47,134 nucleotides of DNA from contig JACQFS010000033.1 in NCBI GenBank assembly GCA_016199935.1, positions 1 through 47,134 on the forward strand, read 5' to 3'. Below the pieces are notes generated by a model, which was not told the DNA's origin, did not search any database, and saw nothing but the letters and a program-made list of their open reading frames with translations. The position numbers were made by a program, and so were the translations under genes. Source of the stretch: Verrucomicrobiota bacterium. GTDB lineage: Bacteria > Verrucomicrobiota > Verrucomicrobiia > Limisphaerales > JACQFS01. Positions 1-47,134 of the stretch are shown in pieces (within the stretch, counting starts at the first letter, position 1; the number at the start of each line of letters is the position of its first letter).

Positions 1-873
1 ATCAAGCGGCTGGCGCGTTTCACGTTCGCAACGGATCTCGGACGCGAGGATTGTTTCAAGGCCACCAAGCCCGACGACATCGCCGCGGCGAAGAAGGCCG
101 GCAAGCTCTGCCTCTACTTCACGACCAACGGCGTGCCGCTGCGCCAGCAATGGGAGAGCGTCCGCGACGAGCTTCGTCTCATCCGCATTTTTCAGGAACT
201 CGGCGTGCGCATGATGCACCTGACTTACAACCGCCGGAATCCCATCGGCGACGGCGCGGGCGAGGCGAACGACGGCGGCCTCTCCGACTTCGGTCATGCA
301 GTCGTCGCCGAAATGAACCGCCTCGGTGTCATCGTGGACGTGGCACACTCGGGCTGGCGCACCAGCCTCGACGCCGCGAAGGCCTCGAAGCGACCGATGG
401 TCGCGAGCCACACGACGTGCGCCGGGCTCTACAAACATTTCCGCGGCAAGCCGGACGAAACGGTGAAGGCCATCTGCGACACCGGCGGGCTCATCGGCAT
501 CTGCTGCATCCCGCGCTTCCTCGGCGGGGCAGGGGACATCGGCGCGTTCCTCGACCACATTGATTACGCGGTGAAAAAGTTTGGCTCTGAGCACGTGGCC
601 ATCGGTCCCGACATTTCCTACGTCTCGCGCAACGACGAGGCCGAGCGTGCGAAGATTCCCAAGCGCACCAGCACCGGTTCCGCCGCGAAGTGGGAGCACC
701 TCTGGCCCGTGGATGACTATCGCCCCAAGCCGCACGCCGAGCAGAGCCTCGCGTGGACCAACTGGCCGCTCTTCACCGTCGGCATGGTCCAGCGCGGCCA
801 CAGTGACGAGACCATCCGGAAAATTCTCGGCGAAAATGCGTTGAGGGTGTCGCGGGCGAACTTCGTCAGTTGA
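1..873 (+). CDS. Membrane dipeptidase (peptidase M19 family), 5'-truncated by window edge
   Basis: Frame 1 is open from base 1 to the TGA at 871-873; translation includes GVRMMHLTYNRRNPIGDGAGE, VIVDVAHSGWRTSLDAAKASKRPMVASHTTCAGLY, IDYAVKKFGSEHVAIGPDI, typical of renal-dipeptidase-like enzymes. Confidence 0.85.
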   Translation: MKRLARFTFATDLGREDCFKATKPDDIAAAKKAGKLCLYFTTNGVPLRQQWESVRDELRLIRIFQELGVRMMHLTYNRRNPIGDGAGEANDGGLSDFGHAVVAEMNRLGVIVDVAHSGWRTSLDAAKASKRPMVASHTTCAGLYKHFRGKPDETVKAICDTGGLIGICCIPRFLGGAGDIGAFLDHIDYAVKKFGSEHVAIGPDISYVSRNDEAERAKIPKRTSTGSAAKWEHLWPVDDYRPKPHAEQSLAWTNWPLFTVGMVQRGHSDETIRKILGENALRVSRANFVS

Positions 874-879
874 ACACGC

Positions 880-2325
880 ATGAAAACCCTGCTCGCTCTC
901 CTGCTCCTGACTCCGCTCGCCATCGCGCACGCCGCCGATGCGAAGAAGCCCGCCGCTTCGCTCCGCGCAGGCGCTGCGGCCACGGACATCACGCCAAAGC
1001 AATTTCCCCTGAACATGCCCGGCGGCTTCAGCGCGAACCCGGCCTCGGGCGCGAATGACCCATTGCACGCGCGCGCTCTCGTGCTCGATGACGGCAAGAC
1101 CACGCTCGCGATGGTCGTGGTGGACAATCTCGGCCTCGCCAGCGAGACGACCGCTGACGCGAAGGCCATCGCCTCCAAGCGCACCGGCATTCCCGTGGAT
1201 CGCATGCTCATCTCGTCCACGCACACGCACACGGGGCCGTCGTCGAATGCGCGAGAGAGCGACAAGAACGGTTTTGCGTATCGCCAGTTGCTCGTCGAGG
1301 GCATCGCCGAGTCCATCATTCAAGCGCACGGCAAGCTGCGGCCGGCGGCGGTCGGCGCGGCGGCGCATCCGTTGCCGGACGAGGTGTTCAACCGCCGCTG
1401 GTATCTCAAGCCCGGCAAGATGCCGCTCAATCCCTATGGCAAATACGACAAGGTGAAAATGAATCCCGGCACCGATCCCGCCACGCTGGAACGCCCCGCC
1501 GGCCCGACCGATCCCGACATCACGGTGCTGTCCGTGCAGGACGCAAAGCGCAAGCCGCTCGCGCTCTTCGCCAATTACTCGCTGCACTACGTCGGCGGTT
1601 CGCCCGAGGGTTTGATGTCCGCCGATTACTACGGCGAGTTCGCGCGCCTGATGCCTTCGCGCGTGCACGGCGACGAGGGCTTCGTGGCGATGATGTCCAA
1701 CGGCACCTCGGGCGACATCAACAACATCCCGTTCCTCGTCAACCGCCCGCCGCGCGAGCCGTTCGAGCAGATCCGCATCGTCGCGGGAAAAGCCGCCGAC
1801 ACCGCGTGGCTCGCGCAGCGGAAAATCGAAAAGCACGACGCCAACGCGCGCCTCGGCATGGTGCAGCGCGAGATCGTTCTGAAATATCGCCGGCCCACTG
1901 CTGAGCAGGTCGCCTCGGCCAAAAAGGTGATCGCGATCAAGGACCCCGCCGAGAAGGAAAAGCTCCCGCGCCTCGCGGAGAATTACGCCCGCAACATCAT
2001 CAACGCCGCCGAGCGCAAGGAGGACACGATCACGGTGATTCTCCAGGCCATCCGCATTGGCGACTTCGCGGTGTGCGGCATTCCGTTCGAGACGTTCGTC
2101 GAGATCGGGCTGGAGCTGAAGCAGCGCAGTCCGTTTCCGCGCACGATGGTCATCGGCCTCGCCAACGCGCGCCACGGCTACCTGCCCACGCCCGAGCATC
2201 ACCTGCTCGGCGGCTACGAGACGTGGCTCGGCACGAACGTCGTGCAGGAGGACACCTCGGTGATCCTCGTGAAGAACCTGCTGGAGATGCTCGGCGAGCT
2301 GGCGAAAGCAAATGAAGTGAAGTGA
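880..2325 (+). CDS. Neutral/alkaline ceramidase-like secreted protein
   Basis: 481 aa ORF with signal peptide (MKTLLALLLLTPLAIAHA); RAGAAATDITPKQFPLNMPGGF, ISSTHTHTGPSSN and FVAMMSNGTSGDINN resemble the neutral ceramidase-like family. Confidence 0.75.
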   Translation: MKTLLALLLLTPLAIAHAADAKKPAASLRAGAAATDITPKQFPLNMPGGFSANPASGANDPLHARALVLDDGKTTLAMVVVDNLGLASETTADAKAIASKRTGIPVDRMLISSTHTHTGPSSNARESDKNGFAYRQLLVEGIAESIIQAHGKLRPAAVGAAAHPLPDEVFNRRWYLKPGKMPLNPYGKYDKVKMNPGTDPATLERPAGPTDPDITVLSVQDAKRKPLALFANYSLHYVGGSPEGLMSADYYGEFARLMPSRVHGDEGFVAMMSNGTSGDINNIPFLVNRPPREPFEQIRIVAGKAADTAWLAQRKIEKHDANARLGMVQREIVLKYRRPTAEQVASAKKVIAIKDPAEKEKLPRLAENYARNIINAAERKEDTITVILQAIRIGDFAVCGIPFETFVEIGLELKQRSPFPRTMVIGLANARHGYLPTPEHHLLGGYETWLGTNVVQEDTSVILVKNLLEMLGELAKANEVK

Positions 2326-2418
2326 ACCACGGATGACACGGATGCTCACGGATTCGGAGGGACGAGCTACGCGAGTCCCTGATCGAACGGGCTACGGCGC
2401 TTGTTTGGGCTCCGTTGA

Positions 2419-3906
2419 CTAAGACATCGTCTGTAGCGCCGGCTTGGTGACCTTGCCCATGGCGTTTCGGGGAAGTTCCTTCACGACGAGGAGGCGCTGG
2501 GGGATTTTGTAGTTGGAAAGTTTTTCACGGCACCACTCGCGCAACGCGGGGAGTTCGAGTGTGACACCTTCGGCGAGCACCACGGCGGCGGCGACCACTT
2601 CGCCCCAAGTCGCATCGGGCACGCCGATGACGGCGCACTCGCGAATGTCGGGATGCTCCAGCAGCGCGGCTTCGATCTCGAGCGCGCTGAGCTTGTAGCC
2701 GCCGCTCTTGATGATGTCCACGGAGAGGCGGCCCATGATGCGGAAGTAGCCGCGCTCGCGCACCGCCATGTCGCCGGTGCGAAACCAGCCATCGTCGAAC
2801 GACTCGGCGCTGGCCTCGGGGCGGTTCCAATAGGCGCGGAACACGCCGGGGCCGCGCACTTGGATTTCGCCGGGCTCGTCCTCGCGCGTGACGATGGCGC
2901 CGGACTCGGACTTGAGCCGCACTTCCACGCCGGGCAACGCGACGCCGACCGCACCGGGGCGGCGCTCGCCGCGCAACGGATTCGAGAGCGCCATGCCGAT
3001 CTCGGTCATGCCGTAGCGTTCGAGGAGTTTCTGGCCGGTGAGCGCGGTCCATTGCTCATGCACGCTCGCGGGCAACGCCGCGGAGCCGGAGACCATCAGC
3101 CGCATCTTTTTGAAACCCGCGACGAACGCCGTGCGGTCCTCCGGCGACGCGGCTTCGAGAGACTGGATGAGCTTCACGTAAATCGTCGGCACAGCCATGA
3201 AGACCGTGTAGGCATCCGCGCGCACGCGGTCGAGGATCGTGGCGGTGTCGAACTTCACAAACGGCTCGATGGTCGCGCCGCTCCACAGTGCGCAGCACGT
3301 CACATTGATGATGCCGTGAATGTGGTGCATCGGCAGGAACAGCGGGATGCGATCCGGCGCGCTCCACTCCCACGCGGTCACGAGGCTCTCGATCTGCGCC
3401 TGGATGTTCGCGTGCGTGGTGACGACGCCCTTGGGTTTGCTCGTGGTGCCGCTGGTGTAGAGAATCATCGCGCGGCGATCGGGGGAAATCTCGGGCAGCT
3501 TCCTCGCCGGCGCGGAGGTGATCGCGTCAACGTTCACCAACCGCACGCCGAGCCGTTTGCACAGCGGCTCAATCTTTCCCGCCATCGTCGCATCCGCCAC
3601 GACCGCGCTCGCGCCGGAGTCGGTGAGCGAATATTCCCACTCGGGCTCGGTGGCGGAGAGGCAGATGGGCACCTTGATTCCGCCCGCGCGCCAGATGGCC
3701 CATTGCGCGGCGACGTATTCCGGCCCCGGCGCGACGAGCAGCGCGACGCGCGCCTCGTTCAAATCCGCGGCGTCACCGAGCAGCGCTGTCGCGAGCATGG
3801 CCGAGCGGTCGAGCAGTTGTTGGTAAGTGTGCGACGTCTTCGCGCTGCGGAAGGCGACGGAGTTCGCGTGTGCACGGGCGCGGGCGATGAGGGGGAGTTC
3901 GAGCAT
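2419..3906 (-). CDS. AMP-dependent acyl-CoA synthetase, malonyl-CoA synthetase (MatB/ACSF3)-like
   Basis: 495 aa; ILYTSGTTSKPKGVVTTHANI, LPMHHIHGIINV, LERYGMTEIGMALSNPL, WFRTGDMA, GRLSVDIIKSGGYKLSALEIE; 3 nt downstream of madM on the same strand. Confidence 0.8.
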   Translation of the reverse strand: MLELPLIARARAHANSVAFRSAKTSHTYQQLLDRSAMLATALLGDAADLNEARVALLVAPGPEYVAAQWAIWRAGGIKVPICLSATEPEWEYSLTDSGASAVVADATMAGKIEPLCKRLGVRLVNVDAITSAPARKLPEISPDRRAMILYTSGTTSKPKGVVTTHANIQAQIESLVTAWEWSAPDRIPLFLPMHHIHGIINVTCCALWSGATIEPFVKFDTATILDRVRADAYTVFMAVPTIYVKLIQSLEAASPEDRTAFVAGFKKMRLMVSGSAALPASVHEQWTALTGQKLLERYGMTEIGMALSNPLRGERRPGAVGVALPGVEVRLKSESGAIVTREDEPGEIQVRGPGVFRAYWNRPEASAESFDDGWFRTGDMAVRERGYFRIMGRLSVDIIKSGGYKLSALEIEAALLEHPDIRECAVIGVPDATWGEVVAAAVVLAEGVTLELPALREWCREKLSNYKIPQRLLVVKELPRNAMGKVTKPALQTMS

Positions 3907-3909
3907 GGG

Positions 3910-4677
3910 TCAGTTTCCAAAAATGGCCTTCACGGCGAAGAACAACACCGACGGCCCGAGCAAACATCCGATGCCGGTGTGAAACGTGGCGACCAGCGCA
4001 CCGTAGGGCACGAGCTTGCGATCCGTCGCGGCGAGTCCGGCCGTCACGCCGCTCACCGTGCCGGCGAGTCCGCCAAAGACCATCGCGGAGCGCGGGGTTT
4101 TCAGGCGCATGAATTTCGCGGCCACCGGCGTCGTGACCATCACGATGATTGCCTTGATGACGCCCGTCGCAATGCTCAACGCCATCACATCCGAACTCGC
4201 GCCGATCGCGGTGCCCGTCACCGGCCCGACGATGTAGGTGATCGCGCCCGCGCCGATGGTCGTGAGGCTCACGGCATCGCGATACCCGAACGCCCACGCC
4301 ACGCCCACGCCGACGATGAACGGCAACACCGTGCCGAGCAGCAATGCGATCGCGCCGATCCAGCCCGCGCGCCGCGCTTCCTCGGGATGCACTTCAAACG
4401 CCGTGGCCACGATGGCGAAGTCGCGCAGCATGTTGCCGCCCATCAGACCGACGCCGCTGAAGAGCGCGAGGTCCGCCAGCCCCTTCGTTCCGCCCGACAT
4501 CTTCCCGCCGACATACGCCAACGCGAGGCCGATAAGAATGGCGATGGCCGAGCCTTGCACGCGGCCGAAGGTCAGCTTGCGCGAGATCAAGCCCGACGCG
4601 AGCACCACCAGACCCACGATCGCGAACGCGGCTACGAGTCCGTTCTCCTTCGCGGCTTTTTCAAGAATCTCCCACAT
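3910..4677 (-). CDS. madM: Malonate transporter subunit MadM
   Basis: 255 aa hydrophobic protein with MadM-like sequence (GLISRKLTFGRVQGSAIAILIGLALAYVGGK, DLALFSGVGLMGGNMLRDFAIVATAFEV), adjacent to a MadL-like ORF. Confidence 0.8.
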   Translation of the reverse strand: MWEILEKAAKENGLVAAFAIVGLVVLASGLISRKLTFGRVQGSAIAILIGLALAYVGGKMSGGTKGLADLALFSGVGLMGGNMLRDFAIVATAFEVHPEEARRAGWIGAIALLLGTVLPFIVGVGVAWAFGYRDAVSLTTIGAGAITYIVGPVTGTAIGASSDVMALSIATGVIKAIIVMVTTPVAAKFMRLKTPRSAMVFGGLAGTVSGVTAGLAATDRKLVPYGALVATFHTGIGCLLGPSVLFFAVKAIFGN

Positions 4678-4683
4678 GGCGAA

Positions 4684-5067
4684 TTATTCTGATTTGTTTT
4701 CCGGCTCCGCGTGCGGCGGTTCCATCCGGTTGATGAACGACACGAACAACGCACACACGAGCACGCTCCCGACCGCCGCGATCAGCGCCACCGGTCCGCC
4801 GCGCAACGCCGCGACCACATTTTGCTGCATCGCCATCGCCACCACGACCGGGATGTAAATCGCGCCCCAATAATTCACGCCGCCCTCCGACGTGGCGGAC
4901 AACCGTCCGATCCGGTGCAGATTCAACCGCATCACGATCAGCAGCAGCATCGCGATGCCGACCCCGCCCACATTGGTCTTCATCCCCAGCGCGGCGCCGA
5001 GCAGATCGCCGAGAACGATTCCCAGCAGGTGGCAGACGGCGAGTAGGGCGGTTCCGTAAATGATCAT
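4684..5067 (-). CDS. madL: Malonate transporter subunit MadL
   Basis: In-frame ATG at 5065-5067 within the longer ORF 4684..5937; MIIYGTALLAVCHLLGIVLGDLLGAALGMKTNVGGVGIAMLLLI is MadL-like; 6 nt from madM. Confidence 0.8.
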   Translation of the reverse strand: MIIYGTALLAVCHLLGIVLGDLLGAALGMKTNVGGVGIAMLLLIVMRLNLHRIGRLSATSEGGVNYWGAIYIPVVVAMAMQQNVVAALRGGPVALIAAVGSVLVCALFVSFINRMEPPHAEPENKSE

Positions 5068-5163
5068 GTTGAGTGAGCGGCGATTGTTTGACCGGGGCGG
5101 TGGGATTGAAAAGCCCCAATTGCAGAGCGCAGGGTGCTCCACTAGCCTTCGGTCCAACAGCCC

Positions 5164-6024
5164 ATGAAAAACATCGCCCTCTTTCTCTCCCTCGCGCTCG
5201 TGTCCACTGCGACGGCGCAGAACATCAAACGCGACCTCCCCTACGCCGAGCCGGCCGGGCCGCGGCAGACGCTCGATGTTTATTCGCCCGCCGGCGCGAA
5301 GAATCTGCCGGTGGTGTTTTGGATACACGGTGGCGGTTGGGCTCAGGGCGACAAAACCGACGTGAAGCTCAAGCCGCAATGGTTCATGGATCGGGGGATC
5401 GTCTTCGTCTCGATCAACTACCGGCTGATACCGGAGGCGGACATGGGGACGCTCACGCGCGATGTCGCGAAGGCGTTCGGCTGGGTGAACAAGCACATCG
5501 CCGAATATGGTGGCGATCCGAAGAGCGTGCTCGTGGGCGGACACTCGGCGGGTGCGCAACTCGCGGCGCTCATCTGCACCGACGATCGCTACTTGAAGGC
5601 CGAGGGCGTTTCGTTCGACACGCTCATCGGCTGCGTGCCCGTGGACGGCGACACTTACGACGTGCCGGCGATCATCGAGACGGCGGAGACGCGGCTGCGC
5701 GTGCACCACCTGCCGCCACGCGTGAACGGGCATCGCGAGAAGTTCGGCAACGCGCCCGAGAATCACAAAGACTTCTCCGCCGTCACGCACGTCGCGAAGG
5801 GCAAGGGCATCCCGCCGTTCCTGATCCTCCACGTTGCCGCACATCCCGACACGACCGCGCAGGCCCAGCGACTCGGCAACGTGCTGAAGGAGGCCGGCGT
5901 CCCCGCGAAAATCTTCGGCGCGAAAGACACGTGGCACGTAAAACTCAACGACGATCTCGGCCTGCCCGCTGATCCGGCGACGAAGGCGCTGAGCGAATTC
6001 GTCAGCGGCATTCTTCGCCGTTGA
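5164..6024 (+). CDS. Alpha/beta hydrolase (esterase/lipase-like), secreted
   Basis: 286 aa; signal peptide, [15 protein letters not shown] oxyanion motif, [16 protein letters not shown] nucleophile elbow (GHSAG), C-terminal DTWH histidine. Confidence 0.85.
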
Positions 6025-6057
6025 ACGCGGCGGCCGAGAAGCGCCGCCGCCGGTTCA
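6024..6057. terminator. GC-rich hairpin between convergent genes (possible bidirectional terminator)
   Basis: gaacgcggcggc...gccgccgccggttc imperfect inverted repeat exactly between the 3' ends at 6024 (+) and 6055 (-). Confidence 0.4.
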
Positions 6058-7026
6058 GGGCGAAAACTTTTGGATGCGCTGGTTCGACGCGTCCACCACG
6101 TAAATGAAACCGTGGCTGTCCGCGGCCATCGCGTGCGGCAGGTGGAACTGGCCGGGTGCGTCGCCTTCCGCGTCGTTGAGGCTCAGGAGAAATTTTCCGT
6201 CCAGCGTGAAAAGCTGCACGCGGCTGTTCGTCGCGCCCGCCCACACGCGGCCGCGGCGGTCCACCAACACGCCGATGGGGCCGGGCAGGGGAGTGCGCGT
6301 GGGTTTTTCGCGTCCACCGAAACCGCCGGGGTCTTTGCTGTTGCTGCCCCACGCGATGAGTGGTTTTCCCTCGGGAGTGAGCCGCTGGATGCGACCGTCG
6401 TGCGACTCGGTGGTGTAAATGTTCCCGCGCGCGTCGAAGGCGAGGAAGTGCGGGCCGCCGAAACGGCTGCCGAATTTGTCGCCGCCGCCGAACTGGCCCG
6501 GCGCGGTGCCGTGGCCGCCGAAGCTCGAAAGAAATTTTCCGTCGCCCGTGAAGCGTTGCACGCGGTGGTTGCCCTGATCGGCGACGTAGAGCGCGCCGTC
6601 GGGGCCGAGGGCGAGGCCGCCGAGTTTGTCGAACTCGCCGTCGCCCTTGCCGGCCTTGCCCCATTTGCGCAGCGGCATGCCGTTGAGATCGTAAACGCAA
6701 ACCTCCGGCGTGGTCATCGAGGTGACGAAAATTTCCTCGCGGTCGTTCACCGCGATGCCGCCGGGATTGATCACGCACGGGAACTGGCCGAGATAGTTCC
6801 CGCTCGTGTCGAACTTCTGCACGCGGCTGTTGTTGAACTCCGCGACCACGATGATGTCGCGCCGGCTGATGGCGATGCCGATGGGCGAACGAAACTCTCC
6901 CGGCCCGATTCCTTTCTGGCCCCACGCCAGCACGAAGCGCGGCGCGCCGCCGGCGGCGAAGCTCAAAGGGCAAAGCTCAAAGCTCAAGAGAAGGGCCAAG
7001 GTCCAGAGGACAACGCGGGGTTTCAT
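6055..7026 (-). CDS. NHL-repeat beta-propeller secreted protein
   Basis: In-frame ATG at 7024-7026; repeated motifs FDTSGNYLGQF, GGLALGPDGALYVADQGNHRVQRFTGDGKFLSSFG, DASNQRIQKFSP. Confidence 0.8.
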   Translation of the reverse strand: MKPRVVLWTLALLLSFELCPLSFAAGGAPRFVLAWGQKGIGPGEFRSPIGIAISRRDIIVVAEFNNSRVQKFDTSGNYLGQFPCVINPGGIAVNDREEIFVTSMTTPEVCVYDLNGMPLRKWGKAGKGDGEFDKLGGLALGPDGALYVADQGNHRVQRFTGDGKFLSSFGGHGTAPGQFGGGDKFGSRFGGPHFLAFDARGNIYTTESHDGRIQRLTPEGKPLIAWGSNSKDPGGFGGREKPTRTPLPGPIGVLVDRRGRVWAGATNSRVQLFTLDGKFLLSLNDAEGDAPGQFHLPHAMAADSHGFIYVVDASNQRIQKFSP

Positions 7027-7094
7027 GGTCGGAATTTTAACCACGGATGGACACGGATGCACACGGATAAGATGGCCGTTCAATGCGCACGCGC

Positions 7095-8612
7095 TCACTT
7101 GTCCCCCGCGCGGAACGTATAGAGGTCGGCGTCCTTCAACTGGAACTCCAGCCGGATGACTTTGCCTTTGAGTTCGTCGAGGGATTTGCTGTTCCACTTC
7201 ACTTCGTGCGCGACGTTGTCGCCGGTGAACGCGGGGGCATCGTCGTAATTGAAACCCTTGATCGGCTTCCGCAATTCATCTGACACGCGCACTTTCATTT
7301 CGCCCGCGTGCGCGTCCGCGTTCACGAGCAGCGCGCCGCCGGGCCAGCGAAGTGCGCGGGTGCAGACCACGCCGCCCGTCTTGGGGCCGTGCTGCGATAC
7401 GAAGCCTTCCTTGCGCAGCGTCGCGAGGCCGATGGCGCCGGTGCGGGCCTTGGGGTCGTCGTGCGCGCCGTCGAAGCCGGCGTAGTAAATCCACCATTCG
7501 TCGCCGACCTCGACCCAGCGCGCGGTGCCGACGACCATCGAGTGATCCCACGCGCCCGCCGGGCCGAATTCGATGAGGTGTTGGCGCGCGGGTAGTCGCT
7601 CGAAGTTCCAGCCGTCGCGGCTCCAGGCAATTTCACTCGCGTAGAGATCGTTCCACAGGAACGGCGCGAGATGGCCCCACCAGATTCCCGCGTGCTGATG
7701 CACGGGCATGGCCATGAAATAATTGTAGCCCAACTCGGCGTCGCGCTCGTCGGGCATGAGGATGGTCTGCGGGCGGACGTTCCACTCGGTCCAGAGTTCC
7801 TTGCTGCTCATGCGCGAGAGGCCGCGGCGGGATTCGCCGCTGCTGAGCATCTCCTTCGTCTGGCCGGGCGCGCGGTAGATGTGCTTGGAGCGGCAGAACA
7901 TCACATACTCGTCGCGCGCGGCGTCGTATTGAATCGTGTTGTGCTGGTCGCTGGAAAGTTTGGCGATGCGCAAGTCGCTCTTGAAGTCCCAGTGAATTCC
8001 GTCCTGCGAGCCGATCAGATGGATGCCGTTGAGCGGCGCGGCGGTCATCAGGTAGTGCATCACGTAACGGAAGCCGCGGCGGTCCTTCTCCGGCAACTCG
8101 AGCATTTGCGGCGCGTGGGTGCCGCACTGGGGCGCGTCGAGGTGGTGGATGACCGTGTTGCGCGCGAGGTTGAACTTCTTCGCGTCGGGGAACAGATCGA
8201 GCGCGGGCTTTTCCCAATGCACGCCGTCCCTGGATTCCGCGTAGGCGACGGAGACGGAGTAGTTGCGCGGGTTGGTGCTTTCCTCCGGGTATTTCACGTT
8301 GGCCTGATACCACATGCGGAACTTCCCGCCGGCTTCGCGCAGCGCCCAAAGATTGCTCGGGTCATCACCGGTGATCAACGGATTGGCCGCGTGCTTCTTC
8401 GGCTGGTGCAGCACGCGTTTCACCGGCTCGCCCTTTGGTTTCAATCCCCACGTGGTGTCCACGGTGTAAAGATCGAAGACGAATTGCGGCTCGTGCCCGA
8501 TCTCCATCGGCTCGGCAGGAAACGTGGCGGCGTCCGCGCGCGGCGCGAGCGCGAGGAAGGCGAGGAGCGCGGAGCATAAGGCGGAAATGGCGGCGGGCGG
8601 GACGGTTTTCAT
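7095..8612 (-). CDS. Secreted glycosidase-like (five-bladed propeller type) hypothetical protein
   Basis: ATG at 8610-8612 with signal peptide MKTVPPAAISALCSALLAFLALAPRADA; YSVSVAYAESRDGVHWEKPALDLF, IHLIGSQDGIHWDF, EIAWSRDGWNFERLP resemble GH32/43-like propeller proteins. Confidence 0.6.
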   Translation of the reverse strand: MKTVPPAAISALCSALLAFLALAPRADAATFPAEPMEIGHEPQFVFDLYTVDTTWGLKPKGEPVKRVLHQPKKHAANPLITGDDPSNLWALREAGGKFRMWYQANVKYPEESTNPRNYSVSVAYAESRDGVHWEKPALDLFPDAKKFNLARNTVIHHLDAPQCGTHAPQMLELPEKDRRGFRYVMHYLMTAAPLNGIHLIGSQDGIHWDFKSDLRIAKLSSDQHNTIQYDAARDEYVMFCRSKHIYRAPGQTKEMLSSGESRRGLSRMSSKELWTEWNVRPQTILMPDERDAELGYNYFMAMPVHQHAGIWWGHLAPFLWNDLYASEIAWSRDGWNFERLPARQHLIEFGPAGAWDHSMVVGTARWVEVGDEWWIYYAGFDGAHDDPKARTGAIGLATLRKEGFVSQHGPKTGGVVCTRALRWPGGALLVNADAHAGEMKVRVSDELRKPIKGFNYDDAPAFTGDNVAHEVKWNSKSLDELKGKVIRLEFQLKDADLYTFRAGDK

Positions 8613-8702
8613 GGTGGCAAGTTGGAGCAATGGACGCGAACGGACGCGGAGAAGTTCATCCGCGATCCGTCGCGGCGCGTCTTGCAATTTCCCGCGATGG
8701 CC

Positions 8703-8735
8703 CCCTCTCCCCCACGCTTCGCGCGGAGGAGAGGG
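8703..8735. repeat. Hairpin (ccctctcc/ggagaggg) in intergenic region upstream of the amidase
   Basis: 8-bp arms 8703-8710 and 8728-8735, followed by gagggagtgccgccgaaggtgcgg; similar tokens recur at 44873-44919. Confidence 0.5.
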
Positions 8736-8836
8736 AGTGCCGCCGAAGGTGCGGCGCAGGTGCCGGGCTCAGCGCGCGGCTTTGCGAGGCTTGTGCTTGA
8801 TTCGCCCGCGGCCCGACTCCACATTCCGCGCCGTCC

Positions 8837-9841
8837 ATGTTCCGGCTGCTCACGATTTTTTTGCTCCTCGCCGCGTCCGCTCTCGCGGCGCACGCGCAGA
8901 GTCCCCTGAGCAAACTCCCCCACGTCGAACTCTACGGCCACACCTACGTCCCGCTCGCCGACTGGGCCGTGGCCAACGGCCTCAAGGCCGCGTGGACCCA
9001 GAAGGACAAGGTCGCCATCGTCACCAACCGCACCCTGCGCCTCCAGTTCGAGGCCGACTCGCGCAAGGCCTCCATTGACCGCATCGGCATCTACCTCAGC
9101 GTCCCCTTTGCCGTGCGCGCCGGCACGCCCTACATCTCCGTGCAGGACCTCACCACCACCATCCAGCCGGTTTTGTTTCCGGTGAAAAATTCGCCGGGCC
9201 AGCGCGTGCGCACCATCTGCCTCGACCCCGGCCACGGCGGCAAGGACACCGGCAACATCGCCGGCAGCGCGCAGGAGAAACGCTACACCCTCCAACTCGC
9301 CCTCGAAGTGAAGACGCTCCTGAAAGAAGCCGGCCTCAAAGTCGTGCTCACGCGCAACGACGACCGCTTCATCGAACTCGGCGACCGCGACACCATCGCG
9401 CGGAAAAACGGCGCGGACCTTTTCGTGAGCCTCCACTTCAACGGCCAGGCCGGCGGCAACGACGGCCGCGGCGCCGAGTCCTACTGCCTGACCCCGGCCA
9501 AGGCCAGCTCCACCAACGCCCGCGGCGAGGGCGCCGAGAACGGCAACTTTCCCGGCAACAAGTTCAACGAGAAAAACGTCCTGCTCGCCTACCAGATTCA
9601 CAAGCGGCTCGAACGCGACCTCGGCCTCGAGGACCGCGGGGTGCGCCGCGCGCGCTTCGCCGTGTTGCGCACGGCCGAGATGCCGGCGGTGCTCATCGAG
9701 GGCGGTTTCCTTTCCAATCCCGACGAGCGCCGGCGCATCACCGACGCCGGGCAGCTCCGGCAGATGGCGCGCGCGATTGTGGATGGCCTCCTGGCCTACA
9801 AGCGCCTCGTGGAGCGCGCGGAGATTCGCGCGGCGCAGTGA
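8837..9841 (+). CDS. N-acetylmuramoyl-L-alanine amidase (Amidase_3 type)
   Basis: ICLDPGHGGKDTGNIAGSAQEKRYTLQLALEVKTLL, VVLTRNDDRFIELGDRDTIARKNGADLFVSLHFN, PAVLIEGGFLSNPDERRRI. Confidence 0.9.
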   Translation: MFRLLTIFLLLAASALAAHAQSPLSKLPHVELYGHTYVPLADWAVANGLKAAWTQKDKVAIVTNRTLRLQFEADSRKASIDRIGIYLSVPFAVRAGTPYISVQDLTTTIQPVLFPVKNSPGQRVRTICLDPGHGGKDTGNIAGSAQEKRYTLQLALEVKTLLKEAGLKVVLTRNDDRFIELGDRDTIARKNGADLFVSLHFNGQAGGNDGRGAESYCLTPAKASSTNARGEGAENGNFPGNKFNEKNVLLAYQIHKRLERDLGLEDRGVRRARFAVLRTAEMPAVLIEGGFLSNPDERRRITDAGQLRQMARAIVDGLLAYKRLVERAEIRAAQ

Positions 9842-9853
9842 GGCGGTCTGTTT

Positions 9854-10010
<157 letters not shown>

Positions 10011-10050
10011 GAATTCAGATGCTCACGACGATGCGGCGGTGAAGGAGAAG

Positions 10051-10133
10051 GTAGGGCGCGGTGTCCTCACCGCGCCGCGGATAACCCAACGCGTCCGGCC
10101 GCATCGCGGCGCGCTGAGGACAGCGCGCCCTAC
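10051..10133. repeat. Inverted-repeat doublet hairpin element
   Basis: Arms 10051-10079 and 10105-10133 (29 nt, 27/29 complementary); each arm contains its own 8-bp stem with 4-nt loop (gcgcggtg-tcct-caccgcgc; gcgcgctg-agga-cagcgcgc). Confidence 0.9.
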
Positions 10134-10300
10134 CGCGTGCGGTTTTTGCCGGTTTAATATTTTCCCGGTCCGCCCCGCTGGAGACGGGGGAAACCGCCTC
10201 GACAGGTCCATCTGCGGGAGTAGGCTGCCGCCGTGACCTACCCAATGCCCGCTTTGCTAGACCGCAATCTGCGGTCGAATACCTGTTAGGCCGCTTTACC

Positions 10301-10618
10301 GTGCCCGCCACTTCCAAAATCTACGTTGCAGGTCCACTGAAGGCGACGCGTGCGCTTCTACACTTTTGCCGAGAGCATCGACACGGCGAGTTCTTTATTC
10401 AGCGATTGGAGCAGTGCATCACCGCCTTGGAGAGCCGGGACATCCAGACTGCGTCGGAGATTTATCAGCAGTTCAGTTTGGTTGGCATGGGTTCGTTTCG
10501 AGATTGGTATCCACCAGTTGTTTTTCCGACCGAGACCGATGAGTATGTCGAGGCAGTTTTCGAGGCGCTCACGAGTTATTGGAGCGCACACATGAGGCCC
10601 TTGATTCAGAGACAATGA
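10301..10618 (+). CDS. Hypothetical protein, 105 aa
   Basis: Complete small ORF MPATSKIYVAGPLKATRALLHFCREHRHGEFF...; lower GC by eye than surroundings; flanked by a 10-bp inverted repeat (10285-10294, 10623-10632). Confidence 0.55.
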   Translation: MPATSKIYVAGPLKATRALLHFCREHRHGEFFIQRLEQCITALESRDIQTASEIYQQFSLVGMGSFRDWYPPVVFPTETDEYVEAVFEALTSYWSAHMRPLIQRQ

Positions 10619-10687
10619 CAACGCGGCCTAACTGTTGATCCTCGACACGTTGTCCGCAGTTTCGGGGAGTCGTCCGGTGCTTTTGAT

Positions 10688-10909
10688 ATGAAGCTAACCA
10701 ATGACCGCTATGTCGTCCTGATCGGCACCAAGAATTTCACGGAGCGTTATTACCGCGACCGGACCGGCTGGCTAAAGGTCAGCGCGCGTGGCCGGAGATT
10801 CCGGATGACGCCGGAGCAGGTGCTGAATCACGTCCTGCCGGCGGTGGCCAGCCTCAAGCCCAACCTGACCATCAAGGTGGAACATCGCGATCACCCGCCC
10901 ACCAAATGA
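10688..10909 (+). CDS. Hypothetical protein, 73 aa
   Basis: MKLTNDRYVVLIGTKNFTERYYRDRTGWLKVSARGRRFRMTPEQVLNHVLPAVASLKPNLTIKVEHRDHPPTK; plausible coding composition, no family recognised. Confidence 0.5.
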   Translation: MKLTNDRYVVLIGTKNFTERYYRDRTGWLKVSARGRRFRMTPEQVLNHVLPAVASLKPNLTIKVEHRDHPPTK

Positions 10910-11072
10910 ACGAAGCACCTGATCCGGCGTGGCCGCGAAGCGTTGCACATGGCCAAGGCCCTCGCGGTGCTGGCGCACGGCACCGTTTGCCAGCGTGGCC
11001 GCGCGCGGCGTCGGTCACGGATGCTCCGCGTCGTCAGGCGTCGCCACTGGTCGCACGTAAACGAAAGTCTTC

Positions 11073-11573
11073 ATGAACAACCCATCCATTGACCCGAAAG
11101 TCTCCATCGGCCACGTGCATCTGAAAGTCGCCGACCTCGAACGGGCGCTGCGTTTCTACTGCGGCGTGCTGGGCTTCGAGCGGACGCAACGCTACGGCGA
11201 CGGCGCGGCGTTCATTTCCGCGGGCGGCTATCATCATCACATCGGCCTCAACACGTGGGAGAGTCTGGGGGGTTCGCCACCGCCCGCCGGCACCACGGGG
11301 CTTTTTCATCTGGCCATTCTCTATCCGACGCGCGCCACGCTCGCGGATGCGTTGCGCCGGTTGTTGGCGGCGGACATTCCGCTCGACGGCGCGAGCGACC
11401 ACGGGGTGAGCGAGGCCCTTTACCTGCGCGATCCCGACCAGAACGGCGTGGAGTTGTATTGGGATCGTCCACCCGCAGACTGGCCGCACACGGCCGACGG
11501 GAAGCTGGCGATGTTCACGCGGCCCCTGAATCTCAAAGCGCTGCTGGACGAGGTCTCATCGGACGCGCCATGA
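11073..11573 (+). CDS. VOC-family (glyoxalase/extradiol dioxygenase-like) protein
   Basis: IGHVHLKVADLERALRFYCGVLGFERTQRYGDGAAFISAGGYHHHIGLNTWES and ALYLRDPDQNGVELYWDRP. Confidence 0.85.
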   Translation: MNNPSIDPKVSIGHVHLKVADLERALRFYCGVLGFERTQRYGDGAAFISAGGYHHHIGLNTWESLGGSPPPAGTTGLFHLAILYPTRATLADALRRLLAADIPLDGASDHGVSEALYLRDPDQNGVELYWDRPPADWPHTADGKLAMFTRPLNLKALLDEVSSDAP

Positions 11574-11675
11574 CCAACATTCAACATTCAACATCCAACA
11601 TCGAAGGCGCGGAAGGGGGGAAAGTTCGGCGTTGGGGTTGAATGTTGAATGTTTCTTGGCTTCAACCCGCTGAAC

Positions 11676-11700
11676 GCGCAGAGCTGGAGCTCTGCGCTCC
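11676..11700. repeat. Palindrome containing the 15-mer ggagcgcagagctcc (reverse orientation)
   Basis: gcgcagagct-gg-agctctgcgc perfect palindrome (11676-11697); 11686-11700 is the exact reverse complement of 22059-22073. Confidence 0.8.
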
Positions 11701-11702
11701 GA

Positions 11703-12475
11703 TTATTGCTTCGGGCCGTAGCCCTGCTTGGGCGAGCCGTCGTCGTTGAGTTTGCCGCAGGCCCAGAGGAGGCCGCGCGTGACGAGGTCGAGATAGATCG
11801 GGTCGCTCATGGTGGCGTTGCCGTGGCCCATGGTGGTGCCGAAGACCTTTGCCTTGCCGTAGGTGTTCACCCAAATGAGGTTGTGCTCCTTCTGCGTGTC
11901 CTCGCCCCACGCCTTGGCAAGCGGGACGAAGTTGGGGTAGAGGATTTCGTTCTTGTAGAGTTCGTCGGCCTTGTCGAGCCACTCGGCGGGGAAGCCGATC
12001 ATCACGGGATGAAGCGGAGCCAAGTTGATGACCTTGAGGTCGCGGTTCTTCTCGTGGCTCATGCTCTTTTGCCCGACGCATTGGCGCCACTCGTCGGTGC
12101 CGGCCATGCGGTAGCTGTGCGTGGAGCAATGGAGCATCACCGCGGGCGTGCCATCGTGATGGGCCTTGGCGATGCGCTCGACGAAGGCGACGTTGGTGAC
12201 GGCGCCGAAGCATTCGTTGTGGAGGACGACATCGTAGCCCTTCGCCCAGTCGGCCTTTTCGTAAATGGAGATGCGGTGGCTCTTGTCGGATTTCCCGGCG
12301 GGGCCCTCCTCGTGGACGATGGTGAAGGTGACGTTGGCGCGCGCGGCGATGCCCTCGGAGAGGATGGTCTTCTGGTTCTCGTAATCGTGGCAGCAGCCGC
12401 CGGTGACCATGAGCGCGCGCAGGGGCTTGGTGGCGGCGGTAGCGGCGAAGGCGAGGAGGAGAAGGAGCAGGAGGA
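11703..12475 (-). CDS. ThuA-like domain secreted protein (copy 2); 5' end uncertain, start codon not resolved
   Basis: LLLLAFAATAATKPLRALMVTGGCCHDYENQKTILSEGI...YLDLVTRGLLWACGKLNDDGSPKQGYGPKQ; parallel to the upstream neighbour. No ATG/GTG/TTG between the preceding gene's stop and the hydrophobic signal; coordinate approximate. Confidence 0.65.
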
Positions 12476-12477
12476 AA

Positions 12478-12512
12478 CCTTGAACCTTGAACTTTGAACT
12501 TTGAACTTTGAA
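12478..12512. repeat. Heptanucleotide tandem repeat (c[c/t]ttgaa) x5
   Basis: ccttgaa ccttgaa ctttgaa ctttgaa ctttgaa, directly at the 5' end of ThuA copy 2. Confidence 0.95.
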
Positions 12513-12523
12513 TGACGGAACCG

Positions 12524-13372
12524 TTATTTCTTCGGGCCGTAGCCGGGTTTGGGCATGCCGTCGGGGTTGATTTTGCCGCAGGCCCAGAGGACGCCGTGGG
12601 TGACGAGGTCGAGGTAGCGCGCGTCGGACACGGTCTCGTTGTTGTGGCCGATGGTGGTGCTGAAGACGCGCGTGCCGTGGTAGTCGTTGGCCCACGCGAC
12701 GACGTAGTCATTTTCCTTTTTGCTGCCGTCCTTCCTGTCGGTGACGGTCTGCTTGCCGTGCGCGATGGGGGTGGCGGTGGGGAAGATCTGGATGTTGTTG
12801 TAGTGCTCCTCCTTGATCGTGGTCCAGTCGGCGAGGCCGCGCGCGATGGCGTGATTTTTCTCCGTGAAGGAAATGGCGATGGGCTCCTGCGGGCCGTGGC
12901 CACTGGACTGGAGGCCGAGGTAATCGAACCACGCGGAGCGTTCTTCGCCGGCGGTGGCCTTGTCGTTGGGGTTGCCGATGCGGTAGCAGTGCATCGCGCA
13001 GTGGAGGTTCACGCCGGGAATGCCCGCGCGGTGCGGGGCGAGCACGGCCTTGATGGTGGCGGGATCGCTGACGGCGGCGGCGCACTCGTCGTGGAGCACG
13101 AGGTCGAAACCTTTCGCGTAATCCGCGTTGCCGTAAATGGCGAGCGGGGGCTTGGTGCTTTTGTCGTCGGTGTGGACCTGGGTGACGACAACGTTGGCGC
13201 GCGACTCGAGGCCGGCCTTGAGGATGTCCTTCTGCTTCGCGTAATCGTGGCAGCAACCGCCGGTGATGAGCAGGACGCGCAACGGCTGCGGCGGCTGCGC
13301 GGTGGTGCAGGCGTTGAAGGTGAGCACGACGAGCGTGAGGGCGGAAACGAGGGCGGCGAGGCGTTTGAACAT
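12524..13372 (-). CDS. ThuA-like domain protein (copy 1), probable lipoprotein
   Basis: ATG at 13370-13372; MFKRLAALVSALTLVVLTFNACTTAQPPQPLRVLLITGGCCHDYAKQKDILKAGLESRANVVVTQVH...YLDLVTHGVLWACGKINPDGMPKPGYGPKK. Confidence 0.75.
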   Translation of the reverse strand: MFKRLAALVSALTLVVLTFNACTTAQPPQPLRVLLITGGCCHDYAKQKDILKAGLESRANVVVTQVHTDDKSTKPPLAIYGNADYAKGFDLVLHDECAAAVSDPATIKAVLAPHRAGIPGVNLHCAMHCYRIGNPNDKATAGEERSAWFDYLGLQSSGHGPQEPIAISFTEKNHAIARGLADWTTIKEEHYNNIQIFPTATPIAHGKQTVTDRKDGSKKENDYVVAWANDYHGTRVFSTTIGHNNETVSDARYLDLVTHGVLWACGKINPDGMPKPGYGPKK

Positions 13373-13435
13373 GGGCGGGCTTATACGGGCGGGGGGCGCG
13401 CTTGGGAAGCGTTGATTTGAACCCGCACTCCGAAG

Positions 13436-13617
13436 GGGCGCATCTTGACATCGTGGGTTCGGACCGCGAGCCGTCCCGGCGCGCAGCGGCTCCGCAGCAA
13501 GGAAGCGTCCGTTCAGTCCAAACGCCCGTCGGCACTCGTGGCCGCTGCGAGCCGGGACGGCTCGCGGTCCGGTCTTCGGGCGTCCCGCCGCTTTACCCAC
13601 GATTAAAAGATGCGCCC
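13436..13617. repeat. Nested inverted repeat element
   Basis: Outer arms 13436-13457/13596-13617 (19/22); inner arms 13461-13490/13541-13570 (29/30). Confidence 0.9.
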
Positions 13618-13629
13618 ACTCCGAAGTTG

Positions 13630-13750
13630 AACCACGGATGGACGCGGAGCAGAAGGGTCGAAATCCGTTCCCAGTTCTCGCAGAACGGGAAAAAGGTTCT
13701 CCGGCTCAGTCCTCAGTTTCATCCGTGTCCATCCGTGTCCATCCGTGGTT
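13630..13750. repeat. Inverted repeat of the accacggatggacacgg type
   Basis: aaccacggatggacgcgg (13630-13647) versus reverse complement of 13733-13750 (17/18); related tokens at 2326 and 7042. Confidence 0.85.
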
Positions 13751-13873
13751 GCCAATTCCCAATTCGGAGTTCGGGTTGAATGGCGCGCGGTTATCCTGAG
13801 TATTAGTTGCACGGTCATGTTTTTCGTAAATGCGAAAGTCGCTGAGGAGTAACAGAAATCACCCAAAATAGAC

Positions 13874-16800
13874 TTGTCCCTGAGCTCCGCATTGGCGATA
13901 AAAACGACTGCTTTGGGCAATCTGAGATGTTGGGTTGGGGGGGCTGAAAAACCTTCGTTGAAACGAGGGATGTGCTTCGTCGTAATCCAGTTTTTCCAGA
14001 CGCGTCGCGCCGGTGAAAGAGCGCACCACAACGGGTGGTTGCCCGTGCCGGTGGTCGCGTTTTTTACCGCGCTCCTGCTGCTCGCGGGCGGGCTCCAAGC
14101 GGCGACGTTCGACACGCCGGTGACGGTGTCGAGCCTCGACTTCTCCGCGTATGCGCAGTGGGTGGACGGCGCTGAAACCACCGCCACCAACCTGAGCGAT
14201 CCGACGCGGGTGCTCTACACGCAGACGACCGTCCCGAACTTCAACGGCTACGGCTTTGGCGAATCCACGAATCCCGGCCCGCGCCACTTGCGAATCGGAT
14301 TCACGGCGCCGATGGCCGTCGGCTCGGTGCTGGTGCGCGGCAGCGGGAAACTTTCCGTGCTCGCGAGCAACGCGCCGTATCCCGGCAACCTCACGAACGA
14401 AAGCCACTGGCTCCCGGCGCAGCGGCTCACCACCGCGCTGGGCATCACGGCGAACGAGGTGCCGGACAACGGTTACGCCATCTGGGTGCTGCCGCCGGGG
14501 ACGACGACGCGCGCGCTGCGTTTCTCGCACACGAGCGCGGTGAGCGATCCAGCCTACGTGGGCCGCGCGGCGGGCGCGTGGCTGCTGACGAATCGCTTCG
14601 CGAATCTCGCGCCGCAGGCCCCGATCCTCACGAGCACCAATCAGGCGCTCGCCGGCCGCATCAACAACGAGACGGACGAAATGTTCAACGCGTGGGACAA
14701 CGGCTTCAACGGCGGAACGAACGTCGTCTCCACGACGAACTTCGAGTGGGTCATTCTCACCTGGCCGACGAACATTTCCTTGAACGGACTCTGCGCGCTC
14801 TGGGCCGGCTTCAGCGAAGGCACGGTGCAAAATTATTCCGGGCCGGCGAACATTCATCCGCGCAACGCCGATGAATCCATGTGGACCACGCTGGTCGCCT
14901 CGACGAACATCCAGAACCAATACCCGTGGTTCCTCCCGCCCAACTTCCTGGACTTCGGCTCGAACGTCACCACCCGCGCGTTGCGGCTGAAGATCACGAA
15001 AGCGATCAACGAAGCCACGTCGCACGCCGGACTGGCGGGCAGCAGCCGCGCCGGCAAACGCGTGTGGCTCGGGGACCTGCTCGCGCTCGCGCCGCTCGGC
15101 ACCAATGACCTGGCCTCCGCCGTCGTGCCGCACGTCACACTGCAACCGCCGATCCCGGTCCCGTTTTTCCTGAGCCAACCCGGCTACGTCACGCTCGTGA
15201 TCGAGGACGCCGCGGGCAAACGGGTCCGCAATCTCGTTGGCGAAACTTTTTTTCCGGCGGGCACCAACCTGGTCTATTGGGACGGCCTCGATGAGAGCGG
15301 CAAGGTTGACACGGGCCAGCACGGAGAATACGCGGTCCAGGGCGCGCTCGTGCCGGCCGGCAACTACAAGGTGCGCGGGCTGCAGCGCGATGCGATTGAC
15401 CTGCGCTACGAGTTCTCGGTTTACCACAACGGCAACCCGCCGTGGATCACGGCCAACGACACCGGCGGCTGGCTCGCCGACCACACGCCGCCGAGCGACG
15501 TGGCCTTCCTGCCGGGGGCGACGAACGAGGTGCTCATCTCCAGTTTCATCGCCGAGGACGGCGCGGGTTTCGTGTGGGTGGACCTCAACGGCCGGCGCAC
15601 GCACTCGCGCAAATGGGTCGGCGGCACGTTCACCGGCGCCACGCACCTGTCGCGCGACCGCGGCGCGCAGCGGAACACGAACCACATGGTCTATAGCGGC
15701 TCGGCGTGGGAGGGCGCGTTGCGGCTCTACGGGCTGATGACGAATGGCTAGGAGCAGGTCGCGCAATACAACTTCGCTGTTTACACCAACGCCGCCATCA
15801 GCGGCCTCGCGGTCCACAACGGCAACCTCATCGCCAGTCTCCCGGCGCTCAACCAACTCCTCTTCGTCAGCGTCGGCTCGCACAGTGTCCTCGGCACGGT
15901 GACGGTTACGGACCCGCGCGGGCTCGCGTTTCAGACCAACGGCAATCTGCTCGTGCTCTCGGGCAATTCGCTCCAACGCTATTTTCCCTCCCCCGGCCAG
16001 GCCGTGCTCGGCCCGCCCACGGTGCTCGTCACGGGTCTCGACAATCCGCAGCGCGTGATGGTGGACGACGCGACCGGCAACATTTACGTGAGCGTCCACG
16101 GCGCGAGTCATCAGGTGAAAGTTTTTTCCGGCAACGGCGCGTTCATCCGCGACATCGGAATTCCCGGCGCGCCCGCGACCGGGCCTTACGACCCGGCGAA
16201 GATGCACCGGCCGATGGGCATGACGATCAGCGGCGACGGCACGTTGTGGGTCGCGGAGGAAGACTACGCGCCGCGGCGCGTGAGCGTGTGGCAGACCGAC
16301 GGCACGTTTGTGCGCGCGTTCTACGGCTCGACGGATTACGGCGGCGGCGGAAGTCTCGATCCGCTGGACAAGTCGATCTTCCGCTACCGCGACGACCATG
16401 GCGCGGGCGCGATGGAGTTCCAACTCGACTGGGCCACCGGCTCGAACACGCTTGTCAGCCTTTACCACCGTCCCACGACCAACGATCTGCCGCCGCCGAA
16501 CAACAGCCCGCAGGCCGCGCTCGTGAACGTGTTCAACGGGGAGACGAATGTCTTCCTCACCGACTGCTACAGCGACAATCCCGTGGGCGGGCGATTCACC
16601 ATCGGCCTGTGGCAGATGCGCGAGGGTCAGGCGAAGTTCGTCGCCGCGTTCGGCATGGCCAACACGTGGGCGCCACTCCAGACGACGCAGTTCAATGCGA
16701 TGGTGCCGCCGCCGGGAAATGTTTTCGCGAGCGTGTTCGACAAGCCCGTGCTCTTCGTGTGGAGCGATCTCAACGACGACGGGATCATCCAGACCAACGA

Positions 16801-19800
16801 GGTCCAGTTCCGCAGCGAACAGGGCGGCTATGCGACCGTGAACCAGAACCTCGAGTTCGCCACGGTGAAGGCGCACGTCTTCTCGCCCGTTTCATTCACG
16901 AGCAACGGCGTGCCGATTTACGATCTGAACGCGGGCCAGTTTGCGGCGACGAATTTTTACCTCGATGGGTTCACCACCGGCTCAGGCGAGGTGATGCAGA
17001 CGACCAACGGCTGGACCGTCACGACCGGCGGCCCGCTCAACGGCATGACGGGCGGCCAGTTGATGTGGACGTATCCGAACCCGTGGCCGAGCCTGCTCGC
17101 CGCCGCCAACGCGCCCATCGCCACCAACGGCGGCCAGCTCGTCGGCACCACTCGGCTCCTGGGCACCACCGTGCGCCCGCGCTCCGGCGACGCCGGCGAC
17201 CTCTTCGCCGTCAACGGCGATTACGGTCAGGTGTATCTCTTCACCACCGACGGACTTTTTCTCAGCACGCTGTTCAAGGACAGCCGCACCGTGCCCGCCT
17301 GGTCCATGCCCGTCGCGCAGCGCAACATGAGCCTCACCGGCGTCACGCTTCAGCAGGAGTGTTTCTGGGACACGATCAACCAGACCGGCGACGGGGAAAT
17401 TTATTTCGTCGCCGGCCACAACCACGCCAGCATCGTCCGCGTGGATGGGCTCACGAACGTCACGCGCCTCGCGACCAACGATCTCGTCGTCACGCCCGAA
17501 CTCGTCATCGCCGCCGCGAATTACCAGACCGAACTCGAAATCCTCCGCCAGTCGCAGGTCGGCTACGACACGCTGACCGCGCAGCTCGTCGCGGCGCAAC
17601 TCGTGATGGACGGCCAGTCGAATGACTGGAGCACGGCCTCCGTCGTGCCGATTGATGCGCAGGCCAGCGCCGCGGTGATGCTCACGAGCAATTATCTCTA
17701 CGCTGCCTACTGGACCGGCGATTCGAACCTGCTCGTCAACTCCGGCGTCTCGACCGAGCTCCTGTTCAAAACCGGCGGCGCGCTCGACCTGATGCTCGCC
17801 ACGGATCCGAACGCTGACCCGACGCGCACCGCGCCCGTGGCCGGCGACCTCCGCCTGCTCGTGACCCTGGCCAACGGCGCGGTGAAGGCCACGCTCTACC
17901 GCGCCGTCGTGCCGGGCACCACGAATCCGGTGCCGTTCAGTTCGCCGTATCGCACGATCTATCTCGACCGCGTGGATGACGTGAGCGCGTCGGTGCAGCT
18001 CGCGATCGGGCCGGGTGGCTTCTACGAATTCCGCGTGCCGCTCGCGCTGCTCGGCTTCGCGCCGACGAATGGCGAGGTCACGCTCGGCGACGTCGGCCTC
18101 CTCCGCGGCGCGGGCGGCGCGACGGTGCAGCGCGTTTACTGGCACAACAAATCCACCGGGCTCGTCTCCGACGTGCCGAGCGAGGCGGAGTTGACGCCGG
18201 AACTCTGGGGCCATTTGCAAATCGGCGCGTTTGTCCCGCCGGTGGCGGCGACGCCGTATGAGGTGTGGCGGAACCAAAAATTTGCGCCGTGGGAACTCGG
18301 CAGCGCGTCCATCGTCAGCCCGAACGCCGACCCCAACGGCGACGGCGTGCCGAACCAGCTCGCCTACGCGTTGAACCTCGAACCCAAGTCGCAACAGCCG
18401 GCGAACCTGCCCGGCGTCGCCAGCGCGAGCAACCACCTCACGGTCTCCTACACGCGCGTGAAGACGGCGACGGACATCAATTACTCCGTGCTGGTCTCCG
18501 GCGATCTCGCGACCTGGTCCTCCGGCCCCGCGTTCACCACCGTCTCCGGCGTCACCGATTTCGGCCTCACGGAAAAAATCACCGTGAGCGACCTGACGGC
18601 GATGAGCGCGACGAACCGCCGCTTCATGCGGCTGAAGGTGGACGGCGTGACCGGCTCGCTCGCCGTGACGGTGACGCAGCCGGTGACCGGAAATTTTTTC
18701 ATCGCGCCCGCGAACATCGCCATCACCGCCGCGCCGACGAGCGGGAACAGTTTCGTCAACCGCGTCGAGTTCTACAATGGCGCGACCAAGATCGGCGAGC
18801 GCACCAACGCGCCCTACAGCATGGTGTGGAGCAACATCTCCCTCGGCGGCTACGCCCTGAGCGCGCGCGCGCTCGACAGCCTCGGCAACAACGCGACCTC
18901 GCCCGTCGTGAGCATCAGCGTCTTCAGCGCGCTGCCGTTCATCTCGGCCGTCGCCAATCAGGTCATCAACGAGGACACGATCGCCGGGCCGATTGCGTTC
19001 ACCCTCGGGGACGCCGACACGCCGATCTCGAACCTCGTGCTCTCCGCGTCGGCGGCCGACACGAATCTGTTGCCCACGGCAAACATCACCTTCGGCGGCA
19101 GTGGCACCAACCGCACCGTCACGCTCCAGCCAGCGACGAACGCCAACGGCGTGACCACCGTCACGCTCGCGATCACCGACGGCAACAGCATCGTCACGCA
19201 GCCGTTCCAGCTCACGGTCCTCGCGGTGAACGACGCGCCCTTCGCGTTCAACCAGTCGCTCACGAACGCCGAGGACACGGCGCTGCCGGTCACGCTCACG
19301 GGCTTCGATGTGGAAGGCTCGCCGCTCACGTTCACGGTGGTGGGCACGCCGGCGCACGGCGCGTTGAGCGGCGTGGCACCGAACCTCTCGTATCTGCCGG
19401 CGACGAATTATTTCGGCCCGGACGCGTTCACCTTCCGCGTGAGCGACGGCTCGCTCACCTCGACCGTCGCCACGGTGAGCATCACCGTGACGCCGGTGAA
19501 TGACGCGCCGGTCGCCGATGCGCAAGCCGTCAGCACGTTTGAGGATTTCGCGAAGGCGATCACGCTCACCGGCTCCGACGTGGAAGGCTCGAACCTCACC
19601 TACGCCATCGTCGCGCCACCGGCGCACGGCTCGCTCTCCGGCACGCCGCCGAACGTGACCTACCTCCCGGCGACGAATTATTTCGGCACCGACTCGTTCA
19701 CCTTCAAGGTCAACGACGGCCAGCTCGACTCCACGCCCGCGACGGTCAGCCTCACGATCAACGCCGTGAACGATCCGCCCGTGGCCATCGCGCAGTCCAT

Positions 19801-21346
19801 CACCACGCCGGAGGACATCGCGACGAACCTCACGCTCACCGGCTTCGACGTGGAAGGCTCGAACCTGACCTTCGCCGTCATCACCGGCCCGACCAACGGC
19901 ACGCTCACCGGCGTCGCGCCGAACCTGCTCTATCGCCCGAACACCAACTTCTTCGGCACCGACTCGTTCACCTTCCGCGCCAACGACGGCCAGGCGGACT
20001 CGGCGGCCGCGACCGTGAGCCTCACCATCACGCCGGTGAATGACGCGCCGGTCGCGTTCACCAACCTCGTCGTCGCGACGGAAAATCAGCCGCGGCCGAT
20101 CACGCTTACGGGCGCAGACCTTGAAGGCTCGAACCTCGTCTTCAGCATCGTCTCCACGCCGACCAACGGCACGCTCTCCGGCACGCCGCCGAACGTCACC
20201 TATCTCGGCGCGACGAACTTCAACGGCCAGGACTCCTTCACCTTCAAGGTCAACGACGGCCAGCTTGATTCACTCCCGGCGCGCGTCGTCGTCTCCGTCA
20301 GCCACTCGAATTATCCGCCCGTGGCCAACGCGCAGTCGGTGACGAACGCCGAGGACACGGCCAAGGCGATCACGCTCACCGGCTCCGATCTCGAAGGCTC
20401 GAACCTCACGTTCAGCGTCGTCGGCAGCCCGGCGCACGGGTCGTTGAGCGGCAGCGCGCCGAACCTGACGTATCTGCCGGCGACGAATTATTTCGGCAGC
20501 GACTCGTTCACCTTCAAGGCCAACGACGGCCAGCTCGACTCCGCGCCGGCGACGGTCAGCATCACCGTCACCCCGGTGAACGACGCGCCCACGGCCTCGC
20601 TCACCGGCCTGACGAATGGGACGCCGTTCTTCGTCCCGACGAACATCACGCTCACCGCGAGCGCGTCCGATGTGGACGGCACGGTGAGCAAGGTCGAGTT
20701 CTACGCCGGGGCCGTGAAGATCGGCGAGAAGACCAACGCGCCTTACACCATCACGTGGACGAATCCGGCCTCCGCTGATTACGCGCTGACCGCCGTGGCG
20801 ACGGACAACTCGGGCGCGCTCGGCACCTCCGCGGTCGTCAACGTTTCCGTGATCTGGTTCCGCGGCATCAACCTCAACGGCACGAACGTCACCGTCGAGG
20901 GCCGGTCGTGGATGGGTTACGCGCAGGCGCAGAGCAACGGCCTCACCGTGGCCAACAGCGGCAACGGCAGCACCTCGATCACGCCCGTGCCCGCGACGGA
21001 CTTCGACACGCGCTCGATGCTTCAAAAATATCTCTACCGCCTTTCGCCCGCCACGAACCAGGGCATCAACTTCACGCAGACGATTCCGAACGGCAGCTAC
21101 AAGGTGTATCTCTGGATGATGGAGGATTTCCAAAACAACTTCCGCAGCATGGACGTGAAACTCGAAGGCACTCCCGTCGCGACCAACATCGGCCTCCAGT
21201 CGGTCGGCGGCTGGACCCGCTATGGCCCCTACTCCACCACCGTCAGCGACGGCGTGCTGAACCTCGATGTCCTCAAGAACAAGAACGACATCTCCGTCAG
21301 CGGCGTGGTCATCGTCTCACCCAACGGCAATTCCGGCGCGCCGTGA
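13874..21346 (+). CDS. Giant secreted multidomain surface protein (beta-propeller/NHL-like, CBM9-like, two Ig-like, five cadherin-like repeats, malectin-like C-terminus), interrupted by an in-frame TAG at 15749-15751
   Basis: ORFs 13874..15751 and 15899..21346 share a frame and the 147 nt between them is open (EQVAQYNFAVYTNAAISGLAVHNGNLIASLPALNQLLFV). Signal peptide near VPVVAFFTALLLLAGGLQA; N-terminal start uncertain. Confidence 0.75.
19226..20575 (+). repeat. Five 270-bp tandem units encoding 90-aa cadherin-like repeats
   Basis: VNDAP...-type junctions begin at 19226, 19496, 19766, 20036, 20306 and 20576: exact 270-bp spacing; consensus EDTAKAITLTGSDVEGSNLTFSVVxxPAHGSLSGxxPNLTYLPATNYFGxDSFTFKVNDGQLDS. 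Confidence 0.95.
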
Positions 21347-21377
21347 ACGGAGCGCGGAGCTCCAGCTCCGCGCGTTC
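21345..21377. repeat. Inverted repeat overlapping the stop codon of the giant surface protein (repeat/possible terminator)
   Basis: gaacggagcgcggagctccagctccgcgcgttc; contains ggagcgcggagctcc (21349-21363), the exact reverse complement of 22116-22130. Confidence 0.85.
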
Positions 21378-21459
21378 ATCATCACCACGCAAAGCCGAGG
21401 CTTACTCGCCGGCAATTTTCCCAAGACAAAAATTGCCCCCGCCCGCGTCCTCCGTTTGA

Positions 21460-21972
21460 ATGCCGGCCATGCCCGACCTGGAGCGACTCTACGATGAGCA
21501 CGCGCCGGCCCTGTTCGGCTTCGTGCTGAACCTCACCCGCGACGACGCCGACGCGCGCGACATTCTCCAGGAATGCTTTCAGAAAATTGCCGCCCACCCC
21601 CGCCGGCTCGACGGCGTCCGCGACGAGCGTGCGTTTCTCCTGCGTCTCGCGCACAACGCGACCATTGATCTCATCCGCCGGCGCGATTCGCGCGAGCGCA
21701 GGCACGAGGCCGCCGGCGCGGAACTCGCCGGACTCTTCGCTCCCACCGCCGACCCGGACGAAGCCGCGTTCCGCTCCGCCGTGGAGGATGCGCTCGCGGA
21801 GCTCCCGCCCGAACAGCGCGCCGTCGTCCACCTCAAGCTCTGGGAGGGACTCACCTTCGACGCCATTGCGGAACTGCTCGACATTCCGCCCAGCACCGCC
21901 GCCAGCCGCCATCGCTACGGCTTAGACAAAATGCGCGACCGCCTGCGTCCCCTTTACGACGAGTTGAAATGA
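21460..21972 (+). CDS. ECF-type RNA polymerase sigma-70 factor
   Basis: LERLYDEHAPALFGFVLNLTRDDADARDILQECFQKIA (region 2) and ALAELPPEQRAVVHLKLWEGLTFDAIAELLDIPPSTAASRHRYGLDKMRDRL (region 4). Confidence 0.9.
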   Translation: MPAMPDLERLYDEHAPALFGFVLNLTRDDADARDILQECFQKIAAHPRRLDGVRDERAFLLRLAHNATIDLIRRRDSRERRHEAAGAELAGLFAPTADPDEAAFRSAVEDALAELPPEQRAVVHLKLWEGLTFDAIAELLDIPPSTAASRHRYGLDKMRDRLRPLYDELK

Positions 21973-22406
21973 ACACCGACGACCTCGAACAAAAACTCCG
22001 CCGCCAGCCGCTGCGCGAACTCCCGAGCGAATGGCGCGCGCAAATCCTCGCCGCCTGCGGAGCGCAGAGCTCCAGGTCGGCGGGAACAATCCCCGCAACC
22101 CCACCGGGCGGAGCTGGAGCTCCGCGCTCCGAACCGCCGTGGTGGCTCGCGTGGTTCAATCCCTCCCGCGCCGGCTGGGCCGCGCTCGGCGCCGTGTGGC
22201 TTGTCATCGCCGCGCTGAACTTCGCCGGCCCTCGCGACGATGCCTCCGTTTCCGCCCCGGGCGCGGTCGCCGCCTCGCCGCACGACTGGCTGGAGCGCCG
22301 CCGCATCATGGCCGAACTCATCGGCCCCGCCGAACCGCCGGAGCCGCCCGCCGTTACCCGCCCGCGCAGCGAGCGGCGCGCGAACATCATTCTGCTTTGC
22401 GTCTGA
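21969..22406 (+). CDS. Putative anti-sigma/membrane regulatory protein
   Basis: Start overlaps the sigma gene stop by 4 nt; 145 aa with one TM segment (GWAALGAVWLVIAALNFA); contains a repeat-derived insert at 22058-22131. Confidence 0.6.
   Translation: MNTDDLEQKLRRQPLRELPSEWRAQILAACGAQSSRSAGTIPATPPGGAGAPRSEPPWWLAWFNPSRAGWAALGAVWLVIAALNFAGPRDDASVSAPGAVAASPHDWLERRRIMAELIGPAEPPEPPAVTRPRSERRANIILLCV
22058..22131. repeat. Inverted-repeat doublet hairpin element inside the anti-sigma-like CDS
   Basis: Arms 22058-22075 and 22114-22131 (17/18); each arm folds as ggagc-N5-gctcc. Confidence 0.9.
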
Positions 22407-22409
22407 CTC

Positions 22410-23933
22410 ATGAACGAAATCCCCACTCCTCCCCGCCCGCGCCGCTGGCTTCGGTGGCTCAAGCGCCTCGGCTGGTGCGCGCTCTGGCTCGTCACGCTCG
22501 TTGCGCTGTTCGTCGTCGTCGAAAACTGGCGCGGGCGCCGCGCGTGGGAAAAATATGTCGCCGAGGCCAAGGCCGCCGGCGAGCATCTCGAACCCTCCGC
22601 CATCCTTCCGCCGCCCGTGCCGGATGCGGAAAACTTTGCGGCCATCCCGCTGTTTCACCCGCTGTTTGATTTCACCAATGACGTCGTGATGGGTGCCAAA
22701 GGCTGGCGCGATCCCGCGGCGAGGGATCGGGTGCAGAATCTCAAGCCTTTGCACACAAACCCGGCGGCGCATGCCGCCTCTTGGCGTCACGGCAAATTCA
22801 CCGACCTCGCCGCGTTGCAGGCGCGTTATCGGGGCGACACGAATTTTCCCGCGCGTGCGCAGCCGGGCCGGCCCGCGGAGGATGTGCTCGTCGCGCTTGG
22901 CAGATTCGACGCGGAGTTGAACGAACTGCGCGCCGCCGCCGGCCGGCCGCACAGCCGCTTTCCCATCAACTACGAGGACAACTTCTCCGCGTTGCTGCCG
23001 CACCTTCAGGCGCTGCGCAACTTCGCCGGCATCGCGCAGCATCGCGCGCTCGCCGAGTTGTCGCTCGGACAGATCGTCGCCGCGCATGACGACGTTCGCC
23101 TGGCGCTGCGGCTGGCGGAATCCGTCGAAACCGAGCCGCTGCTCATCTCGCTGCTGATGTGGCTGTCGGTGCTGGAAACGGCCATGCCGCCGTTGTGGGA
23201 GGGACTCGCGCGCCACGAATGGAACGATGCGCAACTCGCCGCCTTCGAGGCCCGCCTCGCGCGCGTCAACCTCGCCGCGTCGCTTCAGTCCGGTCTGCGC
23301 GGCGAACGACTGCTCATGTTCGGCGCGCTCGATCATTTCAAAAAGCAACCAGGTTTATTCGACACCACAAGCCTGGAAGACGGCAGCGCGGTGCTGGGGT
23401 GGATGCCGACCGGATGGTTTGATCAGAACAAGGTGGTCATGGGGCGGATGTATGCCCAACTGGTTGAAACGGCGGAGCCGGACGCCCGGCGTTTCAAACC
23501 AGAACGCGCGCTGGCGGTCGAACAGCAACTGATGGCGCTCAAGCCTCGCTGGTGGCTGCACCCCCACACCATCTTGACCACGCTGCTCATGCCCGCGCTC
23601 ACCAAGGCGACGGAACGCACCGCTGCGACACAGGCCACCGTGGACCTCGCGCGCGTCGCCATCGCTCTGGAGCGCCACCGGCTCAAGCACGGCGCGCTGC
23701 CCACCTCGCTCGATGCGCTCGACGCATCCGTGAAACCCGCCGGCGGTCTGCCGCGCGATGTCATCACGGGTGAGGCGCTGCATTACGCGCCGAGTGCGGA
23801 TGGAAAGTTCAAACTCTACTCGACCGGCTGGAACGGCATGGATGATGGCGGCACGACCGTCTGGACCGACGCGAAACAGACGCGCGTGGATTTCACCAAG
23901 GGCGACTGGGTCTGGCCGATGCCGGAGAAGTGA
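22410..23933 (+). CDS. Membrane-anchored hypothetical protein of the sigma operon
   Basis: 507 aa; N-terminal TM WCALWLVTLVALFVVV; C-terminal LKHGALPTSLDALDAS...YAPSADGKFKLYSTGWNGMDDGG resembles periplasmic/pseudopilin-like tails. Confidence 0.65.
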   Translation: MNEIPTPPRPRRWLRWLKRLGWCALWLVTLVALFVVVENWRGRRAWEKYVAEAKAAGEHLEPSAILPPPVPDAENFAAIPLFHPLFDFTNDVVMGAKGWRDPAARDRVQNLKPLHTNPAAHAASWRHGKFTDLAALQARYRGDTNFPARAQPGRPAEDVLVALGRFDAELNELRAAAGRPHSRFPINYEDNFSALLPHLQALRNFAGIAQHRALAELSLGQIVAAHDDVRLALRLAESVETEPLLISLLMWLSVLETAMPPLWEGLARHEWNDAQLAAFEARLARVNLAASLQSGLRGERLLMFGALDHFKKQPGLFDTTSLEDGSAVLGWMPTGWFDQNKVVMGRMYAQLVETAEPDARRFKPERALAVEQQLMALKPRWWLHPHTILTTLLMPALTKATERTAATQATVDLARVAIALERHRLKHGALPTSLDALDASVKPAGGLPRDVITGEALHYAPSADGKFKLYSTGWNGMDDGGTTVWTDAKQTRVDFTKGDWVWPMPEK

Positions 23934-23934
23934 A

Positions 23935-24014
23935 CGGAGCGCCGAGCACCGCCTCGGCCCGGCGGAGTTTGCAGCTTTAGACACGGCCGGGCCGAGACGG
24001 TGCTCGGCGCTCCG
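23935..24014. repeat. Inverted-repeat doublet hairpin element
   Basis: Arms 23935-23963 and 23986-24014 (28/29); each arm has ccgag...ctcgg hairpin, the single mismatch lies in its loop. Confidence 0.9.
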
Positions 24015-24062
24015 CGAAAACTCTCCTCGACCTCCCTCCCCGCCGCCGCTACACACGGCGCG

Positions 24063-25295
24063 ATGAAAATCACCGCCGTCGAAGGCCTGCTCCTCTCCTG
24101 CCCGCTGCCGCAACCGCTCCGCCTGCCGTTCTGGAATGGCGAGCGCACCATCCTCAAGCGCGACGCCATGCTCATCCGCGTGAAGACCGACAAGGGTCTC
24201 ACCGGTTACGCGCCCGGCCCGGCGCACGAACGCGCGGCGGTGGAAATTCGCGAACACATCCAGCCGTTCCTGCTCGGCAGGGATCCGCGGCAGTTCAAAA
24301 CTTTTAATTTCACCGGCTCGCTCGAACTCACGAAAGTTTACCGCGCCGTTGAGATCGCGCTCATGGACATCGCGGGCAAGGACGCGGGCGTGCCGATCTC
24401 CGAACTCATCGGCGGGCGCAAGCGCGACCGCATCAAGCTCTACGGCAGCGCGGGAATGTATATGGCGCCGGAGAAATACGCCGAGGAAGCCGCCGCCGTG
24501 AAGGGCCTGGGCTTTCCCGCCTACAAGATGCGCCCCGCGCTCGGCCCCGACGAGGACACGCGCACGGTGAAGCTGATGCGCGAGGCGACCGGTCCCGACT
24601 TCGGCCTGATGATTGACGCGCACAGTTGGTGGCGCATGGGCGACAAGAATTACTCGCTCGAAACCGTCACGCGCCTCACGCACGCCTTCGCGCCCTTCAA
24701 GCCGACGTGGCTCGAAGAACCGCTCCCGCCCGACGACCACGACGCGTATCGCAAATTGAAAGCGACGAGTCCCATTCCCATCGCCACCGGCGAGCACGAA
24801 CAGACCGAGGACGGCTTCCGCGATTTGATCGCCACGCGTTGCGCCGACTACATTCAGGCCGACGTGTGCTGCCAGGGCGGCTTCGAGATGGGCCGGCGGA
24901 TTTTCGACGCGTGCGCGAAGGCGAAGCTGCGATTCGCGTTTCACAGTTGGGGCACCACGCTCGAAGTCCTCGCCGCGGCGCACAGTGGCATCTGCTGGGA
25001 GGAAAACGTGGTCGAGTGGCTGGAGTATCCGTGCCACGCGAACAATGGCCGGCCCGGCATGTATCCCTTCCCCGCCGCCGATGAAATTCTCGCCGAGCCG
25101 CTCGACATCCAGCGCGGCTACTTGAACGTGCCGAAGAAGCCCGGCCTCGGCGTGGAGATCAACGAACGTGTGCTGGAGAAATATCCGTTCCTGCCCGGCC
25201 CGTGGTCGTTCTTCAAAATCAATTCGCCGCCCGAGACCGTGGCCGTGACCGGCGACCACTCGGTGAAGTGGGTCGAGGGCGCGGCGAAGCATTGA
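24063..25295 (+). CDS. Mandelate racemase/muconate lactonizing enzyme family (enolase superfamily)
   Basis: MKITAVEGLLL..., AVEIALMDIAGKDAGVPISELIGGR, YKMRPALGPDEDTRTVKLMREATGPDFGLMIDAHSWW, TWLEEPLPPDDHDAYRKL, FHSWGTTLEVLAAAHSG. Confidence 0.9.
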   Translation: MKITAVEGLLLSCPLPQPLRLPFWNGERTILKRDAMLIRVKTDKGLTGYAPGPAHERAAVEIREHIQPFLLGRDPRQFKTFNFTGSLELTKVYRAVEIALMDIAGKDAGVPISELIGGRKRDRIKLYGSAGMYMAPEKYAEEAAAVKGLGFPAYKMRPALGPDEDTRTVKLMREATGPDFGLMIDAHSWWRMGDKNYSLETVTRLTHAFAPFKPTWLEEPLPPDDHDAYRKLKATSPIPIATGEHEQTEDGFRDLIATRCADYIQADVCCQGGFEMGRRIFDACAKAKLRFAFHSWGTTLEVLAAAHSGICWEENVVEWLEYPCHANNGRPGMYPFPAADEILAEPLDIQRGYLNVPKKPGLGVEINERVLEKYPFLPGPWSFFKINSPPETVAVTGDHSVKWVEGAAKH

Positions 25296-25351
25296 GTTGT
25301 TTGGTGTCCACCCTTCAGGGTGCCACCGCGCGCGGACACGCTGAAGCGTGG
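25292..25351. repeat. Inverted-repeat doublet hairpin element, coordinates approximate
   Basis: tttggtgtccacccttcagggtg...cacgctgaagcgtggacaccgaa; each arm is a 5-bp hairpin with ttca/tgaa loop. Confidence 0.85.
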
Positions 25352-25441
25352 ACACCGAACGAAGCGGACCGGCGTGGCGGAGCACAGAAGAATGCCCAAG
25401 GTCAAAAGTCCAATGACCGGGGAAGGTCCAAGCTCCAAGTC

Positions 25442-25915
25442 TCAACGAGCGCCCGGCCGCTTAACGCTTGGAGTGCCCTTGGCCGGCTCGGCCGTCCACT
25501 GCTTCACCGCGACGTCCCAATAAGTCGGGTTGATGGACAGTTCCTTGATCTCAACCCGCCGCACCTGATCGCGGTCGTCATACTGGATCATCGCCACTTC
25601 GAGCGCGGCCCCATTCGCCTCCGTGCCCATCGGCAGGATCAGGAACAGCATGAGTTTACTGCGGGTAATCTCGTTGAGCTTGTAGCAGGCGACCCGGACC
25701 TCGGGAAAATATTTGTCCGGCTCGCCCGCCCGGCTGACGATTTCGCTTCGACTCGGGTGCGCGTCTTTCCGGAATGAAAAGTCGGCAGGCTTGAGCTTGG
25801 AGATGGATTTGCGCGAGGACGGCAGCGGCACCGAGAGGCAACCCGGCCAGACAATCAGGCCCGCGGCGCAAAAAGCGCCGAGCGCCAGCATCGCCATCTT
25901 CGTCGTCCATCGCAT
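25442..25915 (-). CDS. Hypothetical small (lipo)protein
   Basis: 157 aa; MRWTTKMAMLALGAFCAAGLIVWPGCLSVPLPSS N-terminal signal with possible lipobox Cys. Confidence 0.6.
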   Translation of the reverse strand: MRWTTKMAMLALGAFCAAGLIVWPGCLSVPLPSSRKSISKLKPADFSFRKDAHPSRSEIVSRAGEPDKYFPEVRVACYKLNEITRSKLMLFLILPMGTEANGAALEVAMIQYDDRDQVRRVEIKELSINPTYWDVAVKQWTAEPAKGTPSVKRPGAR

Positions 25916-26052
25916 CGTGCGCCACGCAACGAATCGGGGTCTGATCCGTTGCAGGGCGTGCGCACGCTACCGTGATCCACAAGTCGGGGTCAATCGACAT
26001 GCGCGCGGGGTGCCCGGCGCGCGGACAGCAGAAGCGTGAACTCCAAACCAAG

Positions 26053-26526
26053 CTACAGCTTCACCGCGTAGTGAATCTGCCGGCCGACCTCCGCGAAGCC
26101 ACACGACGGATAAAGGTGCTGGCCCACGGGGTTGTTGACCATCGTCTCGATCACGGCGAACGCCATGCCCTCGCGCCGGAAATAATCCAGCGCGTGTTCG
26201 ATCAATTTGCGTCCGAGCCCGCGCCCGCGAGCGGCGGCATCCACGGCGAGATTCGGGACGCGGCCCTTCTTCGTCTCGTGGTCCACCCGCGTGGAGATCC
26301 AACCGAGAACTTTTCCGTCCTCCTCCGCGACGAACACGCCGGCGGGATTCGCCGCCACGTCCTCGTCCACGTGCCGCGCCTTGCGCCAGCGCCAGTCGCG
26401 CCCGGCCTGCACGCCGAATTTTTCCTCCACGTGCTGGTCAATCGCGATGCCGTCGAAGCCCTCGACGGTGATGCGGCGCAGCGTCTCCAGATCGGCGGGA
26501 CGGAAGCAACGGATGGTCAGGCTCAT
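26053..26526 (-). CDS. GNAT-family N-acetyltransferase
   Basis: IRCFRPADLETLRRITVEGFDGIAID, FVAEEDGKVLGWISTRVD, PNLAVDAAARGRGLGRKLIEHALDYFRREGMAFAVIETMVNNPVGQHLYPSCGF. Confidence 0.9.
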   Translation of the reverse strand: MSLTIRCFRPADLETLRRITVEGFDGIAIDQHVEEKFGVQAGRDWRWRKARHVDEDVAANPAGVFVAEEDGKVLGWISTRVDHETKKGRVPNLAVDAAARGRGLGRKLIEHALDYFRREGMAFAVIETMVNNPVGQHLYPSCGFAEVGRQIHYAVKL

Positions 26527-26595
26527 GGGTGGTGGACGCGCAAGTCAGGCCGGCGGGCCGCGGGCGGATGATCGGTCGGCGCGGAAACCATGTCG

Positions 26596-29500
26596 TCAGT
26601 AGCGCGTGATGGTCTCGTGCAGGTTCAACACCGCGCGGGTCACCGCGGTCCACGCGCCGACTTCTTCCGGCGGCACGGCGGGGCCGAGGTGGACCTGCCC
26701 GAACGACGACAACTCGGCGACGCGCGCGTCCTGGCCGCGCCAGCGCTCGCGTTGATGTTCGTAGAGAAGGAGGAGCGCGTTGCGTTCCTCCGCGTCCGGT
26801 TTGCGCGCGAGCACCTGGGTGTAAATCCAGTCCACTTTCGCCGCCGGCGTCGGACCGCCGTGATCGGTCGCGTAGGCCGCGAGGGCAAACGCCGCCTCGA
26901 CGTGCGAGGGGCTGTTGAGCAGGGCCAGCGCCTGCAGCGGCGTGTTGGAGACCGGCCGCTCGGCGACGCATTCCTCGCGCGACGGCGCGTCGAACACCGC
27001 CATCGCCGGGTTCAGGAACGACCGCTGCCAGAACGCGTAGAGGCCGCGGCGGTATTGGAGCACGCCTTCGCTCGGGATGTAGCTGCGTTTCGGAAAATCG
27101 AGGTGGTCGAGATGTCCGGCCGGCTGGTAAAGATTCATCGGTGGCCCGTTGAGGTTCGTCATCAGGAGGCCGGCGGCTCGCAGTGAGTTGTCGCGGATCA
27201 TTTCGGCACTCAATCGCCAGCGGCCCTGACGGGCGAAGAGGTGATTCCTGGGATCACGCGCCTCGAGGTCCGGCCGGCCGGCCGAGGCCTGCCGGTAAGT
27301 CTGCGAAAGCACCATCGCCGCCACGAGTTGCTTCACGTTCCAACCGCTGTCCATGAACCCCACCGCCAGCCGGTCGAGCAACTCCGGGTGCGACGGCGAA
27401 TCGCCCGTGATTCCGAAATCGTCCAGCGTGGTGACGAGGCCGGTGCCGAAGAAAAGTTTCCACAGGCGGTTGACGAACGCGCGCGCCGTGAGCGGGTTGT
27501 CGCGGGCGACGAGCCAGCGCGCCAGGTCCGTCCGGTTGGTGCACAGGCCCGGCGGCCCGAACACCGCGGGCACGCCGGCGGTGACCACCGGCCCGGTGCG
27601 ATCCATCCAGTTGCCCCGCGGCAGGACGCGCGTCACCCGCGGCGGCCCCGTGACCGACACGAGGCAGGCGGGAACATCGGCGAGAATGCCGTCGCGCCGC
27701 GCCTCCAGCGCATCGAGCGTCTGGCGGACCGCGGCGATCTGCGGATGCGCCAGGAGCAGGTGGTTGCTGATCAGTTCCCGGTCGGCAGCCGTCCAGCTTT
27801 CCCGCGGGCGGTCGAGGGCGGCTCCCAAAATCGGGGACACGCCGCTCTCCTCGGTGAACCACGCCCGGTCAGGGGCCATCGAAAAGCGGAAATGGCGGAT
27901 GTTTCCGTGAGGCACACCGGAATAGTTGGCCAGCCGCGCCCGCCAGCGCGTCGCCGGTCCGGCGGTCACACTTTGATCCAAATGAAATGCCGCGCGCACC
28001 AACGGCGCGCGCAGGTCGGCCCCGACGGCCCAGGAGGTCTTGGGATCGGAATCAATGGCGTGGGAGCCGGAATGACGGTTCAGGTTCAACTCGGTCGCCG
28101 CGAAATTAAACCACAGGGCGCGCGGAGCCTCCCCCGGCTCGATCACCTCCAGGCGGAGGTCGGACAGATAATACTCGAAGGGGATTCCCGCGCGTTCGAG
28201 TTCGCGCGCGACCTCGGGATCACGGAACACCTCCAGGCGCAGCCATTGGACCTCGCCCGGTGGCATGGAAAACTCGACCGTCACCTCGTCCTCCTGCTCG
28301 GGTCCGCGCAGCACGACCGAGCGATCGTCGCGCAGTTCGAACTGCCGGCCGACCTTGGAACTGAGCGTCGAGCAAACGGCCGTGCGCCAGGCGAGCTGGC
28401 CGCCTTGGCGATCCGCCTTGAGCGCCTCGAACCACGGGTCGCGCCCGGCGAGCGCCTCCTGTTCGAGAAACTCGCGCTGGGCCCGAACGGGCGCGAGTTC
28501 CTGGTCCACGGCATTGAGTTCCGCCTGCTTCGCCGGGGTGGGGAAAAGTTGCGGCTTGCGGACGCCCACGCCCGGTTCCTGAAGGTCGCTGAAGCAGGCG
28601 GCAAACCGGTAGAAGTCGCTTTGTTTGAGTGGGTCGCTCTTGTGGTCGTGGCACTCGGCGCATCCGAGCGTGAGCCCGAGCCACACCGAGGCCGTGGTGC
28701 GCACGCGGTCCGCGGCGTAGCGCAGGAGATACTCCTCGTCGTTGGCGCCGGACTCCTCGGTCGTCTTCACGAGCCGGTTGTAGGCGGAGGCGACGCGTTG
28801 TTCATCGCCCGCGCCGGGGAGCAGGTCGCCGGCAATTTGCTCGCGGGTGAATCGATCGAACGGCTTGTTGTCATTGAATGCCGCCACGACGTAGTCGCGA
28901 TAGAGCCAGACCTGCCGCTGATTGTCCGCATGGTAGCCGTCCGTGTCCGCGTAACGCACCAGGTCCAGCCAGAACGCGGCCATCCGTTCGCCGAACTGCG
29001 GCGAGGTCGCCCCTTCAATGAGTCGCACCACTTCGCGCTCATACGCGGTGGGATCAATGCTGTGGACGAAGTCCTCGACCGCTTGCGGTCGCGGCGGCAA
29101 GCCCGTCAGATCAAAACTCAGCCGGCGCAGCAGCGTCCGCCGATCCGCTTCGGGCGAGGGTGCGACGCCTTCCGCTTCGAGTTTCGCGAGGATGAATGAA
29201 TCGACGAAGTTCTTCGGCCACGACGCATCCCGCACCGCCGGCTCCGGCGCGCGCTGCGGCGGGATGAACGCCCAATGCGCCTCCCACTTCGCCCCCTGCT
29301 CGACCCAGCGCTTCAGCATCTCCCGCTCGCGCGGCGTCAGTGGCTTCCCGCCGTCCACCGGCGGCATCACCTTCTCCGCGTCCGCGGAAAAAATCCGGCG
29401 CACCAACTCGCTCTCGCCCGCCTGGCCCGGAACCACCGCGCGCCGACCGCCCAGATCGCGCTCCGCCGCGGCCGCCGAGTCGAGCCGCAACTTCGTCTCC

Positions 29501-29649
29501 CTCGTCTTCGCGCCCGCGCCGTGGCACCCGAAACATTTCTCCACCAGGATCGGCCGCACGTCGCGGTTAAAGCGCACCGGTTCGTCCGCGAGCGCAGCGT
29601 GCGCCGCGGCGGTCAGAGCGAGACAGGCGATGGGAACGCACCAGTTCAT
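26596..29649 (-). CDS. PSCyt1/DUF1549/DUF1553 protein (planctomycete-type cytochrome c domain), copy B
   Basis: 1017 aa; RFNRDVRPILVEKCFGCHGAGAKTRETKLRLDS (CxxCH), LTGLPPRPQAVEDF, GLTLGCAECHDHKSDPLKQSDFYRF, QTYRQASAGRPDLEARDPRNHLFARQGRWRLSAEMIRD. Confidence 0.9.
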   Translation of the reverse strand: MNWCVPIACLALTAAAHAALADEPVRFNRDVRPILVEKCFGCHGAGAKTRETKLRLDSAAAAERDLGGRRAVVPGQAGESELVRRIFSADAEKVMPPVDGGKPLTPREREMLKRWVEQGAKWEAHWAFIPPQRAPEPAVRDASWPKNFVDSFILAKLEAEGVAPSPEADRRTLLRRLSFDLTGLPPRPQAVEDFVHSIDPTAYEREVVRLIEGATSPQFGERMAAFWLDLVRYADTDGYHADNQRQVWLYRDYVVAAFNDNKPFDRFTREQIAGDLLPGAGDEQRVASAYNRLVKTTEESGANDEEYLLRYAADRVRTTASVWLGLTLGCAECHDHKSDPLKQSDFYRFAACFSDLQEPGVGVRKPQLFPTPAKQAELNAVDQELAPVRAQREFLEQEALAGRDPWFEALKADRQGGQLAWRTAVCSTLSSKVGRQFELRDDRSVVLRGPEQEDEVTVEFSMPPGEVQWLRLEVFRDPEVARELERAGIPFEYYLSDLRLEVIEPGEAPRALWFNFAATELNLNRHSGSHAIDSDPKTSWAVGADLRAPLVRAAFHLDQSVTAGPATRWRARLANYSGVPHGNIRHFRFSMAPDRAWFTEESGVSPILGAALDRPRESWTAADRELISNHLLLAHPQIAAVRQTLDALEARRDGILADVPACLVSVTGPPRVTRVLPRGNWMDRTGPVVTAGVPAVFGPPGLCTNRTDLARWLVARDNPLTARAFVNRLWKLFFGTGLVTTLDDFGITGDSPSHPELLDRLAVGFMDSGWNVKQLVAAMVLSQTYRQASAGRPDLEARDPRNHLFARQGRWRLSAEMIRDNSLRAAGLLMTNLNGPPMNLYQPAGHLDHLDFPKRSYIPSEGVLQYRRGLYAFWQRSFLNPAMAVFDAPSREECVAERPVSNTPLQALALLNSPSHVEAAFALAAYATDHGGPTPAAKVDWIYTQVLARKPDAEERNALLLLYEHQRERWRGQDARVAELSSFGQVHLGPAVPPEEVGAWTAVTRAVLNLHETITRY

Positions 29650-31083
29650 TCAGGCGAGAATATCTTTCACCACGCGGCCCGCGACGTCGGTCAACCGCAT
29701 CTCGCGCGACTGGTGATGGACGGTGAGTTTCAAATGATCCAGCCCGAGCAGATGCAGCATCGTCGCGTGCAGGTCGTGGACGTGCACCGGGTTTTCGACC
29801 GCGCGATAGCCGAGCTCGTCCGTCGCACCATGGGTGATTCCCGGCTTGACGCCCCCGCCGGCCAGCCACATCGAGAAGCCCCGGATGTGATGGTCGCGGC
29901 CAAACGTTCCATCGTCCGACGCGGACTGCGACATGGGCGTGCGGCCGAACTCGCCGCCCCAGACGATCAGCGTGTCGTCGAGCAGCCCGCGCTGCTTGAG
30001 GTCGAGCACGAGCGCGGCGGAGGCGCGGTCCACCTCGCGGGCCTTCTGCTCGATGTCGAAGATGTTTTTGTGATGATCCCAGTCGCGGTGGTAGAGCTGG
30101 ATGAAACGGACGCCGCGCTCGGCCAGCCGCCGCGCGAGCAGGCAGTTGCCGGCGAAGGAGCGCTCGCCCGGCTCGACGCCGTAGAAGTCGAGCACGTGCC
30201 GGGGCTCGTCGGAAAAATCCAAAATCCCCGGCGCGCTCATCTGCATCTTGAACGCGAGTTCATACTGGGTGATCCGTGCCGCGATCTCGGGGTCCGGCAG
30301 GCGCGCGGCGAAGTGGCGATTGAGGTCGTTGATCGTGCCGACCAGTTCGCGCTGGTCGTCCACGGTGACACCCGGCGGATTGCGGAGATAGTGGATCGGA
30401 TCATTGCGCGCGCTGAACTGCACGCCTTGGAGATGCCCGGGGAGAAATCCGCTGTGCCAGAGCCGCGACGCGATCGGCTGCATCATCAGGCCCTCGCCCA
30501 TCGAGAGCAACACCACGAAGCCGGGCAGATCCTGCGCCTCGTTGCCGAGTCCGTAGAGCACCCACGAGCCGATGCTCGGGCGGCCGGGGATGGCCGATCC
30601 GGTGTTCATGAACGTGTGCGCCGGATCGTGGTTGATCACGTCCGTCTGCATCGAGCGGACGATGCACATCTCGTCGGCCACGCCGGCCAGGTGCGGCAGC
30701 AGCGTGGTCATCTCCGCGCCGCATTGCCCCACGCGCCGGAACGGGTAGCGCGGTCCGAAGATGTTCAGCGGCTTGCCCTGCAACTGCGCGACCGGCTGCC
30801 CCTGCGTCACCGACTCGGGCATCGGCTGGCCGTTGCGTCGGGCCAGTTCAGGTTTGTGGTCGAAGGTCTCGAACTGCGACGGGCCGCCGGACATGTAGAG
30901 AAAAATCACGCGCTTGGCGCGCGGCGCGTGATGCGGCAGCCGGACCTCGCCGGCCGTCGTCGCGAACTCCGCGCGCGCCGACCCGCCGAGCGACCCGAGC
31001 GCGAGCGAACCCAGCGCGGCCGCGCCGCGACCGAAAAAGGCGCGGCGGGCAATCGGATCAAAACCGGTGAGGGAGTGCGGCAT
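29650..31083 (-). CDS. DUF1501 (secreted sulfatase-like) protein
   Basis: 477 aa; RRAFFGRGAAALGSLALGSL Tat-like leader, KRVIFLYMSGGPSQFETFDHKPEL, DDTLIVWGGEFGRTPMSQ, DLHATMLHLLGLDHLKLTV. Confidence 0.9.
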   Translation of the reverse strand: MPHSLTGFDPIARRAFFGRGAAALGSLALGSLGGSARAEFATTAGEVRLPHHAPRAKRVIFLYMSGGPSQFETFDHKPELARRNGQPMPESVTQGQPVAQLQGKPLNIFGPRYPFRRVGQCGAEMTTLLPHLAGVADEMCIVRSMQTDVINHDPAHTFMNTGSAIPGRPSIGSWVLYGLGNEAQDLPGFVVLLSMGEGLMMQPIASRLWHSGFLPGHLQGVQFSARNDPIHYLRNPPGVTVDDQRELVGTINDLNRHFAARLPDPEIAARITQYELAFKMQMSAPGILDFSDEPRHVLDFYGVEPGERSFAGNCLLARRLAERGVRFIQLYHRDWDHHKNIFDIEQKAREVDRASAALVLDLKQRGLLDDTLIVWGGEFGRTPMSQSASDDGTFGRDHHIRGFSMWLAGGGVKPGITHGATDELGYRAVENPVHVHDLHATMLHLLGLDHLKLTVHHQSREMRLTDVAGRVVKDILA

Positions 31084-31087
31084 AAAA

Positions 31088-34000
31088 TCAGTAGCGGGTG
31101 ATGGTCTCGTGCAGGTTCAACACCGCGCGGGAGACCGCGGTCCACGCCGCGACTTCCTCGCCCGACAATCCCGGGGCGAGGCGGTATTGCCCGAAGTTTT
31201 GCAGTTCAGTCACGCGCGCGTCCTGGCCGCGGAGCCGCTCGCGCTGGTGCGCGTGGAGCTGGACGAGCGCGGTCGTCTCGTCCGGCTCGGGGGGCCGCTG
31301 GAGGACGCGATCAAAAATCCACGCGACGCGTTCCGGCGGCGACCTTCCCCCGCGATTCGCCGCGTAGGCCGCGAGCGCGACCGCGGCCTCGACCTGCGCG
31401 GGGCAGTTGAGCAGGGCGAGCGCCTGCAACGGCGTGTTGGAGACGGGCCGCTCGGCGACGCACTCCTCGCGCGACGGCGCATCGAACACCGCCAGCACCG
31501 GGTTCAAAAACGAGCGCTGCCAGAAGGCGTAGAGGCTGCGGCGGTATTGGGACAAGCCGGGGCTGGGCGCGTAGCCGCGCTTGGGAAAATCCAGGTGATC
31601 GAGAACGCCAACGGGATGGTAGAGATACACCGTGGGCCCGCCGAGGTTCGTGACCAAAATGCCGGCGGCTCGCAGCGCGTTGTCGCGGATCACTTCGGCT
31701 TCCAGCCGCCACCGGCCCTGCCGCGCGAAGAGGCGGTTGCGCGGATCGCGCGCCTCCAACTCCGGCCGGCCGGCGGACGCCTGCCGGTAGGTCCGCGAGT
31801 TGACGATCCACAGGACCAACTGCTTCACGCTCCAGCCGCTCTCCATGAATTCCACCGCGAGCCGGTCGAGCAACTCCGGGTGCGACGGCGAATCGCCCGC
31901 GACGCCGAAGTCGTCCAGCGTGGTCACGAGGCCGGTGCCAAAGAAAAGTTTCCACACGCGGTTGACGAACACGCGCGCCGTGAGCGGGTTGTCGCGCGCG
32001 ACGAGCCAGCGTGCGAGATCGAGCCGGTTGGTGCAACGGCCCGCCGGATCGAACAGCGCCGGCACGCCGGCGATTACCACCGGGCCGCTCTGATCCATCC
32101 AGTTGCCACGCGGCAGGACGCGCGTGACGCGCGACGCGCCCGACTCGGAGATGAGCGAGGCCGGCACTTCCATGAGCACCGCCTCACGCTCCTGGCTGGC
32201 TGCCTTCGCCATCTCACTCAGCGGCCAGACGGCCGGATGCGACCGGCGCAGGTGTTCACGCAGCGTCTCGCGGTCCGCGTCCGTCCAGGAGTCAGCCGTT
32301 CGCGACATCACCTTCGCGACCGGCGCGGGCAACCCCTGATCCTCGCCGTGCCACGCACCCTCCGGCGCCATCGAAAGGCGGAAGTGGCGCAGATTGCCGT
32401 GCGCCACGCCGGAATGATTTTCCAGCCGCACCCGCCAGCGGGTCTGCGGTCCGGCCTCCACGGTTTCCTTGAGATGGAACGCAATCCGGATCACAGGCGA
32501 CTTGAACTCAGGGCCGATGCCCCAGGAGGTCTTGGGATCGCCGTCCATGGAATATATTCCCAGGTGGCCGGTGCGGTTCGCCTCCGCGATCACGTAATCG
32601 AACGTCACCCCCCGCGGCGCCGCGCCCGGCTCGATGATTTCGAGGGCGACTTCGGACAGGTAATACTCGTAAGGAAAGCCGCTGAGCTCGACGGCGCGCA
32701 CCACCTCGGGGTCGCGCAACATTTCCAGCCGCAGCGAATCCACCGCGCCCGGCGCGGTCGAAAACTCGATCGTGTAATTGTCCTCCCGTTCCGGTCCGCG
32801 GATGACGAGCGAGCCGTCGGGTCGCCGCTCCCAGTCGCGCTGATCGCGGGACGTGAAGCCAAGATACCTGACCGGCCGCCACGCCAGCCGCTGCTCGTGC
32901 TGCGCGGCCTGCACCTTTTGCACCCACGGGTCGCGGCCGGAGAGCGCCTCCTCCTCGACCGCGTCGAGCCGGGCATCGGCGGCGTCCATTTTCTCCTTCA
33001 AGGCAGCCAGCCGCGACTGTTGTTCGGCGGACGGAAAGCGCACCGGGATCCGCGGCCCCACGCCCGCTTCCTTCAGGTCGGCGAAGCACGCCGCGAACCG
33101 GTAGAAGTCGCGCTGCTTGAGCGGATCGCTCTTGTGATCGTGGCACTCGGCGCAGCCGAGCGTCAGGCCCAGCCACACCGACGCCGTGTTGCGCACGCGA
33201 TCCGCGGCGTAGCGCAGGAGGTATTCCTCCGCGTTCGCGCCGCCCTCCTCGGTCGTCTTCACGAGCAGGTTGTAAGTGGAGGCGACGCGCTGCTCCTGCC
33301 CCGCGCCCGGCAGAAGGTCGCCGGCGATCTGCTCGCGCGTGAACTGGTCGAAGGCGCGGTTCTCGTTGAACGCCGCGACCACGTAGTCGCGGTAGGGCCA
33401 CACCGCGCGCGGATTGTCCGCGTGGTAGCCATCCGTGTCCGCGTAACGCACGAGGTCCAGCCAGAACATCGCCATCCGTTCCCCAAACTGCGGCGAGGTG
33501 TTCAGGCTCATCAACCGCACCACCTGCCGCTCATACGCGGCGGGATCAATCGTATGGACGAATTCCTCCACCGCTTCCGGCCGCGGCGGCAGGCCGGTCA
33601 GGTCAAAGCTCAACCGGCGCAACAGCGTCCGGCGATCCGCCTCGGGCGAAGGCGCGACGCCCTCCGCTTCGAGCTTCGCGAGGATGAATGAATCAATGAA
33701 GTTGCGCGGCCACGCCGTGTCCCGGACCGCCGGCTCGGGCGCGCGCTGCGGCGGGATGAACGCCCAATGCGATTCCCATTTCGCCCCCTGCTCCACCCAG
33801 CGCTTGAGCAGCTCGCGTTCGCGTGGCGTCAGCGGCCGGCCGTCTTTTGGCGGCGGCATCACCTCGTCGTCGGCATTGGAAAATATTCGGCGCACCAACT
33901 CGCTCTCACCCGCTTTGCCGGGAACCACCGCGCGCCGTCCGCCGTGCTCGCGCATCGCCTCGTCCGCCGAGTCGAGCCGCAATTTCGTCTCCCTGGTCTT

Positions 34001-34204
34001 CGCCCCCGCGCCGTGGCAGCCGAAACATTTCTCGGCGAGAATCGGGCGCACGTCGCGGTTGAACCGCACCGCATCCGGCAACGCGCCGCCCGTTGCCGCC
34101 GCGGTGCCCAGTCGGGCGACCGTCAGCAGCGCGACCAACGTTGTCAGCATCGCGCGCACGTTCCTTAACTCTCCGGCCGGAAGCAGGCACACACCACCCG
34201 CCAT
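31088..34204 (-). CDS. PSCyt1/DUF1549/DUF1553 protein, copy A (start may be ATG at 34150)
   Basis: 1038 aa; same architecture as 26596..29649 (RFNRDVRPILAEKCFGCHGAGAKTRETKLRLDS ... TAVSRAVLNLHETITRY). Confidence 0.9.
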   Translation of the reverse strand: MAGGVCLLPAGELRNVRAMLTTLVALLTVARLGTAAATGGALPDAVRFNRDVRPILAEKCFGCHGAGAKTRETKLRLDSADEAMREHGGRRAVVPGKAGESELVRRIFSNADDEVMPPPKDGRPLTPRERELLKRWVEQGAKWESHWAFIPPQRAPEPAVRDTAWPRNFIDSFILAKLEAEGVAPSPEADRRTLLRRLSFDLTGLPPRPEAVEEFVHTIDPAAYERQVVRLMSLNTSPQFGERMAMFWLDLVRYADTDGYHADNPRAVWPYRDYVVAAFNENRAFDQFTREQIAGDLLPGAGQEQRVASTYNLLVKTTEEGGANAEEYLLRYAADRVRNTASVWLGLTLGCAECHDHKSDPLKQRDFYRFAACFADLKEAGVGPRIPVRFPSAEQQSRLAALKEKMDAADARLDAVEEEALSGRDPWVQKVQAAQHEQRLAWRPVRYLGFTSRDQRDWERRPDGSLVIRGPEREDNYTIEFSTAPGAVDSLRLEMLRDPEVVRAVELSGFPYEYYLSEVALEIIEPGAAPRGVTFDYVIAEANRTGHLGIYSMDGDPKTSWGIGPEFKSPVIRIAFHLKETVEAGPQTRWRVRLENHSGVAHGNLRHFRLSMAPEGAWHGEDQGLPAPVAKVMSRTADSWTDADRETLREHLRRSHPAVWPLSEMAKAASQEREAVLMEVPASLISESGASRVTRVLPRGNWMDQSGPVVIAGVPALFDPAGRCTNRLDLARWLVARDNPLTARVFVNRVWKLFFGTGLVTTLDDFGVAGDSPSHPELLDRLAVEFMESGWSVKQLVLWIVNSRTYRQASAGRPELEARDPRNRLFARQGRWRLEAEVIRDNALRAAGILVTNLGGPTVYLYHPVGVLDHLDFPKRGYAPSPGLSQYRRSLYAFWQRSFLNPVLAVFDAPSREECVAERPVSNTPLQALALLNCPAQVEAAVALAAYAANRGGRSPPERVAWIFDRVLQRPPEPDETTALVQLHAHQRERLRGQDARVTELQNFGQYRLAPGLSGEEVAAWTAVSRAVLNLHETITRY

Positions 34205-34288
34205 CAGCCAAAAACAACCGGCCGGAAGTTGGCAGACTCCCGTGGCCGATGCGATGCGGAAATTGGGAGCGAGTCGAAGAAGGCTCCG

Positions 34289-35812
34289 TCAGCGCGGCGC
34301 CGCCGCACGCTGCTCGGCGCGGAGTTTGAAGCCGGACAGGCTGCGCAGCACAAACGGCGGCGGGGAATCCGGCGGGAGCGATTGCAGGACGCGACCGAGC
34401 CGCTCGCGCGCCGCGACCGCCGCCGGCTCCCCGCTCGCGGCGAGGTCGTGCTGTTCGTCGGGGTCGGCATTCGCATCGAAGAGCCGGCCATCGGAATAAA
34501 GTTTGAAGCGCGTGTCGCGGACGACGCGCACCGAGGCATACTGGTTGAAAATCCATTCGCGCGGCGGCTTCGCGCCCGGCTCACCGCGGAGAAACGGTGC
34601 GAGCGAGCGGCCATCGAGCGTAACATTTTTTGGAGGCGCGATGCCTGCGAGGTCGCACAGCGTCGGCAGCACGTCGGAGAAATCCGCCAGCGGCGCGGTG
34701 CGTCCGCCGGGGATGAGCTTGGGGCTGTTCGCCAGCAGCACCACGTCACCGCCCGCCTCGGTGAGCGTGTAAAGGCCGCCGCGCACTTCGCGGCCGTTGC
34801 GGCGCGCGGTCATTTCTTTTTCCGTGCCGTTGTCGCTGGCGATGAAGACGAGCGTGTTGTCGCGCAGCCCGAGCCTCTCCAGTTCAACGACCAGTTCGCC
34901 CACGAGCTTGTCGGCGTAGCGCACCATGTCGGCGAACATCTCGTGGTGCGGACGGTTGGTGCTGAGATTGAGCGGCGTCGGCACCACCGGCTCCACGAAC
35001 GACTTTCCGTGCGTCAGCACCATCGGATAGTAGAGCAGGAACGGCCCGCCGCGATGCCGCTGGAGGAATTCGAGCGCGAAGGATTGCAACAGGTCGGGGC
35101 CGAACTTGCCGGGGTGCGTCTCGCGCTTCCCATTGCGCAGGAGCACCGGATCCCAGTAGCGGCTCTCGATGTTGCGGTTGAGCACGGCCAGTTCCTCGTG
35201 CGCCTCGGCGCGGACGAGCGCGCGGAATTTTTCCATCGCGGCCGCGCCGACGCGATTACTGTCAATGCTGCCGGGCCAGACGAGTTGCTCGTCGAAGCCG
35301 TGGCGCTTCAGCACATCCGGTTCGTCGTAGAGATTGTTGATCTGCCATTTGCCCGCGATGCCCGTCGCGTAGCCGGCGTCGCGGAACGGGCGGGCAAAAG
35401 TAATCTCGCGCTTCGGGTCGAAGCCACCGCCGCTGTAGAGCGCGGCATCGTGATGCATCGTGAAGCCGCTGCGCAAAAGGTAGCGGCCCGAGAGCAGCAC
35501 GATGCGGCTCGGCCCGCAGACCGGCGGCGTGTAGCAGTGCTCAACGCGCACGCCTGTCCGCGCGAGCCGGTCAATGTTCGGCGTGCACTTTTCCTCCGAG
35601 CCGTAGCAGCCGAACCATTCCTGCCCCACGTTGTCGAGGAGGATGAAGACAATGTTCGGGCGCGCGGGCGCGGCGGCGCGAGTGGGCGAAACTGCAAAGG
35701 TCGTGAGCAGAGCGCCGAGCAGAACCGCGAACCCGAACCCACCCCTGGCCCCTCCCAGGAGCGGAAAGCGTCGCTTGTAGTTTGAGAATCTCGCGACGTG
35801 CGATTGACCCAT
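34289..35812 (-). CDS. Type I sulfatase (alkaline-phosphatase superfamily); start may alternatively be 35884
   Basis: RPNIVFILLDNVGQEWFGCYGSEEKCTPNIDRLARTGVRVEHCYTPPVCGPSRIVLLSGRY; CGPSR matches the formylglycine sulfatase signature. Confidence 0.85.
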   Translation of the reverse strand: MGQSHVARFSNYKRRFPLLGGARGGFGFAVLLGALLTTFAVSPTRAAAPARPNIVFILLDNVGQEWFGCYGSEEKCTPNIDRLARTGVRVEHCYTPPVCGPSRIVLLSGRYLLRSGFTMHHDAALYSGGGFDPKREITFARPFRDAGYATGIAGKWQINNLYDEPDVLKRHGFDEQLVWPGSIDSNRVGAAAMEKFRALVRAEAHEELAVLNRNIESRYWDPVLLRNGKRETHPGKFGPDLLQSFALEFLQRHRGGPFLLYYPMVLTHGKSFVEPVVPTPLNLSTNRPHHEMFADMVRYADKLVGELVVELERLGLRDNTLVFIASDNGTEKEMTARRNGREVRGGLYTLTEAGGDVVLLANSPKLIPGGRTAPLADFSDVLPTLCDLAGIAPPKNVTLDGRSLAPFLRGEPGAKPPREWIFNQYASVRVVRDTRFKLYSDGRLFDANADPDEQHDLAASGEPAAVAARERLGRVLQSLPPDSPPPFVLRSLSGFKLRAEQRAAAPR

Positions 35813-35844
35813 TCCCCTCCTGGGAGGGGCCAGGGGTGGGTTCG
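35734..35844. repeat. Perfect 28-bp inverted repeat spanning the sulfatase translation start region
   Basis: cgaacccacccctggcccctcccaggag (35734-35761) and its exact reverse complement (35817-35844). Confidence 0.95.
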
Positions 35845-35864
35845 GCAGCGATTGATTTGCGCGT

Positions 35865-36761
35865 TCAGCGGAATCCATTTTCATCCAGCCACGCGATGAA
35901 GCGGCGCGCGCAGCGATCCAAATTTTCTATGCTGCCGCCGCCGCGCACGGGCGAGCACATCTCGTAGGCAATGGGGCCGTCGAAGCCGCCCGCTTTCAGC
36001 CCACGCACGAAGTCGAGCGTGCCGATGTCGCCCTCGCCGACCGGCACGGCGCGCGCGAGGGCGGGGCCGACGGGCGCGTAGTTCACGAGGTCGGGCTGGT
36101 AACGTGCGCGTGGCAGGCGGAGGTAATCGGCAATCGTCGTGTAACACGTAAGCTTCGCGAGCTTGCGCGCGGTGTCGAACGCCGGCTCGCCGCGCAGGCA
36201 CGGCGACCACGGGTCGAGCATGAGCTTGCAGTTCGCGCGGTTCACGTCGCCACGCAACTCAACCAGCGCCTTGCTGTGCACCGCGACGTCGTGATGGTTC
36301 TGAATGCCGATGGTCACGCCGTGCTCCGCGGCGCGGTCGCAGCACTGCTGGATCGCGGCGACGACGGTGTTCCATGCGGTGCCGATGGGCACGTCGTCGC
36401 GCTCGTAGGCGGTGAAGACGCGAACCAGTTTGCAACCAAGCCCTTTCGCCATTCGCGCGAGCGACTCGACGTATTGCACCTGCATGTCAATCAGCGGCAC
36501 TTCGGCGGCCTTCGGGTCGGGAGAAAAGTTGGTGTAGGCAGCGACGCACGAGACTTCGAGGCGGTGCCGGTCGCAAAGGTTGCGGAGCTTGATGAGCTTC
36601 GCGCGGTCGTCCCAGTCGAGCGGCGAGAGGTGCGGGCGCTTGCCGGCGAGTTCGACGCCCGCGTAGCCGAGTTTGCGCGCGTGCGGGATGAATTCTTCGA
36701 GACTCAACCGCGCCTGGCCCCAAAAGCCGGCGTAGCTGACGGAGAAGAGGACGGGTTTCAT
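35865..36761 (-). CDS. Sugar phosphate isomerase/epimerase (AP-endonuclease-2-like TIM barrel)
   Basis: ATG at 36759-36761; LSLEEFIPHARKLGYAGVELAGKRPHLSPLDWDDRAKLIKLRNLCDRHRLEVSCVAAYTNF, EHGVTIGIQNHHDVAVHS, GDIGTLDFVRGLKAGGFDGPIAYEM. Confidence 0.85.
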   Translation of the reverse strand: MKPVLFSVSYAGFWGQARLSLEEFIPHARKLGYAGVELAGKRPHLSPLDWDDRAKLIKLRNLCDRHRLEVSCVAAYTNFSPDPKAAEVPLIDMQVQYVESLARMAKGLGCKLVRVFTAYERDDVPIGTAWNTVVAAIQQCCDRAAEHGVTIGIQNHHDVAVHSKALVELRGDVNRANCKLMLDPWSPCLRGEPAFDTARKLAKLTCYTTIADYLRLPRARYQPDLVNYAPVGPALARAVPVGEGDIGTLDFVRGLKAGGFDGPIAYEMCSPVRGGGSIENLDRCARRFIAWLDENGFR

Positions 36762-36763
36762 AG

Positions 36764-37189
36764 CTACCGAGTTTTTGCCAATCCAAGCAATCGCGTCACA
36801 GTGGAAATCCAAGTCGTCATTATCCAGTCGTCTCCCAAGGGCCCAACACGCTCCACCGTCCAACCGGCGAATCGCAGTTCATTGTGCATCGACCAACTCT
36901 TCTCCACATTCGATGAATGGATCACTACCGGGCAAGTCGGTTGACGACTTGCGAGGAACTCCGCCACGTCCAAACCCGTCCCCGGATCCGCGCCAGTCAC
37001 CGAGTTCAAATCGTGGTCGAGCGAAATGAGCAGCGCACTCGAAAGGAGCTGGTCGCATCCGGTAATCATCAATCCGGCATCACGCCAAATCCGAATTCGG
37101 AGCGACCCACCGATTGTCTTCACCGCATCTTCGAACCGCCTGATCCGATCTTCGTCGTCTTCGAGCATCAGGATCAGGTCTTGTTGCAC
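36764..37189 (-). CDS. Cyclic-phosphate-processing receiver (cREC)-like domain protein; start uncertain (GTG 37189 or ATG 37168)
   Basis: ILMLEDDEDRIRRFEDAV, LLISLDHDLNSVTGADPGTGLDVAEFLASRQPTCPVVIHSSNVEKSWSMHNELRFAGWTVERVGPLGDDW. Confidence 0.65.
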   Translation of the reverse strand: MQQDLILMLEDDEDRIRRFEDAVKTIGGSLRIRIWRDAGLMITGCDQLLSSALLISLDHDLNSVTGADPGTGLDVAEFLASRQPTCPVVIHSSNVEKSWSMHNELRFAGWTVERVGPLGDDWIMTTWISTVTRLLGLAKTR

Positions 37190-37218
37190 GAACGCTGGTG
37201 GCGTTGACTCCGTTTCGC

Positions 37219-38547
37219 TCACGGCCGGTGCCGCGGAACCTCCGCCTTGAAATCGCCGAGGCTCGGCCAGTGGAGCCGCTGGTTCAAGTCCACCTCGGCC
37301 ACGACCACCGTGCCCCACTCCTGCGCCTGCGCGAGCGTCCGGCCGTCGTGGCCGAAGATGGCGGAGATCATCCAGTTTTGCTTCGCGTCCGTGTGCGTGC
37401 TGCTGACGACGTAGACGTGGTTCTCGCACGCGCGCGCGGCGCCGAGCATCGGGTTGCAGCCCATCACCGGCCACGCGATGACTTCCGCGCCGCGGTTGCT
37501 CAACTCGCGCGCGACCTCGGGGAAAAATCCGTCGTAGCAGACCATCAGGCCCACCTTGCCGAAGCGCGTGTCGAACACGGGATACTCGTGGCCCGGCGTC
37601 ACGCCCGCCTCGATCTCGCCGCGCGGCAGGCAGACCTTGCGATACTTGCCGGCGATTTTTCCGTCAGGGCCGATGAGCACGGCGACGTTGTAAATGAGAT
37701 GCCCGTCGCGCTCCACGAGGCCGGGCACGAGGTAGAGGTTGTGCTTCTTCGCGAGCGCGCCGAAAAATTCCGTCGAGGGGCCGGGAATGGTTTCCGCCAC
37801 GCTGGCGTAAGTCGAGCCACTCCCGTAAGTGACGACCTCGGGCAGCACGACGATGTCCGCCTTTTGCCTCGCGGCATCCTCGATGAGCGGGGCGAACGCC
37901 GCGCGGCGCTCTTCCGGCGTCTTGGTGTTGCGCGGCACGAAATGCACGGCGGCCATCCGCACCTTGCGCGACGGCAGCGCGGCGGCTTGCGCGAGCGAGA
38001 CCTGCGCCCATTCCAGTTTCGCGCGCGGCGCCCAGCGGAATTCCAACTCCACCACCGCCTGCCGCGCCTTCGACGGCACGCGATACGTGCCGCTGACTTC
38101 CGTCCAGCCCTGTTTGTCCGTCGCGCCGTCCATTGGATACTCCGGCTCGGCTCGCGGATTCACGCCGGGGTTGTAGGAGGCATACGACGGCTCGTCGTGC
38201 GTCACCGGCTTGCCGTTTTCGTCCTGCCACAACACGCGCGCAACGGCGGCGCGGCGGCCATCGGCATTGGAAATTTTCCGCAGCGCGGTGAAGCGGTAGC
38301 ACTTGCCTCCTTCGATCGGAAACGTCTTCGTCCACCGGCCCATCAAGCCCTCGCGCCGGTCGGACTCGATGATGAAGCTGCCCTTGTGATCCGGCCCGCC
38401 GGCGGGATTGAAAGCGAAGGCCGGCTTGATTTCATCGCGCGGCGCGGCGGTGGCCCAGCCCTCCGGCGGCGCGGTGGTCTTGGCGAAGGCGAGGCCCGCG
38501 GCGAGAAGAAACGCGGCGGCGAGGGGGAAAAGTTTTCGAGTGCTCAT
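37219..38547 (-). CDS. Carbon-nitrogen hydrolase (nitrilase superfamily), secreted
   Basis: ATG at 38545-38547 with signal peptide; [97 protein letters not shown]. Confidence 0.85.
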
Positions 38548-38621
38548 GGTGAACGCGATGTTGGACGGCGGCGAGTGTGCGCGAATTGAAACGAGTTGGC
38601 GAGCGCGCAATTGGCCGGAGC

Positions 38622-38682
38622 GGCGACACTCTTGTCGCCGTCGTCATTCCAATTTGATCACGAGGGCGACAAGAGTGTCGCC
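38622..38682. repeat. Inverted-repeat doublet hairpin element
   Basis: ggcgacactcttgtcgcc (38622-38639) and its exact reverse complement (38665-38682); each arm is itself ggcgaca-N4-tgtcgcc. Confidence 0.95.
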
Positions 38683-38688
38683 CCTCCC

Positions 38689-39492
38689 TCACTTTTCCCA
38701 CATCGCGCGCATCGCGGTGGCGTAGCGTTTGCCGAACTCGCGAAGCGATGGCGTGTCGAAATGAATGCCGTCGCCCTTGTGCTTGAGGCCGGTGGACTCG
38801 ACGACCATCGTGCGTGGCACGAGCGATGGCAGCGTGGCGATCTGCTCGTTGACCACCGGCCAGTAGGACGGCTGGCCGTCCTTGTCCGTGCGCGGGAGGA
38901 ATTCGCCGAGCTTGCCCGCGACGAACGGCAGGTCGCTAATGCCGAACTCGGCGCGCAGGTCCTTCACCATTTGCGCGAGGCGCGCGGCGTAATTTTCCGC
39001 CGTGTCCTTTTTGCCGGCGTCGTTCTCGCCCTGATGCCAGAGCACGCCGAACAACGCGCCGTCCTTCATCGCGAGCTTGGCGCGCACGACGGCCTGTTGA
39101 TAAAGGTCGCCGCCTTTCTGCCAGCGCGAGAGCGGCGTGCCGCCGACGGCGCAAGGGATGAGCCCGATGGTCGCGTCGGGATTCGCCCCGGCCATCTCAC
39201 GCCCGAAGGATCCGCCGATGCCGACGCCGGCGATGGGCTTGTCGAAATGCAGCGGCTCGACGGCGGGCGCCCACGCGTTCTCCTTCGTGAACTTCAGCAC
39301 GCGCGGGTGCGGCGTCTTCGCGTCGTCATCGAGCGCGCCGCGCCCGGCCATGTTCGACTGGCCGATGAGAAGGTAGAGTTGGAACTTCGATTTTGCGGGA
39401 AGAGTGGCGGGCGCTTCCGCTGCGAAGCCGACCGGAACCAGCGCGGCGAGTGAGAGCAGCGAGACTTGAACAAAAAGTTTTCTGGAAAGCAT
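38689..39492 (-). CDS. Sialate O-acetylesterase-like SGNH esterase (DUF303 type)
   Basis: ATG at 39490-39492; FQLYLLIGQSNMAGRGALDDD, IGLIPCAVGGTPLSRWQKGGDLYQQAV, GVLWHQGENDA, GDGIHFDTPSLREFGKRYATAM. Confidence 0.9.
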   Translation of the reverse strand: MLSRKLFVQVSLLSLAALVPVGFAAEAPATLPAKSKFQLYLLIGQSNMAGRGALDDDAKTPHPRVLKFTKENAWAPAVEPLHFDKPIAGVGIGGSFGREMAGANPDATIGLIPCAVGGTPLSRWQKGGDLYQQAVVRAKLAMKDGALFGVLWHQGENDAGKKDTAENYAARLAQMVKDLRAEFGISDLPFVAGKLGEFLPRTDKDGQPSYWPVVNEQIATLPSLVPRTMVVESTGLKHKGDGIHFDTPSLREFGKRYATAMRAMWEK

Positions 39493-39546
39493 GGCCCAAC
39501 GTGTAAGCAGGCCAGCCGCGCAACTCAAGCCCAACTGCGCGTCCGC

Positions 39547-39759
39547 TCACCGCAGCCGATACACGATGCGCGCCTTGTCGAGGTCGTAGGGGGACATCTC
39601 CATCTTCACGCGGTCGCCGACGGTCAGGCGGATGAAGCGCTTGCGCATCTTGCCGGAAATGTGGGCGAGCACCTCGTGCTGGTTGTCGAGCTTGGCGCGA
39701 AACATGGTGCCCGGCAGCACGGCGGAGATGTTGCCTTCGACTTCGATGTGTTCTTCCAT
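39547..39759 (-). CDS. infA: Translation initiation factor IF-1
   Basis: 70 aa; [66 protein letters not shown]. Confidence 0.95.
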
Positions 39760-40040
39760 GCGATGGAGACAGGAAACGCTCCTTCTCGCAGAACTGTTCC
39801 CGACCGTCGGGTTTCAAATCATCACCGAAGCGCGTTCGCTGAAGATTCACCAGGCCTCGAAATAGGCGAGCAATCCAACGTGGCGCAGACTGACGGATGC
39901 GGGCCGGATTGCAACGGCGTTTTTTGTCCGCGCTCCACGTCCAGCGCGAACACCGACGTCGCCATTTGCCCCTCAAAATCGGGGTCGCCTCCGGCAAGAA
40001 ACACGCAGCCCGCTCATCGGACAAAGGGTCTCATCTCCGT

Positions 40041-40250
40041 ATGAAAGCCATTATTCCCACCCTTCTCGCGGCGGCGGCCCTGGGCTTGCTCGCCGCGTGC
40101 TCGACCACCGGACATCAACACGCCATGGGCTGCGGTAAGTGCGCCTGCATGGCGATGACCATGTCGGACGCAGACGCGCACACGTGCAAGATGTGTGGCC
40201 ACGCGGACACCGACCACAACGTCGCCAAGCCGGACGCGCACAAGCATTGA
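40041..40250 (+). CDS. Small Cys/His/Met-rich lipoprotein
   Basis: ATG at 40041; MKAIIPTLLAAAALGLLAACSTTGHQHAMGCGKCACMAMTMSDADAHTCKMCGHADTDHNVAKPDAHKH; lipobox LLAAC. Confidence 0.65.
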   Translation: MKAIIPTLLAAAALGLLAACSTTGHQHAMGCGKCACMAMTMSDADAHTCKMCGHADTDHNVAKPDAHKH

Positions 40251-40352
40251 AGCGCCATCGCCCGCCGCGGTGATGAAGTGAGTTTCCCGCACCGGGAGAG
40301 CGGCGCTGTCTCGCCACTTCCCATCGCCGGCGTTTCCGCTATAGTCCCGCGC

Positions 40353-41102
40353 ATGAAACAATCCATCCGTCCCCTCGGCCTGCTCGCCGCCCTCGCGCTC
40401 GCCACGCTGCAAGCCCACGCCGCCGACGCCGGGCTCGGCAAAAATTTCAAAGGCCCCGTCGGCCTCCAACTCTGGAGCCTGCGCGAGCAGTTCGCCGCCA
40501 ACGGCGCGCCCGCGACGATGGACACGGTGAAAAAGTTCGGCATCAAATACGCCGAGTTCGCCGGCGTCTTCGGGCAGACGCCGGAAAAAATGCGCGCGCT
40601 CGCCGACGAGCGCGGCATCAAACTCGTGAGCGGGCATTTTCACTACGTGACGGTGTTCAATCACGCGGGCGAGGCGCTCGCGAAGCACGGCCTGAAATTT
40701 TTCTACCACTGCCACGGTTTCGAGTTCCAGCCGCACAGCGACGGCACGCTCATGGACCTCATCATCAAGGAGACCAACCCCAAGTTCGTGCGCTTCCAGA
40801 TGGACGTGCTCTGGGTCGTCTTCCCCGGCCAGGACCCGGTGAAGCTGCTCGAAAAATATCCGGGCCGTTGGGAGCTGATGCACTTGAAGGACCTCCGCAA
40901 AGGCGTCGCCACCGGCCCGCTCACCGGCAAGACCGAGAAGGTCAACGACGTGGCGCTCGGCACCGGCCAGATGAATTGGCCCGCCATCCTCGCCGCCGCG
41001 AAGAAGAGCGGCGTGAAATGGTATTTCATCGAGGACGAATCGCCGACCTCCGAGCAGCAGATTCCGCAGAGCCTCAAGTTTCTGGAGTCGGTGAAATTCT
41101 GA
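40353..41102 (+). CDS. Sugar phosphate isomerase/epimerase family secreted protein
   Basis: ATG at 40353; signal peptide; VGLQLWSLREQFAANGAPATMDTVKKFGIKYAEFAGVFG, FFYHCHGFEFQPHSDGTLMDLIIKETNPKFVRFQMDVLWVVFPGQDPVKLLEKYPGRWELMHLKDLRKG. Confidence 0.85.
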   Translation: MKQSIRPLGLLAALALATLQAHAADAGLGKNFKGPVGLQLWSLREQFAANGAPATMDTVKKFGIKYAEFAGVFGQTPEKMRALADERGIKLVSGHFHYVTVFNHAGEALAKHGLKFFYHCHGFEFQPHSDGTLMDLIIKETNPKFVRFQMDVLWVVFPGQDPVKLLEKYPGRWELMHLKDLRKGVATGPLTGKTEKVNDVALGTGQMNWPAILAAAKKSGVKWYFIEDESPTSEQQIPQSLKFLESVKF

Positions 41103-41199
41103 GACACGGATTGCACGGATTCACACGGAGGAACGCCGGGCCGGGCCAGCACGCCCGGCCCGCATTTTTCCCTTCGTGAAAATCCGTGCCATCCGTGTC
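41103..41199. repeat. Intergenic inverted repeat with GC-rich hairpin (repeat/possible terminator)
   Basis: Outer arms 41103-41129 and 41173-41199 built of cacggat tokens; inner gggccgggc...gcccggccc hairpin directly after the 41102 stop. Confidence 0.8.
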
Positions 41200-41204
41200 A
41201 CAAC

Positions 41205-42074
41205 TTGGCCGTGCCTGTTTTGCCACGAGCCCGATTACTTTGCGCCCTCGGGTCTTTGCTGTTTGCGTTCGGTGCCGTTCGCGCCGCGGAGTTTCCCCCG
41301 TTCACCGCTGGCAAGAGTGTCACCAGTTTCACCAACCGCGTCATTCAGGCCGAGGCCGATGAGGTGAAATGGCGGCTGCACGCGGAGGAGGACCCCGGCG
41401 CATTCGACATCGCGAAGGAGAAGTTTCAGCTCATCGTGCCCAACGGCTACTCGCACAAGGAACCGTGGGGCGTGTTCCTCTGGATCAGCGCGGGCGATGC
41501 GCCGGCCATCCCGAAGGATTGGGAGCCGGTGCTCGCGACGCGCAAGCTCCTCTTCGTCGGCGCGTTCAAGTCCGGCAATCCGCGCAACCTCTTCGACCGC
41601 GTGCGGCTCGCGGTGAGCGCGAACGTCGCGCTGCGCGAACGCTTCAACGTGGACGGCCGGCGCGTTTACGTCTCCGGCTTTTCCGGCGGCGCGCGGGTGG
41701 CGAGCATGGTGGGCGTGTCGTGGGCCGACATGTTCAGCGGCGCGATGCCGTTCATGGGCGTGAACTTCTACACCGACATCCCCGTCGCGAAGGGCAAGAC
41801 CTACCCGCCCGATTTCATCCCCGACGACGACGTGCTCGCCATCGCCAAGGCGAAATGCCGCTACGCGCTCGTGACCGGCGAGAAGGATTTCAACCGCGCG
41901 GGCACCAAGGCGGTTTACGAGAATGGCTATCGCAAGGAGAAGTTCGCGAACGTGCTCTACCTCGAAGTGCCCGGCGTGGGCCACGCGCTGCCCTCGGCCA
42001 AGTGGCTCGACATGGGGCTGGAGTTTCTCGACAAGGGCAAACTCGCGCCAAAGGAGCAGGCGGCAGCCAGGTAA
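41205..42074 (+). CDS. Secreted alpha/beta hydrolase-like protein (PHB depolymerase/esterase-like), TTG or GTG start
   Basis: KFQLIVPNGYSHKEPWGVFLWISAGD, RRVYVSGFSGGARVASMVG (GFSGG elbow), EVPGVGHALPSAKWLDMGLEFL. Confidence 0.65.
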   Translation: MAVPVLPRARLLCALGSLLFAFGAVRAAEFPPFTAGKSVTSFTNRVIQAEADEVKWRLHAEEDPGAFDIAKEKFQLIVPNGYSHKEPWGVFLWISAGDAPAIPKDWEPVLATRKLLFVGAFKSGNPRNLFDRVRLAVSANVALRERFNVDGRRVYVSGFSGGARVASMVGVSWADMFSGAMPFMGVNFYTDIPVAKGKTYPPDFIPDDDVLAIAKAKCRYALVTGEKDFNRAGTKAVYENGYRKEKFANVLYLEVPGVGHALPSAKWLDMGLEFLDKGKLAPKEQAAAR

Positions 42075-42080
42075 GCCGCC

Positions 42081-42608
42081 TCACCACCCGAGCTTTTGCT
42101 CGAAGCGGTAAGGGATGTAGTCGTTCTCGATCGGCAACCGGAACACATCGGGATCGGCGTGGTCGTAGGCGCGCGTGGGCATGCTGACCATCAGCGCGTC
42201 GGTGCCGCCGATGTTCTGGTGCGCGTGAAACACATGGGCCGGGATGACCATCACCGAGCGGTGCCGGTCCGTGCGGTGGATTTCGTTCACCATCCGATAC
42301 GTCGGCGAGTCGGGCCGGTCGTCGAAGAGCACCACCTTCACCTCGCCCTGACTGATGAAGATGCGGTCGTCGTGCTGGTGGTGGACGTGCCAGCCCTTGA
42401 TTTTTCCGGGCCGGATCGTGAACTGATAAACGTAGGTGAACGGCGCGGGATGCACGCCCCACGCCGGGTTGAGAATCTCGCACAGCGTGCCTCGATCATC
42501 GGCCAGCGTGACGGCGTTGCGGATCACGACGCCGTGGATCAGGGGTTGCACCGGCGTGCCGTCGGGCGTGACGGTCTGAACGTCCTTCTTGAGTTGTGCT
42601 TTCATCAT
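42081..42608 (-). CDS. dTDP-4-dehydrorhamnose 3,5-epimerase-related cupin
   Basis: IHGVVIRNAVTLADDRGTLCEILNPAW, YVYQFTIRPGKIKGWHVHHQHDDRIFISQGEVKVVLFDDRPDSPTY, IPAHVFHAHQNIGGTDALMVSMPTRAYDHADPDVFRLP. Confidence 0.8.
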   Translation of the reverse strand: MMKAQLKKDVQTVTPDGTPVQPLIHGVVIRNAVTLADDRGTLCEILNPAWGVHPAPFTYVYQFTIRPGKIKGWHVHHQHDDRIFISQGEVKVVLFDDRPDSPTYRMVNEIHRTDRHRSVMVIPAHVFHAHQNIGGTDALMVSMPTRAYDHADPDVFRLPIENDYIPYRFEQKLGW

Positions 42609-42830
42609 CGTGGTTGCCGCGGCCATTCTGAATCGTCGCGCGTCCACGCTCGTCGGTCGGGGCCGGTGGCGATTTCGCGTGAACCTTAGGGACTATCCAC
42701 CCCGGCGCAAGGAAACGCCGCGCGTCGCGATTCGTTTCCGCACGGCCGCAATCGGCTTGCCCGCCGGCAGCGCGCTGCCTAGTTTCGCCGGCACTTCGTG
42801 CGCGCGCACGCGGCCCGCGCCAAACCGGCA

Positions 42831-43775
42831 ATGAGCACTTCTGCACCAACCGTCAGCGTCATCGTTGCCACCTACAACAGCAGCGCGACGCTCCGTTGCG
42901 CGCTCCGCAGCCTGCTCGCCCAGGATCTGCGCGACTTCGAGGCGTGGATCGTCGGCGACGGCTGCACGGAAGAAAGCGAGGCGGTGGTCGCCGAGCTCGC
43001 CGACGCGCGACTGCACTGGCTCAACCTCGCGGAGAACGGCGGCAACCAGTGGCGCCCGAACAACGAGGGCCTCCGCCGCGCGCGCGGGCGTTACGTCGCC
43101 TACCTCGGCCACGATGACCTCTGGCTGCCATCGCATCTTTCCGCGCTCGTCGCGCACGCGGAAAAAACTGGCGCCGGTTTTGTTCACGACCTGTGCGTGA
43201 ACCTCGGTCCCGCCGGCGTCCTCGATGTGAACGGCCCGCCCGCGGATGGCGCGACGTATGAACGCCACGGCTTCCCGCCCTCCTCGTGGCTGCACCGCCG
43301 CGACCTCGTGGACACGGTCGGCTGCTGGGCGGACCCGGCCGCGTTGAGCTGGCACACCGACTACGATTTCACACGGCGCGTCTGGCTCGCCGGCACGCGC
43401 ATCGAGTTTGTGCCCTCGCTGGGCGTGGTGAAATTTCCCGCGCCGCGATGGAAAACCTACGCCCGCGGCGCGACGCTCCCGCAAACGTCCCACCTCGAAG
43501 CCATGCTCGCGGCGCCGGAGGAATTCAAGGCGCGTATGCTGGCCGACATCGCCGTCGCCGCGTCGCGGTTCACGCGGCAGGGCGCCAAGCAACCGCTCGC
43601 GCTCGCGCTGCGCGAGGCCGGCGCGGCGCTGACCAACGCGCAGAAGGTCCTCGTGCGCGCCGCGCTCGAAACCTACGGGCGCGACCGCTGGCCGCTGCGC
43701 CCGTTCCTACGGGCGCGGATGCAACGAATCCTCAAACGCGGACGCGCCGTGCGCGGCCTGCCGCCGGAGGGGTGA
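42831..43775 (+). CDS. Family 2 glycosyltransferase
   Basis: ATG at 42831; TVSVIVATYNSSATLRCALRSLLAQDLRDFEAWIVGDGCTEESEAVV, GRYVAYLGHDDLWLPSHLSAL. Confidence 0.9.
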   Translation: MSTSAPTVSVIVATYNSSATLRCALRSLLAQDLRDFEAWIVGDGCTEESEAVVAELADARLHWLNLAENGGNQWRPNNEGLRRARGRYVAYLGHDDLWLPSHLSALVAHAEKTGAGFVHDLCVNLGPAGVLDVNGPPADGATYERHGFPPSSWLHRRDLVDTVGCWADPAALSWHTDYDFTRRVWLAGTRIEFVPSLGVVKFPAPRWKTYARGATLPQTSHLEAMLAAPEEFKARMLADIAVAASRFTRQGAKQPLALALREAGAALTNAQKVLVRAALETYGRDRWPLRPFLRARMQRILKRGRAVRGLPPEG

Positions 43776-43835
43776 GCATTTTGATCCGGAAGTGGGGGGA
43801 TGAGCGGTGAAGCGGAAGACGGAAGCGCCGGGAAG

Positions 43836-44765
43836 TCACAGTTGATCCTGCCGCGCCAGTTCACGGGCAACCGGCGCGAGCTGGTCCAACTGTGCGCGCG
43901 AAAGCGCGGAAAGAAATGGGGCGACCGACCCGGTGTCGGCGATGCCGGCAAGTTCCGTCGCGTGATGCAACACGCGCGCGGGGTTCCACGCGTCGCGCAA
44001 ATCTTCGAGCGGCAGAAATTTTTCACGCAGCTTTTCCGCCGCCGCAAAATCGCCGCGCCCGCACGCCTCGAAAATCCGCTGGCTCATCCGCGGCGCGAGG
44101 CAGCCCGAACCGGTGGTGAAGCCCGGCAGTTTCCAGTCGCGCAAATGCACCACCGCCGGACGCTCGCCCATGCCGCTCACCACCAGATTGCGATCCACGC
44201 GGCGCAGCAGCGACGCAAGGTAGGCATCCTCCGCTGGATTCGCACGCACCACGGCATACTTGATCGCCACGCACAGGCCGTCGGCGACGAGCCGCCCGAC
44301 CACGTCGAGGCCGGCCTCCTTGTCCGCGCCGAAATTTCCCTCGTCCTTGAGGTAGAGCATCAGCTTCGTCTCCGCCGCGTCGGCGAACTCGCGCAGGCCC
44401 GCCTCCAAGCCCGCCGCGTCGCGCGGGTCGCCGCACGGCAACATCATCACGCAGGGAAAGCGATGCCGCCGCAGCAAAGCCGCGTGGTCCAGCGCGCGGC
44501 CGAACGCCGGCCCCGCGCTCGGAATCATCCACCCCTCCGCCGCGAGGCCGGCGAGCCATGCCAGCAGCGCCTCGTGTTCGGCAAGGGTGAGGTGATAGAG
44601 AAACGCGTTGCCGCCGAAAATGAATCGCGTGATGCCGCCGGCGGTGATGTGCCGCACGAGCCGGCGGTTCTGTTCATGGTCGAGCGAGCGTCGCGCGTCG
44701 CGCTTGCGCGCCAGCGGCGGCACGGCGAACACGCCGCGCAAGTCGTCGGGTGAAATGGTTTTCAT
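43836..44765 (-). CDS. Dihydrodipicolinate synthase (DapA)-family aldolase/lyase
   Basis: ATG at 44763-44765; DDLRGVFAVPPLARKRDARRSLDHEQNRRLVRHITAGGITRFIFGGNAFLYHLTLAEHEALLAWLAGLA, CVAIKYAVVRANPAEDAYLASLLRRVD. Confidence 0.8.
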   Translation of the reverse strand: MKTISPDDLRGVFAVPPLARKRDARRSLDHEQNRRLVRHITAGGITRFIFGGNAFLYHLTLAEHEALLAWLAGLAAEGWMIPSAGPAFGRALDHAALLRRHRFPCVMMLPCGDPRDAAGLEAGLREFADAAETKLMLYLKDEGNFGADKEAGLDVVGRLVADGLCVAIKYAVVRANPAEDAYLASLLRRVDRNLVVSGMGERPAVVHLRDWKLPGFTTGSGCLAPRMSQRIFEACGRGDFAAAEKLREKFLPLEDLRDAWNPARVLHHATELAGIADTGSVAPFLSALSRAQLDQLAPVARELARQDQL

Positions 44766-44872
44766 GGGCGGAAGAATTGCCGGCAGACTTTCACAAAACC
44801 AGCCACGCGCAAGGCGCAAAGGCCGGCCGGAACAAAACGCTGTGCATCTTGGAATTTTCCCCGAACGCGGGC

Positions 44873-44919
44873 GGCGGCACTCCCTCTCCTGCATTGAAAT
44901 GGAGCGAGGGAGTGCTGCC
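44873..44919. repeat. Long hairpin upstream of the DapA-family gene
   Basis: ggcggcactccctc (44873-44886) versus gagggagtgctgcc (44906-44919), 13/14. Confidence 0.8.
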
Positions 44920-45062
44920 TTCGGCATGGTGCGGGTTTACGGACGCGCGTGGCGTTTGTGTGCGCGCCGTGTGTTTCCGGGAAAACTGTTGACCCTCACT
45001 TGACCGCTACCTAGATTGCGCCGTTATTTTTTGAGAGTGTGACGAACTTTTAACCGAACTTC

Positions 45063-46199
45063 ATGAGCGCAGCAGCACCAGCTTCCACCAGCAAGGGCCT
45101 CGAAGGCGTGATCGCCGCGAACACGCGCCTGTCCGACGTGCGCGGTGACATCGGGCAGCTCATCTATTGCGGCTACGACATCAACGAGCTCGCCGGCAAG
45201 GTGAGCTACGAGGAGGTCGTGTATCTCCTGCACCACAATCATCTGCCGAATCGCGCGGAGTTGGATGAACTCAAGGGCGCGCTCGCGGCGTATCGCGAAA
45301 TTCCCAAGGGCGTCCTCGACATCATCAAGAAATTTCCCAAGACCACGCCGCCGATGCACGCGATCCGCACCGCGGTGTCGGCGCTCGGGTGTTTTGACAC
45401 GACGTGCGACGACGACACGATGGACGCGCAGCGCCGCAAGGCCCGCCGGCTCATCGCGCAGATTCCCGTCGTCACCGCCTACTTCCACCGGCACCGGCAG
45501 AAGAAGGAACTCATCCATCCCGATCCCACGCTCGGCGAGGCGGCGAATTTCCTCTGGATGATCAACGGCGAGAAGCCGAGCGACGAAATGGTGAGCACGA
45601 TGGACATGTGCTACGTGCTCCACGCGGACCACGGCATGAACGCCTCGACGTTCAGCGCGCGCGTGACCATCGCCACGCTCTCCGACATGTATTCGGCCAT
45701 CACCACCGCCATCGGCACGCTCAAGGGTCCGCTCCACGGCGGCGCGAATGAGGGCGTCATCAAGATGCTCAAGGAGATCGGCTCGCTCGAACACGTGGAC
45801 GCCTTCATCGAGGACGCGTTGGCGCAGAAGAAAAAAATCATGGGCATCGGCCACCGTGTTTACAAGGTGCTCGACCCGCGCGCGCCGCACCTCCAGCGCA
45901 TGGCAAAAATCCTCAGCGCCAAGCTCGGCGACCCGAAGTGGATCCAGATGAGCGAGCGCATCGCCGACCTGATGTTGCAGAAGAAGAACCTGAACGCGAA
46001 CGTGGATTTCTACAGCGCCACGGTCTATTACTCCCTCGGCATCCCCACCGATCTCTTCACGCCGATCTTCGCCATCGCGCGCACGAGCGGTTGGACGGCG
46101 AACGTGCTCGAACAACTCGCCGACAACCGCCTCATCCGCCCGCAGTCCGTTTACACCGGGCCGGTGGGGCTGAAGGTGACGCCGATTGACCGGCGGTGA
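45063..46199 (+). CDS. Citrate synthase
   Basis: GLEGVIAANTRLSDVRGDIGQLIYCGYDINELA, VLHADHGMNASTFSARV, GPLHGGANEGVIKMLKEIG, KIMGIGHRVYKVLDPRAPHL. Confidence 0.95.
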   Translation: MSAAAPASTSKGLEGVIAANTRLSDVRGDIGQLIYCGYDINELAGKVSYEEVVYLLHHNHLPNRAELDELKGALAAYREIPKGVLDIIKKFPKTTPPMHAIRTAVSALGCFDTTCDDDTMDAQRRKARRLIAQIPVVTAYFHRHRQKKELIHPDPTLGEAANFLWMINGEKPSDEMVSTMDMCYVLHADHGMNASTFSARVTIATLSDMYSAITTAIGTLKGPLHGGANEGVIKMLKEIGSLEHVDAFIEDALAQKKKIMGIGHRVYKVLDPRAPHLQRMAKILSAKLGDPKWIQMSERIADLMLQKKNLNANVDFYSATVYYSLGIPTDLFTPIFAIARTSGWTANVLEQLADNRLIRPQSVYTGPVGLKVTPIDRR

Positions 46200-46280
46200 T
46201 TTCCACGCGCGAGTGTCGTGGGGTTAAAGGCACGCCGCTCTCGCGACGGACAACGGACCACTGACCAAGGATCCTTTTCT

Positions 46281-47134
46281 ATGAACATTCACGAATACCA
46301 GGCCAAGCAGTTGTTGAAACAATACGGCGTCGCCGTTCCACCGGGCGATGCCTGCAAGACCGTCGAGGAAGCGAAGGTCGCCGCCGAGAAAATCTTCGCC
46401 GCTGGCAACAAGCTCGCCGTGGTGAAGTCCCAAATTCACGCGGGCGGCCGCGGCAAGGGCGTGTTCAAGGACGGCTTCAAGGGCGGCGTGAAGCTCGCGA
46501 AGTCCGCCGAGGAGGCGACCGCGCACGCGAAGGCCATGCTCGGCAACACGCTCGTCACCAAGCAGACCGGCCCCGATGGCCGCGTCGTCAGCACCGTGCT
46601 CGTCGCGGCGGCCGAGGACATCAAGAAGGAATTCTATCTCGCCGTGCTGCTCGACCGCGCCAACTCGCGCCCGCTCATCATGGCCAGCACCGAGGGCGGC
46701 GTGGACATCGAGGAAGTCGCCGAGAAGCATCCCGAGAAGATCATCAAGGAGCACATTGACCCGCTCGCGGGCTTCAAGGATTTCAACGGTTGGAAAATCG
46801 CCGGCGCGCTCGGGTTGCGCGGGGACCTCGCCAAGCAGGCCGTGAAACTTTTCGCCGGTGTCTACAAGACGTGGTGGGAAGCCGACGCCTCGATGGTGGA
46901 AATCAATCCGCTCTGCATCTGCATCGGTGCGGACGGCAAGGAGAAGCTCGTGGCCGTGGACGCGAAGGTCGGCCTCGATGACAACGCGCTCTATCGCCAC
47001 AAGGACATTCAGGAAATGCGCGACCTCGCCGAGGAATCGCCGCTCGAGATCGAGGCGAGCCAGTTCAACCTGAACTACATCAAGCTCGACGGCTCCATCG
47101 CCTGCCTCGTCAACGGCGCGGGCCTCGCGATGGC
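46281..47134 (+). CDS. sucC: Succinyl-CoA ligase (ADP-forming) subunit beta, 3'-truncated by window edge
   Basis: Frame open from ATG 46281 to the window end: MNIHEYQAKQLLKQYGVAVPPGDACKTVEEA, VVKSQIHAGGRGKGVFKDGFKGGVKLAKS, VEINPLCICIGADGKEKLVAVDAKVGLDDNALYRHKDI. Confidence 0.95.
   Translation, partial: MNIHEYQAKQLLKQYGVAVPPGDACKTVEEAKVAAEKIFAAGNKLAVVKSQIHAGGRGKGVFKDGFKGGVKLAKSAEEATAHAKAMLGNTLVTKQTGPDGRVVSTVLVAAAEDIKKEFYLAVLLDRANSRPLIMASTEGGVDIEEVAEKHPEKIIKEHIDPLAGFKDFNGWKIAGALGLRGDLAKQAVKLFAGVYKTWWEADASMVEINPLCICIGADGKEKLVAVDAKVGLDDNALYRHKDIQEMRDLAEESPLEIEASQFNLNYIKLDGSIACLVNGAGLAM

Follow-up and report, generated by a model that had tools for sequence, protein, structure and literature searches.

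Doublets of two unlike REPs are known from E. coli, where they are called BIMEs. Inverted pairs of REPs were described in Pseudomonas as REPINs by Bertels and Rainey (2011; PMC3116915), who regarded singlets as their remnants and reported that the hairpin of the doublet carries compensatory changes. A 2013 survey (PMC3733652) describes REPs tagged with GTAG, reports their occurrence in Verrucomicrobia and notes alternative complementary residues in their stems. The HUH tyrosine transposase TnpA-REP, or RAYT, is encoded in REPtrons, in which the gene is flanked by its own REPs (PMC8266576; structure 4er8), and cleavage by TnpA-REP in vitro requires the GTAG, the loop and an unbroken stem (PMC8266576).

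The element analyzed here lies in a stretch of 47,134 nucleotides from a Verrucomicrobiota genome (the whole stretch is referred to as the window), and it is very probably a REPIN, that is, two head-to-head GTAG-tagged REP hairpins recognized and dispersed as single-stranded DNA by a RAYT (Table 1). With the REPINs of PMC3116915 it shares the inverted REP pair, the spacer of set length, a whole that can fold, singlets that look like remnants and compensatory hairpin changes, but those REPINs were found in Pseudomonas, whereas here the host belongs to Verrucomicrobiota and the arms are systematically non-identical. The GTAG, a stem of 6 to 9 bp, a short loop, inverted dimers, heterodimers and alternative complementary residues are shared with the GTAG super-family (including the Opitutus terrae families) as presented in PMC3733652, a likeness at the level of description. 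Two unlike REPs are also paired in the E. coli BIMEs, although the arms of these (GTAG-3 dimers in the survey) differ in loop length, while the window arms keep the same loop and differ in a compensated swap. The window REPIN therefore belongs to a known type; what goes beyond PMC3116915, PMC8266576 and the accessible part of PMC3733652 is that the difference between the arms sits at another base pair in related genomes.

Table 1. Coordinates of the doublet, its parts and the upstream gene in the window, and of one interrupted copy elsewhere in the host genome.
Feature	Position	Strand	Remarks
N-acetylmuramoyl-L-alanine amidase gene (Amidase_3)	8837..9841	+	upstream of the doublet
Complete REP doublet (REPIN), heterodimer, 83 bp	10051..10133	.	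layout common to 15 doublets of the host genome
Left REP arm, "G" type, GTAGGGCGCGGTGTCCTCACCGCGCC	10051..10076	+	GTAG + GGCGCGGTG-TCCT-CACCGCGCC
GTAG tag of left arm, unpaired	10051..10054	+	conserved G at 10050; GTAG super-family (PMC3733652)
Left arm position 11 = G	10061	+	partner 10070; covarying pair 11-20
Left arm position 20 = C	10070	+	partner 10061; covarying pair 11-20
Spacer, 31 nt	10077..10107	.	complementary ends GCG/CGC
Right REP arm, "C" type, GTAGGGCGCGCTGTCCTCAGCGCGCC	10108..10133	-	GTAG + GGCGCGCTG-TCCT-CAGCGCGCC
Right arm position 20 = G (on -)	10114	-	partner 10123; covarying pair 11-20
Right arm position 11 = C (on -)	10123	-	partner 10114; covarying pair 11-20
GTAG tag of right arm (CTAC on +)	10130..10133	-	conserved C at 10134
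Nested insertion in a window-type doublet	L029 1500-1709 (G000:C167:11829-12038)		

Each 26-nt arm consists of the unpaired GTAG followed by a 9-bp stem. As the preliminary description had stated, the arms differ at only two positions, 11 (G/C) and 20 (C/G), which are each other's partners in the hairpin with its TCCT loop; the stem is one pair longer than the 8 bp given, since position 5 also pairs with position 26. The inverted repeat is slightly longer than the arms (30 nt, 93%), and a G stands just outside the GTAG in 27/28 arm ends of the doublets in the host genome. The center of the spacer (CCCAACGCGTCCGG, 10085-10098) is near-palindromic and common to other copies. No arm match appeared in 100 shuffles of the window. 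Adjoining the doublet, at 9847-10019, there are arrays of an 8-bp unit (GCGCAAAG) that form an inverted pair with 41-nt arms (85% complementary).

The doublet is extragenic, 209 bp past the amidase stop, a site compatible with a hairpin acting as RNA, either as a terminator or as an mRNA stabilizer 3' of the amidase gene, with the RNA function keeping the stem; RNA roles of REPs have been proposed (abstract of PMC3733652). However, a T run is absent after most copies (longest run of ≤3 in 25/28 flanks), the window had no match to Rfam families and the double changes described below are mainly non-wobble. Moreover, the dispersal of the copies and their conserved GTAG, which is not part of the stem, suggest recognition at the DNA level, and we regard an RNA role as very improbable.

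The host genome contains about 45 arms, mostly in doublets of 82 to 86 bp. Its 5.03 Mb were searched with a pattern that left seven stem pairs free and specified GTRGG, the closing G-C pair, the loop and the final C. This search gave 42 arms (reversed-pattern control, 0), two of which (on C115 and C131) are probably chance matches, and several more degenerate arms surround this set. Tags were mostly GTAG and in some copies GTGG, the pattern demanding GTRG, and relaxed scans agreed. Among the 15 close doublets, 12 measured 82 to 85 bp, and the spacers have complementary GCG/CGC ends and share a near-palindromic center (CCGRACGCGTYCGG). Most singlets retain the spacer's first half, and a degenerate second arm is left in two singlets. 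Another doublet, on C167, is interrupted within its spacer by a whole REPIN-like element belonging to the host's other GTAG family (GGCCGACCC-GCC type). A plasmid search for the repeat gave no match.

Covariation was evaluated on 41 arms of the host genome chosen by their left half only, so that pairing was not forced. Pair 11-20 was C-G in 21 of them, G-C in 16 and T-A in 3, with a single broken pair (C-C). For the seven free pairs, the distinct arms of this genome had 118 Watson-Crick cells out of 126, compared to 87.2 with shuffled partners, a count reached by 0/5,000 shuffles, and 20 of the 26 departures on the 5' side were compensated. Along similar lines, the pooled distinct arms of the host and its relatives had 444/539 Watson-Crick cells versus 326.9 when shuffled. 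In a set of 35 distinct arms, hand-picked from the host genome and from relatives including G036, we counted 47 double-change cells, versus 14.7 in shuffles and ≤12 in slid registers. Shuffling leaves shared descent in, yet the slid-register controls, which retain descent, scored far lower. The double changes, mainly among G-C, C-G and T-A and less so with wobble pairs, affected 7/9 stem pairs, and besides 11-20 these included 7-24, 8-23, 9-22, 10-21 and 12-19.

Thus, in the covariation test suggested in the preliminary description, run here on arm alignments with shuffles and slid registers, pair 11-20 covaries, and the uncorrelated changes at positions 11 and 20 that we looked for were not found, the pair being intact in 40/41 arms of the host genome and occurring as three pair types. 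Since, in addition, six further stem pairs carry double changes, these results support the proposal that the single-arm hairpin is the structure under selection. Each arm is an independently maintained hairpin with an invariant TCCT loop and GTAG, and this hairpin is the conserved and probably also the recognized structure.

Compensation could also arise by mutation instead of selection, if template switching within the hairpin at replication (quasipalindrome correction) used one half of the stem as the template for the other half. Most copies do have perfect stems, and a G-C to C-G swap requires either two simultaneous changes or passage through a broken pair, and broken pairs are rare (the one C-C arm in 41). 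Nevertheless, template switching should equalize the two arms of a doublet, which in the window copy form a 93% inverted repeat over 30 nt, yet identical arms were found in only 2/15 doublets of the host and 0/15 of G036. Uncompensated changes in one arm of an orthologous doublet (see below) and an unrepaired T-C at pair 8-23 in many G035 copies also argue against this mechanism, which we consider unlikely.

The preliminary description had also offered the single arm as the unit being copied, and this part is unsupported, given the narrow range of doublet lengths, the structured spacer, the RAYT genes of relatives flanked by whole doublets and the fact that most singlets resemble truncated doublets. 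The whole doublet is the more likely copied unit because its length is fixed, its spacer is structured and, in relatives, the orientation of the spacer is tied to the arm type. There, the spacer is asymmetric and has a constant orientation with respect to the arm whose pair 9-22 is C-G (18 doublets; 0/5,000 random orientations were as good); within the host, the link between spacer orientation and arm type was not significant (P = 0.28). We compared two congeneric species, G036 and G080. One doublet is present in both, and one of its arms in G080 has uncompensated changes; at a second doublet site, G080 has a singlet; and a third doublet is absent in G080, where another GTAG-tagged inverted repeat is in place (GTAGCCGCCGACGTGAGGAGGCGG; L285, G080:C88, ca. 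360-450). One further orthologous site (L141) was left out due to poor alignment. The three sites are suggestive of whole-doublet copying followed by decay. Arm decay without compensation at one orthologous site implies that selection, if any, acts on copying and not on resident copies.

RAYTs of this class were missed by Pfam Y1_Tnp alone and were recovered with NCBIfam NF047646. In G184, a RAYT gene (L268 1953-2402) is located between window-type doublets with GTAGGGCGCGCTG-TCCC arms, the upstream one being 81 bp long with a TCCT partner arm. The only structure match of its product was TnpA-REP (4er8; E value of 2.4e-8), and the PDHLH and Tyr motifs are kept. The RAYTs of G049 (L257) and G111 (L266), 58 and 60% identical to that of G184, are found between doublets of the stem variants GTAGGGCTGGCTG-TCCT, the flanking stems including GGCTGGCTG with loop TCCT. 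These three loci resemble the described REPtrons; the host differs in that no RAYT flanked by the window arm type was found in its assembly of 260 contigs. Genes flanked by repeats are likely to fall into gaps of such an assembly, so that a cognate RAYT, if the host has one, may be missing from these contigs. Two other candidates were discarded: a RAYT-like gene of L201, in a metagenome-assembled genome (MAG) labeled Oscillospiraceae, that lies some 500 bp away from an arm but does not have doublets of the window arm on both sides, and a transposase 744 bp from a doublet on C15 of G036, which is IS200-like and probably there by chance.

The host does contain other RAYT genes. Two of them, L255 1974-2793 (G000:C97) and L256 1-500 (G000:C172), one cut by a contig end, adjoin GGACGASCC-GCC doublets, a family with 23 arms at ≤1 mismatch in this genome. 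A third, L046 3499-4504 (G000:C16), is flanked by GCAGATT REPs (GTAGCGCAGATTG...), another GTAG family. Together with the window type, at least three REP families thus coexist in one genome. One of the first two RAYTs, on C97 or C172, might mobilize the window-type doublets in trans in place of a lost or unassembled cognate. Both are of the same class as the G184 RAYT (45 and 44% identical, respectively), and the failure to find a window-type REPtron in the assembly would fit. Still, we find this rather unlikely, as the loops are unlike (GCC in the GGACGASCC REP versus TCCT in the window arm), the loop is decisive for the Stenotrophomonas TnpA-REP (PMC8266576) and the RAYTs flanked by TCCT-loop REPs in relatives form a closer set (58 to 60% identical). 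In the preferred reading, the RAYT would recognize each arm by its GTAG, its loop and an intact stem and would copy the whole doublet. In that case, only doublets with both arms folding would be copied, so that arms with compensated stems would be retained, and the G/C difference between the window arms at pair 11-20 would be one instance of this filtering.

Outside the host order, the arm was present in only 1/288 genomes of a phylum sample, while within the order several families had ten or more arms. Loci matching the arm exactly came mostly from records titled Verrucomicrobia, Limisphaerales and Pedosphaera. The identical 26-nt G-type arm, and always this type, also occurred in lower-G+C MAGs labeled Oscillospiraceae (L109, L120, L128, L183, L191, L196, L201, L206 and L208), which may reflect cross-phylum transfer, convergence or mislabeling, MAG labels not being always reliable. 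An exact doublet-wide pattern had no match in the species collection. At G051:C36:87-1161, stem-variant arms (GGCGAGTTG) are arranged head to tail, mostly with a 138-bp period.

The difference between the two arms follows a pattern. Exactly one arm had a G at position 11 in 11/12 host doublets of canonical length (P = 0.01 by re-pairing), and in relatives, G036 among them, the arms differed mainly at pair 9-22. The deficit of identical arms had a P value of 0.004 in G036 and, in the host, was not significant when whole arms were re-paired (P = 0.40). In the species collection, the arms differed by one or more fully compensated swaps in 25/28 doublets around exact arms (some of them G036 again), and the host's GGACGASCC-GCC REPs showed a C/G stem swap of like kind. 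DNA folding of the window doublet gave −38.7 kcal/mol for one long hairpin and −29.9 kcal/mol for two arm hairpins; with identical arms, the long form reached −46.0 to −46.6 kcal/mol, and the two-arm form was about unchanged. The earlier idea that each stem is preserved at the cost of arm-to-arm pairing thus stands in that ca. 7.6 kcal/mol are lost with the arm hairpins unaffected, but the pairing is weakened and not abolished, the long hairpin remaining the predicted minimum by 8.8 kcal/mol despite the swap.

The arms probably differ because a less perfect long palindrome better survives replication and palindrome-cutting enzymes. In PMC3733652, the excess of heterodimers among GTAG repeats was called unexplained, and protection from SbcCD was suggested. 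We tentatively propose that non-identity may be maintained, each REPIN population holding at least one compensated swap between left and right arm, at a stem position that varies by lineage (pair 11-20 in the host, 9-22 in relatives), as a selected balance between RAYT recognition and the removal of long perfect palindromes, with perfect folding of each arm but not of the full palindrome. The window doublet makes a clean case in which the recognized unit, one arm, is separable by base-pair evidence from the copied unit, the doublet, and, given that the position of the swap varies by lineage, the idea of protection from SbcCD would be directly testable with defined arms two bases apart.
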